This document shows positions 1-64,000 of a stretch of 64,000 bases of DNA, piece after piece (position 1 is the first letter of the stretch; every line of letters starts with the position of its first letter). The stretch spans positions 310,001-374,000 of the forward strand of contig CAIOAN010000012.1 in NCBI GenBank assembly GCA_903855995.1, read 5' to 3'. The notes under the pieces were generated by a model. The model searched no databases. It had not been told where the DNA came from and worked only from the letters and a program-made list of their open reading frames with translations. The stretch is from an uncultured Opitutia bacterium. GTDB taxonomy: Bacteria > Verrucomicrobiota > Verrucomicrobiia > Opitutales > UBA953. Position numbers and translations under genes: made by a program.

Positions 1-340
1 ACATCACGCCCAGCGTGAGATGCTTTTCGCAGCAGTTGGTGTAACCTCGGCGGCAACTGTAACACTGTTGGCAATTGATATACGGCTCGACCGAACAGCG
101 GTCGCCGATTTTGACGTTCTGCACGCCCTCGCCAATGGCAATCACCTCGACACCCAGTTCGTGGCCGGGGATGCGCGGGTACGAATAGAAGGGCATTTTC
201 CCGAGATAGCCTCCGTAGTCGGTGCCGCAGATACCGATGCGGTGGACGCGCACGACCGCCTCGCCCGGGCCAGGAGCGGGCGGCTCCGGAATATCGATGC
301 GGACGAACTGCTGCGGCTGGTCGAGACGAATGGCTTTCAT
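1..340 (-). CDS. Zinc-dependent alcohol/polyol dehydrogenase, N-terminal part (cut by window edge)
   Basis: The first 113 residues of a medium-chain zinc dehydrogenase are visible; the rest lies beyond position 1. The GroES-like domain is clear: Cys38 in GICGTD and His60-Glu61 in PGHE are catalytic-zinc ligands, and C90-x2-C93-x2-C96-x7-C104 is the structural-zinc lobe. The NAD-binding half is not in the window. The gene starts 4 bases after the stop of the upstream aldo/keto reductase, so the two are probably co-transcribed. In an L-fucose-type oxidative pathway such an enzyme could oxidise a keto-deoxy acid intermediate, but sorbitol or threonine dehydrogenase-like roles are equally open. 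Family confident, substrate not. Confidence 0.85.
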   Translation of the reverse strand, partial: MKAIRLDQPQQFVRIDIPEPPAPGPGEAVVRVHRIGICGTDYGGYLGKMPFYSYPRIPGHELGVEVIAIGEGVQNVKIGDRCSVEPYINCQQCYSCRRGYTNCCEKHLTLGVM

Positions 341-344
341 CGGC

Positions 345-1277
345 TTAGTTGTTCTCCTTGAGGCCTTCCAGGTGCCCGAGGTTCTTCACCGGGGCGAAAA
401 TCTGGAGCACTTCCGTGAGCAGCTGGCGATCGACCGGCTCCTCGGCCCACTTGGCCCAGTTGCGGATGTTAGTGGGGTTCGCGCTACCCGAGACCGTCGT
501 GGTGATGTCTTCATGCATCAGCGAAAACTGCAGGGCGACCTTGGCGATATCGACGCCCTTGGAGGCGCAATGGGCGGCGGCGGCGCGGGCGGCGGCCTTG
601 ACGTTCTCGGGCTCCTTGAGCCAGGCGGGCAAAGGCGCGTTGGTGAGCAAGCGGGCGCTAAAAGGGCCGGCATTCATCACGCCGATGCCCTTGGCTTTCA
701 GATAGGGCACCGTCTCATCGGCAAAGCGGGTGTTCTGGAGCGTGTACTGGTTATAGCTCAGCACGCAGTCCACGTCGGTCTGGTCGCAGATGAATTTGAA
801 GATTTTCTGCGGGTAGCCGCTGAAACCGAGGGCGCGAATCTTGCCGGCCTGCTTGGCTTTGCGCAGCGCGGGAATCGTCTCGTCGACAATCTGCTGCATC
901 GGGACGAACTCGATATCGTGACAGAGGGCGATATCAAGGTGGTCCGTGCCGAGGCGGTGCAGGGAGACGTCGATACTTTCCGCGACGCGCCGGGCGCTGA
1001 AGTCGAAATGCGCGAGGTCGTAGCGGCCGAGTTTAGTGCATAACGTATAACTATCGCGCGGGACGCCGCGGAGGGCGACGCCCAGGAGTACTTCAGATAT
1101 GCCGCGGCCGTAGAAGGGCGAGGTGTCGATGAAGTTGAGGCCGCAGTCGAGGGCGACCTGGACGGACTTCAAGGCGTCGTCGAGGGCGACACTGCGGAAT
1201 TCCTGGCCGAGCGACGAGGCGCCGAAACTCAGGATGGGTAGATTGATCCCGGTCTTGCCGAGCGGACGCGTTTTCAT
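345..1277 (-). CDS. Aldo/keto reductase of the L-galactose/L-fucose dehydrogenase type
   Basis: A 310-residue NAD(P)-dependent TIM-barrel aldo/keto reductase. The catalytic tetrad is visible as Asp51 and Tyr56 (IDTSPFYG), Lys82 (CTKLGRY) and His120 (ALCHDIEF). The CHDIEF segment, the QIV-ET-PAL segment and the LSYNQYTLQ segment recall plant L-galactose dehydrogenase and bacterial D-threo-aldose 1-dehydrogenases. L-fucose is 6-deoxy-L-galactose, and the next upstream gene is a FucU-type mutarotase, so oxidation of L-fucose (or L-galactose) to its lactone is the best guess. It sits in the middle of a four-gene minus-strand operon. Substrate is inferred, not shown. Confidence 0.85.
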   Translation of the reverse strand: MKTRPLGKTGINLPILSFGASSLGQEFRSVALDDALKSVQVALDCGLNFIDTSPFYGRGISEVLLGVALRGVPRDSYTLCTKLGRYDLAHFDFSARRVAESIDVSLHRLGTDHLDIALCHDIEFVPMQQIVDETIPALRKAKQAGKIRALGFSGYPQKIFKFICDQTDVDCVLSYNQYTLQNTRFADETVPYLKAKGIGVMNAGPFSARLLTNAPLPAWLKEPENVKAAARAAAAHCASKGVDIAKVALQFSLMHEDITTTVSGSANPTNIRNWAKWAEEPVDRQLLTEVLQIFAPVKNLGHLEGLKENN

Positions 1278-1288
1278 GGTGCGAAAGT

Positions 1289-1735
1289 TTAGGCCGTGCG
1301 GCAGCCAACGGTGAGGAGCACGTTACCCCAGAGGGCTTGGTCGCCGGTCTGGATGGTGAGAATGTGGTCGGCGGATTCGACGGCCTTGTAGAAATCCCAC
1401 TTCAGCACGGGGTGCAGCTCGAGTTTGAGCCCGGCGGCTTTCACTTCCTGGCGGAACTCAGCCCAGACGGGTGGCTCCCCCTTCTGCGCGTAGGGATCGT
1501 CGGCCGGGATCCCCATCGTGTTGACGGCGTCAACTGGCACCGCGCTAAGCACCGCCCGGAGCACTTGGGCGACGGTCGGGATGCCGGGTGAGAGATTCAA
1601 TGAGACCAGTTCGGCGTTGGGGCCGCGCTTCGTCCAGGCAGGATAATTACCATCAGCGATGAGAATCACGGAGTGGTGGCCAGCACGGCCGAGCACTTCG
1701 TTGATCTTGGGATGAATGAGCTGGTGCTTGAGCAT
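1289..1735 (-). CDS. fucU: RbsD/FucU-family sugar mutarotase, probably L-fucose mutarotase
   Basis: A 148-residue protein of the RbsD/FucU fold, which interconverts alpha and beta anomers of a sugar. The N-terminal segment with His20-His21 and the IADGNYPA motif (Asp28) matches the family's catalytic region, and the C-terminal TIQTGD-LWGNVLL segment matches the family's closing strand. Length is normal for FucU. It lies 11 bases upstream of the L-galactose/fucose dehydrogenase-like gene and 4 bases after the isomerase gene, which supports a role in presenting the correct fucose anomer to the dehydrogenase. RbsD (ribose pyranase) activity cannot be excluded. Confidence 0.82.
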   Translation of the reverse strand: MLKHQLIHPKINEVLGRAGHHSVILIADGNYPAWTKRGPNAELVSLNLSPGIPTVAQVLRAVLSAVPVDAVNTMGIPADDPYAQKGEPPVWAEFRQEVKAAGLKLELHPVLKWDFYKAVESADHILTIQTGDQALWGNVLLTVGCRTA

Positions 1736-1739
1736 GGTC

Positions 1740-2558
1740 TTAGCGGGGTAAGTGTTGGCGGATCACCTTGATTGTCTGAGCGGCAGCGGCTTCGGGGTCG
1801 GGCAGCGGGAGGATTTCGCCGGAAAGATACCCCGCGAAGCCGAGGGACTGCAGGGCCGCGATGACAGGGGCGGCCTCCGTGTGGCCGAAGCCGATGGCCC
1901 GACGATTACTGTCGGCGAAATGGACATGGCCGACATGGCGGCCGCAGGCGCGCAAAGTCTCTGCATTGGAGATTTCCTCGATGTTCATGTGGAACAGGTC
2001 GCAGAGCAGCTTGACGTTATCCGTCTGCAGCGTCTCGAAGAACTTAGCCGCATCCAGCTGGCGGTTGAGCAGATTGGTTTCGTAGCGATTCAGGGCCTCG
2101 TAAAGGAGAGGCACGCCGTGCTGCTTGGCATGGGCGCCCAGGTCTTCCAGCGCTTCGGCGAGCCAGGTGAGCGCCTGCTCGCGGGTGACATCGCCTTCGG
2201 CCTTGCCCTGCATCGAGCCGATGATGGCCGGCGCCTTGAACTCGCCGCCGAGGTCGATAATGGCCCGGATGAATTCACGGGCCTGTCGGCGGATCTCCGG
2301 GTCGGCGTGCGTCAGGTGCCATTTATGGACAAGCCAGCCGCCGCCGGTGCCGAAGGCTGCCACGACGAGCCCATGCTTCTTCAGCAAGGTGTGGAGCGCG
2401 GGGCGATCGATCGAAGCCGCCGAAGGGGCAAAAATCTCGATCGCGTCAAACCCGAGCCTCGCGGCGGAGGTCGCGGCGGCGTCGAGTCCGTCCCAATAAA
2501 CGAACGGTCCGCCCTTAGCCTGGGCGACGAGTGAAACCGTGATCGCAGTTTTAATCAC
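1740..2558 (-). CDS. Sugar (phosphate) isomerase/epimerase, xylose-isomerase-like TIM barrel
   Basis: A 272-residue protein of the AP-endonuclease-2/xylose isomerase-like family. The four metal ligands expected in ketose 3-epimerases are recognisable: Glu154 (LLYEALNR), Asp187 (LLCDLFHM), His213 (GHVHFADSNR) and Glu248 (LSGEILPL). It is the first gene of the four-gene operon; about 60 bases separate its start from the predicted atp terminator. Within a deoxy-sugar pathway it could epimerise or isomerise a keto-sugar, but this family is too broad to assign a substrate. Hydroxypyruvate isomerase-like activity is an alternative. Confidence 0.8.
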   Translation of the reverse strand: MIKTAITVSLVAQAKGGPFVYWDGLDAAATSAARLGFDAIEIFAPSAASIDRPALHTLLKKHGLVVAAFGTGGGWLVHKWHLTHADPEIRRQAREFIRAIIDLGGEFKAPAIIGSMQGKAEGDVTREQALTWLAEALEDLGAHAKQHGVPLLYEALNRYETNLLNRQLDAAKFFETLQTDNVKLLCDLFHMNIEEISNAETLRACGRHVGHVHFADSNRRAIGFGHTEAAPVIAALQSLGFAGYLSGEILPLPDPEAAAAQTIKVIRQHLPR

Positions 2559-2610
2559 AAGGGAACTCTGTCCGCTCCGCGAGGAGGGGCAAGTTCCGCT
2601 TAAATGACTT

Positions 2611-2636
2611 TAAACGAAAAACGGCGAGTCGCCGCC
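2611..2636 (-). terminator. Rho-independent terminator of the atp operon
   Basis: Read on the minus strand, a CGGCG-ACT-CGCCG hairpin (2622-2634) is followed directly by TTTTTCGTTT. It lies about 15 bases after the atpC stop, so it fits the end of the atp transcript and insulates the sugar operon downstream. Confidence 0.7.
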
Positions 2637-2649
2637 GAGAAACGGCAAC

Positions 2650-3081
2650 TTACTCCGACAAGCCGGGCGAAGAGCGCCCCTTCACCAAGCGCTGCACGAG
2701 CGCGAAGCGGAGGATCTGCTCCATCTTGGCGATTTCGACGGGGTCGATATCCTTCTGTCCACGGGCGGCTTCCACCGCCTCACGAGCACGAGCCTCGGCG
2801 TTCTCGACCGACTTCAGGTCGATCTTGGCTTCGTCAATGGCCGCTTCGGTGACGACCGAAACCTTGTTCGCGACGACGCGAACGAAGCCCTGATCGATGG
2901 CGAGGCGGGTGACCTTGCCTTCGACCGTCACGATGATTTCGCCGGCGGCGACGATCGCGGTGATCGGAAGGTGGCCGGGCAGGATGCCGATGCTGCCCAT
3001 AGCGGTGGGCAGGGTCACGCTGTCCGCCGGGCCTTCGTAGGCGCGACGATCAGGAGTGACGATTTCGACCGTAAGGGACAT
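2650..3081 (-). CDS. atpC: F1Fo ATP synthase subunit epsilon
   Basis: A 143-residue epsilon subunit. The N-terminal beta-sandwich carries the family pattern IVTPDRRAYEG near residue 7 and GSIGILPGHLPI near residue 29; the C-terminal part is a charged helical hairpin. Epsilon links the rotor stalk to gamma and can inhibit ATP hydrolysis. It is the last gene of atpBEFHAGDC, 5 bases after atpD, and a terminator follows. The order is the standard bacterial one. Confidence 0.96.
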   Translation of the reverse strand: MSLTVEIVTPDRRAYEGPADSVTLPTAMGSIGILPGHLPITAIVAAGEIIVTVEGKVTRLAIDQGFVRVVANKVSVVTEAAIDEAKIDLKSVENAEARAREAVEAARGQKDIDPVEIAKMEQILRFALVQRLVKGRSSPGLSE

Positions 3082-3086
3082 GTGGC

Positions 3087-4547
<1,461 letters not shown>

Positions 4548-5426
4548 TTACTGGGCGGCGGCGCCGGCGGTGAGCTCCAGGATTTCCTGGGTGATCGCGG
4601 CCTGGCGGGCCTTATTATATTCCAGCGAAAGCGCGGCGGCGATTTTCTTGGCGTTATCCGTGGCGGCCTTCATGGCGACCATGCGGGCGCTGAATTCGGA
4701 AGCCTTGGCTTCGAGGACGGCCTGGTAGACCGCCTGTTTGAAGAAAAGCGCAGGCAGTTGATTAAGGATGTCGGCGGCCGACGGTTCGAAAATCATGTCA
4801 CGCGCGTCGGCGGCGGACTTTGGCTCGGGCAGGCCGAGTTTGGCGCGGAATTCGCGAGCCTGGTTGACGAGGCTGTCGGCCGGCAGGAGCTGCTGGACGC
4901 GGGGAGCCTGTACCATGGTGTTCTTAAAGTAGGCGAAGAGGACTTCGACCGTGTCGACCACTCCATCGCTGAAAGCCTTAAGGAGGTATTCGGCGGCCGG
5001 ACGGACTTCGTTGAAATTCGCGCGGTCGGTGACGGGGAAATCGGCGAGGACCTTGCGGCCGGAGCGGGCGAGCGCCTGTGCGCCCTTACGACCAATACAG
5101 ACAAACACCGCATCCTTCTGTTCAGCGGCGAGACGGACCAGGTTGCCGTTCAGCGCGCCGGCCATACCCTTATCGGGAGTGACGAGCAGAATACCGCGGA
5201 CCTTGACCTCGCGCTTGGTGAGCAACGGGTGCGTGAAATCGCCGACCTTGGACTGGGCGGTATCGAGAATCTCGCCGAGCAATTCGGCATAAGCGCGACC
5301 GGCACGGGCCGAATCCTGGGCGCGCTTCATCTTCGAAGACGCGACGAGCTGCATCGCCCGGGTGATCTGGCCGGTGCTCTTAACCGATTTAATTCGGTTA
5401 CGGATCTCGCGGAGTCCCTTAGGCAT
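4548..5426 (-). CDS. atpG: F1Fo ATP synthase subunit gamma
   Basis: A 292-residue gamma subunit, the central rotor shaft of F1. The N terminus MPKGLREIRNRIKSVKSTGQI and the following TRAMQLVASSKM are diagnostic, and the C-terminal helix contains YNKARQAAITQEILELTAGA, the conserved end of the family. It lies 36 bases after atpA and 33 bases before atpD. Nothing unusual is seen. Confidence 0.97.
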   Translation of the reverse strand: MPKGLREIRNRIKSVKSTGQITRAMQLVASSKMKRAQDSARAGRAYAELLGEILDTAQSKVGDFTHPLLTKREVKVRGILLVTPDKGMAGALNGNLVRLAAEQKDAVFVCIGRKGAQALARSGRKVLADFPVTDRANFNEVRPAAEYLLKAFSDGVVDTVEVLFAYFKNTMVQAPRVQQLLPADSLVNQAREFRAKLGLPEPKSAADARDMIFEPSAADILNQLPALFFKQAVYQAVLEAKASEFSARMVAMKAATDNAKKIAAALSLEYNKARQAAITQEILELTAGAAAQ

Positions 5427-5462
5427 GAAACGTGTCGGTTAGGAAGTGAGGTGAGAAACGGC

Positions 5463-6989
5463 TCAGGCCTTGAAGCTACGGCGCCAGGTCTCGCAGGCGG
5501 ACCGGAGTTCGGCTTCGCCGTCCTTCTCGATTTTGTTGCCCTGGCGAATCTTGGTGAGAATGGCAGGCTTGGCGGTCTCGAGGTGCGTCTGAAGCGAAGC
5601 GGCGGCGGACTGGACGGACTTGACCGGCATGTCGTTGAAGAAGCCGTTCTGCATGGCCCAGATAATGCCGCACTGGATTTCCGCCGACTTAGGAGCGGTC
5701 GGAGGCTGCTTGAAGAGTTCCACGAAACGGTCGCCCTTATCGAGGATGCCCTTGGTCTGCGCATCGAGGTCGGAGCCGAACTGCGCGAAGGCCGCGAGTT
5801 CGCGGTAATTGGCGAGCTCGCCCTTCACCTTACCGGCGACCTGCTTAAAGGCCTTAATCTGCGCGGCGGAACCGACGCGCGAAACGGAGAGACCGACGGA
5901 GACGGCGGGGCGGATACCCTGATTGAAGAGGTCGGTCTGGAGGAACACCTGACCGTCGGTGATCGAGATCACGTTGGTCGGGATGTATGCGGACACGTCG
6001 CCGGCCTGCGTCTCGATGATCGGCAGAGCAGTGAGCGAGCCCTTGCCGGCCAGACGGGCGGAGCGCTCGAGGAGGCGGGAGTGAAGGTAGAAGACGTCGC
6101 CTGGGTAGGCTTCGCGGCCAGAGGGGCGCTTCAGGATCAGCGAGATCTGGCGATACGCGGCGGCGTGCTTCGAGAGATCGTCATAGACGATAAGCGCGTC
6201 CTGACCGTTTTCCATGAACCACTCGCCGATGGCGGTGCCGGAGAAAGGAGCGAAGACCTGATTGGCGGCGTTGTCGGCGGCGGAAGCGGCGACGACCACG
6301 GTGAATTCCATGGCGCCAGCCTTTTCTAGGGTGCCGATCGTGCGGGCGATGGAGGAGTTCTTCGTGCCGATGGCGACGTAGATGGAGAATACCGGACGGA
6401 AGTTGGCGTCGCCCGAGGCGAGACCGACGCGGTTGGCGTTGGCCTGATTGATGATCGTGTCGATCGCAATGGTGGTCTTGCCTGTGGCGCGGTCACCGAT
6501 GATCAATTCGCGCTGTCCGCGGCCAATCGGGATCATGGCGTCGATAGCCATGATGCCCGTCTGCATCGGCTGGTCGACGGACTTGCGGGGGATGATGCCC
6601 GGGGCGATCTTTTCGACCGGGTAGCGTTCGCTGGAGACGATGGGTCCCTTGCCGTCGAGCGGGTTGCCGAGGGCATCGACGACGCGACCGAGCAGGCCTT
6701 TGCCGACCGGGATGGAGAGAAGGCGACCAGTGGTCTTGGCTTCCATGCCTTCCTTCAGCTTGGAGATGTCACCCATGATGACGCAGCCGACGGTGTCTTC
6801 GGCGAGATTGAGGGCGACGCCCTGCAGGCCTCCGGGGAGTTCAATCATCTCGTTCATCATGACGCCGGAGAGGCCGTCGATGGAGGCGACACCGTCCGCG
6901 AGGGAAACGATGGTGCCGACGTTGGATTTGCCGGCGCGGGTATCAAGGCCGGCGATGGCTTTCTGGATCTGGTCGATCGCGTTGCTCAT
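5463..6989 (-). CDS. atpA: F1Fo ATP synthase subunit alpha
   Basis: A 508-residue alpha subunit. The non-catalytic nucleotide site P-loop GDRATGKT is at residues 165-172. [15 protein letters not shown] precedes it, and the [15 protein letters not shown] segment contains the arginine that completes the beta catalytic site. Length and order are standard. It lies 36 bases after atpH. Confidence 0.98.
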
Positions 6990-7025
6990 TGTATTTAGTA
7001 AATCGGGTTAAGGTTGGGGAGGAGT

Positions 7026-7421
7026 TCAGGAAAGAGACTTGGCGAGGTTGGCCAGGCGGAGCGAGGCCGTGAGATCGGTGACATCGTCACCCACGCGCAC
7101 GCGGAAACCGCCGAGCAACGCATCGTTGCGGCGGGCGACCGGGCGGACGGTGCGACCGAGCACCTTGGAGAAATGGGCGGCAATCGCGTCGGCTTCGGCA
7201 ACGGCGAGCGGACCGGCGTGTTCGATGCGGGCTTCGCCACGGGCGAGCTCGCGACGGACGTTGGCGAGGTAGGCGCGCAAGAGCGGGCGCAGCTGGTGCG
7301 CCGGACGAGATTTCGTCAGCGCGGCGAGCACGGCGCCGACAAGATCGGCGGAAACCGCTCCGCCCTCTAAAGAGAGAGCGAGGAGGCGCTTAGCTTCGGC
7401 TCGGACGGTGGCGGCAGACAT
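7026..7421 (-). CDS. atpH: F1Fo ATP synthase subunit delta, shortened
   Basis: A 131-residue delta (OSCP) subunit, placed as expected between atpF and atpA. The C-terminal half is recognisable: LLGGFRVRVGDDVTDLTASLRLANLAKSL matches, in outline, the GG-hydrophobic-D-S-RL-L pattern that binds the b-subunit stalk. Typical delta subunits have about 175-180 residues, so about 45 are missing, mostly from the N-terminal six-helix bundle that clamps onto alpha subunits. The reading frame is intact and begins 9 bases after atpF, with no sign of a frameshift upstream. Either a compact lineage-specific form or a diverged N-domain. Confidence 0.85.
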   Translation of the reverse strand: MSAATVRAEAKRLLALSLEGGAVSADLVGAVLAALTKSRPAHQLRPLLRAYLANVRRELARGEARIEHAGPLAVAEADAIAAHFSKVLGRTVRPVARRNDALLGGFRVRVGDDVTDLTASLRLANLAKSLS

Positions 7422-7430
7422 CGGAAAGGA

Positions 7431-8027
7431 TTAGCGGGCGAGCTGCTTGACGGCGGCCTCGTTGAGGCGGCCGCGCTGGGCGTCGTCGAGATTCTGTTCA
7501 AGCACCTTGGCGGCGGTCTCGACCACGAGGCGGGAAACTTCGCCGCGGACTTCGTTCATCATCTTCACGCGGTCGGCTTCAATCGCGGCCTTCGCCTTGG
7601 CGATGACATCAGTCTGCGCTGCCTGGGCTTCGGCCTTGGCAGCTTCGACGGCCTGCTTGGCGGAGTTACGGGCGTCCGCGAGAATCTTGGCGGCTTCGTC
7701 GGAAGCGGCGACCAACTTGGCTTCCGCGGTCTTCTGCGCGGCGGCGAGCTGGGCCTCGGCTGCGGAGCGGTCCTTTTGGAGCTGCTCAGCCTGGTGGATG
7801 CGTTCCTCGAGCTGGCCGAGCGCCGGCTTGATGGCGAACTTGTAGAGAACGACGGCGAGGATGGTAAAATTGACGACCTGGACGAGGAGGTGCGGTCCAT
7901 CGACGCCGAAGCTGCCGAAGAGCTTGATGATATCGCCGAGGGGGCCGGAGGATTCGGCGGCGGCTGAAGCGGCGTGCGCGGCTTCGTGCGCGGGTTCGGC
8001 GGCGAGGAGGGCGGAGAGGAAGGTCAT
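7431..8027 (-). CDS. atpF: F1Fo ATP synthase subunit b
   Basis: A 198-residue b subunit, the peripheral stator stalk. A single membrane segment (around residues 47-67, LLVQVVNFTILAVVLYKFAI) is followed by a long alanine/glutamate/lysine-rich coiled coil. The first 40 residues are an Ala-rich extension that may be a cleaved or periplasmic segment. It is separated from atpE by an 84-base gap holding a strong hairpin. Confidence 0.95.
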   Translation of the reverse strand: MTFLSALLAAEPAHEAAHAASAAAESSGPLGDIIKLFGSFGVDGPHLLVQVVNFTILAVVLYKFAIKPALGQLEERIHQAEQLQKDRSAAEAQLAAAQKTAEAKLVAASDEAAKILADARNSAKQAVEAAKAEAQAAQTDVIAKAKAAIEADRVKMMNEVRGEVSRLVVETAAKVLEQNLDDAQRGRLNEAAVKQLAR

Positions 8028-8074
8028 GGTGAGGACTTTGAAATAGATGTGGGTTTCAGCGCTGGGAAAGAGAA

Positions 8075-8103
8075 GTGGCGGGCCCCTCGCGGGGCCTCGC
8101 CAC
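8075..8103 (-). promoter_or_regulatory. Strong hairpin between atpE and atpF
   Basis: GTGGCG-GGCCCC (8075-8086) pairs with GGGGCC-T-CGCCAC (8091-8103), leaving a 4-base TCGC loop and one bulged T. No T-run follows on the minus strand, so it is more likely an mRNA-stabilising or attenuating element that keeps atpE expression above that of atpF, in line with the many c subunits needed per enzyme. Confidence 0.6.
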
Positions 8104-8111
8104 GTGACCGG

Positions 8112-8315
8112 TTACTTCGCGAGGAAGATCGCGTAGAACGCGACGGCTTCGGCGAGAGCCATGCCCAGGATGGACTGGACGAGGATCTTACCGGAAGCAT
8201 CCGGATTGCGACCCACGGATTCGACGGCCTTGGCGCCAACGAGACCCACGCCGATAGCGGCAGCGAGACAGCCGGCAGCGGCAGGGAGGGAACCAGTGAT
8301 TTCAGCGATGATCAT
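8112..8315 (-). CDS. atpE: F1Fo ATP synthase subunit c
   Basis: A 67-residue two-helix proteolipid, slightly shorter than the usual 75-90. Helix 1 contains GVGLVGAKAVESVGRNP, the conserved loop, and helix 2 carries the ion-binding carboxylate Glu56 in ALAEAVAFY. The position equivalent to the sodium-ligand Gln of helix 1 is Val and the residue after Glu56 is Ala rather than Ser/Thr, so a proton-translocating ring is likely. The gene is flanked on both sides by intergenic hairpins. Confidence 0.96.
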   Translation of the reverse strand: MIIAEITGSLPAAAGCLAAAIGVGLVGAKAVESVGRNPDASGKILVQSILGMALAEAVAFYAIFLAK

Positions 8316-8348
8316 GTTGTTTTATGTTTTGGTTTTTCTCAACGCGCC

Positions 8349-8365
8349 GCCGGGGGACTCCCGGC
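8349..8365 (-). promoter_or_regulatory. Hairpin upstream of atpE
   Basis: GCCGGG (8349-8354) and CCCGGC (8360-8365) form a 6-bp stem with a 5-base loop, in the 78-base atpB-atpE gap. On the minus strand it is followed by an A-rich, unstructured leader directly before the atpE start, a layout reminiscent of a translational enhancer. Confidence 0.45.
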
Positions 8366-8393
8366 ATGTCGCACGCCTTGAAAGCGAAAGGGA

Positions 8394-9242
8394 TCAATGG
8401 GCGTGCTCGTCGTCGTGGCCGCCTTCGTGGTTACAGATGAGGCCGATATAGACGGCAGAGAGGAGCGTGAAGACGAAGGCCTGAATGAGCCCCACGAGGA
8501 CTTCGAGCAATCCGGCGACGGCGGGGACGACGAACCTAGCGATGTTGCCGAGTGCGTGGATCAGGTTTTCGCCGCCGAAGACGTTCCCATAGAGTCGAAA
8601 CGAAAGGGAGATGAGGCGGAAGGCGATGGAGACGACTTCGATGCCGCCGACGCCGAGGAAGATGAAGCTCAGCATGAGCCACATCGGGAAGCTGAGCTCC
8701 TTCTTATCCGCCTTGTTACCGAAGAGGTCGAAAATCAGCACCTTGAAGCCCGCATAGCGCAGCACGAAATAGGTCCAGGCGACGAACGAGATGATCGACA
8801 GCGCGAGGGTGGTGTTAAGGTCGGAAGTCGCCGGCCGAATGGCGTCGAGCCAGTGACCATGCGCATTGTACTTGATGGTGCCGACTCCAGGAAGCAGGCC
8901 GCTCCAATTCATCAAGAGGATGAAGATGAAGAAGCCACAGAGGGTCGGGAATACCTTGCCGATCATGCTCTTACCGACGATCGGCTCGAGAGCATCACGC
9001 AGTCCGGAAGCCATGCTTTCCACCAACGCCTGTCCCTTGCTGGGGATGATTTTCGGGGTGCCGACCAGCACGCGGATCGCGATGATGATGACGGCGGCCA
9101 GAATCCAGGTGGTCAGGATGGAGTTGGAGACCGGGATGGTGACCGTGAAGCTGGTAAGGTCGGTGGCCTTCGGATTGACGCCTTCTTCGTTCGCGAGAGC
9201 GAAGGCTGGGGCAAAGAGACTGAGGAGGAAAAGAGGGCGCAT
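8394..9242 (-). CDS. atpB: F1Fo ATP synthase subunit a
   Basis: A 282-residue integral-membrane a subunit, forming the proton half-channels. It starts with a signal-peptide-like segment (residues 1-17) seen in several phyla. The essential arginine is Arg216 in SLSFRLYGNVFGGE, and the C-terminal helix region carries QAFVFTLLSAVYIG. A His/Asp-rich tail (NHEGGHDDEHAH) ends the protein. It is the first recognisable gene of the operon; no atpI or atpZ gene precedes it. Confidence 0.97.
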   Translation of the reverse strand: MRPLFLLSLFAPAFALANEEGVNPKATDLTSFTVTIPVSNSILTTWILAAVIIIAIRVLVGTPKIIPSKGQALVESMASGLRDALEPIVGKSMIGKVFPTLCGFFIFILLMNWSGLLPGVGTIKYNAHGHWLDAIRPATSDLNTTLALSIISFVAWTYFVLRYAGFKVLIFDLFGNKADKKELSFPMWLMLSFIFLGVGGIEVVSIAFRLISLSFRLYGNVFGGENLIHALGNIARFVVPAVAGLLEVLVGLIQAFVFTLLSAVYIGLICNHEGGHDDEHAH

Positions 9243-9364
9243 TTAGACGCGGGAAAGGATTGGTGAACGATTCCCAGCAGGATGGTCAACCCTGCGAGCA
9301 CCCCCATGCCCAGAGTAAGGGTCAATAGGCCCCCCTATTAGGTAAACTAATCCCAGTAACCCGA

Positions 9365-10000
9365 TTACGGAGAGAGGCGCACGATGTCCCAAACGCCCTT
9401 ATTCGGGGTGTAATGGAAGCGGTCGTGGAGCCGATTGGTGCGCCCCTGCCAGAATTCGAAGCTGGTCGGGACCAGACGGTACCCGCCCCAATGGGGGGGC
9501 TTCGGGACCTGGCCCTCCGGGTACTTGGCTTTGAGTTCCGCCAATCGCGCCTCTAGGACCCCGCGATCGGCGATAATATCGCTCTGGTCGGAGGCTAAAG
9601 CCCCCAGCTGACTGCCGTAGGGTCGGCGCGCAAAATAGGTCAAAGACTCTTCCTCGGAAGTCTTTATCAATGAACCTGTTATGTGAATCTGTCGCTCCAG
9701 GGAAAACCACGGGAAAAGGAGGGTGGCCCGGGGGTTCACGGCGATTTCCTCCCCCTTCTTACTGTCGTAGTTAGTAAAGAAGGAGAACCCGCGCTCGTCG
9801 GCAGCCTTGAGCAGGACGGTCCGGGAAGAGGGAAAGCCATCCAGCCCGAGGGTCGAGAGGACCATGGCGTTGGGCTCGATCACCCCGGCGGTCTTGGCCT
9901 GCTCGAACCACGCCTTGAATTGGGCCAACGGCTGATCGAGCAGCTCATGACGGTCAATGCCGTGCGCCGCGTACTCTTTACGGAATTCCGAAAGGTCCAT
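9365..10000 (-). CDS. pdxH: Pyridoxamine 5'-phosphate oxidase
   Basis: A 211-residue FMN enzyme making pyridoxal 5'-phosphate from PNP or PMP. The full family pattern is present: the AMVLSTLGLDGFPSSRTVLLK strand pair near the N terminus, FFTNYDSKKGEEI for FMN phosphate, QIHITGS, the SRRPxGSQ-like YFARRPYGSQLGA, and the terminal WQGRTNRLHDRF with a C-terminal RLSP. Length is typical. It is transcribed toward atpB with a 122-base gap and may share a transcript with the atp operon. Confidence 0.96.
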   Translation of the reverse strand: MDLSEFRKEYAAHGIDRHELLDQPLAQFKAWFEQAKTAGVIEPNAMVLSTLGLDGFPSSRTVLLKAADERGFSFFTNYDSKKGEEIAVNPRATLLFPWFSLERQIHITGSLIKTSEEESLTYFARRPYGSQLGALASDQSDIIADRGVLEARLAELKAKYPEGQVPKPPHWGGYRLVPTSFEFWQGRTNRLHDRFHYTPNKGVWDIVRLSP

Positions 10001-10088
10001 GCCGAGATATTAAATAGGGAGGCCAGACCTGCAAGCGTTAGCGCCCTTCCCTCTCGCCAGTCCAGACCGGCCACCCACCTTAGTAGAG

Positions 10089-10823
10089 GTGAATCTGGTG
10101 CTCATAACCGTCGACGAAGCCAAGATCGGGCTCCCCCCCGACGACGCCCGCGCCCGACACCTGCGCGAGACGGTCGGACTCGCGGTCGGCGGCACGTTCC
10201 ACGTCGGCATCGAGAACGGCCTGCGCGGTATCGCCACGATCACGACGCTCGCACCGCAGCTGACCTTCGCAGTCGCCTGGGAAAAATCTCCACAGGCGCG
10301 TCTACCGCTGACGGTGCTCATCGGCCTGCCGCGTCCGCAGACCGCGAAGAAAATCCTCCACGACCTCGCGAGCCTCGGCGCCGCGCGCATCGTCTTCTTT
10401 GAATCCGCGAAAGGTGATCCGGGTTACCTCACCAGCTCGCTCTGGAAAGACGGCGAGTGGCGCGAGCACGTCCTCAAGGGAACCGAGCAAGCCTGCTCGA
10501 CGCTCGTGCCTAAGGTGACGCGCGTCGGCTCGCTCGCCGAAGCACTCGTCGGGCTCGATGCGAACGCATGGAAGCTCGCGCTCGATCCCTATGAAGCGGC
10601 GGGCGCTCCGGAAATTTCTTCACCGGCGATCGCCGCCGTGCTCGCGATTGGACCCGAGCGTGGCTTCGCCGATGAGGAACGTGTGGTGTTGCGGAATGCC
10701 GGTTTCGCTTTCGCGCACCTTGGTGATCGCATCCTGCGCGTCGAAGCCGCCGCGCTCGTCGGCGGCGCGCTCATGCTCGCGCAGCTGCGCGTCTGGGAAA
10801 AGCACCGGTCGCTCGACGGCTAA
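10089..10823 (+). CDS. rsmE: 16S rRNA m3U1498 methyltransferase
   Basis: A 244-residue SPOUT methyltransferase acting on U1498 of 16S rRNA in the assembled small subunit. The SAM knot is visible near the C terminus as AIGPERGFADEE followed by LGDRILRVEAAA. The N-terminal PUA-like domain includes the RHLRETVGL segment. The start is a GTG, the first in-frame start after an AG-rich stretch. The gene ends exactly where the convergent rsmD gene ends. Confidence 0.94.
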   Translation: MNLVLITVDEAKIGLPPDDARARHLRETVGLAVGGTFHVGIENGLRGIATITTLAPQLTFAVAWEKSPQARLPLTVLIGLPRPQTAKKILHDLASLGAARIVFFESAKGDPGYLTSSLWKDGEWREHVLKGTEQACSTLVPKVTRVGSLAEALVGLDANAWKLALDPYEAAGAPEISSPAIAAVLAIGPERGFADEERVVLRNAGFAFAHLGDRILRVEAAALVGGALMLAQLRVWEKHRSLDG

Positions 10824-11390
10824 TCACTCCGCGGACTTACGGACGAGGACCGACGCGGCGGGCTGGCCTTTGCCTTTGCCGATCACCTTGCGCAGCTTCC
10901 AGCCTTCGGGGACCGGGACTTCGTAACCGCCGGGGGCCTCGAGGATCACGCGCACATGGGCGCCTTCTTCGGCATAGCTCACTGCTGTCGCGGCGATCTC
11001 CGCGCCCTTCGTCTGCCACAGCTCCCAGGGCGGATCGGCGAAGACCAGGTCGAAGCGGCCTTCAGCCACGCCGGGCTTGGTCGCGTCGCCGGTGATCTTG
11101 GTGAAGGGAAGCTCGGCCTGGCCCATCGACTTCGCGACCGCGGCGGCGTTGGCCGTCAGCTCAGAGCCAATGCGCTGATCAACGCAGGTCGCGCGCAGCG
11201 CGCCACGACTCAACGATTCGAGTCCGTAGGCACCGGTGCCAGCGAAGAGGTCGAGTACCGCTGTGCCGGGTACGAAGGCCGCGAGCGAGTTGAAGACGGC
11301 CTCGCGGATGTAATCCGTGGCCGGGCGCACGCCTCCCTGCGTGGGAACGCGGAGCTGGATGCCTCGTGCGATGCCGCCGGTGACGCGCAT
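10824..11390 (-). CDS. rsmD: 16S rRNA m2G966 methyltransferase
   Basis: A 188-residue class I methyltransferase of the RsmD family. It begins MRVTGGIARG and has RPATDYIREAVFNSL, the family signature, then the SAM-binding motif DLFAGTGAYG at residues 47-56. The catalytic motif is DPPW (119-122) in place of the more common DPPY, which keeps an aromatic residue. Its stop directly abuts that of rsmE on the other strand. Confidence 0.93.
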   Translation of the reverse strand: MRVTGGIARGIQLRVPTQGGVRPATDYIREAVFNSLAAFVPGTAVLDLFAGTGAYGLESLSRGALRATCVDQRIGSELTANAAAVAKSMGQAELPFTKITGDATKPGVAEGRFDLVFADPPWELWQTKGAEIAATAVSYAEEGAHVRVILEAPGGYEVPVPEGWKLRKVIGKGKGQPAASVLVRKSAE

Positions 11391-11420
11391 GGGTTCAAAT
11401 TCGCGCGAGCGCGCGGAAGG

Positions 11421-12236
11421 TCAACGGCGTTCGGCGCCCAGCACCTGCCGCTCCGGCGACCAGCACGTGGTGCGGCCGCCGACGTCTTCGCGGACGAGAG
11501 GCTTCTTTGAACGCGGGCAACGACCGCCGTCTTTCCAGCGATGGTTGAAGAGCCAGCTGTCAGGCGGGTCGGACCAATCCTTGCCGATGACCTCCATCGC
11601 CTCCGCGCAGACCTCGCGCAAGGTCGCATGCAGTTTGCGCACGGACTTCGGACCAAATGATCCGCCCTTGGCTTGAGGATGGAAGCCGGCACGCCAAAGG
11701 ACTTCGTCCGCCATCCAATTGCCGATGCCAGGGAAGCGCTCCTGCATGAGCAGTACCGGCTTGATCGATGTGCGAGCGCGGCGCCGCAGGAAGACCTCGA
11801 CCACGCCGACGGTGAATTCGGGCGAGAGGATCGCTTGCGGGATCTTTTCCCACCACGGCGGCACGCCTTCGCCTTGCCAAAACTGGATGCGGCCGAACTG
11901 CCGAGGGTCGACGAAGGCGAGTTCCTTGCCGCCGGTCATCGTCAGCTTGAAGTGATCGTAGGGAGTCGGCTCACGATCGGCGTCGCCGGCTTCGAGGCGA
12001 CCCGTCATCCCGAGATGTACGCCGATCCAGATGTTGCCAGAAAAACGGAACGCCATCTGCTTCGCCGCAGCGAAAGACTCCAGGAGTTTCGCGCCCGTGA
12101 GCGCCTTGGTCATCGCCTTCGCATCCACGCCGCGTCCGACTCGGGCCTTAGGATTCAAGAAGACCTTTGCGACCTTGTGGCCAATGCCAGGATTCCAGCG
12201 TCGGCGGAAATATTCGACTTCAGCGAGTTCAGGCAT
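11421..12236 (-). CDS. mutM: Fpg/MutM-family DNA glycosylase with incomplete zinc finger
   Basis: A 271-residue formamidopyrimidine-DNA glycosylase family protein that removes oxidised purines and nicks the site. Pro2-Glu3 of the catalytic N terminus (MPELAEVEYF) are present, as are Lys59 and the H2TH segment around GIGNWMADEVLW. In the C-terminal finger the usual four cysteines are reduced to two: C240-PR-S243 and C258-WS-P261, while the DNA-contacting Arg255 in GGRTT is retained. The start at 12236 gives the required N-terminal Pro; the frame remains open upstream but that extension has no family similarity. Function is probably retained with a zincless finger. Confidence 0.88.
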   Translation of the reverse strand: MPELAEVEYFRRRWNPGIGHKVAKVFLNPKARVGRGVDAKAMTKALTGAKLLESFAAAKQMAFRFSGNIWIGVHLGMTGRLEAGDADREPTPYDHFKLTMTGGKELAFVDPRQFGRIQFWQGEGVPPWWEKIPQAILSPEFTVGVVEVFLRRRARTSIKPVLLMQERFPGIGNWMADEVLWRAGFHPQAKGGSFGPKSVRKLHATLREVCAEAMEVIGKDWSDPPDSWLFNHRWKDGGRCPRSKKPLVREDVGGRTTCWSPERQVLGAERR

Positions 12237-12386
12237 GCGGGGATTGATAATGCACCTCGTTTGGCCCCTAACCGCAAGCGGATGCCTAAACTTGGACAGA
12301 TTCGGACAGTGGCTGCATCGTGAAGCCTGTTTTTGTGCAAGCGCGGTAAAAAACGTCTCTCGGCATGCGAATTGCTGAGGTAACGC

Positions 12387-12677
12387 ATGGGTACAAACCT
12401 GCCGACCATCCTCCCGATGCTCCGATTCTGGATCATCATCTTGGCCTGCGTCCTCACGAGCATCACCGCCCAGGCCCACCCTGGCCACGAAGGCGGACAC
12501 GACGGGGACGAGTTCGTCTGGACCGCCGATCATCTCGCCCGTCACCCGGCTGCGACGCTCATGGTCTTGGCCGCCATCGCCCTAATCGCCTGGGGTGCTT
12601 TCCGTTTTTTTACCGCGACGCAACGACAGCTCAAGGCCGCCGCAGGCCGCAACCCAGTCGCGGATAAGACAGTCTAA
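12387..12677 (+). CDS. Small secreted/membrane protein with His-rich segment beside urease genes
   Basis: A 96-residue protein. A signal peptide or first membrane helix (about residues 11-29, ending AQA) is followed by a His/Asp-rich stretch HPGHEGGHDGDE, then a second membrane segment (about 54-76). A GAGG ribosome-binding sequence precedes the ATG. The gene runs toward ureD and overlaps its 3' end by 47 bases on the opposite strand. The His-rich stretch could bind nickel or another metal next to the urease cluster, but there is no recognised family here and the link is only positional. Confidence 0.7.
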   Translation: MGTNLPTILPMLRFWIIILACVLTSITAQAHPGHEGGHDGDEFVWTADHLARHPAATLMVLAAIALIAWGAFRFFTATQRQLKAAAGRNPVADKTV

Positions 12678-13458
12678 GTGTCGACCGAAGGCTCGCCAGG
12701 GTATCTCGTAGCCGAATCGGATCAGGAGAAACAATGCGGATGCTCCAGCCGATCTGGCGGAGGCGGCTAACGCCCAGCCAGACGCCATCGCGATGAAGCG
12801 CGGCGATCTCGGCGCGCCAGCTCGGGTCTATTTCCATCGTCGGCGGCAAGAAGACGATATTGGCGAAGCAGGAGCCGACACCCGTGCCCGAGAATTCCGC
12901 CAGCGACCGAAGCGAAGCTCCGGTCTGGTCGAAACGTTCACGCAGGATGAGTTCACCCTCACGGCGCACGGTTAGGCCAAGCACGAGGCGGTCCCAGGTC
13001 CACGCTTCGCCATGAGCGAGACGTCCCGGCATCAATTGGTCGATGAAGAGCAGCGTCGAGCCTTCCGCGGCGTCGATGGTGGTCTCCTGGAAGTAGGTCG
13101 AGCCGCGGTGCGGTACGATGGGCTCAGGAAAGACTTCCAGGGTCGCGTCGCAAGCGACGGTGAAATGCTGGCGACCGGTCGCATGGCCACCCTCGGTCAT
13201 GCGGAACAGGCGGCTCGCGCTTGGCGTGGTGACGAGCAACGCCGCGCCGACGTCGACCGAGATCGAAGATTCGAGCAGATCGCCTTCAAGGATACCGGCG
13301 GTCGGGTTGACGACCTGGGCGTGCAAGACTTCCGCGTCCGGATCCCAGTTCGGCTTACTCAGGTGGAATGGTGCACGGAACGACTGAGTAGACAACGCCG
13401 TGCTGCCATCCGAAGCCCGGACGGCGCGCAAATGGAGATGTCCGTCGAGCGCGTTCAC
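12631..13458 (-). CDS. ureD: Urease accessory protein UreD (UreH)
   Basis: A 275-residue UreD protein, the scaffold that docks on urease apoprotein and recruits UreF and UreG for nickel insertion. Recognisable family segments are [30 protein letters not shown] near residue 77 and the [16 protein letters not shown] region. It is the last gene of the urea operon here, rather than preceding ureA as in many species. It overlaps ureG by 4 bases, indicating translational coupling. Confidence 0.94.
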
Positions 13459-14084
13459 GAAGCGCGGGCCTTGCGGGCGAAGAGTACTTCGCGCTCAATC
13501 CACGCGATGACCTGGTCGAGGTTGTGGTGGCGCTTCAGGTCGCAGAAGACAAACGGCCTTTCACCACGCTGGACCTTGGCGTCGCGATCCATGACCGAAA
13601 GATCGGCGCCGACGAGCGGGGCGAGGTCGATCTTGTTGATGATGAGCAGGTCGCTGTGGCGGATGGCCGGACCGCCCTTACGCGGGATCTTCTCACCCTC
13701 GGCGACGTCGATCACATAGATGAAGGAATCGACGAGTTCCGGCGAGAACGTCGCGGTGAGATTGTCACCGCCGCTCTCGACCAGCAGGAGCTGGAGGTCC
13801 GGGATGGCCGCTTCGAGTTGCTGGCAGGCCTGCTCGTTCATCGTCGTGTCGTCGCGGATGGCCGTGTGCGGGCAGCCACCGGTCTCGACACCGAGAATGC
13901 GGCCTTCGGGTAGCGCAGCATGCTTGCGCAGGAACTCCGCGTCCTCGGAGCAGTAGATGTCGTTCGTCACGACCGCCATCGAGTAGCGCTCGCGCAACGT
14001 CTGGCAGAGGCGGAGGCACAGCATCGTCTTGCCGGAGCCGACTGGGCCGCCGATGCCGATGCGAGGAGAGCGGGGAGGAGTCAT
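13455..14084 (-). CDS. ureG: Urease accessory GTPase UreG
   Basis: A 209-residue SIMIBI-class GTPase that powers nickel delivery to urease. The P-loop GPVGSGKT occupies residues 13-20, the metal-binding Cys-Pro-His motif is at 71-73 ([11 protein letters not shown]), and NKIDLAP supplies the guanine-recognition motif. Length is normal. It overlaps ureD by 4 bases and lies 5 bases after ureF. Confidence 0.97.
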
Positions 14085-14089
14085 GGTCG

Positions 14090-14803
14090 TCAGGAAATAA
14101 AGAGGCGGGCGTTGGCGGTCTCGTGGCGGGCCGAAGCTGCGTCGAGCCAGGGATTAAACCAGCCGATCTCGTCGAGTGGCAGCTCGCAGGCCGGACCGAC
14201 CATCGCGGGGCAGAGCGACACCATCTCGGTGAGCAGGCTTTGCGCGGCGTTCTGGCCCAAGCGGAGGAGCTTCGTGGCCGCGGCAATCACGCCGGCGACG
14301 GACGCATAGCAGACCGCAGCCAGCACTGCCGCGAGCGGCGCGCCGTGGACGCGCGCCTCGAGGGCGGCGGAGACCGCGGTGCAATGCGGCCAGGACCCTT
14401 CGCCGGCGCGACGCAGGAACTCCCGGGCGAGTTCGTATTCATGGACGTTCGCCAAGAGTTCAGCCCGCTGGCGGCCGATGGCTTCCGCGGCGGAACGCAG
14501 TTCGCGCGGAGCACGCAGCGCGGAAGCCAAGACGCAAACCTCGGCCACGGCGGACCAATCGCAGGCGCCAAAGGCCTTCCATGCGTGGGCGGCGAGCGGT
14601 AGGTCGACGTTGCGCAACGAGGGGAGCACGGAATTCAGCAAGAAAGCCCGCAAAGTTGTGCGATCGCGGACCGCGCCGGCATCGATCATCCCTTCGAGCC
14701 CGAAGGAGTGCGCATACGAACCTGTCGGGTAAAGCGCATCGGAAGCCTGGAGCAACCCGAGCAGCCAACCGGTATCAGTGCTGGTGGCTGGGGCCGAATT
14801 CAT
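14090..14803 (-). CDS. ureF: Urease accessory protein UreF
   Basis: A 237-residue, all-helical UreF, the GTPase-regulating partner of UreG. The family start [21 protein letters not shown] is clear, and the C-terminal part follows the usual [13 protein letters not shown] pattern. The start chosen (14803) gives [19 protein letters not shown]; a longer frame exists but its extra residues are shadow sequence of ureE. The start lies 29 bases inside the end of ureE. Confidence 0.92.
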
Positions 14804-15245
14804 GAGCGGGAAGAGGTCCGCGGGCGAAGTGCCCGGGGCGGAAGACAAGCATGTCGGCGGAGAATGGCAGGCAGAGTTTCTCGAGCAGGCGACGGGCGAC
14901 AGGCGAGTCGGCGACAATCAGTCGTCCGGGCTCGGTGGAAGCTTCGAGGTGGAGGTTGCCAAACGCCCAGCCGAGGCCGGCGGCGGCGGTGCCCGCCATA
15001 TCAAGCGAGACGCAGAGCACTGGCTCCGGAATCTGCCGGATAACATAGCGGACCTCGGCGGCCTGCAGAATCGTGTCGCCGTGTTTGAACGGCCTCTCGA
15101 GCTCGAAGCCGAACGGGGTGCCGTCTTCAGCCGTCGTCCGCCAGATCCGCTTCGCCACATCGCGTCGTTCCGCGCGCACTGGTACTTCCGAAAGCGAAAG
15201 GTCGGGCGTGAGGACAGGGCCGCGGACAAGGCAAAGGATGGTCAT
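14775..15245 (-). CDS. ureE: Urease accessory nickel chaperone UreE
   Basis: A 156-residue UreE that carries nickel to the UreDFG complex. The N-terminal domain contains the RAERRDVAKRIWR segment, and the C-terminal ferredoxin-like domain contains LGWAFGNLHLEA. The short tail HEFGPSHQH holds three histidines, a modest version of the nickel-binding tail. The start at 15245, directly after the ureC stop at 15247, gives a family-like N terminus; the frame extends 17 codons further upstream inside ureC. Confidence 0.9.
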   Translation of the reverse strand: MTILCLVRGPVLTPDLSLSEVPVRAERRDVAKRIWRTTAEDGTPFGFELERPFKHGDTILQAAEVRYVIRQIPEPVLCVSLDMAGTAAAGLGWAFGNLHLEASTEPGRLIVADSPVARRLLEKLCLPFSADMLVFRPGHFARGPLPAHEFGPSHQH

Positions 15246-15246
15246 C

Positions 15247-17016
15247 TCAGAAGAGGTGGTAGCGCTGGGCCAGCGGGAGAATTTTAGCTGGCTCACAGGT
15301 GAGGTGTACGCCGTCGGCGGTGACGCGGTAAGTCTCTGGATCGACCACGATGCGCGGCATGGCTGCGTTGAGCACCATGTCGGCCTTGCCGATCTTGCGG
15401 CAGTGGCGGACCGCTTCGAGGCGGCGGGAAAGTCCGATCGAGGTGGGCCCGCGCGGATCGGCGAGGGACGCCGCGCTGACGAATGTCATGCTCGTGCGGT
15501 TCATCGCCTTGCCCGTGCCGCCCCACTGCGGACGGTAGAAGGTCGGCTGCGGGGTCGGGATGGAGGCGTTCGGATCACCCATGTTGGCCCAGGCGATGAA
15601 CCCTCCGCGAAGGACCATCTCCGGCTTTGCGCCGAAGAGCGCCGGCTTGAAGACTACGAAGTCCGCGGCCTTGCCGACCTCGAGCGAACCGACCACGTGG
15701 GCGATGCCGTGCGTGATCGCTGGGTTGATCGTATACTTGGCGAGGTAACGCAGGATGCGGAAGTTGTCGGCGGCTGCATGCGAATCGCCGGCGAGGGCGC
15801 CGAACTGCTCTTTCATCTTATGGGCGGTCTGCCAGGTGCGGCATACCACTTCGCCGATACGGCCCATCGCCTGCGAGTCGGAAGACATCATCGAGATCGC
15901 GCCCAGGTCATGCAGGCGGTCTTCGGCGGCGATGGTCTCGGGGCGGATGCGCGACTCAGCGAACGCGACGTCCTCGGGGATGCGCGCGTCGAGGTGATGG
16001 CAGACCATCAGCATGTCGAGATGCTCGTCGATTGTGTTGACCGTGAACGGACGCGTTGGATTAGTGGACGAAGGCAACACGTTCGGCTCGCCGCAAACGC
16101 GGATGATGTCGGGGGCGTGGCCGCCGCCGGCGCCTTCGGAGTGGTAGGTGTGGATTGCCCGTCCCTTGAAGGCGGCGAGCGTCGTCTCGACGAAGCCCGC
16201 TTCGTTGAGCGTGTCCGTGTGGATCGCCACCTGGACATCGAGTTCGTCAGCGACACCGAGACACGTGTCGATGGCTGCTGGGGTCGTGCCCCAGTCTTCA
16301 TGGAGCTTCAGACCAATGGCGCCGGCGCGGACCTGTTCGCGGAGCGGATCAGGCGTCGAGCAGTTGCCTTTACCAAGGAAGCCAAAGTGGACCGGATAGG
16401 ATTCCGCCGCTTCGAGCATACGATGGAGATTCCAGGCGCCTGGCGTGCAAGTCGTAGCCAACGTGCCATGGGCGGGGCCGGTGCCGCCACCAATGAGGGT
16501 CGTGACACCCGAGCTGATGGCTTCGTCGACCTGTTGCGGACAGATGAAATGAATGTGCGTGTCGATGCCGCCAGCGGTGACGATGCACCCTTCGGCCGCG
16601 AGCACTTCGGTGCATGCGCCGATGATCATCGGATTGGGCTTACCGGTGGCGGGATCCGGATAGGCGGAGCCGAGGCCAGACTGGATGCCGGGATTACCCG
16701 CATGGCCGATGCCGACGATGCGACCGCCCTTGACCCCGATGTCGGCCTTAATCACCCCGAGCACTGGGTCGAGGATGAGCGCATTCGTGACGACGAGGTC
16801 GAGCGACTCGGCATCGGAGGCGGTCGAGGACTGGCCCATGCCATCTCGGATCACCTTGCCGCCGCCGAACTTCACCTCGTTGCCATAGCCACCGACGCCT
16901 GCCACGAGGTCGGCTTCGACTTCCGCAAAGAGGTTCGTGTCGCCGAGGCGCACCCGGTCGCCAACGGTCGGGCCGTACATCTGGGCATACTGGAGTCGGG
17001 AAAGTCGCAGGCTCAT
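15247..17016 (-). CDS. ureC: Urease subunit alpha (catalytic)
   Basis: A 589-residue catalytic subunit that hydrolyses urea to ammonia and carbamate at a di-nickel centre. All ligands can be located: His154 and His156 (THIH), the carbamylated Lys237 and nearby His239 (GLKLHEDWG), His266, His292 and Asp380 (MSSDSQ). The mobile-flap Cys339-His340-His341 (MVCHHLD) is present. Length is slightly above the usual 567-570 because of a small insertion around residues 110-128. ureB lies 2 bases upstream. Confidence 0.98.
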
Positions 17017-17018
17017 GG

Positions 17019-17327
17019 TTAGAGAGGTCCGTTCACGTGGCCGTTGAAACCGTAGACCATGCGCCGTCCGGCAAAGGCCACGAGGGAGACACGGCGGGTG
17101 TCGCCGGCTTCGAAGCGCACGGCGGTGCCGGCGGCGATATTAAGGCGGAAACCGCGGGCGGCGGCGCGGTCGAACTTCAGGAGCTCGTTCGCTTCGGCAA
17201 AATGAAAGTGCGATCCAACCTGCACAGGGCGGTCGCCGGTGTTGGCGACCTCGAGCGTGATCTCCTTGAGGCCGACGTTGGCGTCCAGGTCGGGCGCCTT
17301 GGCAGGGATGATTTCTCCAGGTTTCAT
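17019..17327 (-). CDS. ureB: Urease subunit beta
   Basis: A 102-residue beta subunit. It has the diagnostic MKPGEIIPA start, the [17 protein letters not shown] strand and [10 protein letters not shown], and ends in the [10 protein letters not shown] region. It overlaps ureA by 4 bases (ATGA), so the small subunits are translationally coupled. Separate ureA and ureB genes are the common bacterial arrangement. Confidence 0.97.
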
Positions 17328-17629
17328 GGGCGGATAGGATTGTGGACTGTGACGAGTTTCGTGCCGTCGGGGAACGTGGCCTCCACCTGCACGTCGTGGA
17401 TCATCGAGCCGACGCCGTCCATGACGTCGGACTCCTTGAGGATGGTGGTGCCATAGGACATCAGTTCGGCTACCGTTCGCCCGTCGCGCGCGCCCTCCAT
17501 GATCTCATAGGTGATGATGGCGATCGTCTCGGGGTAATTGAGTTTCAGGCCGCGCGCTTGTCGGCGGCGGGCGAGGTCGGCGGCGACGACGACCAGGAGT
17601 TTTTCGCGTTCGCGAGGGAGAAGGTGCAT
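17324..17629 (-). CDS. ureA: Urease subunit gamma
   Basis: A 101-residue gamma subunit of urease. Typical segments are [33 protein letters not shown] and [19 protein letters not shown]. It follows urtE by only 3 bases, which ties the enzyme genes to the transport genes in one transcription unit. Confidence 0.97.
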
Positions 17630-17632
17630 CGT

Positions 17633-18361
17633 TCAAACTTGGAGATGGGTGCGGACCACTTCGTCCGTGAGATCGGCGATCACGCCAGAGGAAACGACCG
17701 TGCCGCGGTCGAGGGCGTAATAGCGGTCGGCGACCGCGCGGCAGAAATCGACATACTGCTCGACGAGCAAGATGGCCAGGCCCGTGCCGTCGGGGCGAGG
17801 AATCGTGCGCAAGCGGCGCAGTGTGTCGCCGATTTGCTCGATGATAGACGGCTGGATGCCTTCCGTCGGTTCATCCAGAATGAGCAGCTTCGGGTCGCAA
17901 AGCAGGGCCCGCCCGATGGCCAGCTGCTGCTGCTGCCCGCCTGAAAGCACCCCGCCCTTGCGCGCTAGCATCTCTTTGAGCACCGGGAACAGTTCGAAGA
18001 CCCGCTCCAGTGCCGCTGCCGCGTCGGCTCCCTTGCGGCTATGCACGACCAAGCCCACGCGAAGATTTTCTTCCACCGTCAAGTGCGGGAAAATATCTCG
18101 GCCCTGGGGCACGTAGCCGATGCCCAGCCGGGCCCGCTGATCCGTCGGCAGGGCGTGGATTGGTTTCCCGCCGAACAGAATCGCCCCCGTGCGCACGGGG
18201 AGCAATCCGGTGATGGTGCGGAGGGTCGTGGTCTTGCCCACGCCATTGCGACCCATCAGGGCGACAACTTCACCCGTACGGATCTCGAGCTCGACGCCGC
18301 GCAGGATGCGAGAGCCGGCGATATCGGCTTCGACAGATTGAAGATGAAGGAGGGTGCTCAT
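17633..18361 (-). CDS. urtE: Urea ABC transporter ATP-binding protein UrtE
   Basis: A 242-residue branched-chain-amino-acid-type ABC ATPase. The Walker A is GRNGVGKT (37-44), the signature is LSGGQQQQLAIGRAL, and the Walker B is LLILDEPTEGIQPS. Its position directly before ureA and after urtD, and the LivF-like pattern, identify it as UrtE. It overlaps urtD by 4 bases. Confidence 0.96.
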   Translation of the reverse strand: MSTLLHLQSVEADIAGSRILRGVELEIRTGEVVALMGRNGVGKTTTLRTITGLLPVRTGAILFGGKPIHALPTDQRARLGIGYVPQGRDIFPHLTVEENLRVGLVVHSRKGADAAAALERVFELFPVLKEMLARKGGVLSGGQQQQLAIGRALLCDPKLLILDEPTEGIQPSIIEQIGDTLRRLRTIPRPDGTGLAILLVEQYVDFCRAVADRYYALDRGTVVSSGVIADLTDEVVRTHLQV

Positions 18362-19134
18362 CGGGTGCCGTGTTTGCCTCGGCCGAGGTAGACTTCACGG
18401 ACACGTGCGTCGGCCTGCACATCGTCAAATTTCCCTTCGCAGAGCAAGGCGCCCTGATGAAGGACCGTCACGCGGCCATTGACCGCAATCTGCTTCACGA
18501 AAGTCATGTCATGCTCGACCACCACAAGGCTGTGCTTGCCGGCGAGCGACAGCAGCAGCTCTCCGGTGCGGCGGGTCTCTTCATCGGTCATGCCCGCGGC
18601 GGGTTCATCGACCAGCAGCACCCGCGGCTCCTGTGCCAGGAGCATCCCGATTTCTAGCCACTGTTTTTCGCCGTGCGCCAGCAGGCCAGCCTTCCATTCG
18701 CCCTTCGCCTCGAGGCGGATGAGTTTCAACAGTTCGTCGATCCGGTCGTTTTCCGTCGACCCGAGCTTATGGAAGAGAGATGCGAACACTCCGCGAGCAC
18801 CGCGAATGGAGAGAATCAGATTCTCACGCACCGTGTGTTCGGCGTAGACGCTGGGTGTCTGAAACTTGCGCCCGATACCGAGTCGGTTGATGGAAACCTC
18901 ATCAAGTTTGGTGAGGTCATGGCTGTCGGCCGGATCGGTGCCAAACTCGATCTTACCCTTGTCGGGCTGGGTGCGCCCAGTGAGGAGGTCGAAGAACGTC
19001 GACTTGCCGGCACCATTGGGACCGATGACCGTGCGCAGTTCTCCTTCGAAGAGGTAGAAGTTGAGGTTCGAGATAGCCTTGAAGCCATCATACGTCTTCG
19101 TAACGTCTTCGACCGTGAGTAAGGGATGAGCCAT
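18358..19134 (-). CDS. urtD: Urea ABC transporter ATP-binding protein UrtD
   Basis: A 258-residue LivG-like ABC ATPase. Walker A is GPNGAGKS (38-45). The signature is the UrtD-type LAHGEKQWLEIGMLL instead of LSGGQ, which separates UrtD from generic LivG proteins. Walker B follows as VLLVDEPAAGMTDEE. It starts 4 bases after the end of urtC. Confidence 0.96.
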   Translation of the reverse strand: MAHPLLTVEDVTKTYDGFKAISNLNFYLFEGELRTVIGPNGAGKSTFFDLLTGRTQPDKGKIEFGTDPADSHDLTKLDEVSINRLGIGRKFQTPSVYAEHTVRENLILSIRGARGVFASLFHKLGSTENDRIDELLKLIRLEAKGEWKAGLLAHGEKQWLEIGMLLAQEPRVLLVDEPAAGMTDEETRRTGELLLSLAGKHSLVVVEHDMTFVKQIAVNGRVTVLHQGALLCEGKFDDVQADARVREVYLGRGKHGTR

Positions 19135-19138
19135 GGGT

Positions 19139-20251
19139 TTAAACGGTGGCGGAAGTGGTGGGGCGGAACTTGCGCCAGAGCGGGGCTAGGCGGGCGGGGA
19201 GACTCACCAGCCCGCCGGGCAGGAAAAGCACGACGAGCAGGAAGAGTCCGCCGAGCAGGATCAGCCACATGTCGGGCATCGCGCGGGTTGCGTAGCTCTT
19301 CAGCAGGTTGACGCTGATGGCCCCCAAGATCGGGCCGGCGATGGTTCCCCGCCCGCCGACCGCTACCCAGACAATCGCTTCGAGTGACTTATCGGTCTGC
19401 ATATCACTCGGATTGATGATGCCAACCTGCGGCACATAGAGGGCGCCGCCGATCGCCGCGATGAGAGCGGCCACGACGAAGATGAACAGCTTGAACGCGG
19501 GCGTGGCGTAGCCGCTGAAGAGCGTGCGGTTCTCCCCATCGCGAATCGCCCGCTGGACCAGCCCGAACTTCGTCCCTTGCAGCCAGCGCAGCAGCAGAAT
19601 CGTGCCAACAAGCACGGCGGCCGTGACGATGAAGAGCCCGCGCTGCGTCAACGGCTCACGCAGGGCGAACCCGAGTTCGAGCTTGAAATCGGTAAACCCA
19701 TTGTTGCCGCCCATCAGCGTATTGTTGCGGAAGAAGATCAGTGCTCCGGCGTAGGTGAGCGCCTGCGTCAGGATTGAGAAGTAGACGCCTTTGATGCGGG
19801 AACGGAAGGCCAGCCAACCGAAAATTCCGGCAATCAAACCCGGTAGCAGGAAGACCATGAGCATCGCGAAGGAAAAATGTTCGAACGGCTTCCAGAACGC
19901 GGGAAGTTCGGTCCAGCCCAGAAAGACGAGGAAGTCGGGGATCGGCTTGTGGTACTGCCCCTGGTCGCCGATCATACGCATCAGGTACATGCCGTGCATG
20001 TAGCCTCCGAGCGCGAAGAACAGTCCCTGCCCGAGTGAGAGCAGCCCGGTCCCGCCCCAGAGCACATCGACCGAAAGAGCGAGCAGCGCGTAACAGAGAT
20101 ACTTACCCCAAAGATTGAGGGTAAAGTGGTCGATGACCCCGAACGCATCCAGCGTGGGCAGCACGAGCATCGTCACCGCAGCGAAAACCAGGATCGCAGC
20201 GGTCGCATCGCTCGGCGGAGCGGGGGGTTCAAGTTTTTCAGAGGTTGCCAT
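19139..20251 (-). CDS. urtC: Urea ABC transporter permease UrtC
   Basis: A 370-residue LivM-like permease with about ten hydrophobic segments. The [21 protein letters not shown] segment and the [17 protein letters not shown] segment are family landmarks. It forms the translocation pore with UrtB. It lies 3 bases after urtB. Confidence 0.95.
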
Positions 20252-20254
20252 AGC

Positions 20255-22003
20255 TTAGTCGAGGCTTCGGGAGCGAGCGGCGAAAAGGCCGGAGGGACGC
20301 CACTGCAGGAAGAGGATGATGGCGCAGAGCACCAAGATCTTGCCGAAGACGGCCGAGTCCTGGGCGAGGTTCTGCAAGCCGCCGCCGATAAAGGGCACAT
20401 TAGCGAAGATGCCGGCGACCGTCGGAGAATACTGCTGCGTGAACTGGTCAAATGTGCCGATACCGAGTCCGCTGATGACCGTGCCGACGAGGTCGCCCAC
20501 GCCGCCGACGACTACCACCATGAAACTGTCGACTACGTAGGACTGCCCGAGCGCCGGTCCGACGTTGCCGATCTGACTAAGGAACGCGCCCGCCAATCCC
20601 GCCAGACCGCTGCCCAGCGCGAAGGTCAGCATATTGACGCGCTCCGTGCGCACTCCCATACAGGCGGCCATCGACCGGTTCTGCGTGACGCTGCGGATGA
20701 GCAGGCCAACGGAAGTCCGGGAGAGCACCAACCAGACACCGATCACAATGAGCGTCGCGAAACCGATCACGAAGACACGGTTCCAGCCGAGCAAGACGTC
20801 TCCCACAATCCAGTTGCCGCTGAGATAGGCCGGGCTCCCGACTTGCACGTTGTTAGCACCGAAGGTCAGCTTAAGAATCTGCTGGAGCAGAAGGGAGACG
20901 CCCCAGGTGGCGAGTAGGCTTTCCAGCGGACGACGGTATAGAAAACGAATCACGCCGCGTTCGAGCAGGACGCCGGCGGCCGCGGCCGCGAGAAAACTCA
21001 GCGGCAGGGCGAAGAGAAAGTAAGATTCACGCCACCAGCCCGTGGTGTGCATCCCGGGGATATTCAGCGAAAAACCGAAAGGGGAAAGCGCGAGTCCGTT
21101 GGCGAAGACGTTCTGCACGACATAGGTCGTGTAGGCGCCGATGGCGATCATCTCGCCGTGCGCCATGTTGATGACCCCCATCAATCCGAAGGTGATCGCA
21201 AGGCCCAGGGCCACGATGACCAGAATGCTCCCGAGGCTGAGGCTGCGGAACAACGTTCCCCCGAAGTCGACCGCGACCCGGTGGCGTTCCACGGCGAGCA
21301 AAGCCGTCCGCGCGGCATCGACTAACCGTGGATCTTTAAGAACGGCCGGGTCCTTCTGCATCGTCTTGATGAAGTCAGTGCTGGCGAGCGACTGCAGCGA
21401 CTCGAGTTCACGCAAGGCCGCAAGTTTGACCTCGGCGTCCGGAGATTTCAGCCGCACGAGGGCCAGCGCTTCGCGAAGGGCTTTCACCACGGCGGGATCA
21501 GTCTCCAGGGGCAACCGGCGCTCTAGAGCAGGTAATTTTTCCGCCTGCTGACCCTGCCCGATGGCCGCCAGTGCGCTGAGTTTCTTGGCCCGGTCAGGCG
21601 AGGAAAGTGCCGTGAGGTCCAAGACGGCCTTCATGACTCGCCGGAGATTAGCCGAGTGACCGGCGGCGTTGAGATTATCGCCGACTAAGCGGAGCCCGAT
21701 GGACTTACCGGTAGCCACCGAGATCGCCTCCTGCGCGCCTTTGGCATCTTTAGGTCCTTCCAGTAGGACTGGGATTGCGGCAGCACCCGCAGGCTCGTGC
21801 AGGTAGAGCCGGTCTTTCCGCCAGGCATCAAATAGAGGCAGAATCGAGTCATCAGCCCGGCCCATCAGCTCGTTTAGAATTTCGCCCTGATTCTTTTCGG
21901 ACTTGGCGATGGCGGCGCGGGCAATGCACTCGCGGGCCTCTTCCGCTATCAGCGATGAGAAAAGGCTGAGAAAGGCCGTAATGATGAAGAGTTTCTTTCG
22001 CAC
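20255..22003 (-). CDS. urtB: Urea ABC transporter permease UrtB with long N-terminal domain
   Basis: A 582-residue permease. A signal peptide (about residues 1-20) is followed by a roughly 230-residue soluble, helical, probably periplasmic domain, then a LivH-like membrane domain from about residue 255 (GLAITFGLMGVINMAHGEMI). The VVVGGVGDLVGTVISGLGIG segment is the usual C-terminal landmark. The N-terminal extension is characteristic of UrtB rather than LivH and supports urea as substrate. A 98-base gap with a hairpin separates it from urtA. Confidence 0.94.
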   Translation of the reverse strand: MRKKLFIITAFLSLFSSLIAEEARECIARAAIAKSEKNQGEILNELMGRADDSILPLFDAWRKDRLYLHEPAGAAAIPVLLEGPKDAKGAQEAISVATGKSIGLRLVGDNLNAAGHSANLRRVMKAVLDLTALSSPDRAKKLSALAAIGQGQQAEKLPALERRLPLETDPAVVKALREALALVRLKSPDAEVKLAALRELESLQSLASTDFIKTMQKDPAVLKDPRLVDAARTALLAVERHRVAVDFGGTLFRSLSLGSILVIVALGLAITFGLMGVINMAHGEMIAIGAYTTYVVQNVFANGLALSPFGFSLNIPGMHTTGWWRESYFLFALPLSFLAAAAAGVLLERGVIRFLYRRPLESLLATWGVSLLLQQILKLTFGANNVQVGSPAYLSGNWIVGDVLLGWNRVFVIGFATLIVIGVWLVLSRTSVGLLIRSVTQNRSMAACMGVRTERVNMLTFALGSGLAGLAGAFLSQIGNVGPALGQSYVVDSFMVVVVGGVGDLVGTVISGLGIGTFDQFTQQYSPTVAGIFANVPFIGGGLQNLAQDSAVFGKILVLCAIILFLQWRPSGLFAARSRSLD

Positions 22004-22039
22004 CGTGATTACTAGTGAGCAACTACCGTGCCAAAGGAA

Positions 22040-22067
22040 GAGGGCGGACCCCCTCAGGTCCGCCCTC
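22040..22067 (-). promoter_or_regulatory. GC-rich hairpin between urtA and urtB
   Basis: An 11-bp perfect stem (22040-22050 with 22057-22067) with a 6-base loop lies just after urtA. On the minus strand it is followed by TTCCTTT, a weak T-rich tract. It may act as a partial terminator or 3' mRNA protector so that the binding protein is made in excess over the membrane parts, as is common in ABC operons. Confidence 0.65.
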
Positions 22068-22101
22068 GCTATGAAGCACCGACGACTGACAAATATTCGG
22101 C

Positions 22102-23361
22102 TTACTTGAACTTACCTTTGAGCCAGGGCTCGCCGTAGACGTTATCGAAGGCCTTCAGGATCTTGAACTGACCGTCGGCCTTGGTTTCGCCGATGAACAC
22201 GTTCTTGGTGAGGTGCATGTTCGGCTGGGTCGTGACCTTACCGCCCGGGCCGTCGAAGGAGACACCGGACTTCCAAGCCTCGCGCACCTTATCCACATCG
22301 AAGGAGCCGGCCTTCTCGACGCACGCCTTCCAGAGGTAGACGCCGTCGTAGGAGAGCACCATCGGGGAGCAGGTCACGCGGCCGTCCTTAACGATACCGG
22401 GCACCGTGCTCTTACCGAGCCAGGCCTGGAAGTCGGCCACGAACTTCGTGTTGGCGGGGGACTTCAGCGTCTGGAAGTAAGTCCAGCAGCCGAGCTGTCC
22501 GACCAACTTGTCGGCGGGCAGTCCACGGAACTCGTCTTCGGAGATCGAGAACGAAACCACCGGGCAGGTCTCAGCCGTCAGGCCCGACGCAGCGTACTCC
22601 TTGAAGAAGGGCACGTTCGTGTCGCCATTCAGCGTACTGACGACGGCGGCCGAACCACCCGCGGAGAACTGCTTGATTTCAGCGACAATCTGCTGGTAGT
22701 CCGTGTGGCCGAAGGGCGTGTACTTACCTGCCGAGATGATCTTGCCGGAAGCATCCTTGCGGAAGCCGCCGCCAATGTTCTCGAGCGGGACGCCCTTGCT
22801 CAGGAGATACTCGAGGAGCACCAGGTTGGTGGTCTGCGGGTAGACGTAGTCGGAGCCCAGGAGGTAGAACTTCTTGACGCCCTGCGCGAGGAGGTAGTCG
22901 ACCGCAGGGGTAGCCTGCTGATTGACCGCTTCCGCGGTATAGGCGACATTCTTAGACTCTTCTTCTCCCTCGTACTGGACGGGGTAGAAGAGGAGGCCGT
23001 TGTTCTTCTCGTAGACCGGGAGGACAGACTTGCGGGACACGGAGGTCCAGCAGCCGAACGTCACGGCGACCTTGTCCTGTTCCAGCAGCTGCTTCGCCTT
23101 TTCAGCGAAGAGCGGCCAGTTCGAGGCGCCGTCGACGACGACTGGCTCGATCTTCTTGCCGAGCACGCCACCCTTGGCGTTGATCTCGTCGAAGGTGAAC
23201 AGCAGGACGTCGCGGAGGGAGGTCTCCGAGATCGCCATCGTTCCCGATAGCGAGTGGAGGACGCCAACCTTGACGGTTTCTTCCGCCCGGGCGGGCGAAA
23301 CGAGGGAGGCCAGGGCAAGAGCCCCGACAGAGAGCAGACTGGCGATTCGTGTGGTTGACAT
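22102..23361 (-). CDS. urtA: Urea ABC transporter substrate-binding protein UrtA
   Basis: A 419-residue periplasmic binding protein. A Sec signal peptide ends about residue 26 ([13 protein letters not shown]). The mature part starts [17 protein letters not shown] and contains [16 protein letters not shown] and [12 protein letters not shown], typical of the amide/urea-binding branch (UrtA/AmiC-like/FmdD). It is the second gene of the operon, 30 bases after the porin. Confidence 0.96.
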
Positions 23362-23391
23362 GGTGGGAAGCTGGGCGGCGAAGTCCTCCGC

Positions 23392-24306
23392 TTAGAACTT
23401 GAAGATGCTCTGCGCCGCCAGGTAGGTGGAGGAGGGCGTCGCGCCGTGGGAGGAGATGTAGGAGACTTCGGCGCGGACGATGAAGTGGTCGTTCACCGAG
23501 TAGCTCGGCGAAAGGGTGTACTTCATGTTGCTGCTGCCGCCGGTCGGGAGATCCTCGCTGATACGCGAAGTGAGGGACCACTTGGCGTTGAGGCCTTTGG
23601 TGTAGGCCAGGAGCCATTCGGTGCCGACACTCTCAACCTTGATGACTTCCGCGCCGATTGAGTCAGTCTTGCTGAGCGCATAGCTGGCCCAGAGGTCATA
23701 GAAGACGGTCTTGGTGGCCACGTCGTCAGCTACGCCGAACCAGATCGTCGTGTCCTTGATACCCTTATAGGTATAGTAGGCCTCGAGACCGGGCTTCTTA
23801 AGGTCGCCGTCACCCTTGTAGGCGTCAGCGCCGTAAAGGGAATCAACAAGCGCAAACCCGGCACCGTAAGTGGCGGTGGAGTAGTCGATCTTCACGCCGC
23901 TGTGATAGGCGGGAACGGGGTTAAACTGCGTGTAGGCGTAAGAAACCTGTGCCATATTCGGAACATCGAAGGCCTCGTAGCCCATGTAAGAGAGGAATTT
24001 CCCGGCCGTGACCGTGAGGCCGCCACCGACATCGACGGTGAAGTAGGCATCCAGCAAGTCGGTCTTGGAGCCGCCGTAATACAGGCTGGCGTAGCCGGTG
24101 ACGTTACCGAACTTGCCGGTAGCGCCGAACTTGGCGGCCGTCAGTCCCATCGTGCTCGTGGAAGAGCCGGTGGTCGAGGTGTAGTCGGCCGTGGCCACCG
24201 CGTAACCGTCGAACGTCACCGCGGGGGCGGGAGCGTCAGCGGCCTGAGCGGCGATCGAGGAAGCAGCGGCGAGGAACGCTACTGCGAGTTTGGTGTGGGT
24301 CTTCAT
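23392..24306 (-). CDS. Outer-membrane porin-like beta-barrel protein heading the urea operon
   Basis: A 304-residue protein with a clear signal peptide (MKTHTKLAVAFLAAASSIAAQA) and alternating, aromatic-rich strands ending in a C-terminal Phe (SIFKF), as outer-membrane barrels do. It resembles the small porins of the BBP2/OmpL-like group. As first gene of the urea operon it probably lets urea, or urea and short amides, into the periplasm for UrtA. The start at 24306 is chosen because it begins the signal peptide; an upstream in-frame Met would add 13 polar residues. No good Shine-Dalgarno is seen before it. Confidence 0.82.
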   Translation of the reverse strand: MKTHTKLAVAFLAAASSIAAQAADAPAPAVTFDGYAVATADYTSTTGSSTSTMGLTAAKFGATGKFGNVTGYASLYYGGSKTDLLDAYFTVDVGGGLTVTAGKFLSYMGYEAFDVPNMAQVSYAYTQFNPVPAYHSGVKIDYSTATYGAGFALVDSLYGADAYKGDGDLKKPGLEAYYTYKGIKDTTIWFGVADDVATKTVFYDLWASYALSKTDSIGAEVIKVESVGTEWLLAYTKGLNAKWSLTSRISEDLPTGGSSNMKYTLSPSYSVNDHFIVRAEVSYISSHGATPSSTYLAAQSIFKF

Positions 24307-24347
24307 GTTGGTAGTTATGGTTGGATGCTTGGTAGCGAGACCCATTG

Positions 24348-24364
24348 AGCATCGGGCGTGCCAA
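24348..24364 (-). promoter_or_regulatory. Sigma-54 promoter of the urea operon
   Basis: On the minus strand TTGGCACG (24364-24357), four bases, then ATGCT (24352-24348). This has the invariant GG-N10-GC spacing and matches the consensus TTGGCACG-N4-TTGCW at all but one position. Transcription would start near 24337, about 30 bases before the porin start. It implies nitrogen-limitation control through an enhancer-binding activator of the NtrC class. Confidence 0.8.
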
Positions 24365-24393
24365 AGTCACTGGATGCACCGGCTGGGCGTATT

Positions 24394-24404
24394 TCGTGTC
24401 ACGA
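24394..24404. promoter_or_regulatory. Perfect 11-base palindrome upstream of the sigma-54 promoter
   Basis: TCGTGTCACGA, centred about 60 bases upstream of the predicted start point. GTCAC also recurs at 24366-24370 and near 24409. It could be an activator binding site for the urea operon, but it does not match the usual NtrC operator (GCAC-N-GTGC). Confidence 0.4.
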
Positions 24405-24561
24405 TTTAGTCACGGCTGAGGAAAGCGCGTCGGCGATAAATCCGATTGTGAACAAGTTGCGGAAATGCGGGCAGACTCGACGGAGCGAAGGCCGATGCGT
24501 GAATTTAAGCGTGCGGTTTTTCCATCTGGCTAAAATCGCCCACCGTGGCTTGATTTAATCC

Positions 24562-25554
24562 ATGCACGATGCTGACCCCACTCGTTACGCTCACGCTTCC
24601 TTCCAGGCGCGCTGCGGAAAGTCCGGTCTGCATCTCCCAAGGGTTTCCCTAGGCCTCTGGCACAACTTCGGAAGCGTCGACGAGTACACGACGGCCCGCT
24701 CCATCGCCCTTCGTGCCTTCGATCTCGGCGTCACGCATTTCGACCTGGCGAACAACTATGGCCCAGTCCCCGGCTCCGCCGAAGAAACCTTCGGACGCAT
24801 CCTCCGCGAGGACCTCGGGAAGTATCGTGACGAGTTGATCATCTCAACCAAAGCTGGCTACACCATGTGGCCCGGGCCGCACGGCGACTTCGGTTCGCGC
24901 AAATACCTACTGGCCTCGCTCGACCAGTCGCTGAAGCGGATGGGGCTCCCCTACGTCGACATCTTCTATAGCCACCGTCGCGACCCGAATACCCCGATGG
25001 AGGAAACGATGGGCGCGCTCGCCCACGCCGTCCGCTCGGGGAAGGCCCTTTACGCGGCCATCTCCAATTACAATCCCGCCGACACCGCCCGGGCCTGTGC
25101 CATCCTCCGCGAGCTTGGCACGCCCTGCGTGGTCCATCAGCCGAAATACAGTATGTTCGAGCGCACCCCGGAAGCCGGCCTGCTCGACACCGTGGAGAAA
25201 GAAGGGATTGGCTGCGCGGTCTTCTCGCCGCTGGCTCAAGGCATGCTCACCGATCGCTATCTGCAAGGCATCCCCAAAGACGCTCGCGCCGGCAAGGTTC
25301 ACGGCTTCTTGCGCCCCGAGCAGGTCGACGCCGTCCGCATGGAAAAAGTCCGCGGTCTCGCCAAGCTCGCCGAAGAACGCGGCCAGCCCCTCGCCTCGAT
25401 GGCCTTAGCCTGGGTGCTACGCGACAAGCGCGTGACCACGGCGATCATCGGCGCCAGCAAGGTCGCCCAACTCGAACAATGCGTGGCCGCCGCCCATTCT
25501 GCGCCGTTCGCCTCCGAGGAGCTCAAGCGCATCGACACGATTCTGGCAGGCTGA
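24562..25554 (+). CDS. Aldo/keto reductase, YghZ/glyceraldehyde-3-phosphate reductase type
   Basis: A 330-residue aldo/keto reductase. The tetrad is Asp61, Tyr66 (FDLANNYG), Lys97 (ISTKAGY) and His138 (FYSHRRD). The WPGPHGDFGSRKYLLASLDQ and PNTPMEETMGAL segments are those of the AKR14/Gpr group (E. coli YghZ), which reduces L-glyceraldehyde 3-phosphate and methylglyoxal. A detoxification role is likely. It is divergently placed from the urea operon and precedes a Nudix gene by 50 bases. Confidence 0.88.
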   Translation: MHDADPTRYAHASFQARCGKSGLHLPRVSLGLWHNFGSVDEYTTARSIALRAFDLGVTHFDLANNYGPVPGSAEETFGRILREDLGKYRDELIISTKAGYTMWPGPHGDFGSRKYLLASLDQSLKRMGLPYVDIFYSHRRDPNTPMEETMGALAHAVRSGKALYAAISNYNPADTARACAILRELGTPCVVHQPKYSMFERTPEAGLLDTVEKEGIGCAVFSPLAQGMLTDRYLQGIPKDARAGKVHGFLRPEQVDAVRMEKVRGLAKLAEERGQPLASMALAWVLRDKRVTTAIIGASKVAQLEQCVAAAHSAPFASEELKRIDTILAG

Positions 25555-25604
25555 TCGTCCACTCCGGGGTTGTGCCAGCCGAGCCCTGCCGCAAGGGTGG
25601 TTCT

Positions 25605-26126
25605 ATGTCCGCCGGTGCCGCCCTCCCCTTCAAAATCAGCGTCCTCGTCTTCATGCATGACGAGGCCGGACGTCTCCTGCTCATCCAACGCACCAAGGCC
25701 CCCAACATCGGCTGCTGGAGCCCCATCGGTGGCAAGCTTGAGATGGCCACGGGCGAATCCCCTTTCGAATGCGCTGTCCGTGAAACCGAAGAAGAGACCG
25801 GCGTGAAAGTGATGACTTCCGACCTTCACCTCTTCGGGATGATCTCCGAGAAAGGCTACGAAGGCCAGTCGCACTGGCTGATGTTCCTCTTCGACTGCCG
25901 CAAGCCGCTCAAGGGCCTCCCGCAGACCATCGACGAAGGGAAGTTTGGTTTCTTCGCCCGCGAAGAATTGGACCGCACCGCGATCCCGGAGACCGATCGC
26001 ACCCTGCTCTGGCCCGTCTACGATGAACACCGCCGCGGGTTCATCTCTTACCGGGCAGAATGTCATCCCGGGGCGCCGCTCAAGATGATCATCGAGGAGA
26101 CCCGCAAACTTCCCAACCTAGACTGA
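25605..26126 (+). CDS. Nudix hydrolase
   Basis: A 173-residue MutT-like protein. The Nudix box is GGKLEMATGE followed by seven residues and RETEEETGV; there are two more residues than usual between the Gly and the first Glu, but all catalytic Glu/Arg positions are present. An AAGGGTGG ribosome-binding sequence precedes the ATG at 25605; an earlier in-frame start overlaps the previous gene. Substrate unknown: nucleotide pools or ADP-ribose-like compounds. It lies 2 bases before the kinase-like gene, so they are probably co-expressed. Confidence 0.88.
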   Translation: MSAGAALPFKISVLVFMHDEAGRLLLIQRTKAPNIGCWSPIGGKLEMATGESPFECAVRETEEETGVKVMTSDLHLFGMISEKGYEGQSHWLMFLFDCRKPLKGLPQTIDEGKFGFFAREELDRTAIPETDRTLLWPVYDEHRRGFISYRAECHPGAPLKMIIEETRKLPNLD

Positions 26127-26128
26127 CG

Positions 26129-27181
26129 ATGGATGCCGCCGGATCTGCCGCCGAATTCAAGCGCACCAATCGCAAGCCTGCGTATCCAATTGGCGCTGAC
26201 CTCCGCGCCTATCTTTCTCGCGAAGGCCGCGAAGTACCCCTGCCCGTGACCTACGCCGAGCTCAGGAACTTCACCGCGGCGATGCCCCTGCTCGAACGGG
26301 GTAAAGATACCCTCTGGGAGACCGTCGCCTACGCGCACGAGGAGATGGACCGGCTTTCCCAGGGCCTACTCGAGACTTACGCACTGCTCCGCGGGGAAGG
26401 GGGAATGAAAGTCTTCAGTCACGTCTACGTCGACCGCGTGGATTTCTGCTCTTTTGGCAACTCCCAGCCGTTCCGGGTGCGCATCGTCAACGCCTACAAC
26501 GAGAATCACGACTATTTCTATGTGAAAATCGGCGATGCCTCGCGCGTCTGTGGACTCGAACTGGAGCACCTACTCTCGCCGAACCGTATGCTCTACCTCA
26601 CCTGGGGTGAGACGCTCGTCGAAGAACACGTCACCGGTATCCCCGGCGATATTTTTGCCGAGAAATGGCTCGATGCGGACGGTCACCACCCGGTGCGTCT
26701 CGCCAAAGAACTGATCAAGTTCGAAGAGCGCTGCCTGGTGCGCCTGCTGGGCGACATGCGGGCCTATAACTTCGTCATCGCGGTCACGCCGGACTTCGAC
26801 GCCACCGCCATCCGCGTCCGTGCCATGGATTTTGACCAGCAGAGCTACGACGGGCGGCTTCGCTTCTACCTACCAGGCTCTTTTAAGGAAAACCGCCCGT
26901 TCACCCAGCTTTGTGCCAAACACATCAACGCCGCCTCCGCCGCCCAGTATCGCCGCGAAGAACAGTCGCTGATCCACCGCCGGCACCTGGCCGCACCCGA
27001 TCGCGTGAAGGACCTGCTGGCCGCCATGCGGTCCAACCCCCTCACCTCCCCTGAAAAAGCCCGAGAACTCGCCGATGGTCTGGCCGAATATCACCGGGAC
27101 CCCGCTTTCCGGCAGCATGTCGATATGGCCGGCCTGATCGGCGAAAGCCTCTCCCGCCTAGACCGGGTTTTGCGCTCTTAA
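26129..27181 (+). CDS. Unrecognised protein with kinase-like motif order
   Basis: A 350-residue cytoplasmic protein I cannot place in a named family. Its central region shows the order expected of a kinase-like fold: Lys133 (YFYVKIG) as candidate beta-3 lysine, Glu144/Glu146 (LELEHLL), a hinge-like ETLVEEHVTGIP (161-172), Asp209-x4-Asn214 (GDMRAYNFV) as a catalytic-loop match, and Asp234-Phe-Asp236 (AMDFDQQ) at the DFG position. A glycine loop is not obvious. It starts 2 bases after the Nudix stop. It could be a small-molecule or protein kinase, a HipA-like relative, or a pseudokinase. Start 26129 chosen because the longer frame overlaps the Nudix gene. Confidence 0.75.
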   Translation: MDAAGSAAEFKRTNRKPAYPIGADLRAYLSREGREVPLPVTYAELRNFTAAMPLLERGKDTLWETVAYAHEEMDRLSQGLLETYALLRGEGGMKVFSHVYVDRVDFCSFGNSQPFRVRIVNAYNENHDYFYVKIGDASRVCGLELEHLLSPNRMLYLTWGETLVEEHVTGIPGDIFAEKWLDADGHHPVRLAKELIKFEERCLVRLLGDMRAYNFVIAVTPDFDATAIRVRAMDFDQQSYDGRLRFYLPGSFKENRPFTQLCAKHINAASAAQYRREEQSLIHRRHLAAPDRVKDLLAAMRSNPLTSPEKARELADGLAEYHRDPAFRQHVDMAGLIGESLSRLDRVLRS

Positions 27182-27233
27182 TAGTAAGCGCTGGACAGGA
27201 CGCGCGCCGAGTGGGCAAACTCCGAGGCCTGCG

Positions 27234-29147
27234 ATGAGCGACTCTTTAAGGCACGAATGCGGCATTGCCCTTGTCCGACTGACCAAGGACCTGAAGTGGT
27301 ATCAGGAAAAATACGGCACCCCGCTCCACGGCTTCAACCAGCTCTTCCTCCTGATGGAGAAGCAGCACAACCGCGGCCAGGACGGCGCGGGAATTGGTTG
27401 CGTGAAGATTGGGGCCGAGAACGGCGAGGCGTTCCTCTTTCGCGACCGGGAAATCGGCGCCCAGGGCCTGACCCAGATCTTCACGCGCCAGATCAAGACC
27501 TACGCCGACAAACTCCGCGAAGGCGTGGTCGTCCCGGAATTTCCGGAAACAGTTAAGCGTCATTTCGACTTCGGGGGCGAACTCCTGCTCGGTCACCTGC
27601 GCTACGGCACCTCGGGCACCTTTGATTCGGTCTCCTGCCATCCTTACGCCCGTAAGTCCATCTGGCCCACCCGCAACCTACTCGTCGCCGGCAACTTCAA
27701 CCTGACGAATACCGGCGAGCTCAACGCCTCGCTCACCGAGCGCGGCGCCCACGTCATCTACTCGACCGACACCCAGTCCATCCTCGAGGAGATCGGCTTC
27801 TGGCTCGACGAAGAACACGACCGCCTTTTCAAGGCCTTCAAGGACCAGGGTCTCGAAGGCGCCGCGGTGCAAACGGAGATCTCGAAGCACATGGACGTCG
27901 GCAATGTCCTGCGCCGAGCCGCCAAAAACTGGGACGGCGGCTACGCCATCGCCGGCCTCATCGGTAACGGCGACAGCTTTGTCATCCGCGATCCGAACGG
28001 CATCCGCCCTTGCTGGTATGTCCGCACCGAAGACCTCGTCGCCGTCGCCTCCGAACGCGTCGCTCTCATGACCATCGTCGGCGTCAATCAGGAGGATGTC
28101 CATGAACTGCCTCCTGGCTGCGCCTTGATCATCAAGGCCGACGGACGACATAGCATCGAATCCGTGCACGCCCCGGCCGAGCGCCGCCACTGCTCCTTCG
28201 AACGCATCTACTTCTCCCGCGGTAACGACCCGGAAATCTATGCCGAACGCAAGGCCTTGGGCGCCGCCCTCGCCGATGACGTCATCGCACAGATCCGCGA
28301 CGATCACGACAGCGCGGTCTTCTCCTACATCCCGAACACGGCCGAGATCGCGTGGTACGGCCTCATGGAGGAACTCCGCAAACGCCGCCGTACACAGGTT
28401 CGCGACCGACTCGTCGACGCCCAGCGCGCCGGCAAGCTGGACGAAGCGATGATCGATAAACTCGTGCTCGGCGGCTGGCCGCGCGGCGAAAAGGTCGCGC
28501 ATAAGGACGTCAAACTCCGCACCTTCATCTCGCAGGAGAAGAACCGCATGCAGATGGCCTCGCACGTCTACGACATCTCCTACGGTACCGTCCGCGAAGG
28601 CGACACCTTGGTCTGCGTCGACGATTCCATCGTGCGCGGCACCACGCTCCGTCAGTCCATCCTGCGCATCCTTGCGCGCCCGAACCCGAAGCGCATCGTG
28701 ATTGCCTCCACCGCCCCGCAGATCCGCTACCCAGATTGCTACGGCATCGACATGTCCGAGATGGGCAAGTTCCTCGCGTTCCAGGCGACCGTCGCCCTCT
28801 GCAAAGATCGCGGCATGGGCGAACTTCTCCGCGAAGTCTACGAAGACTGCGTGGCTCAGTCGAAGCGCCCGACACGCGATATGAAGAATCACGTGAAGCG
28901 TCTCTACGATGCTTTCACCGACGTGGAAATCGCCGCCAAGGCCGCGGAGCTCGTCTACCCGACCAAGTGCGCCTGGAAGGGCGAACTGGTGCTAGTCTTC
29001 CAGAAAATCGGCGCCCTGCACAAGGCCTGCCCTACGAGCCAGGGAGATTGGTATTTCACCGGGAACTACCCGACGCCGGGAGGGCTCGGCGTGCTCAACC
29101 AGGCTTACATCAACTACTGGGAAAAGCGCGAAGGCCGCTCCTACTAA
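27234..29147 (+). CDS. purF: Long-form glutamine amidophosphoribosyltransferase
   Basis: A 637-residue enzyme for the first step of purine synthesis (PRPP + glutamine to phosphoribosylamine). The Ntn-hydrolase glutaminase begins at Cys9 (HECGIAL), so eight residues must be removed as a propeptide. HNRGQDGAGIG and GHLRYGTSG are glutaminase landmarks; the PRPP loop is LVCVDDSIVRGTT. It is about 130 residues longer than E. coli PurF, with insertions between the domains and a C-terminal extension, a long form I associate with Bacteroidetes and Verrucomicrobia. A second, standard PurF may exist elsewhere. It converges exactly with the NamZ-like gene. Confidence 0.9.
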   Translation: MSDSLRHECGIALVRLTKDLKWYQEKYGTPLHGFNQLFLLMEKQHNRGQDGAGIGCVKIGAENGEAFLFRDREIGAQGLTQIFTRQIKTYADKLREGVVVPEFPETVKRHFDFGGELLLGHLRYGTSGTFDSVSCHPYARKSIWPTRNLLVAGNFNLTNTGELNASLTERGAHVIYSTDTQSILEEIGFWLDEEHDRLFKAFKDQGLEGAAVQTEISKHMDVGNVLRRAAKNWDGGYAIAGLIGNGDSFVIRDPNGIRPCWYVRTEDLVAVASERVALMTIVGVNQEDVHELPPGCALIIKADGRHSIESVHAPAERRHCSFERIYFSRGNDPEIYAERKALGAALADDVIAQIRDDHDSAVFSYIPNTAEIAWYGLMEELRKRRRTQVRDRLVDAQRAGKLDEAMIDKLVLGGWPRGEKVAHKDVKLRTFISQEKNRMQMASHVYDISYGTVREGDTLVCVDDSIVRGTTLRQSILRILARPNPKRIVIASTAPQIRYPDCYGIDMSEMGKFLAFQATVALCKDRGMGELLREVYEDCVAQSKRPTRDMKNHVKRLYDAFTDVEIAAKAAELVYPTKCAWKGELVLVFQKIGALHKACPTSQGDWYFTGNYPTPGGLGVLNQAYINYWEKREGRSY

Positions 29148-30479
29148 TCAGGAGTAGAGCTTGAATGGAGCTGTGCGGGCGCGATATGCGGCCGCATCGG
29201 CTTCCCATTGAGCCATCCAGCGGGCGATATCCACCTTGGCCCCTTTGGCGCGAATATCTTCAAAGAAGGCTTCGCTCCCGACGTGCTTAATAAAAAGATC
29301 GCGCTCGTTCTTGGTGACGCGCGTAAAAGGATTGGACGGATCCCAGGCGCAGGCCTGACGCATCATATGCAGGGAGATTGCCGTGGGGTGGAGGCGCGGC
29401 CAGTCGTTCACCGTGAGGTATACGCCCTGGGTGCCATCCGCCATGAGCTTCGGCTCAAGCGTTAGGCCCGGTACGGCGTTACCAAGCGCGGCGACAATAT
29501 CCGCCGCCTTACGGCGGGAATATTTCATGAATCGGAAATGCATCGAATCGCCGAACGAATGACTGAAGTCGCCGACGATGCAGCCGAGGCCGACCATAGA
29601 GTAACCGAGCGCCGCCTGGGGGGTTGGAATACGCGGCGAGGTCGCCACCCAATTAAGGCCAGTCAGATTCCACGTCATCGACCGGCGCCAGCCGCGCATC
29701 GGGACGACTTCTAGCACCCCGCGGCGGCGCTTGGCCTCATCGAGTTCCAGCACACCAGGCGTGGCGACGGCCCAGCGGGCGATTTCACCGATGGTGAGAC
29801 CATGCATGTAGGGCGTCTCATACGCACCCACGTAACTGCGCCACTTGCGGTCGAGGAACGGACCTTCCGCTTTTTCTCCACCCAGCGGATTCGGGCGGTC
29901 GAGTACAACGACCCGAATCGGACGGTCGAGAGAGAAGCATGCCTCGATGACGTAGCGCATGCAGCTGATGTACGTATAGGAACGCGCGCCGACGTCCTGG
30001 AAGTCGATGACGATGGCGTCGAGCCCGGCGAGCATCTCCGGCGTCGGGCGACGGGTCGCGCCGTAAAGCGAATACACCGGCAGGCCTGTGCGCGCGTCCT
30101 TGGCATTCTTGATCACGACCTCGGCCGCGGCGTTACCATCGATTCCGTGTTCCGGACCAAACAACTTCACGAGTTTCACGCCCGGCGCACGCGCGAGCAC
30201 ATCGACCGTCCGCTGGCCGTTGCCATTGACGCCTGCCCGGTGCGTGACCAATCCGCAACGTAAGCCGCGCAGGGAGGCGAACCCGTCGGCTTCGAGGGTA
30301 TCAATGCCCAGCATCACGCGTCCGCGCATTGTCGAGGGCGCTGGAGCGCCAGGGGCGATATTCGCGCCGGGCGAAGGAGCACTTCCGCCGCCGGAAGAAC
30401 CGCCGCCGGAACAGCCGGAAAGAAAAGTGGCGCCGAGAGAGCCCGCGGCGGTGAGGTGAAGAAACTCGCGGCGGTCCAT
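29148..30479 (-). CDS. DUF1343/NamZ-like exo-N-acetylmuramidase, Tat lipoprotein
   Basis: A 443-residue exported protein. The N terminus has a twin-arginine motif (DRREFLHL) followed by a lipobox FLSGC, so it is probably a Tat-exported lipoprotein; a Gly/Ser/Pro-rich linker follows. The main domain is DUF1343: GLVTHRAGVNGNGQRTVDVL, FGPEHGIDG, TGLPVYSLYG, IDFQDVGARSYTYI, DRPNPLGG and HGLTIGEIA. Members (NamZ, GH171) release terminal N-acetylmuramic acid from peptidoglycan. A role in wall recycling or scavenging is likely. Start 30479 puts the twin arginines at residues 3-4. Confidence 0.88.
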   Translation of the reverse strand: MDRREFLHLTAAGSLGATFLSGCSGGGSSGGGSAPSPGANIAPGAPAPSTMRGRVMLGIDTLEADGFASLRGLRCGLVTHRAGVNGNGQRTVDVLARAPGVKLVKLFGPEHGIDGNAAAEVVIKNAKDARTGLPVYSLYGATRRPTPEMLAGLDAIVIDFQDVGARSYTYISCMRYVIEACFSLDRPIRVVVLDRPNPLGGEKAEGPFLDRKWRSYVGAYETPYMHGLTIGEIARWAVATPGVLELDEAKRRRGVLEVVPMRGWRRSMTWNLTGLNWVATSPRIPTPQAALGYSMVGLGCIVGDFSHSFGDSMHFRFMKYSRRKAADIVAALGNAVPGLTLEPKLMADGTQGVYLTVNDWPRLHPTAISLHMMRQACAWDPSNPFTRVTKNERDLFIKHVGSEAFFEDIRAKGAKVDIARWMAQWEADAAAYRARTAPFKLYS

Positions 30480-30606
30480 GGGAAGCAGGTTCGCCCATCC
30501 TCGCTTATTGGCGGAGGGGTTCAAAGTCCGAAATCAACTTTCGCTCGTGCGCGGGCCGGGCCAAATTCCGTTTGCAGAATAGGTTCCGCCCGACACCGTC
30601 AGCCTC

Positions 30607-31188
30607 ATGCGCGTCGCCCTCCTCGGCTCCGGTCGCGGCTCAAATGCCGATGCGGTCCTCCGTGCCCAGGCGGAAGGTCGGCTCGGCCAGGCCAAGGTAG
30701 TCGGCCTCTGGTGCGACGTCCCGACCTGCAAGATGCTGGAGCTGGGCCCCAAGCATGGCGTGCCAGCACGCTTCCTCGATACCGGACCATTTAAGACAAA
30801 GTTCTCGCCCGAGCGTGAACAGGCCTGGGCTGACGACCTAAAGGCCGCGAAAGTCGACCTCGTCGTCCTCGCCGGCTTCATGCGCGTCATTAAAGCCCCG
30901 CTGCTCGAGGCCTTCCCGGGCCGAATCATCAACCTCCACCCAAGCCTCCTCCCAGCCTTCCCGGGACTGGACGGCATCGGCCAGGCTTGGAGTGCCGGAG
31001 TCCCCGAGGCAGGCTGCACGGTTCACTGGGTCAACGCGGAGATCGATGGCGGCGCTCACCTCGGCCAGACCCGAGTCCGCCGTGAGCCGGGCGACACGCT
31101 CGAGTCCTTTGCGAACAAGATCCACGCCGCGGAGCACGCCCTGCTCCCCTCCGTCATCGCGCGCCTAAGCGAGACTCTGACCCGATGA
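30607..31188 (+). CDS. purN: Phosphoribosylglycinamide formyltransferase
   Basis: A 193-residue GAR transformylase using 10-formyl-tetrahydrofolate (purine step 3). GSGRGSNADAV binds phosphate. The catalytic Asn and His are in INLHPSLLPAFPG, and the catalytic Asp is in VNAEIDGG. Length is normal. It overlaps prmA by 4 bases. Confidence 0.95.
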   Translation: MRVALLGSGRGSNADAVLRAQAEGRLGQAKVVGLWCDVPTCKMLELGPKHGVPARFLDTGPFKTKFSPEREQAWADDLKAAKVDLVVLAGFMRVIKAPLLEAFPGRIINLHPSLLPAFPGLDGIGQAWSAGVPEAGCTVHWVNAEIDGGAHLGQTRVRREPGDTLESFANKIHAAEHALLPSVIARLSETLTR

Positions 31189-32072
31189 TCGAACTAAAGT
31201 GCCCCATTCACGAGGATATGGTTCAGCCGCTGGAAGACCATTTCTGCGAACTCACGCGTTCCAGCTGGATGCTTTTCCATGAAGGTCCCGGCAAGCCGCA
31301 CTTCGTCATGGGCTATTTTGAAACGAAGGCCGAATCTGACGAAGCCTGGGCGGACCTGCGTAAGGCTTTCAAGAAACTGCCGGATAAATATGAAGAGACT
31401 GTCTTGGCCGACAAGGACTGGAAAGAGGCTTACAAGGAGCACCTCAAGCCATGGGATTACGGACGTCTCCACTGGGTGCCCGCCTGGATGCGGGGCCAGC
31501 ATGCCGTCCCCGCGGATGCCGCGGTGATCTGGTTCGACGCCGGCCTGGCCTTCGGCACGGGCGACCATCCGACCACCCGTCTCTGCGCGATTCGTATGAT
31601 GGATTTCCTTGAGACCCATCCGGCCGCGAAAGTATCCGTGACCGACGCCGGCTGCGGCTCCGGCATCCTCGCCCTCTCCGCCGCCAAACTCGGGTGCGGC
31701 CGCATCGTCGGCTTCGACCGCGATCTGGAATCCGTCCGCGTCAGCATCGCCAATCGCGCCGATAACGGCATCGCCGACGAGGCCGTCGCATTCCATCACG
31801 CCGGTCTCGAGGAAGGCTTTCGCCTCACCGGCCGCGCCGACGTCGTGTTGGCCAATATCATCAGCGATGTGCTCTGCATCTACGCCGACAATCTGGTGGA
31901 CTCCGTGAGCCCCGGCGGCGTCCTCGCCCTAAGCGGCATCCTTGCCAAGGAGCAGGCTTCCGTCCGTGCCCATTTCGAAGAAAAATGCCAGGCGGCTTGG
32001 GGCGAAGGAATGAAGGCCGACGGACGCATCATGGGCGAGTGGAGCGATGTCGCTCTCTTCCGGCCGCTTTGA
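31185..32072 (+). CDS. prmA: Ribosomal protein L11 methyltransferase-like protein
   Basis: A 295-residue methyltransferase. The PrmA substrate-loop signature GLAFGTGDHPTTRLC is followed by the SAM motif DAGCGSGILALSAAKLG and VLANIISDVL (post-motif N-I-I/L). The N-terminal domain has the ADKDWKEAYKEHLKP segment typical of PrmA. It trimethylates L11 in E. coli. It is translationally coupled to purN and followed closely by a membrane-protein gene. Confidence 0.93.
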   Translation: MIELKCPIHEDMVQPLEDHFCELTRSSWMLFHEGPGKPHFVMGYFETKAESDEAWADLRKAFKKLPDKYEETVLADKDWKEAYKEHLKPWDYGRLHWVPAWMRGQHAVPADAAVIWFDAGLAFGTGDHPTTRLCAIRMMDFLETHPAAKVSVTDAGCGSGILALSAAKLGCGRIVGFDRDLESVRVSIANRADNGIADEAVAFHHAGLEEGFRLTGRADVVLANIISDVLCIYADNLVDSVSPGGVLALSGILAKEQASVRAHFEEKCQAAWGEGMKADGRIMGEWSDVALFRPL

Positions 32073-32112
32073 GCCGCTTGCTTCTCTCCCCTTTTCTTCT
32101 TCTCTTCAGCTC

Positions 32113-32565
32113 ATGCCCGAAGCCGCCGCCCTAAGTATCCGTTACGCCCGTTGGATTGCCCTGCTCTTCGGGATTCTGTGCCTAGGCCTTGGCGTCAATG
32201 AACTTGTCGGCGGCATCACGCTCGGTCCGATTCATCTTCCTCCGCGTTGGAACCCCGCCGTGGTCACCTTCCCCATGGCCCTCCGGGTCGAGTCCTGGTT
32301 CCTGATTGGCTACGCGTTCTTGCTGTTTCTCCCGTGGCGCTCACTGCGCAACCGTAGGCTCTGGAATCTATTGTTCTCCGTTCTTTGCGTGGCATCGGTG
32401 ATCTACGCATTCGCGATGATTTCCGAAGTCATGGCCAAGAATTATATCGCCCAGAATGCGCATATGAAGGCCAAGATTCCGGTGTTCCAGGCAATCCTGC
32501 TATTCCTGAGCTTGGGCCAGATTCCGCTCGAGCTCTTCAGCCGGAAACCCGAACTGCTCGACTGA
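32113..32565 (+). CDS. Small membrane protein of unknown function
   Basis: A 150-residue protein with four predicted membrane helices (around residues 14-35, 60-76, 85-105 and 118-135) and no recognisable motif. The start at 32113 is chosen because it follows the prmA stop and begins the hydrophobic part; a longer frame begins inside prmA. It converges with another small membrane-protein gene with no base between the stops. Confidence 0.65.
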   Translation: MPEAAALSIRYARWIALLFGILCLGLGVNELVGGITLGPIHLPPRWNPAVVTFPMALRVESWFLIGYAFLLFLPWRSLRNRRLWNLLFSVLCVASVIYAFAMISEVMAKNYIAQNAHMKAKIPVFQAILLFLSLGQIPLELFSRKPELLD

Positions 32566-32940
32566 TCAAAGCGCGGCGAGCAACTGGCGCCAAGGGATGA
32601 ACCAAGGCCAGACGAGGACGATCACCAGGAAAGAAATGGATATGCCTGAGGGGACCTCCGCGCGTCTTCCGTCGATGAGTCGGGGTAACGCGTACGTGAG
32701 CAGCCACACTGACTTGTAAATCACCTGGAAGACGAGCAGCCAGAGGAAGCTTCCCGGAGAGACTAGCCCGAGGACGGAACAAACGAGGATGGCGAGCCAA
32801 AGGGAGCCAACCAGCGCGCGCCAACCGGCACTTTCCACGAACGCTCCCTGATCCGTGACCGATGGCTTGAGCAACGTGGCAAAGCCGACTGGAACCAGAA
32901 TAAAGATGTTCGCCCAAAATAGAAACTGCGCCGCCGCCAT
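32566..32940 (-). CDS. Small membrane protein of unknown function
   Basis: A 124-residue protein with about four hydrophobic helices and no recognisable family motif. It lies 3 bases downstream of purK on the same strand, so it is probably in the purE-purK transcript. The short spacing suggests co-expression, but nothing links it to purine synthesis. Confidence 0.65.
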   Translation of the reverse strand: MAAAQFLFWANIFILVPVGFATLLKPSVTDQGAFVESAGWRALVGSLWLAILVCSVLGLVSPGSFLWLLVFQVIYKSVWLLTYALPRLIDGRRAEVPSGISISFLVIVLVWPWFIPWRQLLAAL

Positions 32941-32943
32941 AAA

Positions 32944-34077
32944 TCAGAGCGCAGCATGCAGCGCTTCAGCGCGGCGGATCGCTTCTTCAAGCGTCGGCGC
33001 GGTGACGGTGATATGTCCCATCTTGCGGCCCGGGGCGGCCTTGCCTTTATCGTAGAGGTGCAGCTTGGCGGAAGGGTCCGCGAGGACCTTGGTCCAGTCG
33101 GGCTCCTGGCCGTTGCGCCAGACGTCGCCGAGCAGATTGACCATAGCGGAAGGAGCGAGCGGCTTTGTACCGCCCAGCGGCAATCCGCACACCGCACGAA
33201 TATGCTGCTCGAACTGGCTGGTCTCGTTGGCGTCGAAAGTCTGGTGTCCGCTGTTATGTGGACGCGGGGCGAGCTCGTTGACGACGATGCGGCCGTTCTT
33301 TACGAACATCTCGACGGCGAGGAGGCCGACGAGCTGAATCTTCTCGGCGATGCGAAGCGCCAAGGCGCGAGCCTCCGCGGCGGTAGCCTCCGAAATGCGG
33401 GCGGGCGAGATCGAGAGATGGAGGATATGGTTACGATGGATGTTCTCCGCGGGATCATAGACGGCGGTTCGTCCGTCGACCGTCCGGGCGACGAGCACGG
33501 AAATCTCCATCTGGAAAGGCACCCAGGCTTCGAGGACGCCGACGGCGCCACCGATCTTACTCCATGCCGCGCTGAGATCCGCTTCGGCGGTCGGTAGCTT
33601 GACCTGTCCTTTGCCGTCGTAACCAAAGTCAGCCGTTTTTAACACACAGGGGAACCCGACCGTCTTCACCGCTGCCTCCAGCTCGGCAAGAGAGGAGACC
33701 ACGGCGAAGTTGGCGCACGGAATGCCAGAGGCGCGGAGGAATTCTTTTTCCCGGCGGCGATTCTGGCAGATCGCCAAGACATTCGCCGAAGGGTGGCAAG
33801 GGACAGACTTTGCAACGTACTCGACCGAAGCTGGCGGAATGTTCTCGAACTCGAGGGTGATGCGACCGCAGCCTTGGGCGAAACGCGTCAGCGCGGCGGT
33901 ATCGCTCCAGTCCGCGGTGATATGCTCGTCGGCAATCCCGGCCGCGCAGGCTCCGGGCGAAGGGTCAAAAGTGCGTACCTTGTAACCCATGCGGCGAGCG
34001 GCGATGGCTGACATCCGTCCGAGCTGGCCTCCGCCCAGAATTCCAATGGTGCCACCTGGCAGCAGCGGCGACTCCAT
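32944..34077 (-). CDS. purK: N5-carboxyaminoimidazole ribonucleotide synthase
   Basis: A 377-residue ATP-grasp enzyme that carboxylates AIR with bicarbonate. GILGGGQLGRM near the N terminus, EFENIP, DGKGQ, and the Mg/ATP site NELAPRPHNSGH are the expected motifs. It lies 3 bases after purE. Length is typical. Confidence 0.96.
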   Translation of the reverse strand: MESPLLPGGTIGILGGGQLGRMSAIAARRMGYKVRTFDPSPGACAAGIADEHITADWSDTAALTRFAQGCGRITLEFENIPPASVEYVAKSVPCHPSANVLAICQNRRREKEFLRASGIPCANFAVVSSLAELEAAVKTVGFPCVLKTADFGYDGKGQVKLPTAEADLSAAWSKIGGAVGVLEAWVPFQMEISVLVARTVDGRTAVYDPAENIHRNHILHLSISPARISEATAAEARALALRIAEKIQLVGLLAVEMFVKNGRIVVNELAPRPHNSGHQTFDANETSQFEQHIRAVCGLPLGGTKPLAPSAMVNLLGDVWRNGQEPDWTKVLADPSAKLHLYDKGKAAPGRKMGHITVTAPTLEEAIRRAEALHAAL

Positions 34078-34080
34078 GGC

Positions 34081-34602
34081 TTAACGCTTCTTGCCCTTGC
34101 GGCCAGGAACCGGGTTATCCAGTACGGCCTTGGTCTGCGCAGCGCGATACGCATCGAGCTTCTTGGCGAGCGGCGCGTCGCTCAGGGCGAGCACGGCGGC
34201 GGCGCCGAGAGCGGCGTTGATAGCTCCGGCGCGACCGATGGCGAAAGTATGCACCGGGATGCCCGCGGGCATCTGCACGATCGAGAGCAACGAGTCGATG
34301 CCGTCGAGCGCCTTTGATTGGACGGGCACGCCCATGACCGGCAGTGAGGTCATCGCCGCGACCATTCCGGGTAGATGTGCGGCCCCGCCGGCGCCGGCAA
34401 TGATCACTTGCAGACCGCGGCCGCGAGCGGCCAACGCGTAGTCCTTGAGCTTAAGCGGCGTGCGGTGCGCGCTGACGACCTCGGCTTCGAAGGCGATGCC
34501 GAGCAGCTTGAGCGTGTCCGCGGCGTTGACCATCGTCTCCCAATCCGACTGGGATCCCATGATGATGCCGACCTTCGGGGCGGATGAAAGCGCGCGTGCC
34601 AT
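34081..34602 (-). CDS. purE: N5-carboxyaminoimidazole ribonucleotide mutase
   Basis: A 173-residue class I PurE, which moves the carboxylate from N5-CAIR to give [17 protein letters not shown], the VVSAHRTP motif, and [15 protein letters not shown] with LPVMGVP are all present. The pairing with purK confirms the bacterial two-step route. Start 34602 preferred over 34620 because the six extra residues are not family-like. Confidence 0.95.
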
Positions 34603-34653
34603 GCCCGAAGCGTGCCCCACGGCGGCCCGCCTGTGAAGCCCGAAGCGAAAAAA

Positions 34654-36555
34654 CTAGTCTAGATAAGGGGTGTATTCCGGCACGAGCTCGCGGATGCCGA
34701 GCTTGCAGGCCTGGCGATCCAGGGCGATCAAACCTTGGACGCGGGCCAGCAAGCCGCTCAACGGCGCCCGTTGCGGGCGATCTACGATAAAGCGGAAGAC
34801 CCGCGGGTGTTCGGTCGGGCGATATTGCTCACCCTCGTGCTGTAGCTCTTCGACTAATTTCTCTCCGGGGCGCAGTCCCGTGATGCGGATCTCGATATCG
34901 ATATCCGGCCGCAGGCCGCTAAGTTCGATCAGCTGGCGGGCGACATCGACGATTTTGAGCGGCTGACCCATCTCGAGTACCAGAATATCTCCGCCCGTGC
35001 CCAGCGTGGCGCTCTGGAGCACAAGCCCGACTGCCTCCGGGATGGTCATGAAATAACGCTTCACGTCGGGATGCGTAACGGTGACCGGTCCGCCGGCGGC
35101 GATTTGTTTGCGGAAAATAGGAATCACCGAGCCGGACGAACCCAGCACATTACCGAAGCGGACCGCCAGGAAGCTGGTCTTGTTACCGGGGGCGGCCTGC
35201 AAGGCGGCAACGGTCAGCTCGGCCAGGCGCTTCGTCGCACCCATCACATTCGTGGGATTGACCGCTTTGTCGGAGGAAATCAGCACGAACTTTTCTACGT
35301 CGTATTCCGCAGCGAGGCGGGCCACCACGGCCGTGCCGAGCACGTTGTTCTGCAGTGCTTCGGCGGGCTGTGATTCCATCATCGGCACGTGCTTGTGCGC
35401 GGCGGCGTGCAAGACGAGGCTGGGCTTATAAGTCGCGAAGAGCTGCCGCAGGCGGACTTCATCGCGGACATCGGCCACGATAGGCGTGATGAGCGCCCCG
35501 GCGCCGGCCGCGATCAACTCCTGCTCGGCCTGGTAGAGCTGCACCTCACACTGATCCAAAAGGATTAATCGGGCGGGGGAACGGGCGGCGACCTGCCGGC
35601 AGATTTCCGTCCCGATACTGCCGCCGCCACCGGTGACCAGGATCGTCCGTCCAGCGATCATGGCATCGATCGCTTCGTCATCGAGTTTGGCGGGTTCGCG
35701 ACCCAATAAATCTTCGACGGAGATCGGGCGGAGGTCGCTAGCGCGAACACGGCCGCCAGCCAGCTCGGCGAGCGAGGGAACGACCAGCACGCGCAGCCCG
35801 CTATCCGTCGCCAGCGTGCTGACCTCGCGGATGCGTCGGGCGCTGGTGACCGGCATGGCGAGAATCACCTCCGTCACCCCATATTTCTCGCCGAGTTCAC
35901 CCATGCGTTCGGGGGCGCCCACGACCGGCACTCCGTGAATATTAAGCCGATGCTTACTCGCATCGTCATCCAGAAAGCACACCGGCTCAAGACCGTGGCC
36001 GCGGCGCGAGATCAAGTCGGCGGCGAGCTGCGCACCGACCTGGCCTGCCCCCACAATGGCGATGCGTTCGACGACCCCGGCGCGGCCTTCGGCTTTGGAC
36101 CAGAAACGTTCGCGGAGCGCACGGATCGAAACACGGAAGCCGACGAAGAGTATCAGCGAGAGATTAAAGTCCACCAATGTGACGCCGCGGGGGATACTGG
36201 CGGCATGGTCTGGACCGACGCCGACGAAGAACGCTGGCACGATGAGTGCCAGCGCCGCGGTAGCCGCCAAGGCGATGCCCATCTTCAGCGCATCGGGTAG
36301 GCGGAAGAAATAAAATACCCCGTCGAACTGACCAAAGGCGCCCAAGAGCAGGACTTTCAGCGGCACAATCCAAACCAAAGCCAGCAACCTCTGCTGATGG
36401 AGATATACTGCGAACATCTGCTGATCGGCTTTCGTCATTTCCTCGCCACCGCTGAAGCGGAGCTCATAGGCGAACCAAAGAGACAAAGCGGCTAGCCCGC
36501 CGTAAACCGCGAAGAAAAACGCGGCACGCTGGAAGCGATTGACGGGGGACTGCAT
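34654..36555 (-). CDS. Membrane nucleotide-sugar 4,6-dehydratase/epimerase (CapD/WbpM type)
   Basis: A 633-residue polysaccharide-biosynthesis protein. About four N-terminal helices (residues 12-145) anchor it. A first Rossmann-like domain begins IAIVGAGQVGAQLAA (165-179), and the catalytic SDR domain begins ILVTGGGGSIG (305-315). The active site has SSDK (427-430) and a Met438-x3-Lys442 pair instead of Tyr-x3-Lys, the hallmark of UDP-GlcNAc 4,6-dehydratases such as WbpM. It would make a deoxy-keto-sugar nucleotide for surface polysaccharide. No glycosyltransferase genes are adjacent. Confidence 0.9.
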   Translation of the reverse strand: MQSPVNRFQRAAFFFAVYGGLAALSLWFAYELRFSGGEEMTKADQQMFAVYLHQQRLLALVWIVPLKVLLLGAFGQFDGVFYFFRLPDALKMGIALAATAALALIVPAFFVGVGPDHAASIPRGVTLVDFNLSLILFVGFRVSIRALRERFWSKAEGRAGVVERIAIVGAGQVGAQLAADLISRRGHGLEPVCFLDDDASKHRLNIHGVPVVGAPERMGELGEKYGVTEVILAMPVTSARRIREVSTLATDSGLRVLVVPSLAELAGGRVRASDLRPISVEDLLGREPAKLDDEAIDAMIAGRTILVTGGGGSIGTEICRQVAARSPARLILLDQCEVQLYQAEQELIAAGAGALITPIVADVRDEVRLRQLFATYKPSLVLHAAAHKHVPMMESQPAEALQNNVLGTAVVARLAAEYDVEKFVLISSDKAVNPTNVMGATKRLAELTVAALQAAPGNKTSFLAVRFGNVLGSSGSVIPIFRKQIAAGGPVTVTHPDVKRYFMTIPEAVGLVLQSATLGTGGDILVLEMGQPLKIVDVARQLIELSGLRPDIDIEIRITGLRPGEKLVEELQHEGEQYRPTEHPRVFRFIVDRPQRAPLSGLLARVQGLIALDRQACKLGIRELVPEYTPYLD

Positions 36556-36591
36556 GGTCGGGGTCTTCCCTTAATGAAGGAGTTGGCCGAC

Positions 36592-38349
36592 CTATTCAAC
36601 GATGATGCGAAAGCCTAATGTGCGCATCTTTTCCCGTTTAAAGAGGGTTTTCAAAGGTATCCCCGGCGTGACGGGCGAGGCGACGCTCCCGCCGATGACG
36701 CCTGCCTTCTCCGACTGGGAGTCGGCCTGCAGCCATTCCTCGACGTTGCCCAGCAAGTCATGAAAGCCGTGCAGATTAGGGGATGATGTCCCGACGGGCC
36801 GGGCGCTGACGCCGTCGGTATTTTCCGATGACCAGACCTGGCGAGACACCGGGGCCTGCGCGGCGGCACCCACGGCGGCCGTAAATTCTGGCGCCGTAGG
36901 CAGGCGGACCTTGGAGCCCAACAGCCAGCCCAGCCGGTCGCAGAAAGCGATTGCCTCCGCATAGGTCACCGATTCGACGGGATTGGCCTCACGGCGGGTC
37001 GAGCTGGGATTGGCGCCCATCAACGAGGAGTAAAGCCCTTGGGGAATTTCCGTGCGATACATGCGGACGCCCTGCTGAGGCACGGGGAGTAAGTTCTGGT
37101 CTACCATCGGGAGCAACGTCCGCACGACTGCTTCGTTGGCGGTCAGATACTCCAACTCGATGCGCTCGGCGTCGGCGGGAAGGAATACTCCGGTGTTCGC
37201 CTCGGCGAGTTTGCGCCCGACCTCCAGCCATTCATTGGCCTGCCGGATGGCCGCATCCACATGCCGCTGACGCAGGTCCGCGCGCATCTTGCTGATCCCC
37301 TCGCGGGCCGCGGCGATCTCCTTATGAAAGCGCGCGAAGTTGAGCTGGCGGGCGAGGCGGGCCTCCTCGTTGCGATCGGCATAGGCGCTCCGCGGATATT
37401 CTGTGAGTAATCGCCCAAAGGCATCGGTCGCCGCCTGCCATTCCTGCGCGGCCTTTTCCCAGTTCCCGCCAGCGACGGCGGCTTGCGCGAAGTTCTGCTG
37501 CTTCTTCACCGTCGCCCAAAGCGATCCCGAAAATGCTGTCTCGCGGCGGTCGGATAATTTTTCCGAACGCCCGAACTCCGTGTCGCGCACATCGCGATAG
37601 CGGGCAAGAAATTCTGTTTCCTGATCCATGGCGGCGGCGAACTTGGCGGCCGCCTCGTCAAAGAGCCCCGAGCTCAGCAACTTCTCCCCTTCGGCTTCCA
37701 GCGCTCTCCCTTTATTCCAAATCGCTTCGGACTCCAGGCGACGCAACCGGGTATCAAGTCGGGCTTGGCGCCCTGGATCACCCAAGCCGGCCGCATCCCA
37801 TTTCGCGGAAATCTCTTGTTCGCATTCCAGCGCGCGGCGAAGCAAGCCGATCGCGGCGGGGATGTCTTTCTTGGCGAGCGTGAGCGCGTTTTTTTCCTCC
37901 TCTTCTGACTCTCGGCGCAGCCTTTCGCTGCGGAGCAGGTGCACGCGCCGACGCAAGGAATCCAGGCGCTGGCTATCCGTGCCGACCGCCTGCCGGGCGA
38001 TGATATACTCCTCCTGGGCTTGGAGTGCCTGCTCCAAGATGAGCAAATCCTCCTCCTTGAGTTCAAAGCGCTCCTGCCGGACCTTCTCGAAGGCCATTTC
38101 CAGATCCACGGAGCGCTTTCGCAATTCCTCGATCCGCTCGGGTGTGGCGTCCGCTAGGCGTTGGCGGGTGCTTCGCTTATCGGCCGTATACAAAAAGGCG
38201 CACCAAGCCGCCAAGACCAGCATGAGCAAGACCAGCAAAGGGACCCGTAGTTTCAGCCAAGCCTCCCGGAGAAAAAGACGTCCTTTGTTCGGCCGTGGAT
38301 TTTTCCCGACGACAAAGTCCGTTCTGGGGTTCTGGGGGCCTTGGGTCAT
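36592..38349 (-). CDS. Membrane-anchored coiled-coil protein with C-terminal FGE-sulfatase-like domain
   Basis: A 585-residue protein. A basic N-terminal segment precedes one membrane helix (36-54), followed by roughly 330 residues of charged helical and coiled-coil sequence. From about residue 415 it has a formylglycine-generating-enzyme-like fold: EIPQGLYSSLMGANPS, NPVESVTYAEAIAFCDRLG, VRLPTAPEF, HDLLGNVEEWLQ and a final LGFRIIVE. The paired cysteines of true FGE are absent, so sulfatase activation is unlikely; such domains also occur as binding modules or non-heme iron enzymes (PvdO/EgtB-like). It is 36 bases upstream of the dehydratase gene on the same strand. Confidence 0.8.
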   Translation of the reverse strand: MTQGPQNPRTDFVVGKNPRPNKGRLFLREAWLKLRVPLLVLLMLVLAAWCAFLYTADKRSTRQRLADATPERIEELRKRSVDLEMAFEKVRQERFELKEEDLLILEQALQAQEEYIIARQAVGTDSQRLDSLRRRVHLLRSERLRRESEEEEKNALTLAKKDIPAAIGLLRRALECEQEISAKWDAAGLGDPGRQARLDTRLRRLESEAIWNKGRALEAEGEKLLSSGLFDEAAAKFAAAMDQETEFLARYRDVRDTEFGRSEKLSDRRETAFSGSLWATVKKQQNFAQAAVAGGNWEKAAQEWQAATDAFGRLLTEYPRSAYADRNEEARLARQLNFARFHKEIAAAREGISKMRADLRQRHVDAAIRQANEWLEVGRKLAEANTGVFLPADAERIELEYLTANEAVVRTLLPMVDQNLLPVPQQGVRMYRTEIPQGLYSSLMGANPSSTRREANPVESVTYAEAIAFCDRLGWLLGSKVRLPTAPEFTAAVGAAAQAPVSRQVWSSENTDGVSARPVGTSSPNLHGFHDLLGNVEEWLQADSQSEKAGVIGGSVASPVTPGIPLKTLFKREKMRTLGFRIIVE

Positions 38350-38438
38350 GGCAAGCCCGACAACTTTGTCGCTGGCGGTTTGTTTGCTTTAATGGTTACC
38401 TACTCTGGTCCATCAAATTAATCTCATCAACCTTGGAA

Positions 38439-39293
38439 ATGGCTCAATTTAAGCGCATAGCCGTCATCGGCGCCGGCCTCATCGGCGGTTCTGTCCTCCT
38501 GGCCGCCGCGCGGCGCGGGCTGGCGGGATCGCTGGCCTGTTGGTCTCGCTCCGAATCTTCCCGGGCGACCCTCCGCGCATTCAATGTCGCCGAAGTTTTT
38601 GAGAGCGCCGCCGAGTGCGTGAAGGAGGCCGATTTGGTCGTGGTAACGACCCCCGTAGATACAGCTGAAGCGACCTTCGCTGCGATTGCACCCGCCCTCT
38701 CGCCCGGCGCGGTCGTCACCGATGCGGGCAGCGTCAAAGTCGCCATCCTGCTCGCCGCCCGGCGCCTGCCCGCGGTAAACCCTTTCATCGGGGCTCACCC
38801 GATGGCCGGCGGAGAGAAAGCCGGAGCATCCCACGCCTCTGCCAGCCTCTTTGAGAAACGGGTATGCTTCATCACCCCGTCCGGACAAGACGACCCGCGA
38901 GCCCTGGACCGGGTCCGCACTTTCTGGAAAGAGCTTGGTTCGACGCTGACAGAAACCGATGCCGCCAAGCACGACGAGATCGTGGCCGCCATCAGCCACT
39001 TGCCGCACGCCGCCGCCGCCGCCCTGATGCTGGCCGTCATGGATCAACCTGGCTTCCGACTGGAGGCCTCCGGCCAAGGCCTGCGTGATGCGACCCGGAT
39101 TGCCGCCGGTGAAGAGAATCTCTGGGTGGGCATCCTGCTCGCTAACGCCCGCCACACGGCGGAAGGCTTGCGGGCCGTCGAACAGCGGGCGGCCCAGCTT
39201 CGTCAGGCCATCGAGTCACAAGACGCCGCGACCTTGCGCCAGCTCCTTGCCGAAGCCCGGATCGCCCGCCAATCCCTCGACCGGAACGCATGA
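38439..39293 (+). CDS. tyrA: Prephenate/arogenate dehydrogenase
   Basis: A 284-residue TyrA-type dehydrogenase for tyrosine synthesis. The NAD(P) loop is IAVIGAGLIGGS at residues 6-17, with VVTTPVD and IGAHPMAGGEKAG, and the catalytic His is in EIVAAISHLPH. There is no fused chorismate mutase domain. Start 38439 puts the nucleotide loop at the right distance; the frame is open further upstream without similarity. It overlaps aroA-cmk by 4 bases (ATGA). Confidence 0.93.
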   Translation: MAQFKRIAVIGAGLIGGSVLLAAARRGLAGSLACWSRSESSRATLRAFNVAEVFESAAECVKEADLVVVTTPVDTAEATFAAIAPALSPGAVVTDAGSVKVAILLAARRLPAVNPFIGAHPMAGGEKAGASHASASLFEKRVCFITPSGQDDPRALDRVRTFWKELGSTLTETDAAKHDEIVAAISHLPHAAAAALMLAVMDQPGFRLEASGQGLRDATRIAAGEENLWVGILLANARHTAEGLRAVEQRAAQLRQAIESQDAATLRQLLAEARIARQSLDRNA

Positions 39294-41326
39294 GCCCCAC
39301 TTTGGTCATCAGACCTTTTCAGACCCCGGCCCGCGGCGTCGCCCAAGTTCCCGGATCCAAGAGCATCACGAACCGTGCCCTGATCCTCGCCGCCTTAGCC
39401 GATGGACCGACGGTGCTGACCGGCGCGCTCTTTAGCCGCGACACGCGAATCCTCATCGCCGCACTCCAGGCTCTGGGCTTTGACGTGACCGCCGATGAGT
39501 CGACCCACGTAATCCGCTTGACCGGTCTGGCGGGAAAAATTCCGAACCGGCGCGCGAAACTTTTCGTCGGTAACGCCGGCACGGCCGCACGCTTCCTCAC
39601 CGCTTTCCTCGCCCTTTCGCCGGGGGGTTGCTTCGAACTCGACGGCGATGAGGCCATGCGGGCCCGCCCCATGAGCGGCCTGCTTGATGCCCTGACGGGC
39701 GCCGGCTGCCGCGCGACGAAGCCCGATGGATCTCCAGCGACACATTTCCCTTTTACCCTGCATACGTCGGGCAACCTCGGGGCTCTTACCGTCGACGCCT
39801 CCGCCTCTTCGCAACTGCTCTCCGCGCTCCTCATGGTGCTCCCCTTGAGCCCCGGCGCCTCCGTCACGATGAAAGGCACGACGGTGTCCGAACCTTTCGT
39901 CGAAATGACGGCCCGCATGTGCGGCCAATTTGGTCGCCCTCTCCGCCGCCAGGAAAACGGTGGCTGGGCTTGTGAGGAATCGGGCAGCTACATCTCCCAT
40001 CCCGCGGGCTACGCGATCGAGCCAGACGCCACGGCGGCGAGTTACTTCATCGCCTTGCCAGCCGTCACCGGCTTCGGCGCGTGCGTACGCATCGAAGGTT
40101 ACGCCCACGGCGGGCTACAGGGTGATACCGCCTTCGCCAAGGTTGCGGCGGCTTGCGGCGCGATCTTGCGGCCCGCCGCCGGCAACATGGTCGTGCAATC
40201 CTGGAAGAACGTCCAAGGCGGCGATTTCGATTTCAATGCCTTCTCTGATACGTTCCTGACGCTGGCCACACTGGCGACCCTCGCCGCGGGCCCAGTGCGG
40301 ATCAGTGGCATCGCCCACACCCGCAAACAGGAAACCGACCGAGTGCTCGCCATGGCGACCGAATTGGAGCGACTGGGGATTCGCGTAATACCTTCGGCCG
40401 CAGAACTGCGCGCGGATGATGCGCTTTCGGAACTGATGATTTTCCCCGACAAGGGCGCGCTCCGTAAAGCAGCGGCGAATGGCCCGGTCGCGATTCACAC
40501 CTATGAAGACCATCGCATGGCGATGAGCTTCGGCGTGCTGGGTTGTCTGGATCTCTTTGGAGACGGGCGTCCGTGGATCGCTATCGAAGACCCCGCCTGC
40601 ACGCATAAAACCTTCCCGCATTTCTTTACGGCCCTCGAAGCCCTGCGGACCAACTTCGTGCGAGTCTCCGTCGACGGTGGCGCTGCTTCTGGTAAATCTA
40701 GCACCAGCCGGCGTATCGCCCAAAACATGGGCCTGCTCCATGTCGACACCGGCGCCCATTATCGTAGCCTGACCCGGGCGCTGTTGGACATCGGTGCGTC
40801 GGCGGAGGATTCAGCTTCTATCGGGGCGGCCCTTAAAAAAATCCGCCTAGGTTCGCAGATTGTCGAGCGTGGCGGCGCGCGCAGCTCGGCGCTAACGCTG
40901 GGCGGTCAGCTTCCTTCGGATGAATCCCTGCGGACTCCCGAGGTGAACGCAGCGGTGTCCAAGATGGCCGCCCTCCCCGTCGTCCGCACCTTCCTCCTCG
41001 AGTATCAACGCAGCCAGGTGAAACTCGCCCAGGAAAGCGGCTTCACGGGTGTCGTAATGGAGGGGCGTGACATCGGCTCCGTCGTGCTGCCGGACGCCGA
41101 AGTCCGCATCTTCCTCGAAGCCGATGAAAGTGCCCGCGCCCTACGCCGAGCGGCCGAGGGCCAAGCGGACGCCGTGGCCCAGCGCGACTTGATGGATTCG
41201 ACGCGCAAGACTGCGCCGCTGGTGTGCCCCAAGGGCGCCCATCGCATCGACAACACCACGCTCACCTTAGAGCAAGTCGTGACGGAAATCTCCGGCCTGA
41301 TTCAAATCGCCGCCCTGCCCAGATGA
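39290..41326 (+). CDS. aroA-cmk: Bifunctional EPSP synthase / cytidylate kinase fusion
   Basis: A 678-residue fusion. Residues 1 to about 455 are AroA, the shikimate-pathway enzyme: PGSKSITNRALI, NAGTAARFLTAF, ARPMSGLLDAL, SSQLLSALL and YEDHRMAMSFG. From about residue 457 a cytidylate kinase begins with the P-loop DGGAASGKSS, then HVDTGAHYRSL, MEGRDIGSVVLPDAEV and QRDLMDSTR. Both halves look catalytically complete and no stop or frameshift lies between them; the linker is only a few residues. The genes are neighbours in many bacteria (aroA-cmk-rpsA), so fusion by loss of the intervening stop is plausible. It overlaps tyrA and plsC by 4 bases each. Confidence 0.95.
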   Translation: MSPTLVIRPFQTPARGVAQVPGSKSITNRALILAALADGPTVLTGALFSRDTRILIAALQALGFDVTADESTHVIRLTGLAGKIPNRRAKLFVGNAGTAARFLTAFLALSPGGCFELDGDEAMRARPMSGLLDALTGAGCRATKPDGSPATHFPFTLHTSGNLGALTVDASASSQLLSALLMVLPLSPGASVTMKGTTVSEPFVEMTARMCGQFGRPLRRQENGGWACEESGSYISHPAGYAIEPDATAASYFIALPAVTGFGACVRIEGYAHGGLQGDTAFAKVAAACGAILRPAAGNMVVQSWKNVQGGDFDFNAFSDTFLTLATLATLAAGPVRISGIAHTRKQETDRVLAMATELERLGIRVIPSAAELRADDALSELMIFPDKGALRKAAANGPVAIHTYEDHRMAMSFGVLGCLDLFGDGRPWIAIEDPACTHKTFPHFFTALEALRTNFVRVSVDGGAASGKSSTSRRIAQNMGLLHVDTGAHYRSLTRALLDIGASAEDSASIGAALKKIRLGSQIVERGGARSSALTLGGQLPSDESLRTPEVNAAVSKMAALPVVRTFLLEYQRSQVKLAQESGFTGVVMEGRDIGSVVLPDAEVRIFLEADESARALRRAAEGQADAVAQRDLMDSTRKTAPLVCPKGAHRIDNTTLTLEQVVTEISGLIQIAALPR

Positions 41327-41967
41327 TTCTCCAATCGAAGAATCTTATCTATAAGGCCGTCTACCATGGCGCGCGCTCCCTCATCGAAGTCTTCGCTACA
41401 CTGGAAGTCACCGGATGGGAGGGCGTCCCGGCCGGCGCCTGTCTCTTCGCATCCAATCACCAGAGCATGCTCGATCCACCCTTGGTGGGCTCCAGCCTCC
41501 CCCGCGAAATCTCCTTCATCGCCCGGCGCTCCTTATTTGATAATCCCGTGTTTGGTTTTGTGATCCGCGCTTGTCATTCTATTCCCGTCGACCGAGGTGA
41601 AGCTGATATTGGTGCGATTCGCGCGGCGCTGAACGCCCTGGCTTCCGGTGAAGGCCTGCTCATTTTCCCGGAAGGCACCCGCAGCCACGACGGCGTCATC
41701 ACTGAACCGAAGGCCGGCGCTGGTTTGCTCGCCTGCAAGTCGGGCGTGCCCGTGATTCCTATCCGCATCCGTGGCACGCGTGATATCCTGCCCCGAGGTT
41801 CTTTGTTCCCGACCGGCTCCGCGCGCGTCCATCTGCGCTTCGGGCCGGCGATGCTGGCCGCGGAGTATGATCCGGGCAGCGACCATCCGGGGCGCTCCAT
41901 CGAGGCGGCACGCCGAATCTTGGAACGCATCAAAGCGCTCCCGGACGAAGTCGATCCCGGTCTCTGA
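41323..41967 (+). CDS. plsC: 1-acyl-sn-glycerol-3-phosphate acyltransferase
   Basis: A 214-residue acyltransferase that makes phosphatidic acid. The catalytic NHQSMLD (H-x4-D) and the FPEGTRS motif are clear; VPVIPIRIRG follows. It starts at 41323, overlapping the aroA-cmk stop (ATGA). It ends 6 bases from the convergent dnaN stop. Family assignment firm; the exact acyl-acceptor preference is inferred. Confidence 0.93.
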   Translation: MILQSKNLIYKAVYHGARSLIEVFATLEVTGWEGVPAGACLFASNHQSMLDPPLVGSSLPREISFIARRSLFDNPVFGFVIRACHSIPVDRGEADIGAIRAALNALASGEGLLIFPEGTRSHDGVITEPKAGAGLLACKSGVPVIPIRIRGTRDILPRGSLFPTGSARVHLRFGPAMLAAEYDPGSDHPGRSIEAARRILERIKALPDEVDPGL

Positions 41968-41973
41968 CCGGAA

Positions 41974-43101
41974 TCAGGAAATCCGCTGCGGCATCACGAC
42001 GCAGAGGAAGTCATCCTTCAATCCACGGATGACGCCAGGGGACATGTCGTCCTTGAATTCGAAATCGATTTCGTCTTCCGTCAGCGCCTTCAGCGGGTCG
42101 ATGATATACTGCGGGTTGAAGGCGATGTTCACTTCTGGGCCGTCGTACTTAATCGCAATGGGCTCATGGGCGTCGCCACTGTCAGACTTCGCAGAAATTT
42201 CGAGATTCTGGGTCTTCTTGGAAACGCTCAGGCGGATCGTGTTGTTGCGGTCATCCGTCATTAACGCGGCGCGATTGACGCTTTCCAAAATCTTCTCGCG
42301 CTCGAGACGCACCTTGGAGCCGGCTTCCTTCGGAATGACCTGGCGGTAGTTAGGATAGTTGCCTTCCACGACCTTGGAGACGAGCTGGATGCGGTCTACG
42401 AGGCCTTCCTCGTTCTTCGGGATATCGATGGTGAAGCCGACCTGACGTTCGTTGTGGGAGACGTGAGCGACGCCACCGGCCTTAAGGAGGCGCATCAGTT
42501 CGATGATGGTTCGGGCTGGAAGAATCAGCGCAAGGGTCTTGTCTGCGCCTTCGATCTTGCGCTCGCACTTCGCGAGGCGTCGACCATCGGTTGCTACCAC
42601 GGTGAGTTTACCTTCGGCGAATTCAAAGAAGACCCCGTTGAGGATGTAACGGTTTTCATCGGACGACTGTGCGTAGCTCACTTTGCGGAGCATATCACCG
42701 AGGTCATCTTGGTTGATTGAGATCGTCGGCTGTCCGGCGAAATTGGAAATGGGGGGGAATTGATCGGCGGGGAGCCCAGCGATTTGGAAAACGGAACTAC
42801 CGGAAGTGATTTTAACGCGATCCTTGCCGGTGAGTTCGACGATCGTGTCGCTGCTCGAAAGGGCGCGAACAATCGGAACGAGTTTTTTCACCGGCAACGT
42901 GATGCGACCTGGTGAAGTCACGGTCGCTTTGATTCGGCAACAGATGCCGAGATCCAGGTTTGTTGTGGTAAGTGTTACCGTATCGCCTTCGGCTTCGATC
43001 AGCACGTTCTGCAGAATCGGCATCGTGGCACGGTTGCCGACGACGTTGGTGACGCTGGAAAGTCCGTTGAAGAAATGATTTCGGTTAACCTTGAACTTCA
43101 T
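41974..43101 (-). CDS. dnaN: DNA polymerase III sliding clamp (beta subunit)
   Basis: A 375-residue beta clamp. It begins MKFKVNRNHFFNGLSSV and follows the family through three repeated domains, ending with IRGLKDDFLCVVMPQRIS, where the terminal VVMPQRI-type segment is conserved (E. coli MPMRL). Start 43101 is preferred to an upstream in-frame start. No dnaA or recF adjoins it here; instead a 250-base gap with DnaA-box-like sites lies upstream. Confidence 0.96.
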   Translation of the reverse strand: MKFKVNRNHFFNGLSSVTNVVGNRATMPILQNVLIEAEGDTVTLTTTNLDLGICCRIKATVTSPGRITLPVKKLVPIVRALSSSDTIVELTGKDRVKITSGSSVFQIAGLPADQFPPISNFAGQPTISINQDDLGDMLRKVSYAQSSDENRYILNGVFFEFAEGKLTVVATDGRRLAKCERKIEGADKTLALILPARTIIELMRLLKAGGVAHVSHNERQVGFTIDIPKNEEGLVDRIQLVSKVVEGNYPNYRQVIPKEAGSKVRLEREKILESVNRAALMTDDRNNTIRLSVSKKTQNLEISAKSDSGDAHEPIAIKYDGPEVNIAFNPQYIIDPLKALTEDEIDFEFKDDMSPGVIRGLKDDFLCVVMPQRIS

Positions 43102-43351
43102 GATGTCCAAAGGATTGAGGGGTCGAGGGGGTCGAGGCAACCACGCAATACCCACATCCGGCCTGAACCTGTTCTTAATTTATCTTCATTTATAAATACC
43201 AGTAGCATCAGTAGGTCTCGGAATTCCGTGGATAGTTTCACAAGACGCTGGATGGAGGGGTAGATGTGCAAACCAAACTCCTGTGCCCAAGGGGTGAACA
43301 ACTCCGACCTTGTTCACATTACCAGTGTCACACGAAATCCTCACGGTCTAT
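43102..43351. other. Intergenic region with a DnaA-box-like cluster and AT-rich stretch (candidate oriC)
   Basis: The gap between dnaN and pssA. DnaA-box-like 9-mers, consensus TTWTNCACA: TTGTTCACA at 43310-43318 (+), TTGTTCACC at 43293-43301 (-), GTTTGCACA at 43265-43273 (-), CTATCCACG at 43227-43235 (-), and CTATTCACA at 43348-43356 (+) just inside pssA. An AT-rich stretch (about 43172-43199) lies next to dnaN. The region also must hold the dnaN promoter. Origin function is inferred. Confidence 0.45.
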
Positions 43352-44224
43352 TCACACTCCGGACACCGGCTCATCGTCATCCTCAGGAGCGGGGTCCATC
43401 TCGCTTTTTTTGAGGAGGAAAACATGCCTGAAAATACTCCACCCGATATATCCCAGAAACAGCGCTGGGAACGAATACTCGGGGAACTTAAATACTAATG
43501 CGCCGGTGATGATGATCAGGATGAAGACGCGTGTGCGGGCCCGGGCGGTCCAATCTAGCTTTTTGAAACTAGGGAAACGGACATTGCTGATCATCAGGAA
43601 GGAGATGATCAGCATCAAGGGGAGGAGGCTCCATGACCAGGCCTGCACGGTCTGGTGGTCGGCCATGACCTTGGAGAGCACTAAGACGAGGGAGGCTATC
43701 ATTCCCGCTGCCGCAGGGGACGGCAGGCCCACAAAATCCCCGCCGGCCGCACGCTTTTCATTCCCCGGTACCAATGGATTGGTCAGGACGTTAAAACGCG
43801 CCAGCCGCACGCCGGCACAGAGTAAATAGATGAAAGCCAGCAGCCAGGTGACCAGCTGGACGTTGTCGGTGGCTTCGGGTTTAATAACCAAGAAACAGGC
43901 CATGAGGGCCGGAGCCACGCCAAAGGAGACCGTGTCTGCGATGGAGTCGAATTCCGCTCCGAATAGGGATTCCCGATGGGTGGCCCGGGCGACCCGGCCG
44001 TCAAACAAATCGCAGACGCAGGCGAATAAGATGAACCAAACCGCGGTGATATAATGATCAGCGCGGGCGGCGGCTTCGATGTTCAGGAAGCGTGCCTCAA
44101 TGCAGTTCTTCATGGCCAGAAAACCGCAGAGCATGTTCCCAGCCGTGAAAAGGTTGGGCAGAAGGTAGATGCGCGCGGCCTCCTCGGGGGAAGAATAAGC
44201 ACGTTTTTCTTGAGGATTTGGCAC
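43352..44224 (-). CDS. pssA: CDP-diacylglycerol--serine O-phosphatidyltransferase
   Basis: A 290-residue integral-membrane CDP-alcohol phosphotransferase. The signature D-G-x2-A-R-x8-G-x3-D-x3-D is exact (DGRVAR to FDSIAD), preceded by LLPNLFTAGNMLCGFLA. The size and the GLPSPAAAGMIAS segment indicate phosphatidylserine synthase (PssA, type II). No ATG fits between the upstream gene and the first helix; a GTG at 44224 is the most reasonable start, without a convincing ribosome-binding site. A longer frame overlaps the RelE-fold gene. Confidence 0.88.
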   Translation of the reverse strand: MPNPQEKRAYSSPEEAARIYLLPNLFTAGNMLCGFLAMKNCIEARFLNIEAAARADHYITAVWFILFACVCDLFDGRVARATHRESLFGAEFDSIADTVSFGVAPALMACFLVIKPEATDNVQLVTWLLAFIYLLCAGVRLARFNVLTNPLVPGNEKRAAGGDFVGLPSPAAAGMIASLVLVLSKVMADHQTVQAWSWSLLPLMLIISFLMISNVRFPSFKKLDWTARARTRVFILIIITGALVFKFPEYSFPALFLGYIGWSIFRHVFLLKKSEMDPAPEDDDEPVSGV

Positions 44225-44228
44225 TTTT

Positions 44229-44582
44229 TTAGGATTTAGGGTCGTCGAGGTATTTCCAGAAACCGCCCTCTTGTTCGATGCGGGCTTCGTCTTCCGGGAA
44301 AGGCAGGTGGGAGCGGAAAGCGAAATCGGCATAGGTGTGGCGGTGGAGCACATAGTTAGCCATCAGCGAGCCTTCGGTGGCCTCGAAATAAATACGGAAT
44401 TCGCCCACGCGCAGGCGGTGATAGACGTGCCCGCCGCGCCGCACGGTGCCTAGTTCGGAACTGCCGCGCAAAAGGTCTTCCGGGGTCAGCGAGGAGAACG
44501 CCTCGACGACTTCCATCTGCTCGAGTGTCGGCAGCTTGGCCAGCTCACGCATCGCCTGGTCGCTGAAGTTCACTTGATACAT
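44229..44582 (-). CDS. RelE/ParE-fold small protein, no partner antitoxin
   Basis: A 117-residue protein resembling the RelE/ParE toxin fold: MYQVNFSDQAMRELAKLP at the N terminus and HRLRVGEFRIYFEATEG with the basic residues typical of the core sheet. The C-terminal 40 residues are an extra acidic/aromatic tail. Classical toxins have a small antitoxin gene next to them; none is seen, since pssA begins 4 bases downstream and the upstream gene is a phosphatase 42 bases away. It may be a domesticated regulatory or RNA-binding protein. Confidence 0.65.
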   Translation of the reverse strand: MYQVNFSDQAMRELAKLPTLEQMEVVEAFSSLTPEDLLRGSSELGTVRRGGHVYHRLRVGEFRIYFEATEGSLMANYVLHRHTYADFAFRSHLPFPEDEARIEQEGGFWKYLDDPKS

Positions 44583-44624
44583 CGGACGTGAAGGAAACGC
44601 GGAGCGGGCACCAACGGCAACCTT

Positions 44625-45089
44625 TCAGTTGCCGCTACGCCAGGCCAGGATGAGCGATTCGGCCCGCTTTTCAGTTAAATTCAGTACTTTTTCAAATCCG
44701 TCACTTTCGCCGTAATAAGGATCCGGCAAAGCGCGGTTGCCGAGAAAAAGTTCGAGTCGATCATGGCGTGCCGCCGGACACCATGCGCGCAAGGTGGCGA
44801 GGTTCGCTTCATCGGCCGCAAGAATGAGGTCAAAATCAGAGAAATCCTGCGCACAGACCTGACGGGCCCGGAGTGTCGCTAGCTCATAACCCCGTCGTCG
44901 GGCGTGCTCAATCGACCGAGGATCCGGCGGCTCGCCGTGGTGATAATTTTCGGTCCCGGCGGAATCAAAATGCATGTCAAGGCCGGCCCTTTTTGCCTGG
45001 GCACGGAGCACCGCTTCCATTGTTGGCGAACGGCAGATATTGCCCAGGCAGACGAGCAGAACGCGGCGAGGCTTCGCAGCCGGCGGCAT
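44625..45089 (-). CDS. Low-molecular-weight protein-tyrosine phosphatase
   Basis: A 154-residue phosphatase. The P-loop C-x5-R is VCLGNICRSP near the N terminus, and the general-acid aspartate is in LPDPYYGESDGFEKV. LMW-PTPs often regulate exopolysaccharide tyrosine kinases, but no such kinase is next to it. It lies 2 bases after the DUF5069 gene. Confidence 0.93.
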   Translation of the reverse strand: MPPAAKPRRVLLVCLGNICRSPTMEAVLRAQAKRAGLDMHFDSAGTENYHHGEPPDPRSIEHARRRGYELATLRARQVCAQDFSDFDLILAADEANLATLRAWCPAARHDRLELFLGNRALPDPYYGESDGFEKVLNLTEKRAESLILAWRSGN

Positions 45090-45091
45090 GC

Positions 45092-45547
45092 TCAGACCTT
45101 ACCGCCGAAACTCTGGTGGTCGTCCAAATCCAAGACGTCGAACCAGGTGGTGATATCCTCGCGCTTGGCGCCCGCAGGGGTGGAGGACTGGTACTCGCTC
45201 AATTTAGATCGGCCGCCGGGCGCGCTGGGGGCTCGCTGCTCGTGAAACGCGCTAAAAGCAGCGATTTCATAGCCCTGACGGGGCTTCTTGGCATTAGCCG
45301 TCAGCCATGCGAGGATTTCTCCATCACCTAAGCCCTTGTCAATCTGTGCTTTAAGTGCATCAGCATCAATATCCAAGAAGTCCAAGACATTACGATCTAG
45401 GGAGCAGCCGTAGGTGTATTCGCCATTTTTACCGGTCTTGGTGGCGCGGGCCTTATCGATCATCCGGGGCAAGATAACAAAGCCACCTAGGCGGACGCGG
45501 GGGCTACGCGGGGGGTGTTGGGTAAGGTCGTAGAGATCGTGGGGCAT
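45092..45547 (-). CDS. DUF5069-family protein
   Basis: A roughly 151-residue protein with the DUF5069 pattern: DLTQHPPRSPRVRLGGFVIL, RMIDKARATK, GEYTYGCSLDRNVLDFL and a DGEILAWL segment. The family, which I associate with Verrucomicrobia and Planctomycetes, has no known function. The ATG at 45547 is taken as start; a GTG 12 bases upstream is also possible. The last 45 residues are polar and low in complexity. Confidence 0.8.
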   Translation of the reverse strand: MPHDLYDLTQHPPRSPRVRLGGFVILPRMIDKARATKTGKNGEYTYGCSLDRNVLDFLDIDADALKAQIDKGLGDGEILAWLTANAKKPRQGYEIAAFSAFHEQRAPSAPGGRSKLSEYQSSTPAGAKREDITTWFDVLDLDDHQSFGGKV

Positions 45548-45615
45548 AAGAAAGGTCACCCTACCCCACCTTTCTCATTCTGCAAGGAAACAGGAGGTTT
45601 TGGAGGTTTGCCAAA

Positions 45616-46470
45616 ATGTCACACCACACTTATTTCTTCCGTATGACCCTTTCCGTGGCTGACCTCTCCACCTATCCCTTATCCAAGGGATGCTGGCAGG
45701 GATGCGCCGCGGTTTTCTTGGCTGCCGCCCTCCTCGATTGGTGGAGCGCTAAAAACGAGGCCCGTCAGTTAAAGAACGCCAGTCTTTGGCTCCTCCGGGG
45801 CGGCTGGCTGATGCTCACGGTGATGTTGGCATATCACGGGCTGCGCGCACACACTTTGCCCATTAACTCCCCGGCGGAGGTCTTACTTTCGATCGGCTGG
45901 GGGCTCACGGGTTTAGCCGGATTTTTGGATCTAACCTTTAATCATCGTCTCCCGACTTGGGCGATTGCCACGGCGGCGGCGCTTTGCCTGCTGGCAGCCT
46001 CTCTTCTCTGGGCGCCGTTCTTGCCGCACGACGCAAGCGGAAAGCCGTTGATCGCGATGCACGTGGGCGCCGCCATTCTCGCTTACTGTGTCCTCGCGGC
46101 CCAGGCCTTGAATTCCGCCGCTTATCTCCTGCAGCATCGCGCGCTGGAGCGCCGCCAGTTCGGAGGCATCTATTCGTTGCTACCAGCGCTCGTTCCTCTT
46201 GATCGCATCGGCAGCCAGATGCTGGGGGCGGCGGTTTGGTTGCTCGGGCTTGCCCTGGCCATCGGCGCCACCGATTGGGTGCAGCGCGATTTGCCCCCGC
46301 TGGGCATCCCCAAACTTGCCGCCGCGCTCATCGCTTGGTCGGCCGCTCTTTTTGTCACCGTGCAGCGCCGACGGAATCGTCTCTCTGGTGCGGCGTTCGC
46401 GCGGGCATCGTTGCTGGCCTTCATTCCGGCGCTTATCGCCCTTTATTTCTCCCTCCCCGCGGCCAAATGA
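45616..46470 (+). CDS. HemX/CcsA-like cytochrome c assembly membrane protein
   Basis: A 284-residue protein with about eight hydrophobic helices. INSPAEVLLSIGWGLTG resembles the heme-handling region of CcsA/CcmC proteins, and conserved-type histidines lie in AYHGLRAH and IAMHVGAAIL. The tryptophan-rich WGxWWxWD motif of full CcsA is not evident, so HemX is the closer match; HemX sits beside hemA in other bacteria and limits GluTR levels. It overlaps hemA by 4 bases, supporting this. Start 45616; a second Met 27 bases later is possible. Confidence 0.75.
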   Translation: MSHHTYFFRMTLSVADLSTYPLSKGCWQGCAAVFLAAALLDWWSAKNEARQLKNASLWLLRGGWLMLTVMLAYHGLRAHTLPINSPAEVLLSIGWGLTGLAGFLDLTFNHRLPTWAIATAAALCLLAASLLWAPFLPHDASGKPLIAMHVGAAILAYCVLAAQALNSAAYLLQHRALERRQFGGIYSLLPALVPLDRIGSQMLGAAVWLLGLALAIGATDWVQRDLPPLGIPKLAAALIAWSAALFVTVQRRRNRLSGAAFARASLLAFIPALIALYFSLPAAK

Positions 46471-47507
46471 GCGACCGCCCGAAGAATCTCGTGGCGCTTA
46501 GCGCTACCCATCGCACCGCCGGGCTCGATGAGCGCGCCGCGTTCACCCTGCCCGCCGGCGGGGCGGAAGCTTTTTATCAGGAAGCCCGCGAAGCTGGTTT
46601 GGCGGAGACCGTGCTGCTGGCGACATGCAACCGACTGGAAGCTTACGCGGTGGGAGATGAAGCCGCGGCCCTGCACTTGCGCCGCGCCTTGATGAAGGCT
46701 ACGGGCGCCCCGACGGAAGCACTGGATCGACATCTCCGGCCGGTGCCCGGCCTGCAGGCCGTCGAACATCTTTTCGCTGTCGTCTCCGGGTTGGAGTCTC
46801 AAATGGTGGGCGAAGTTGAAATCGCGGGCCAGGTAAAGGATGCTTACGCCGATGCGTTGGCGCGCGGCATGACCGGCCCGGTGCTCAACCGGATTTTTCA
46901 GCGTGCATTCCAGGCCGGTGCTTGGGCGCGGACGAACACGGGTATTTCCCAGGGCCAGGTCAGCCTCGGCAACGTGGCCGTCGACCTGGCGACGCGCGTG
47001 TTTGGATCACTCACGGAAGCGCGCGTGCTGGTGCTGGGCACGGGCGATGTCGGCCGGCAAGTCGTCCAGGCGCTGGTTTCGCGCGGAGCCGCGCAGGTTT
47101 CCGTGGCTTCCCGCACATTTGAAAACGCCCGCGTGTTGGCGGAGGAATTTTCCGGCGCTTCTCTCTCCTTGGCCGACGCGCTTCGCCAGGCGCATGCGCA
47201 CGATGTCATCGTGGGTTGTGCGACGGTGGAGCGAGCCTTGCTCGATGAAGAAACCTTGCGCGAGCTGACCGCCCGCCGGCAGGGTCGCCCCCTACTGCTC
47301 GTCGACCTCGGCGTGCCTCGAAATTTCGATGCGGCCGCCCGATCGCTCGCTGGTACCTACCTTTGTGACCTTGATGACCTCGCGGGGGTGGCCAATGCCA
47401 ACCTGAAGGCGCGACTCGCCGAAGTCTCGCGGGCGCGCGCGGCTTTGGCGGAGAAAGCCGCGCGCGCTTGGGGTGCGGCTAATCATCAGGCCAGCAACGG
47501 AGCCTAA
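46467..47507 (+). CDS. hemA: Glutamyl-tRNA reductase, short form
   Basis: A 346-residue enzyme of the C5 heme pathway that reduces glutamyl-tRNA to glutamate-1-semialdehyde. The catalytic Cys54 is in LLATCNRLEAY; GLESQMVGEVEIAGQVKDAY is the specificity segment and VLVLGTGDVGRQVV the NADPH loop. Usual bacterial length is about 415-430. Here the protein stops soon after the spinal helix begins, so most of the C-terminal dimerisation domain is absent. The downstream sequence is the next gene's start, so no frameshift is suspected. It starts in an ATGA overlap with the HemX-like gene. Confidence 0.9.
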   Translation: MSDRPKNLVALSATHRTAGLDERAAFTLPAGGAEAFYQEAREAGLAETVLLATCNRLEAYAVGDEAAALHLRRALMKATGAPTEALDRHLRPVPGLQAVEHLFAVVSGLESQMVGEVEIAGQVKDAYADALARGMTGPVLNRIFQRAFQAGAWARTNTGISQGQVSLGNVAVDLATRVFGSLTEARVLVLGTGDVGRQVVQALVSRGAAQVSVASRTFENARVLAEEFSGASLSLADALRQAHAHDVIVGCATVERALLDEETLRELTARRQGRPLLLVDLGVPRNFDAAARSLAGTYLCDLDDLAGVANANLKARLAEVSRARAALAEKAARAWGAANHQASNGA

Positions 47508-47511
47508 ACTT

Positions 47512-48894
47512 ATGAAACCCACCGTTCTCATCGTCGATGACGAGAAGCATTCGCGCGAAGGCCTCCGCTCCGCCCTCGAGGACAAGTATGAGGTCTTTGT
47601 CGCTAAGGATGCGGTCGAAGCCGCCCGGCTCATGCACGACGTGCCGCCGGACGCCGTGCTCACCGATCTGCGCATGGCCGGCGAAGACGGGATGGCGGTG
47701 ATCGACCGGGCGTTAAAATTAGCCAGCCAACCCGTCTGCATCATGATGACCGCTTATGGCGACGTGGAGACTGCCGTGCAGGCGATGAGCCGCGGCGCCT
47801 ATTGGTTCATGCAGAAGCCGGTCGACCTCCGTCAGGTGGAAATCCTCCTGGACCGCGGACTGAAGGCCCGCACCACGGAAAAGGAAGTCGTCACCCTGAA
47901 GACGCGCCTGGACCGAAAATTCTCCCTCGGCGAAGTCATCGGCTCTTCCGCGGCTTTACAGCGTTCCATCGAACAGGTCCGCTCTGTGGCCTCTTCCAAC
48001 GCCACCGTCCTGTTGTTGGGGGAGACGGGCACCGGTAAGGAGCTCTTCGCGCAGATGATTCACCAGGCCAGCCAGCGGGCCAAGGGCCCTTTCATGGCCG
48101 TCCATTGCGCGGCCATTCCGGCCAACCTCCTTGAGTCGGAATTATTCGGCCACGAGAAAGGTGCGTTCACCGGCGCGAACGAACGGCGGGTCGGCCGATT
48201 TGAATCCGCGGACGGAGGGACGCTTTTCTTGGATGAAATCGGCGAGATCGACGCCACGACACAGGTGAAGCTCCTGCGCTTCCTCGAGACGCGCTCCGTG
48301 GAGCGGCTGGGTTCGCACAAGCCTATCGCGCTCGACCTTCGCCTGGTGTGCGCGACCAACCGTGATCTGCAGCAGATGGTGCGCGACGGGAAATTCCGCG
48401 AGGACCTCTTCTATCGCCTCTCCGTGGTGCCGCTGCGCCTTCCGCCGCTGCGCGAACGGCAGGATGACGTCCCCCTCCTGCTGGCTCATTACCTTGAGCG
48501 CTTCGCGAAGGAGAACGGCGTTCCGCCGGCCAAACTTTCGCCGGAAGCGGAGGCTATCCTCGTGCGCTATGCCTGGCCCGGCAATATCCGCGAACTTCGC
48601 AACGCCAGCGAGAACCTCGCTGTGTTGCGTGCCGGAAAGGTCGTCGCCCCCGCCGACCTGGACCCGCGCTTCACCCAGGCCCCGCTCCCTTCCACGTCCG
48701 CGCCGGGCGCTTTGGCGGTCTTGCCGAATATGTTGGATCGAGAGCAGAATGAAAAACAACTGCTCAAACAGGCCTTGTCCACCGCTGGCGGCAATCGCAC
48801 CAAGGCTGCAGAGCTCATGGGCATTTCGCGTCGCACCCTGCACCGGAAATTACTGCAGTGGCCCGAGCTCGACCCGGGACCCGAGCAAGCGTGA
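47512..48894 (+). CDS. NtrC-family sigma-54-dependent response regulator
   Basis: A 460-residue activator. The receiver domain carries Asp52 (LTDLRM) and Lys102 (QKPVDL). The AAA+ domain has Walker A GETGTGKE (170-177) and the sigma-54-contacting GAFTGA loop (217-222). The C terminus has a Fis-type helix-turn-helix (NRTKAAELMGISRRTLHRKL). No sensor kinase adjoins it. The same window has a strong sigma-54 promoter before the urea operon, so it could be its activator, but membrane or envelope regulation (AtoC/ZraR-like) is as likely. It overlaps the next gene by 4 bases. Confidence 0.93.
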   Translation: MKPTVLIVDDEKHSREGLRSALEDKYEVFVAKDAVEAARLMHDVPPDAVLTDLRMAGEDGMAVIDRALKLASQPVCIMMTAYGDVETAVQAMSRGAYWFMQKPVDLRQVEILLDRGLKARTTEKEVVTLKTRLDRKFSLGEVIGSSAALQRSIEQVRSVASSNATVLLLGETGTGKELFAQMIHQASQRAKGPFMAVHCAAIPANLLESELFGHEKGAFTGANERRVGRFESADGGTLFLDEIGEIDATTQVKLLRFLETRSVERLGSHKPIALDLRLVCATNRDLQQMVRDGKFREDLFYRLSVVPLRLPPLRERQDDVPLLLAHYLERFAKENGVPPAKLSPEAEAILVRYAWPGNIRELRNASENLAVLRAGKVVAPADLDPRFTQAPLPSTSAPGALAVLPNMLDREQNEKQLLKQALSTAGGNRTKAAELMGISRRTLHRKLLQWPELDPGPEQA

Positions 48895-49745
48895 GATATT
48901 TTTCAACCAGCCTCCTTTTGCTGGCGCCCGTGCTGGCGGCGGCGGCTGACATCAGCGGAACCGATCTGCTCGCCGGGGCTTTCGCCAAGAAGCTGGAAGC
49001 CGCCGGCGCGGTGTCAGCGGATTTTTCGGGCACCCTTCCCTCGCGCCAGGCTTTCGCCGCCGGTCGCGTGGGCGCGGTGATATTAATGATGCGCGAGAAT
49101 GAAACGGCGCCCGCGCCGGCTTCCAAAGTTCCCGTGGAGCAATTTCGCCTCGCCTCGGCCGTCGGGGTGGTGGCTGTCCATGCTTCCAATAAGATGGATC
49201 AACTGACCATGGAGAATCTGGTCGCCATCTTCTCCCGCGAGGCGCGCAGTTCCGCTTTGAATTGGAACGACCTCACGACCCGCGCCCGCTCGGAGATCAT
49301 CACGCCGGCAGTCTGCTCGCCTGTGGGCACCCTGACGCTCGAGGTGTTTCAGGGACTGGTCATGGAGGGCGCCCCCTTTCGCGGCGATGTTCGTCTCCGC
49401 GTTGACGTGGCGCTGGCTTCCGATCTCCTCGCTTCCCGTGCCGGTGCGGTCGTATTGATGCCGCGTCCGCCGGTAGGCCCAGGGCGGGTGCTGCCTATTG
49501 CCGATGGGCGGGCTAGTCGGCCCGCGACCGCTTATTTCCCCGACGAGAATAATGTCTATAATGGCGACTACCCCCTGCAGCTCCCCCTCGTGGTTTACGT
49601 GCGGCAGGATAAGTTGGCCGCCTTGAAGCCTGCCCTAAGGTGGCTCTTCTCGGATGAAGCGGCCGCGCTCCTTGAAAAGCAGGGCCTCCACCCTGCTCCT
49701 AAGGCCGCCCGGGTCCGCTTTGCCCAAAGGCTTGACACTCGTTAG
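48891..49745 (+). CDS. Secreted PstS-like substrate-binding domain protein
   Basis: A 284-residue exported protein. It starts with GTG in a GTGA overlap with the regulator stop, giving the signal peptide MRYFSTSLLLLAPVLAAAA. The mature part resembles phosphate-binding-like PBPs: ISGTDLLAGAF at the start and the LTMENLVAIFSREARS with WND segment, like the PstS phrase LTLDQIRDIFSG-WND. No transporter genes accompany it. It may bind an anion or act as an extracytoplasmic sensor for the adjacent regulator. Confidence 0.72.
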   Translation: MRYFSTSLLLLAPVLAAAADISGTDLLAGAFAKKLEAAGAVSADFSGTLPSRQAFAAGRVGAVILMMRENETAPAPASKVPVEQFRLASAVGVVAVHASNKMDQLTMENLVAIFSREARSSALNWNDLTTRARSEIITPAVCSPVGTLTLEVFQGLVMEGAPFRGDVRLRVDVALASDLLASRAGAVVLMPRPPVGPGRVLPIADGRASRPATAYFPDENNVYNGDYPLQLPLVVYVRQDKLAALKPALRWLFSDEAAALLEKQGLHPAPKAARVRFAQRLDTR

Positions 49746-49760
49746 GGCGTTTGGTCTGCT
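49732..49760 (+). promoter_or_regulatory. Probable tRNA-Gly promoter
   Basis: A perfect TTGACA -35 (49732-49737) with 17-base spacing to a weak TCTGCT -10 (49755-49760), 11 bases before the tRNA. It lies over the last codons of the upstream gene. Confidence 0.5.
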
Positions 49761-49771
49761 TCCCTCCCAAC

Positions 49772-49846
49772 GCGCGCGTAGCTCAATGGTAGAGTACCAC
49801 CTTGCCAAGGTGGCTGTTGCTGGTTCAAGTCCAGTCGCGCGCTCCA
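49772..49846 (+). tRNA. tRNA-Gly, anticodon GCC
   Basis: A complete cloverleaf: acceptor stem GCGCGCG (49772-49778) pairs with CGCGCGC (49836-49842); the D arm reads GCTCAATGGTAGAGT; the anticodon stem CCACC/GGTGG encloses TTGCCAA, giving anticodon GCC; the T arm is GCTGGTTCAAGTCCAGT. The discriminator is U and the CCA end (49844-49846) is encoded. A strong terminator follows. Confidence 0.96.
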
Positions 49847-49861
49847 CTTTAAAAATGGAGC

Positions 49862-49890
49862 AAAAACCCGCCGAAAAACGGCGGGTTTTT
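49862..49890 (+). terminator. Bidirectional rho-independent terminator
   Basis: A 12-bp stem, AAAAACCCGCCG (49862-49873) and CGGCGGGTTTTT (49879-49890), with an A5 loop. It ends the tRNA transcript on the plus strand and, read the other way, the phoB-phoR-like transcript. Confidence 0.9.
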
Positions 49891-49901
49891 CATTTTAAGC
49901 C

Positions 49902-51140
49902 CTATTCAGAGGCAGGCAGCGTAACGACAATCCGGAGCCCCTTGGGATTGACAAGTTCAGCGGAGGCCGAGCCACCGTGGAGCTCCGCGACTTGCCGGAC
50001 AATACTCAGCCCCAGGCCACTTCCCCCGGCCTTCCGAGATTTATCCGTGCGGTAGAATCGGTCGAACAGCCGGGAGAGTTCGGCCTGGGGGACCCCTGCC
50101 CCGTCATCTTGCACACCCAGCTCCACCCCGTTGACGGTGTTGCGGGTGCTGATCGTCAGGAGGCTCATGCCGGAGGCATGGGCCAAGGCATTATCAATCA
50201 GGTTCTGGATCAAGCGTCGGGCCTGCACGGGGTCCGCATCGGCATTTGCCGCTTCGAGGTGTAACGCGAGGCGCACGCCGGCCGCTTTGCAACGGGCGGC
50301 GAATTCCTCGGCCACTTCGCGGGCGGCCACATGAAGGGCATCCGGCTCGCGGCGAACGCCCTGAGCGGTCTCGAGGCTCGCCAAGGCGAGCAATCCTTCG
50401 ACGAGCCCTTGAAGCCTGCCCACGGAGTTCACGATTTTAAGCACGAAGCGCCCGCGATCTTCCGCGGACATCGTCGCTTGGTCTTCCGCCAAGGTCTCCG
50501 CATAGCCGCGCAGGATGGTGACGGGCGTGCGCAGATCGTGAGAGACGTTGGTCACAAAATCTCGCTCCATCGCCTGGAGGCGTTTCAAGGCGGTGACGTC
50601 GGCCAGCACGAAAATCGCGGCATCCTCGCCGAAGGCCTCCGGGTCGGTGCGCGCCCCGGCGCCTTGAATCCACACGTCGGCGAGCGGGGCGCGATTCAGG
50701 AGGATGGTCGAGCGCGCGTCGCCGGCGACGCGCACCTGTCGGATCAGCTCGATGAAGTCGGCGCTGCGGACGAGCGGTACGATCGGGCCGCCGACATCAC
50801 CAGGGTTGAGATTGAATAAAGCGGATGCCGCTGGATTCGCGAGGCGGAGACGATCCTGCGCGTCCACGACCAGGACGGCGTCCGTCAGCGGCGCGAGCAA
50901 GGCTTCGATACGCCGCGATGCTGCGGCACGGATCTCGCTCTCATTCGCGGTGCGACTTTCGATGGAGAGGAACAACTCGTCCAGGCGCATGGAACGTACA
51001 AGCCATCCCCGCGGCCGCTCGGAGGCCTCGCCGCGAAGCATCGCGCGGCGTGCCCAGCGGACACAGCGTCCAATTTCGGCCAGCGCCCAGCCGAACAGCA
51101 CGGCGATCGCTAAGAGGAGCAGCCAAGGAATCCAAGACAT
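49902..51140 (-). CDS. phoR: PhoR-like sensor histidine kinase
   Basis: A 412-residue kinase. One N-terminal membrane helix (about 4-22) with almost no periplasmic part, a PAS-like domain (about 75-185), then the phospho-acceptor His201 in FVTNVSHDLRTPVT and an ATPase domain with NLIDNALAHA, DDGAGVPQ and GSGLGLSIV. The architecture is that of PhoR. It lies 49 bases after a PhoB-like regulator gene preceded by a Pho-box-like repeat. Confidence 0.85.
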   Translation of the reverse strand: MSWIPWLLLLAIAVLFGWALAEIGRCVRWARRAMLRGEASERPRGWLVRSMRLDELFLSIESRTANESEIRAAASRRIEALLAPLTDAVLVVDAQDRLRLANPAASALFNLNPGDVGGPIVPLVRSADFIELIRQVRVAGDARSTILLNRAPLADVWIQGAGARTDPEAFGEDAAIFVLADVTALKRLQAMERDFVTNVSHDLRTPVTILRGYAETLAEDQATMSAEDRGRFVLKIVNSVGRLQGLVEGLLALASLETAQGVRREPDALHVAAREVAEEFAARCKAAGVRLALHLEAANADADPVQARRLIQNLIDNALAHASGMSLLTISTRNTVNGVELGVQDDGAGVPQAELSRLFDRFYRTDKSRKAGGSGLGLSIVRQVAELHGGSASAELVNPKGLRIVVTLPASE

Positions 51141-51189
51141 CTACGGGAAATCCTGTCAGGCTTCGGCCGACGCGCGAGTGCAAACCCCT

Positions 51190-51885
51190 TCAACCGTTTA
51201 CGCGATAACCGACCCCACGCACCGTATCGATCACATCGCCGGACGGGCCGAGTTTCTCGCGGAGCCTCCGCACGTGCGTATCCACCGTGCGGGTTTCCAG
51301 GTCCGGCGAATAATTCCAGACATCAGCGAGCAGTTCTTCGCGTGATTGCACCCGGCCCTTTCGCTCGATCAGCAGACGCAGTAATTTGAATTCGGTCGCC
51401 GTGAGTTCGATCACCTTGCCCGCGGCGGTGACTTCGTGGCGCTCGATGTCGAGCAGCAGTGCACCCGCAGCGAGACGCGTCGAAGGTTTGGCCGCCGCTG
51501 ATTTCGCCCGGCGCAGGAGAGCTTGCGCGCGTAGCATCAGCTCGCGCGTATCAAAGGGCTTCGTCACATAATCATCCGCCCCTGACTCGAGGCCTTTCAC
51601 TTTATCGGCCGTCTCCCCTTTCGCGGTCAGGAAAATCACCGGGGTGTCTTGGAGGAGCGCATCAGCGCGGACCATGCGCAGCAGCTGCACGCCGGTGAGC
51701 TCAGGCATCATCACATCGAGGATGATTAGGTCAGGGCGGAAATCTCGGGCCAGGCCGATCGCTCGCAGTGGGTCGTTTAAGGTCCGGATGGCGTACCCCG
51801 CCTGCTTGAATTTGTAGTCCAGCAGTTCAGTCACGTCGGACTCATCGTCGACGATCAGGATGCGCTTGAGATGTTCGGCGTCCAT
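51190..51885 (-). CDS. phoB: PhoB-like OmpR-family response regulator
   Basis: A 231-residue response regulator. The receiver domain has Asp13/Asp14, the phospho-acceptor Asp57 (IILDVMMPELTG) and the VTKPFD lysine; a winged-helix DNA-binding domain follows (EFKLLRLLIERKGRVQSREE, VDTHVRRLREKLG, TVRGVGYRV). With the PhoR-like kinase downstream and the repeat upstream it is likely the phosphate-starvation regulator. ATG at 51885 chosen for its AAGG ribosome-binding site; a GTG at 51912 is possible. Confidence 0.85.
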   Translation of the reverse strand: MDAEHLKRILIVDDESDVTELLDYKFKQAGYAIRTLNDPLRAIGLARDFRPDLIILDVMMPELTGVQLLRMVRADALLQDTPVIFLTAKGETADKVKGLESGADDYVTKPFDTRELMLRAQALLRRAKSAAAKPSTRLAAGALLLDIERHEVTAAGKVIELTATEFKLLRLLIERKGRVQSREELLADVWNYSPDLETRTVDTHVRRLREKLGPSGDVIDTVRGVGYRVNG

Positions 51886-51929
51886 GGGAAGGCCTTCACT
51901 TAATCCTCTCACACGTAAGAGCGCCAGAG

Positions 51930-51958
51930 TTAGGTGACGAATGAAACAAACATGAAAC
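51930..51958 (-). promoter_or_regulatory. Pho-box-like direct repeat
   Basis: On the minus strand GTTTCAT-GTTT-GTTTCAT-TCGT-CACCTAA: two identical 7-mers with the 11-base period of Pho boxes (consensus CTGTCAT-N4), and a weaker third. It lies about 45 bases upstream of the phoB-like start and suggests autoregulation. Confidence 0.6.
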
Positions 51959-51960
51959 GA

Positions 51961-52020
51961 CCACTATTAAATAACTTAAATTATTCACTATTAATAAGTT
52001 ACATAAGTAAGAAACACGAA
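51961..52020. other. AT-rich intergenic segment with inverted repeat
   Basis: A strongly AT-rich island in an otherwise GC-rich region, containing TAACTTA and its complement TAAGTTA about 16 bases apart, and a DnaA-box-like TTATTCACT at 51981-51989. It lies between the Pho-box-like repeat and a parS-like palindrome. It may serve the phoB promoter, replication, or both. Confidence 0.45.
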
Positions 52021-52050
52021 CGTCACATCAAGCGGCCACAATCTTTACAA

Positions 52051-52076
52051 GGCGCTGTTCCACGTGGAACAGCGCC
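52051..52076. other. parS-like centromere site within a 26-base perfect palindrome
   Basis: The core TGTTCCACGTGGAACA (52056-52071) differs from the classical parS TGTTTCACGTGAAACA only by a symmetric pair of changes, a form known from Pseudomonas. The symmetry extends a further 5 bases on each side (GGCGC/GCGCC). It sits just after mnmG. Confidence 0.75.
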
Positions 52077-52100
52077 CTACCCTACCCCTTGTCCTTAGGT

Positions 52101-53981
52101 TTATTTTGCCCTAAAAAGGACCATCAACAATGACACATCCGCCGGATTAACCCCGCTGATCCGACTGGCTTGGCCTAGAGTCTTGGGCTGAATCGACTGA
52201 AGCTTTTGGCGAGCTTCGATGCGTAAGCCATAGGCTTTTAAGAAATCAAAACCTTCAGGCACTTTAAAGGAGTCCAAATCGTGCAGCTTACGGGCGTTCC
52301 GGGTTTCGCGCTCTAAGTACCCTCGGTATTTCACCCGATACATGACTTCAGCCTGAACCTCAGGGGCTTCAGCTAGGAATGTGGGCGGCAGGTCTTTAGG
52401 GGTGGATTCCCAGTTTCGACGGATTACATCGCCCGCAATCCCCCCAGGAATGGCTAATTTTTCTAAATACTCGATCCAATGGGCGACTTTTTCCGCCTTA
52501 GCCTCAATCCGCACCAAGCGTTCTTTAGGCACGAGCCCGAATTCGCTTATTTTATCCTTAAGCCGGATTTCAGCACTTCCATGATTGAATAAGAGGCGGA
52601 ATTCGGCGCGACTGGTAAACATCCGGTAAGGCTCCTGAGTGCCTTTAGTGACTAAATCATCAATTAAGACGCCAATATAGGCTTCGTCCCGGCCGATTAC
52701 CATCGGGGTTTGGCCTTTGACCTTACAGGAGGCATTGACCCCAGCGACCAGGCCTTGGGCAGCGGCTTCCTCATATCCAGAGGTCCCGTTAATCTGCCCG
52801 GCAAAGAAGAGACCTTCCACCTTTTTGGACTCCAAGGTGGGGTAGAGTTGGGTAGGGGGCGCAAAATCATACTCCACGGCATAGGCAGGGCGGAGCATCA
52901 CGGCTTTTTCCAGACCGGGGATCGAGGCCAACATCTCTAACTGGACGGCAAAGGGCAGGGAGGTCGAAAGGCCATTGATATACCATTCATCCGTATTCCG
53001 CCCCTCGGGCTCGAGATAGAGCTTATGGGTATCCTTATCGGAGAACTTCACGAACTTATCTTCAATCGATGGGCAGTAACGCGGTCCTACGCCGGTTATC
53101 TCACCGCCATAGAGAGGGGACAGGTGGAGGTTCTCCTGCACGATCTTACCCGTGGCGCAGGTGGCTTCCGTCATCCAGCACGAGACCTGGTCACTTCCCG
53201 GAGCCCAGCCGGGGAGCCGTTCGCCCGCTTGTTCCACGTGGAACAAATCGGTTACTTGGCGCGTATCATGGAACGCAAAAAGGGTAGGGGATACATCCCC
53301 TGGCTGTTCCTCGCACTTACTGAAATCAATGGAGGATCCGAGGATACGCGGAGGGGTACCTGTCTTGAGTCTTTGAAGTTCTATTCCAGACTCTAAGAAA
53401 CTGGCTGACAAAGACTTAGCACTAAAATCACCTAGCCGTCCTCCTTCCGTTTTATTAGCCCCTATGTGCATCAGGCCGCGTAAGAATGTTCCCGTGGTAA
53501 CCACCACGGTTTTACCGTGGAAGGCGAGGTCCAGATTCGTCTGAACCCCGACGACGGCGCTCCCCTTAAAAATAAGCCCAGTGACCTGAGCTTGGAAGAT
53601 AGTCAGCCCGGGTTGCAGCTCACAAAGATGCTTCATCCGGAATTGGTAGGCTTTCTTGTCGCACTGGGCCCGGGGGGCCTGGACGGCCGGGCCCTTGGAA
53701 GAGTTCAGCAGCCGAAACTGGATGCCGGTCACGTCGGCGGTCATGCCCATCTCTCCCCCCAGGGCATCGATCTCGCGGACGATGTGGCCCTTGGCCTGGC
53801 CCCCGATGGCGGGGTTACAGCTCATCTGGGCGATGGTGTCGACGTTCCCCGTCAGGAGCAGAACATCGACCCCCATGCGGGCGGCGGCCAGGGCGGCTTC
53901 CACGCCGGCATGGCCAGCCCCGCAGACGATGACGTCGTAGGGGCGGTCGGGCCCGAGGCGGATTTGTTTGTGAGGTCGCAT
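52101..53981 (-). CDS. mnmG: tRNA uridine 5-carboxymethylaminomethyl modification enzyme MnmG (GidA)
   Basis: A 626-residue FAD enzyme that works with MnmE on the wobble uridine of certain tRNAs. The FAD loop [21 protein letters not shown] and [20 protein letters not shown] are diagnostic; [19 protein letters not shown] is the second nucleotide-binding signature. A strong GAGGGAG ribosome-binding site supports start 53981, although a GTG at 54008 overlaps the mnmE stop. The first 1.4 kb of the interval is visibly less GC-rich than its surroundings. A second parS-like palindrome lies inside the coding sequence. Confidence 0.96.
53229..53246. other. parS-like site inside mnmG
   Basis: TTGTTCCACGTGGAACAA is an 18-base perfect palindrome containing the same 16-base core as the site at 52056-52071. 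In mnmG it encodes LFHVEQ. Confidence 0.75.
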
Positions 53982-54004
53982 AGGCGCTCCCTCACCGGAG
54001 GGAA

Positions 54005-55363
54005 TCACTTACCTATGCAGAAGGAAGCAAAGAGCTTGTCCAGCATACGCTCATTATCAATGCGGCCGACAATCTCCCCCAGGGCGTCCAGGGCGACCCG
54101 GCCCTGGGCAGCGGCGAGTTCCGTCTGAATCGGAGCCTTAAGGTGATTGGCGGCCTCCGAAAGGGCGGTCGCGGCCCGGGCGAGGGCTTCGGCATGGCGC
54201 ACACTAACCACGAGGTCCTCGGCGCCCGGGGCGATCTCCTTGGCCACGAGGAAGTCGCCGAGTTTCGCGCGAAGTGCTTCGGCGTCGCGGCCGTCCAGCA
54301 GGCAGGCAGAAAGTTTCGTCAGCTCTGGCTGGAAATTTTTCTGCGCGGGATGCGCAGGCAAGTCGGACTTGTTGGCGATGATCAGCGAGCGCGCGGGATC
54401 GAGCAGGGCGATGAGTTCCGCGGGCAGGGCAGGGGGCTCGGCCGAAGCGTCGACGACGAGCAACCGCAGGTGCGCGCCGCGCGCCTGTTCCAGTGCGCGG
54501 GCCATGCCGAGATTCTCTAGCGCCGAACCGCCGGTGCGCAAACCGGCGGTGTCGATCGCCGTGACCGCGAGCGGCAGTCCTGCGACGGGGGCCTCCAAGT
54601 AGTCGCGCGTCGTGCCCGCCTCCGGGCTGACGATGGCCCGATCGGCGCCGGCAAGAACGTTGAGCAGGCTGGATTTCCCGGCGTTGGGTGCGCCGACCAC
54701 GGCGACGCGCAGGCCGGTGCGCAGGGTGCCGTCGTGCCGGGCGGTCTTGGCGTATCCAGAAAGTTCCGACACCATTTCATGTAAGCGGGCCGCGGGGCCG
54801 CTGGGGTCTTCGGGCGGCAGGTCTTCTTCAGGGAAATCGATGTGTGCCTCGAGTTCGGCGAGGATCTGCAGTGTGCGTTCCGTCCAGCCGGCGACTTGGC
54901 GGCCGAGTTCGCCGGCGAGCATGCGGCGGGCGGAGGCGAGCGCCCGCTCGGAGCTGGCGTGAATCAGGTCGGCGACGGCTTCCGCCTGGGTGAGGTCGAT
55001 TCGACCGGCGAGATAGGAGCGGCGCGTGAACTCGCCGGGTTCGGCGAGACGGCATCCGCGCGCGAGACAGTCTTCGGTGATCCGGCGCACGAGCAGCGGA
55101 TTGCCATGACACGTGACTTCGAGCGAATCATTGCCGGTGAAGGAACGGCCGGCGTGCCAGAGCACGGCGACCACCTGATCAACGGCTTCACCTTCGCGGT
55201 TTCGCCAGATGGCGAGCGTCGATTGTTTTTCGATCAGCGGGGTGCGACGGCTGAAGGCCTCCTGGGCGATTTGTGCGGCCAACGGGCCGTCGACCCGGAC
55301 GACCGCCAGGGCCGAGCGGCCGGCGGGTGTCGCAGCGGCGACGATGGTCTCGGAGGCAGGCAT
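54005..55363 (-). CDS. mnmE: tRNA modification GTPase MnmE (TrmE)
   Basis: A 452-residue GTPase, partner of MnmG. It begins [21 protein letters not shown], like E. coli MnmE, and carries [19 protein letters not shown] in the folate-binding region. The G domain has [18 protein letters not shown] and NKSDL, and the C-terminal FCIGK includes the catalytic Cys. Start 55363 chosen to match the family; earlier in-frame starts exist. Confidence 0.96.
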
Positions 55364-55479
55364 GAATCGGTGAAACGTCATCCCAAGGGGCGAGGGGAGG
55401 GGAGGCAAGCGGTGTCATACATCCGCAAAAAGGCTGGAAGGGAAGGGCGGGCCTGCCACAGTCCGCCGGAGACACCACC

Positions 55480-56736
55480 GTGGAAAACCACCGCTTCCTT
55501 CTTCCTGTTTCGGCCCGCCAGATTGCGGCGGCCCATGGCACCCCTTGCTATGTCTATGACCAGGCCACCCTCGAGGCTCAGGCCGAGGCCATGTTGGCCT
55601 TTCCCAACGCCTACGGATTAACGGTCCGGTTTGCCATGAAGGCCTGCCCGAACGCCTCGGTCCTGAAGATCTTCGCCAATAAAGGCTTACATTTTGACGC
55701 GAGTTCTGGCTGGGAGGTTCGCCGGGCGATTCATGCGGGTATCCCGGCTGACCGCATCTCCCTCTCTTCCCAGGAACTCCCGGAAGATTTCTCCACTCTT
55801 CTTAATAAGGGAGTGCACGTGAACGCCTGCTCTCTCCTTCAGCTGGAACGGATCGGTCAGGCCCTCCCCGGCCAGGAAGTCGGGCTCCGCTTCAACCCCG
55901 GTCGCGGATCGGGCGGTACGGGCAAGACCAACGTCGGCGGGCCGGACTCCTCCTTTGGTATTTGGCACGAGTGGGCCGACCAAGCTCAGGCCCTCGTGAA
56001 GCAATACGGCCTGAAGGTCGTCCGCATCCATACCCATATCGGTTCAGGTAGCGACCCCGTCATCTGGCAAGAAGTCTCTGCGGCAAGCCTCGCGCTCGTC
56101 AGCCGTTTCCCAACGGCGCAGACCCTTAACCTCGGTGGTGGCTACAAGGTGGCCCGCGTCGCGGCAGAGAAGGGAACCGACCCGCAGGTCGTCGGCGCGC
56201 CGGTCAAAATCGCGTTCGAGAAATTCGCCCAGACGGACGGCCGCAAACTCCGCCTCGAAATCGAGCCGGGAACGTTCCTCGTCGCCAACGCCGGCGCCGT
56301 GCTCTCCCGTGTCCAGGACATCGTCTCCACCGGTGCACGTGAATTCCTCAAGCTCGACACAGGTATGACCGAGATCCTCCGCCCATCGCTCTACGGTTCA
56401 CAACATCCCGCGCATTTGTATCCCGCTTCGCCGACGACGGCCGTGAAGAATTACGTCATCGTCGGGCATTGCTGTGAATCCGGAGATCTCATCAGCTGCG
56501 CACCGGGCGAACCCGAGACGCTCGCAGCGCGGGTCTTGCCCGAAGCCAAGGCCGGCGACTTATGTGTCATCGGCGGCGCGGGCGCGTATTGCGCCGGCAT
56601 GAGCACGAAGAATTACAACTCTTTCCCGGAGGCACCCGAGGTGCTCCTGCGTCGCGACGGCAAGTTCTCTTTGATTCGTCGTCGCCAGTCGCTCGAGCAG
56701 ATCTTGCAGAACGAGCAGCCGGCCGAAGGACTCTGA
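55480..56736 (+). CDS. lysA: Diaminopimelate decarboxylase-like PLP enzyme
   Basis: A 418-residue fold-type III PLP decarboxylase for the last step of lysine synthesis. The PLP Lys54 is in [40 protein letters not shown] and the GHCCESGD cysteine are present, as is [15 protein letters not shown] near the end. A GTG start at 55480 is used. It is divergent from mnmE. Carboxynorspermidine decarboxylase is a less likely alternative. Confidence 0.9.
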
Positions 56737-56738
56737 TT

Positions 56739-58196
56739 GTGCCGATTCTTTCGCCAGCGCTGGGCGCCACGGTGCCCGACTCGCCGCATGCGACCGTCGT
56801 CTGCCTGCCGACGCTCGCCGATGTCGAGAGTTACGAACGCAAGGAGGAGCGCGTCTGGAAGCTCCTGCGCTCCGGCTATCCGCGCTTCGTCCGTAACGAG
56901 CTCGTCACCCGTGCCGCGCAGGAAGCCGCCCGCCGGCTTGGTCGCACGGGCGAACTTTTCCCGCTGATCTCTGAGGGGAGTGCCCGTCGCCTGGCCGAAT
57001 GGGCGGGCGCTCCGACGACGTCACTCGACCGCGTCGGCGACTGGTGCCTCGTCGCGACGCCTCCGGGCGACGCGGCTGTTCGTCTAGCCAAGATGGTGCA
57101 ACACACGGGTTCGCTTATCTCGTCGCGTCAGGCAGAAGCCTGGCTGGCGGGGCATGCGCCCGTCGACGGCACCGCCGCCCTCGCTACAATCCGCGTGACG
57201 CTTTCGCCCTTCCTCACCGGCGTAAATCCGGCCGATATCCTGGTCGCCGCCTCTGGCATGAACGCGGTCGACGCGGGTATCGCCGCCGTCGATAGCGTGC
57301 AACGCGCCCGCGGTCGTTCCGCGTGGGTCCAGCTCGGCTGGCTCTACGTCGACTCGACCCGGCTCTTCGAGAAAGCGCGCGATGCGAAACATCATTTCGT
57401 CTCCGATGTTCGCGACCTCGCCGCCGTCGAACGCCTCCTGGCGTCAGGCACCATCGCCGGCGTTTTTACCGAAGTTCCGAATAACCCGCAGCTTGAGACC
57501 GCAGACATCCCGGCGCTCCGCGCGCTCTGCGACAAGCATGGGGCTAAGCTGTTACTCGACCCGAGCAGCGTCGGCCTCGCCTCCGTCGACGTCCTGCCCT
57601 TCGCTGATATCCTTGTCTCGAGCCTGACCAAATACGCCGGCTCCGAAGGTGACGTCATGGCCGGGCTGCTCGCCGTCAATCCGTCCCGTCTGGATGCGAC
57701 GGAGCTGCTCGATCTTGCCCGCCGCCGGCTCGAGCCGCTGCCGGCACTCGACCTCGGGGTGCTCGCCGCGCAGATCGGCCGCATGGCTGAAGTCACCCAG
57801 CGTCTTTCCGTGGCCGCCGCCGAGATTGCTCGCCGACTCGCCGCCCATCCTGCCGTCGCGCGCGTGCGTACGGCCGATCAAGGTCCGACTGCCGACGCCT
57901 ACCGTCACCTCGTGCGTCCGGGCGCCGGAGCCGGGGCGCTCATCACCTTAGAGCTCCGCGGCGATATGCGTCGCGTCTACGATCGCCTAGCGGTCGCCAA
58001 GGGGCCGAGTTTCGGCCTACGGTTCACTTTAGCCGCACCGTTCCTCTGGCTTGCGCATTTCGAGGAAGTCACGAACGAGGCGGGTAGGGCGCATATCCGT
58101 GCCGCCGGACTCGACCCGGATTTGCTCCGCATCTCCGTCGGCCTCGAGCCGCTGGAAGAAATCTGGGCAGCGTTCGATCACGCTCTCTCTAAATAA
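56739..58196 (+). CDS. Cystathionine gamma-synthase-family PLP enzyme with N-terminal extension
   Basis: A 485-residue fold-type I enzyme of the Cys/Met transsulfuration family. The PLP lysine is in SSLTKYAGSEGDVMAG. Catalytic-type segments include FTEVPNNPQLETADIPAL and the LLLDPSSVGLA aspartate. The first about 100 residues are extra compared with bacterial MetB/MetZ (about 380-400), recalling fungal STR2-type cystathionine gamma-synthases. The start is a GTG 2 bases after lysA, so both amino-acid genes form one operon. Exact reaction not certain. Confidence 0.78.
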   Translation: MPILSPALGATVPDSPHATVVCLPTLADVESYERKEERVWKLLRSGYPRFVRNELVTRAAQEAARRLGRTGELFPLISEGSARRLAEWAGAPTTSLDRVGDWCLVATPPGDAAVRLAKMVQHTGSLISSRQAEAWLAGHAPVDGTAALATIRVTLSPFLTGVNPADILVAASGMNAVDAGIAAVDSVQRARGRSAWVQLGWLYVDSTRLFEKARDAKHHFVSDVRDLAAVERLLASGTIAGVFTEVPNNPQLETADIPALRALCDKHGAKLLLDPSSVGLASVDVLPFADILVSSLTKYAGSEGDVMAGLLAVNPSRLDATELLDLARRRLEPLPALDLGVLAAQIGRMAEVTQRLSVAAAEIARRLAAHPAVARVRTADQGPTADAYRHLVRPGAGAGALITLELRGDMRRVYDRLAVAKGPSFGLRFTLAAPFLWLAHFEEVTNEAGRAHIRAAGLDPDLLRISVGLEPLEEIWAAFDHALSK

Positions 58197-58197
58197 A

Positions 58198-58221
58198 GCA
58201 ACCCGCCGGGGGGCGGGTTGC
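58198..58221 (-). terminator. Terminator downstream of the charged secreted-protein gene
   Basis: GCAACCCGCC (58198-58207) pairs with GGCGGGTTGC (58212-58221) around a GGGG loop. On the minus strand it is followed by TTTATTTAG, so it ends the minus-strand gene; it also lies at the end of the plus-strand PLP gene. Confidence 0.8.
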
Positions 58222-58228
58222 GTGTGGG

Positions 58229-58693
58229 TCAGTTGGACTCCACAGGTTTATCTTCGGGCTCCTCGAGGTCCTCCTCGTGGTCGTCGGCCTTGGCGCCGCC
58301 TCTTTTACTGCCGCCCTTCTTGGCTGCCCGAGCCTTCAGCATGCGCTCACGGAACGCCGCGCGCTCTTTGTCTTGGATGGCCGCCGCCCCTTCATCGACC
58401 TTGGCCAGACCGGCATCGAAAGCCTTGCGATAGGCTTCTTCCGAGGCCGTCGACTTCTTGCGGGCGGCTTTATATTCAGCCAGGGCTTTGTGGGTCATGG
58501 CTCGGTCGGCTTTGGACTGCTGCTCGGCCGAGAGCACTTCCGGGAGCTCATTGGTCGCCTTTCGGGCGGCGATGAGCCGGGCGTGCTCGGGGTCGGGCGT
58601 GTGGCCCTCGTCTTTGGCGGGGGCGGCGGGGACTTGAGCGTGGAGGCCGAGGGCAAGAAGGACCGCGGCGAGGGACTGTTTGGTTGTTATCAT
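58229..58693 (-). CDS. Secreted charged helical protein of unknown function
   Basis: A 154-residue protein with a signal peptide (about residues 1-23, ALGLHAQVPAA) and a highly charged Lys/Glu/Ala-rich body, probably helical, ending in an acidic tail. No known domain is recognisable. It is monocistronic, with a terminator just downstream, and divergent from the secreted TIM-barrel-like gene. Confidence 0.7.
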   Translation of the reverse strand: MITTKQSLAAVLLALGLHAQVPAAPAKDEGHTPDPEHARLIAARKATNELPEVLSAEQQSKADRAMTHKALAEYKAARKKSTASEEAYRKAFDAGLAKVDEGAAAIQDKERAAFRERMLKARAAKKGGSKRGGAKADDHEEDLEEPEDKPVESN

Positions 58694-58770
58694 GGGTGGT
58701 GGTGGGAACGGGCTTGAAGGAAGTGCGTCCTAATTGGACAATACAAGTGCCTCTCCCTGAGGTTCACCCC

Positions 58771-59931
58771 ATGAGCTTATCCCCCCGTCTTTGGCTGGGC
58801 ATCTTCCTGATGTTGCCGCTGGTTCTTTCCGCGCAGAAAAAAGGCCGCGTCTTTAATCAGATGGAGATGACGCCCCTGGCCGCGGTGCCCGCGCTGCCGG
58901 ATGCATTCCCGCAGGTCGTCGGCACGCAGATCATCGGCCCCGCGTATAAGTTCACCAAGGACGATGCCATTCTCGAAGCCGCGAAAGGTATCAGCCAGAT
59001 GGGCTCCCGCGTCCTGAAGATCAACGTCCAGGTGCCCGCGCAGCTGACGGAATACATGACGATGCCCTTCACGCATTACATCATCTGGTATCGTTCCAAC
59101 GGAGCCTGGGTGAGCGGCTTCACGCCCGAGATGAAGCGTCGCGAATATAACGCCATGTACGCTTTCACCAAAGATCTGCTCACCCGCTATGATGCGACCG
59201 GAAAGACTTTCTTCATCGGACACTGGGAGGGCGACTGGTATTTGTTGCCCGATCAGGACGTCAAAAAAGACGTCACCCCCGAGGCGGCCGCCGCCATGAT
59301 CGAGTGGCTCAATGTCCGGCAGCAGGCGGTGGACGACGCCCGCGCCGAAGTGCCTTACAGTAAGTGTCGCGTTTTCACCTACACCGAGGTGAACCGCGTG
59401 CGCGATGCGATGAAGGACGGCAAGAAACGCCTCGTGAACACGGTGCTGCCCAAGGTGAACGTGGATTTTGTTTCTTACTCCGCCTACGATTCCCAGCTCC
59501 TTTCCGCCGAAGAAGTCCGCGCCACGCTGGACTACATCAACGGACAGATTCCGCCGAAGCCGGGTCTGCCCGCAAAGCGTGTTTTCATTGGGGAGTGCGG
59601 GCTCGCCTGGGCTTATTGCGGCGGCGACGGAGCCGTCCACGAGAAAAAGAACCGCGAAATCCTCGGCAAGTTCCTCAGCTGGCGCCCGGCCTTCGTGCTC
59701 TTCTGGCAGTATTACAACAACGAAGTCAAAGACGGCCAGCAGGTCGGATTCTGGTTGATTGATAACAAGAACAAGAAGACGCCGCTGTATGATACCATGG
59801 CGGAACTTTTCGCCGCCCAGGAGCAGCTTGGCCGCGACCTCAAGGCGCGCTCCCGCCGGCTGCCCGCACTGGAGGAAGTCGCCGCGTTCAGCGAGAACTG
59901 GCTGACCGCCCGCGGCGGCGCGGCTAAGTGA
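58771..59931 (+). CDS. Secreted putative glycoside hydrolase-like TIM-barrel protein
   Basis: A 386-residue exported protein with a signal peptide (MSLSPRLWLGIFLMLPLVLSAQ). FFIGHWEGDWYLLP and VFIGECGLAWAYCGG offer two acidic residues in the places where retaining glycosidases of clan GH-A have acid/base and nucleophile, with SYSAYDSQ and LFWQYYNNE as further barrel strands. I do not recognise a numbered family. A role in extracellular polysaccharide degradation is possible. Start 58771 begins the signal peptide; the open frame continues upstream without similarity. Confidence 0.65.
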   Translation: MSLSPRLWLGIFLMLPLVLSAQKKGRVFNQMEMTPLAAVPALPDAFPQVVGTQIIGPAYKFTKDDAILEAAKGISQMGSRVLKINVQVPAQLTEYMTMPFTHYIIWYRSNGAWVSGFTPEMKRREYNAMYAFTKDLLTRYDATGKTFFIGHWEGDWYLLPDQDVKKDVTPEAAAAMIEWLNVRQQAVDDARAEVPYSKCRVFTYTEVNRVRDAMKDGKKRLVNTVLPKVNVDFVSYSAYDSQLLSAEEVRATLDYINGQIPPKPGLPAKRVFIGECGLAWAYCGGDGAVHEKKNREILGKFLSWRPAFVLFWQYYNNEVKDGQQVGFWLIDNKNKKTPLYDTMAELFAAQEQLGRDLKARSRRLPALEEVAAFSENWLTARGGAAK

Positions 59932-59978
59932 GCGGACTCCGGGCTTGAGGTTATTCAGGCCCTGCTGAAATTAACGAC

Positions 59979-60677
59979 ATGCGCAACAAGCTCTTCATGG
60001 AGGGACTCGGCACCTTCCTCCTGTGCGTGGCCTCGATGATGAGCCCTAGCCCGATTAACGTCGCCGCGATCCTCTGTGCGTTGGTCTATCTCGGCGGGCC
60101 AATCTCCGGTGCCCAGTATAATCCGGCCGTGACCCTGGCGCTTCGCCTGCGCGGTCGTTTCGGGTGGCGTTCGATGGCTTCCTTCATCGCCATCCAGTGC
60201 GCAGCCGCCCTGCTGGCGGCTTTGTTCGTCGGCTTGATCTCCGTGCATGACAACGCGCACACCAAGGATGCTGTCGATGCCTTGAGCGAGCCGGCCTTTG
60301 GGGATTTCTGGGCCGCGTCCGCTGTCAGCTTGCTGGGGGTGTTCTTCCTGGCCTTGGTCATCCTCATGGTGGCTACGTCCCGTCTGACCTCGGGGAACAG
60401 TTATTTTGGCGTGGCCATCGCACTCGCGTATCTCGGCCTCGTCGGGACTTTCACCGAATTTAAGCCAGACCTAAATCCCGCCTACAGCCTTGCATCCGCC
60501 TTGCAGGGTTGCGCCATCGCCCTCTTCGGTGATGACGGCAATGCTGGCGCGTTCGGCAAGGAATTCGTCTATCTCGCAAAGATGTCCCCGCGGGTGTTCG
60601 CCGATATCATGGTCGAGCTGATGGGCGGAGCGCTGGCGGCATTTACTTTCCGCCGTCTCTTCCCAGAGGATCGGTGA
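59979..60677 (+). CDS. Aquaporin/MIP-family channel with altered second half
   Basis: A 232-residue protein with about six membrane helices. The first NPA loop is conserved (PISGAQYNPAVTLAL, NPA at 48-50). The second loop is DLNPAYSLA (NPA at 166-168), where Tyr169 replaces the arginine that normally follows NPA and forms the aromatic/arginine selectivity filter. This suggests a wider or different pore than a water channel, perhaps for glycerol, urea or another small solute. A small unknown membrane-protein gene follows 50 bases later. Confidence 0.8.
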   Translation: MRNKLFMEGLGTFLLCVASMMSPSPINVAAILCALVYLGGPISGAQYNPAVTLALRLRGRFGWRSMASFIAIQCAAALLAALFVGLISVHDNAHTKDAVDALSEPAFGDFWAASAVSLLGVFFLALVILMVATSRLTSGNSYFGVAIALAYLGLVGTFTEFKPDLNPAYSLASALQGCAIALFGDDGNAGAFGKEFVYLAKMSPRVFADIMVELMGGALAAFTFRRLFPEDR

Positions 60678-60727
60678 AATCTGATGGGATGGCTTGAATC
60701 GGGCAGGGGAGCCGCCAAGGTGGCGGT

Positions 60728-61108
60728 ATGAACCCGCTCTTCACCGCCCATAAGCATTACGGCACACTGCTCCTTGCGCTCGTCCTCGCTGTCATAGTCG
60801 TCGCCCTGACCAAGGGCCCTAAGCCCGTCTTCCAGCGCATCGTTGCCGTGCTCGTCGACATCAACCTTGTCGTCGGTCTCGTGGCGTTCTTCACGACGGC
60901 TCGCCCGATTTCCTGGTTCCACCCGATTCTCGCCCTCGGTGCGGTCGGCCTCCTGCACGCGGGTGCCAAGAGCGAAGACAAGGCCAAGGTCGTCCGTTGC
61001 TTCTCGATCGCGCTCGTTCTCCTCGTCGCCGCTTGGGCCGTCAATGCCTCCTGGGGGCCGGAGTGGTTCAAGACGAACTTCGTCAAGCTCCCGGCGGTCG
61101 CCAAGTAA
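60728..61108 (+). CDS. Small membrane protein of unknown function
   Basis: A 126-residue protein with four hydrophobic helices (around 13-30, 37-57, 65-78 and 90-105). No family recognised. It precedes the export operon by about 100 bases that include a GC-rich inverted stretch (GGCCCGGACATTGTCCGGGCC, around 61137-61157), which may be a terminator. Confidence 0.65.
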   Translation: MNPLFTAHKHYGTLLLALVLAVIVVALTKGPKPVFQRIVAVLVDINLVVGLVAFFTTARPISWFHPILALGAVGLLHAGAKSEDKAKVVRCFSIALVLLVAAWAVNASWGPEWFKTNFVKLPAVAK

Positions 61109-61135
61109 GCCGCCACGCTACGGTCAGGTGACGAC

Positions 61136-61158
61136 GGCCCGGACATTGTCCGGGCCGT
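61136..61158 (+). terminator. Possible terminator before the export operon
   Basis: GGCCCGGAC (61137-61145) and GTCCGGGCC (61149-61157) form a 9-bp stem with a 3-base loop, followed by GTTTGACTT. The T-tract is weak, so termination may be partial. Confidence 0.55.
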
Positions 61159-61212
61159 TTGACTTCCCATTGACCCGACGCTTGTTGGGGAGACAATCAC
61201 AGGACACGTCTG

Positions 61213-62403
61213 ATGTATCGCCTCGCCCTTAACATGCTCTTCGGAGACCGCGCCAAGCTGGCGATGCTCCTGTGCGGCCTGGCGTTCTCGGCGTTGCTGA
61301 TGGCCCAGCAAAGTTCGGTCTTCTTCGGCATCATGAGCTGGACCTATACGCCGATGGTCAACATCCGCGCGCAGGTCTGGGTCAGCGACCCGATGGTCGA
61401 GCAGGTTAACGACGCCAAGCCGCTCCGCGACACCGACCTAGGGCGCGTGCGTTCCGTCGATGGCGTCGCGTGGGCCGCCCCTCTTCACACCTCCTTCGTC
61501 CAGGCGCGCATGCAGGACGGCAACTTCAAGTTGATCACGCTCGTCGGCATCGACGCGGACACTTTTGCCGGTGCGCCCGCCGTCCTGACTCAAGGGCGGA
61601 TTGAAGACCTACGTCTGCCGGACACGGTCATTGTCGATGAGTGGGGCGCCCAACTGATGGGGCGCACGGAGATTGGCCGGGATGGGAAACCGAAGACGAC
61701 ACCCTTGAAGGTGGGCGACACTTTCGAGGTGAATGACATCCAGGCGCGCATCGTGGGAATTTGTAAGGTGCGCCGAGCTTTCACGGGCGGGCCATTCGTG
61801 TACACGACCTACGACCGCGCTAAGGCATATACCCTCGGCGCCCGCCGCACCTTAAGTTTCATGCTCGTCGAGCCGCAGAAGGGTATCACGCCGGCCGAAC
61901 TTTGCGGACGCATCGAACGTGAAACGGGACTGAAGGCATGGACTTCTGACACGGTAATCTGGAGCTGGGGTGAGCGCAGCCTGGCGCGGAACACCTTCTG
62001 GTGGTTCTGGACTAACACGGGCATCCCGTTCTCCTTCGGCACCGCGGTGTTGCTCGGGCTCTTCGTCGGCATCGCGATCTCAGGCCAGACCTTCTATTCC
62101 TTCATTCTGGAGAACCTCAAATACTTCGCGGCCATCAAGGCGATGGGAGCGGGCATGGGCGTGATTGCCCGCATGCTCTTCGTGCAGGCCTTTACCGCCG
62201 GACTCATCGGCTTTGGCCTCGGCGCGGGGATGGCGCAGGCCATCGGCCGCGCGATGATCGAGAAAGGCATGCCCCCTTTCGTGATGTTCCCCCAAATCCT
62301 CTGGGCGACGTTCGCCCTCGTGCTGGGCATCAGCTTCGTCTCCGCCGTCATCGGCATCATCAAGGTGTCACGCGTCGACGCCGCCTCGGTCTTTCGCGGA
62401 TGA
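61213..62403 (+). CDS. ABC exporter permease (MacB/DevC-like)
   Basis: A 396-residue permease with an N-terminal helix (about 13-38), a large periplasmic domain (about 45-275) and three C-terminal helices (about 280-390), the FtsX/MacB topology. It lies at the head of a permease-ATPase-adaptor set and overlaps the ATPase gene by 4 bases. Such sets (DevBCA/MacAB) export glycolipids, peptides or antibiotics with a TolC-type outer-membrane protein; none is in the window. Confidence 0.85.
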   Translation: MYRLALNMLFGDRAKLAMLLCGLAFSALLMAQQSSVFFGIMSWTYTPMVNIRAQVWVSDPMVEQVNDAKPLRDTDLGRVRSVDGVAWAAPLHTSFVQARMQDGNFKLITLVGIDADTFAGAPAVLTQGRIEDLRLPDTVIVDEWGAQLMGRTEIGRDGKPKTTPLKVGDTFEVNDIQARIVGICKVRRAFTGGPFVYTTYDRAKAYTLGARRTLSFMLVEPQKGITPAELCGRIERETGLKAWTSDTVIWSWGERSLARNTFWWFWTNTGIPFSFGTAVLLGLFVGIAISGQTFYSFILENLKYFAAIKAMGAGMGVIARMLFVQAFTAGLIGFGLGAGMAQAIGRAMIEKGMPPFVMFPQILWATFALVLGISFVSAVIGIIKVSRVDAASVFRG

Positions 62404-63128
62404 GTCACCAAGCCCACACCGTCGCCGTCCGCGCCACCGGCGTCGACATGTTCTTCGGTACGCCCGAGAATCAGGTCGTCGCGCTCAAGCAGGCCGACTT
62501 CGAAGCCCGCCGCGGCGAGCTCATCATGCTCGTCGGACCTTCCGGCTGCGGGAAGACCACCCTGCTTTCTGTCATCGCCGGTACGCTCACGCCGCAGGCG
62601 GGGACGGTTGAGGTTTTCGGCCAGCGTCTCGATGGCCTCGGCCAGGAGGAACTCACGTCGTTCCGCCGCAAGAACCTCGGCTTCGTCTTCCAGTCTTTCA
62701 ACCTGATCCCGACGCTTTCCGTCGTCGAGAACGTGATGGTCCCGCTCCTGATCCAAGGCCGTCCTTACGATGAAGCCCATGCCCGTGCCCACGCGATCAT
62801 CGAGAAGGTCGGCCTTAAGGGCCGCGAAGAGGGCAGACCCAACGCGCTCTCTGGCGGCCAGCAGCAGCGCGTGGCTATCGCCCGCGCGCTCGTCCACGAA
62901 CCCCCGTTGTTAATTTGCGACGAACCGACCTCAGCCCTCGATAAGGACACGGGGGCACATATCATGGAACTCGTGCGCGACCTCTCCCGCTCGCCCGAAC
63001 GTTGCGTGGTCGTCGTCACGCACGACCATCGCATCTTCCGTTTCGCAGATCGCATCGCGGAGATGGAAGACGGCCGCATCAGCCGCGTCGTCGACGACCC
63101 GAAGCTCCTCGACACCTCCCATCTCTAA
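62400..63128 (+). CDS. ABC exporter ATP-binding protein (MacB/LolD/DevA-like)
   Basis: A 242-residue ATPase. Walker A GPSGCGKT, signature [16 protein letters not shown], Walker [13 protein letters not shown], and the [21 protein letters not shown]-loop region match the MacB/LolD/DevA group. It lies in a 4-base overlap with the permease and 8 bases before the adaptor gene. Confidence 0.93.
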
Positions 63129-63136
63129 TCACCCTT

Positions 63137-64000
63137 ATGTTTAAGAAACGCATCCTGCTCTTCGCCTTGGCCCTCGCCGGCGCCGGCGCCGCTTGGCAGC
63201 TCACCCGTGGTACCGCCAACGAGGCGCCCATCAAGCCGCCACCCTATGAGCCCGCCACGCGCGACAAGGACGGTCTCATCGCCGCCGCCGGCCTGATCGA
63301 GGCGGTCGCGGAAAATACCCAGCTCGGTTCGCCCACTTCCGGAACAGTCGCAAAGGTCCATGTAAAGGTCTGGGACAAAGTGAAGGCCGGCGCTCCACTC
63401 ATCACCCTGGATGAGCGTGACCTGCAGGCGCAGTTCCAGGTGCAGAAGGCGGCCGTCTCGGCCGCCGAGGCCGCCTCTGAGCGTGCCGATGACGCCGCCC
63501 GTCGCTGGACGGGAATCAAGGATAGCGGCGCGGTCTCCGCCGCCGATTTGCTTTCATACCAAGTCGCCGCCAAAGAGGCCAAGGCGAAGCTCGCCCTCGC
63601 TAAGGCCCAGTTGGATCAGACCTCTGTCATGCTCGACCGCCTGGTACTACGCTCACCCATCGATGCGACCGTGCTTCAGGTGGGTGTGCGCGTCGGTGAA
63701 TTCGTCGCCGCCGGGGCCAAGGCACCAGTCATCCTCGGGGATATTTCCCGCCTGCAGATTCGTTGCGATGTCGACGAGCAGCTGGCCACACGCATGCGCG
63801 ACGGTCTCCCCGCCAAAGGCTATCTCAAGGGGGAGAGTTCTCTGGCTGGCGGTGCGGATCGGTCAATCGCGCTCAAGTTCGTGCACATCGAGCCCTTCGT
63901 CATTCCGAAGGCCTCGCTCACGGGTGCCAGTGTCGAGCGCGTCGACACCCGCGTTTTGCAGGTCATCTATCAGTTCGAACGTCCCGCCGGCCGCGCGATG
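63137..64000 (+). CDS. HlyD-family periplasmic adaptor, C-terminus cut by window edge
   Basis: The first 288 residues of a membrane-fusion protein. One N-terminal membrane anchor (about 5-22), a first half of the lipoyl-like barrel around residue 50-95, a helical hairpin with AAKEAKAKLALAKAQLDQ, and the second half DRLVLRSPIDATVLQV are visible. It would connect the ABC exporter to an outer-membrane channel. The beta-barrel domain continues past position 64000. Confidence 0.88.
   Translation, partial: MFKKRILLFALALAGAGAAWQLTRGTANEAPIKPPPYEPATRDKDGLIAAAGLIEAVAENTQLGSPTSGTVAKVHVKVWDKVKAGAPLITLDERDLQAQFQVQKAAVSAAEAASERADDAARRWTGIKDSGAVSAADLLSYQVAAKEAKAKLALAKAQLDQTSVMLDRLVLRSPIDATVLQVGVRVGEFVAAGAKAPVILGDISRLQIRCDVDEQLATRMRDGLPAKGYLKGESSLAGGADRSIALKFVHIEPFVIPKASLTGASVERVDTRVLQVIYQFERPAGRAM

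Follow-up and report, generated by a model that had tools for sequence, protein, structure and literature searches.

A kinase-like protein family of Verrucomicrobiota with a predicted fold closest to PI3K/PI4K/PIKK

A 350-residue open reading frame in a 64,000-nucleotide stretch of DNA from an uncultured Opitutia bacterium (the window; source genome assembly of 2.66 Mb) raises the question of what kind of protein it encodes. The frame occupies positions 26129..27181 of the + strand; its ATG lies at 26129 and the TGA stop codon of the Nudix hydrolase gene upstream at 26124-26126, leaving a gap of two bases. The GC content by codon position (0.68/0.42/0.75) and pairwise dN/dS values of ~0.03-0.22 against eight relatives of the lineage indicate that the gene is real and subject to purifying selection. 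The window protein gave no credible match in Pfam, NCBIfam, PHROGs, PADLOC or the sequences of all PDB chains (phmmer/hmmsearch for PDB). Two family alignments, one of 43 sequences (A1) and one of 35 more diverse sequences that are at least 41% identical to the window protein (A3), likewise had no credible match in Pfam or PDB, and full-text searching of the literature turned up no description of the family. The initial annotation of this DNA had the coordinates of the frame and the two-base gap right, and its statement that the protein belongs to no nameable family is correct for the five sequence collections named above.

The residues invariant in both alignments are K133, D136, S138, R139, E144, E146, G208, D209, M210, R211, N214, D234, F235, D236 and Q237; the family consensus around them reads YVKxxDASRxxGLELE, RLLGDMRxYNFV and RxxDFDQQ. 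Upstream of these, F109-G-N-S-Q-P-F115 (26453..26473, +) is proposed to be the ATP-loop, an equivalent of the P-loop; N111 and P114 are invariant and F109, G110 and F115 are >90% conserved, and the loop joins beta strands 99-107 and 115-121 in the model (strand-loop-strand). K133-I-G-D136-A-S-R139 (26525..26545, +) would provide the ATP-binding lysine and the start of an alphaC-like helix: in the model K133 ends strand 127-134 and helix 137-149 comes next. This helix carries E144-L-E146 (26558..26566, +), where either Glu could form the salt bridge with K133. The proposed catalytic loop, G208-D209-M-R211-A-Y-N214 (26750..26770, +), connects, in the model, the long helix (188-209) with the strand pair 214-221/226-233. 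Finally, D234-F-D236-Q237 (26828..26839, +), a putative Mg-binding motif with DFD replacing DFG, opens a low-confidence activation loop at 237-251, with pLDDT <50 at 237-246 and 248-251. A loose K...E...DxxxxN...DF[DG] pattern appeared in 70 of 20,000 shuffles of the window protein; the motif alone is thus weak, and the argument is carried by conservation. Since the residues are invariant across the family and the predicted fold agrees, the kinase motif goes beyond chance.

AlphaFold2 run on an alignment headed by the window protein gave a model with pLDDT 83.4 and pTM 0.83; with an orthologue of 56% identity at the head, taken from a contig labelled Spartobacteria (L102), the values were 84.9 and 0.85. 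As the two alignments share most of their rows, the second model tests the influence of the query and is only partly independent of the first. Both models are predicted to have a two-lobed kinase fold. Their N-terminal part consists of a strand pair, a long helix, three strands (K133 ending the third, 127-134) and the helix with E144/E146; then come two strands and a hinge, a long helix with D209 at its end, two further strands that include N214 and lead up to D234, a disordered loop and six helices. In comparison with PDB, the best 50 entries by VIA Z were all PI3K, PI4K or PIKK structures, both for the window model (Z 9.6-11.1, rmsd 4.3-5.1 A, 242-269 residues) and for the L102 model (Z 9.2-10.6). 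The matches of the two models span 231-269 residues, nearly the whole model, and Z values of 9-11 are modestly higher than the 7-8 typical for models with no clear match. The best Foldseek match was Vps34 for both models (E 1.6e-4, TM-scores of the Vps34 matches 0.26-0.37), with other kinases close behind; against viral models only generic kinases and weak matches were found.

The initial annotation had suggested an undescribed kinase-like family, naming Lys133, a Glu, D209-x4-N214 and D234-F-D236 in this order. The named positions are correct (with the Glu at 144 or 146), and K133, D209, N214 and D234, as well as D236, are invariant in the 35 diverse sequences; together with the predicted kinase fold and the PI3K/PI4K/PIKK best matches this supports the suggestion, and neither a non-kinase fold nor a lack of conservation was observed. 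The features of the protein-kinase-like (PKL) superfamily, ordered invariant Lys/Glu/Asp/Asn/Asp (35 members) and a predicted two-lobed fold, are both present. Going by the modelled structures, the most fitting label for the proteins is a bacterial family with a PI3K-like fold that has not been described before, and the window protein is probably a working kinase. PI3K/PIKK is likely to be the closest branch. We think it rather likely, too, that the gene product as a whole is a soluble phosphotransferase, ATP-dependent and catalytically competent, made of a single domain whose fold is closest to PI3K/PI4K/PIKK.

The likeness to PI3K/PI4K/PIKK (PF00454; Vps34, PI4KIIIbeta, p110gamma, ATM/Tel1, mTOR) is in the predicted fold and in the order of elements, over nearly the whole model, and extends to the positions of the motifs K..D..R, GD-x-x-x-x-N and [IM]DF. 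The strict PI3K motifs are KxGDDLRQ[DE], GDRHxxN and DFG; the corresponding parts of the Vps34 sequence are FKHGDDLRQD, ILGVGDRHLDNLLL and FHIDFG. Where PI3K has KxGDDLRQ[DE], the family has KxxDASRxxGLELE, in which K, R and the first D are invariant and stand in register, and the second D and Q[DE] are absent. The catalytic loop is GDMRxxN in all members, unlike the PI3K GDRHxxN (D and N are kept, R-H becomes M-R), and the activation loop starts with an invariant DFD instead of DFG. The DRH and DFG motifs of PI3Kalpha play roles comparable to those proposed here (PMC4207468). The models also have a helix-only tail after the activation loop, resembling in position the helical tail of the PI3K superfamily; in that superfamily these helices are unrelated to the ones of ordinary protein kinases (PMC7619004). 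Unlike PI3K/PIKK, the proteins are bacterial and stand-alone, of about 340 residues, and have no C2, helical or FAT domains; a large microbial kinome survey lists the PI3K family as eukaryote-specific (PMC1821047).

The PF00454 HMM had no match to the window protein or to members of A1 and A3, nor elsewhere in the same genome. Alignment by hhalign with a PI3K/PI4K/mTOR set (A4, four sequences, the Vps34 part checked against PDB) gave a probability of 0.02%, which is not significant; unaided, the program set GDMRAYN on GDRHLDN and MDFD on IDFG, a placement with no statistical weight. Since the strict PI3K signatures, a PF00454 match and a significant profile-profile alignment are all missing, we do not file the protein as a PI3K, despite its proposed PI3K-type working. 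A side result of the PF00454 search concerned open frames of 708-1114 aa at three loci (L141, L142 and L147, in genomes G242 and G239): they match a catalytic-loop part of ~40-60 positions of this HMM, over or near the cut-off, and are possibly other, unrelated PI3K-like bacterial proteins.

The resemblance to PI3K could be convergent, or an artefact of ranking, if the fold belonged to another branch of protein-kinase-like enzymes (HipA-, SelO-, APH/CAK- or lanthipeptide-kinase-like). Foldseek does list many ordinary kinases and the kinase domains of class III lanthipeptide synthetases at E about 0.001, and outside key motifs the sequence of PI3K is not similar to that of other kinases (PMC1821047), which makes the branches hard to tell apart. 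Nevertheless, the best 50 entries by structural Z belong to PI3K/PI4K/PIKK for both models, built on different query sequences, and we regard another branch as unlikely, even if a kinase of non-PI3K type may be compatible with its absence from these lists. HipA (PF07804) is also a bacterial kinase-fold enzyme in which a catalytic Asp is followed by Asn, in a comparable D-x-H-x-x-N loop with a later Asp. Its conserved residues are different, however; nothing aligned in catalytic register in hhalign against HipA, the HipA_C HMM had no match in the same genome, no family member has any Pfam match, and there is no adjoining antitoxin gene (the genes around the kinase, for aldo-keto reductase, Nudix and PurF, do not include hipB). 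Eukaryotic-type protein kinases (Pkinase, PknB) share with the family a two-lobed fold and Lys, Glu, Asp, Asn and Asp in order; in contrast to them, the family has no Pkinase HMM match, no GxGxxG loop and no HRD, and D-x-R replaces D-x-K.

One could also suppose that the PI3K-like fold is catalytically dead, or that it serves an ATP-binding regulator which is not a kinase (a pseudokinase or, as SelO, an AMPylase). DFD in place of DFG and MR in place of RH in the catalytic loop would fit such a protein. SelO offers a precedent for an atypical active site in a kinase fold, and like the family SelO/YdiU is a widespread conserved bacterial kinase-fold protein found by remote homology; by description the two are set apart, as the classic catalytic Asp, absent in SelO, is kept here (PMC3281104). 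The DMR and DFD changes are uniform across the family and so look like family-specific variation, not decay. Pseudokinases usually lose one canonical catalytic residue, whereas here the canonical Lys, Glu, Asp, Asn and Asp, as all catalytic-type residues, are invariant in the 43 and 35 sequences, which argues against a pseudokinase, and purifying selection is strong. A dead or non-kinase protein is for these reasons improbable, and an active kinase-fold phosphotransferase is, judging from the models, very probable.

For such a phosphotransferase we infer the use of ATP, the activity and the roles of residues as follows. ATP would lie between the lobes, beneath the 109-115 loop, with its alpha and beta phosphates gripped by K133, which would be braced by E144 or E146. 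Mg2+ would be held by N214 and D234, perhaps also by D236. D209 would orient or deprotonate the acceptor hydroxyl, and R211, two residues past D209 in the position of His in PI3Ks and of Lys in protein kinases, could stabilise the transferred phosphate. The acceptor may be a protein Ser/Thr, to which we give somewhat less than an even chance, or, with a slightly smaller chance, a small metabolite; a lipid appears improbable.

To describe the spread of the family we sampled genomes of Verrucomicrobiota, and the counts of presence refer to this phylum. Of 57 near relatives, 38 have a homologue; the sample across the phylum gave 82 of 387 Verrucomicrobiota genomes with one, and the class, at E <= 0.1, gave 116 of 384 (one of them a weak match to a 26-aa frame with stops). 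The gene is present in essentially one copy per genome, the exceptions being genes broken in pieces and one short weak fragment. In the sampled Verrucomicrobiota genomes there were no paralogues and hardly any weak intermediate matches, which gives the family a sharp boundary. No homologue was found among the plasmids, phages and viral contigs searched. Among the best 80 of 275 relatives nearly all titles were verrucomicrobial, the closest named records being Opitutae/Opitutales MAGs; one contig was labelled Polynucleobacter and one only 'bacterium'. The former (CALPIW020000219.1, L088:1-3579, labelled Polynucleobacter meluiroseus) carries a 96% identical kinase followed by PurF and NamZ in the same order as in the window, and is almost certainly a mis-binned verrucomicrobial contig.

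A bolder reading, which we offer tentatively and hold to be rather unlikely, is that the family is a Verrucomicrobiota-wide, vertically inherited PI3K/PIKK branch. It would then share ancestry with the eukaryotic kinases of lipid signalling and DNA-damage signalling, as a minimal catalytic domain standing alone, and would differ from them in its catalytic motifs (DMR, DFD) and in acting on a new substrate. A bacterial family that has the PI3K fold, is strongly conserved and occurs in single copy would be a minimal model of the catalytic domain and a candidate for how the PI3K superfamily arose, and there would probably be an unrecognised phosphorylation reaction in Verrucomicrobiota. Roughly one in five of the phylum's sampled genomes carries the gene, and the family closes a gap in Pfam and NCBIfam.

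Several observations were made on individual genomes. Three of them have the kinase gene divided among two or more frames (G021:C6:117289-118342, G009:C137:578-1641 and G672:C33:104562-105572), owing either to sequencing errors or to decay of these copies. All four near-complete genomes of a sister genus in the same family, g22 (G201, G227, G355 and G659), have no kinase gene, while most of the window's genus has it, a natural loss of possible use in comparative work. Long open frames at three loci (L198-L200) resembled fusions and, by inspection, were attributed to chance read-through of upstream DNA.

In the window the gene is preceded by the Nudix hydrolase gene (25605..26126, +; 173 aa, PF00293 E=7.9e-19), a lineage-specific neighbour, and followed after 52 bases by a gene for a PurF-like amidophosphoribosyltransferase (27234..29147, +; TIGR01134 E=1.9e-37, below its cut-off). 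The latter encodes a long, divergent enzyme (637 aa, 129.7 bits versus a cut-off of 350). Within the window's genus and among its nearest relatives, aldo-keto reductase, Nudix, kinase and purF follow one another in this order with little or no exception, and the linkage of kinase and PurF is limited to this lineage. At three loci of about 62% identity (L071-L073) the Nudix gene is the only one of the window's neighbours still nearby, and no Nudix box occurs in the flanking DNA fetched for the other 54 homologous loci. The neighbours (named by inspection) are otherwise variable, with no constant partner; we dropped conserved synteny as a clue to function, since they vary. In the comparisons that yielded both rates, evolution was mostly faster in the Nudix gene than in the kinase gene.

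The initial annotation had read the adjacency as a hint at a joint role of the two proteins. The adjacency holds in the window's own lineage, with the Nudix gene nearby in L071-L073 as well, but does not extend to the other 54 loci, so a joint role is a local possibility only. A two-gene module for nucleotide signalling or nucleotide repair, with the Nudix enzyme and the kinase acting on the same compound, could be imagined from the Nudix gene a few bases upstream and PurF downstream, yet the variable neighbours, the Nudix-free flanks and the mostly faster evolution of the Nudix gene make it very unlikely.

Purine genes cluster near the kinase gene in the window (27234-34620): besides the PurF-like protein they encode PurK, PurE and a formyltransferase of the PurN type, and the genes for NamZ and PrmA are interspersed. 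On the other side, at 20255-24345 of the - strand, there is a urea-type ABC transporter (UrtA-/UrtB-like, by inspection) with a porin-2-like protein (BBP2) beside it.

Follow-up and report, generated by a model that had tools for sequence, protein, structure and literature searches.

Genes and sequence elements around dnaN

The DNA stretch under study, hereafter the window, comprises 64,000 nucleotides (G000:C12:310001-374000) of an assembly of 2.66 Mb in 13 contigs. On its minus strand, it contains the sliding clamp gene dnaN (41974-43101, start at 43101; Pfam PF00712, PF02767 and PF02768) and a pssA-like gene for a CDP-alcohol phosphatidyltransferase (PF01066). The latter was listed as an ORF at 43352-44353, also on the minus strand, with its stop at 43352; the true start may be internal to this ORF. 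The DnaN protein shares 99% identity with that of a metagenome-assembled genome (MAG) of an uncultured Opitutae bacterium, and the close DnaN relatives are mostly MAGs labelled Opitutae, Opitutales or Verrucomicrobia, in which lake names are frequent. The translation of another ORF of the window (39290-41326), judged by eye, looks like EPSP synthase fused to cytidylate kinase.

Between pssA and dnaN there is a gap of 250 bases (43102-43351; 353,102-353,351 on contig C12), which had been proposed in a preliminary description as a candidate replication origin. Neither Rfam families nor promoter patterns, including sigma-70-like ones, nor terminator patterns were matched in the pssA-dnaN gap. The sequence contains an AT-rich stretch (about 43165-43200), probably the unwinding region, which adjoins DnaA boxes as expected of a DnaA-dependent oriC and as the preliminary description had stated. 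The two parS-like sites and the genes mnmEG described in the neighborhood were also found. Both parS sites read TGTTCCACGTGGAACA; one (52056-52071) is located just 3' of mnmG, the other (53230-53245) inside this gene, 9-10 kb from the gap. At up to two mismatches they are the only ones in the whole genome, while a reversed control pattern gave no match. Pfam identified mnmG at 52101-54008 and mnmE at 54005-55408. The sole ParB_N match of the genome is located at C10:79655, on a contig other than that of the parS sites. SSU rRNA gave zero matches in the whole assembly, which thus seems to lack its rRNA operon(s) and offers no strand-orientation marker from rRNA.

DnaA boxes and the box-trio module

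The five DnaA-box-like 9-mers reported within 130 bases were recovered at 43227-43356. Box A (CTATTCACA, 43348-43356, plus strand) overlaps the pssA stop codon and box B (TTGTTCACA, 43310-43318) lies on the same strand; box C (TTGTTCACC, 43293-43301), a weak box-like 9-mer (GTTTGCACA, 43265-43273) and box E (CTATCCACG, 43227-43235) are on the minus strand. A perfect canonical box (TTATCCACA) is absent from the pssA-dnaN gap, all five sites being imperfect. Box density was ranked over contigs C12 and C8, which together make up 935,438 bp or roughly 35% of the genome. With up to two mismatches to TTATCCACA, the gap is the best 250-bp window, containing six sites compared to four in the next best one, and with up to one mismatch to TTRTNCACA it has four sites against three in the next 250-bp window. 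In 130-bp windows, by contrast, the canonical motifs alone gave three sites, a weak excess tied with other places. The objection that boxes might be equally dense elsewhere, raised beforehand as a point against an origin, thus fails for 250-bp windows, where density is lower in the remainder of both contigs; in 130-bp windows, the canonical motifs alone leave a tie. Because of this tie, one genome alone provides weak evidence.

The gaps of 54 relatives were aligned with the focal gap (55 rows). Three of 57 loci were dropped from the trio analysis, two with too little upstream sequence and one in which no start was found; the relatives' loci are not independent samples. Boxes A, B, C and E reached 1.72, 1.79, 1.52 and 1.33 bits per column, respectively, compared to 0.80 for the remaining gap, while the weak 9-mer is unconserved. 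Box B is identical in 40 of the 55 rows, in which it reads TGTGAACAA in the dnaN sense, and box C is replaced by TTATTCACC or TTATTCGCA in many relatives. Position and sequence of the boxes are kept down to approximately 80% DnaN identity. Density was ranked in 47 of the 57 loci, each of at least 8 kb and with enough upstream sequence: the dnaN gap was strictly the densest box window in 41, tied in five and lower in one. On the other hand, the gaps of two near-complete relatives, G040 and G055, possess boxes, but other windows of the segment read are denser.

The preliminary description overlooked the core of a box-trio module of the basal unwinding system (BUS) type, which consists of box E, a spacer and DnaA-trios. 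According to PMC8287927, the BUS rule of Pelliciari et al. (2021) calls for a box with up to two mismatches, a spacer of 0-16 bases and at least three NAN trios; the published spacer length peaks at 10-13, and GAT is both the commonest trio and the one nearest the box. From the same text, we take the trios to lie on the strand with its 5' end directed away from the box. In the gap, box E is followed by a spacer of 12 bases (GAATTCCGAGAC in the dnaN sense; 43215-43226, minus strand) and eight triplets (43191-43214, plus strand; dnaN-sense CTACTGATGCTACTGGTATTTATA). Read in the dnaN sense, the order is CTATCCACG, GAATTCCGAGAC, CTA CTG ATG CTA CTG GTA TTT ATA and then AT-rich DNA, which overlaps the trios; the plus-strand trios are therefore 3'-GAT GAC TAC GAT GAC CAT AAA TAT-5', with GAT first. 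The run of eight is the longest beside any of the 1,224 boxes with up to two mismatches on C12 and C8, the next longest being six, found at three boxes. A second BUS-like match with six trios (C12:169443) was set aside, as it lies inside a called gene.

At least three trios adjoin box E in 39 of the 55 rows, with a spacer of 12 in all but one of them (38/39), and eight trios are present in 21 rows; at random positions, the corresponding frequencies are 11.9% for three or more and 0.1% for eight. The 16 rows without three contiguous trios where expected count against the BUS reading; most of them have an interrupted run, such as CTTACGGTTACTACTG. Inspection by eye of the sequence immediately upstream of dnaN in other Opitutales families (loci L111-L130) showed in many of them a box TTRTTCACA and, only a few bases further on, ATAAGAA or ATAATAAGA; this trinucleotide tract looks unlike that of the focal genus.

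Strand asymmetry, parS linkage and the position of dnaA

The raw cumulative GC skew of C12 has its minimum at about 240 kb and none at the gap. Raw skew was rejected as an origin locator for this contig, since gene orientation dominates the signal. Skews were instead calculated from third codon positions of genes predicted by a codon-model caller, with the coding-strand component removed. The corrected GC3 minimum of C12 is situated at 351,593, approximately 1.6 kb from the gap, and none of 2,000 gene permutations was equally deep. A distant skew minimum had been named in advance as an argument against the origin: this is what the raw skew gives, while after strand correction the minimum (351.6 kb) lies beside the gap (353.1-353.35 kb). 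The bootstrap of this minimum is broad, though (5-95% range 301-373 kb, 66% within 15 kb). The corrected AT3 maximum of C12 was found at 340.9 kb (bootstrap 5-95% range 338.2-358.2 kb).

Two relatives are represented by near-complete chromosomes on single contigs, G040 (2.63 Mb) and G055 (3.75 Mb). The sampled raw skew of G040 is negative at 2.21 Mb and has become positive by 2.34 Mb; its corrected GC3 minimum (2,292,711) falls within dnaN (2,292,151-2,293,275); AT3 was uninformative in this genome. In G055, the raw skew flips at 0.88-1.0 Mb, an interval that includes dnaN (0.905 Mb; 904,712-905,848). The corrected GC3 minimum is at 898,031 with a broad bootstrap (61% within 15 kb), and the corrected AT3 maximum at 905.3 kb almost coincides with the gap at 905.9 kb.

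Within the genus, G034 and G019 are colinear with C12 around dnaN, but GC3 is reversed there (G034:C1 and G019:C7, loci L191-L198 and L207-L210), the difference between leading and lagging strand amounting to -0.069 (p=0.0013) in G034 and -0.095 (p=0.0004) in G019. The GC3 difference of G016 was not significant. AT3 polarity, by contrast, agrees in all four genus genomes examined (leading minus lagging -0.18 to -0.48), and the corrected AT3 maxima lie at 70.5 kb in G034, 89.9 kb in G016 and 60.8 kb in G019, compared to gap positions of 73.4, 84.2 and 62.05 kb. The leading strand of G034 and G019 hence appears to be C-rich and T-rich. Within 80 kb of the gap, 70% of the coding bases are co-oriented with forks leaving it, and 58-70% in four genomes of the genus; in G055 the share is merely 33% for forks leaving dnaN, which counts against the origin. 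Among the matches listed, ten congeners with both elements on one contig showed a parS-dnaN distance of approximately 9-12 kb. Since gene orientation and parS linkage are constant, we interpret this as a change of the GC bias within the genus rather than a displacement of the origin. An exact parS shares a contig with dnaN in at least seven of 20 order-level genomes among the matches listed (G038, G039, G040, G046, G049, G052 and G055), separated by about 5.5 to 74 kb; in the remaining ones, parS and dnaN are located on separate contigs, or these matches do not include an exact parS.

The dnaA gene is located on C8 and dnaN on C12, so that the dnaA-adjacent arrangement of the B. subtilis type is not found. 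In the near-complete relatives, the two genes are about 1.0 Mb (G040) and about 0.25 Mb (G055) apart. On C8, the corrected skews of both GC3 and AT3 keep the same direction across dnaA for approximately 400 kb, without a turn. Upstream of the gene, there are three box-like sites (TTWTNCACA, up to one mismatch, from C8:276771), which are probably autoregulatory. At about 20-50 kb of C8, positive values of the corrected GC3 skew give way to negative ones, a terminus-like signature.

The DnaA protein carries the N-terminal, AAA+ and helix-turn-helix domains, and its best PDB relative is 8btg_A. The isoleucine that binds single-stranded DNA and the arginine finger are conserved; in the alignment with 8btg_A, they match I190 and R264 of B. 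subtilis (numbering as in PMC8287927). The box-reading motif is GGRDHGTV, compared to GGRDHTTV in B. subtilis, i.e. the first threonine is replaced by glycine. Searches of the dnaA loci (L001, L078-L107) detected GGRDHGTV in 18 of 18 order-level and nine of 12 congener loci; in the other three, the search pattern matched the wrong frame or nothing. We take this Gly/Thr position to be one that touches the DnaA box; a literature search on DnaA base-contact residues found nothing. The oriC boxes are degenerate (TTRTTCACN, YTRTNCACG), and the motif may accompany them. It is conceivable, if rather less than probable, that the DnaA code is shifted at the origins of Opitutales, with GGRDHGTV matched to the degenerate boxes. 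On this reading, the leading strand would also have turned C-rich in part of one genus and remained T-rich, and GC skew alone would lead to a terminus call there.

Function of the gap and comparison with known origins

Box density, conservation, the BUS module, skew turning points, gene orientation and parS linkage agree independently of each other and support the proposal of an origin upstream of dnaN. On these sequence data, it is highly likely that the pssA-dnaN gap is the chromosomal origin oriC, and it very probably works as a BUS-type DnaA origin. For initiation at the gap, we infer a series of DnaA binding, unwinding, helicase loading and ParB binding. DnaA produced from the distant gene would occupy boxes A, B and C towards pssA as well as the more central box E, from which it would extend across the 12-base spacer onto the 3'-NAN-5' trios of the plus strand, from 43214 down to 43191. 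The filament on the trios would then stretch and open the neighboring AT-rich DNA towards dnaN, providing the site of helicase loading, and ParB bound to both parS sites, at a distance of 9-10 kb, would subsequently segregate the new origins.

DnaA boxes in front of a replication gene may serve in its regulation. The cluster could accordingly represent a DnaA-controlled promoter region of dnaN, and the true origin could be another site close by, such as the parS/mnmG locus at a distance of 9-10 kb. The position of parS off the gap would fit this explanation, as would the skew turning point, which in this genome is resolved no finer than about 10-50 kb. It is nevertheless unlikely, since the gap's BUS module ranks first in 935 kb, the mnmG/parS stretch does not appear among the densest box windows listed, the corrected minimum of G040 falls on dnaN itself and the search of the gap for promoter patterns gave no sigma-70-like match.

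An origin beside dnaA, as in many bacteria, which would make the dnaN boxes secondary, is suggested by the three box-like sites upstream of dnaA. Against such a location stand the corrected GC3 and AT3 skews, which do not turn at dnaA on C8, the distance of about 1 Mb between dnaA and the skew minimum in G040, and the lack of either parS site on C8; we consider it very improbable. Equally little speaks for degenerate 9-mers having accumulated by chance in this non-coding DNA: while the imperfection of all five sites and the tied 130-bp density could be explained in this way, the conserved position and sequence of the boxes contradict it, and so do the 41 of 47 loci in which the gap is strictly densest. 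The oriC at the pssA-dnaN gap thus remains the preferred reading.

A literature search yielded no published origin specific for this group; the supplements of PMC8287927, which contain predicted origins, were outside this search. The gap provides an anatomically defined candidate origin for an uncultured freshwater genus of Opitutales, an order in which dnaA gives no clue. The origin position is needed for coverage-based growth-rate estimates and for vector building. Raw GC skew is a practical trap in this respect, as it misses this origin and has the opposite sign in sister species. By contrast, the gene-strand-corrected AT3 skew recovers the origin in the four genus genomes examined.

In the oriC of Escherichia coli, a box cluster lies beside an AT-rich unwinding region and mnmG (gidA) is not far away. 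The gap resembles this arrangement in all three respects, but it contains no canonical boxes and the origin is located at dnaN rather than at mnmG. Moreover, PMC6669920 uses E. coli to illustrate origins that lack the box-trio arrangement. BUS modules, on the other hand, have been predicted in 1,755 of 2,070 bacterial oriCs, an example being incC of Bacillus subtilis (PMC8287927). What separates the gap from these origins is the degenerate box on the trio side (CTATCCACG, or CTGTACACG in many congeners), the interrupted trio run of some congeners and the lack of an adjacent dnaA. What they have in common is the order of the elements, i.e. a box, a spacer (12 bases, within the published peak of 10-13), at least three trios with a central A, a box-proximal GAT and AT-rich DNA beyond, and, as in incC, a module pointing towards dnaN. 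The B. subtilis module presumably also lies beside dnaN. Origins linked to dnaN with an unlinked dnaA are known as well, e.g. from Synechococcus. The arrangement at the gap resembles that of this member of a different phylum, in that both have oriC beside dnaN and dnaA far away.
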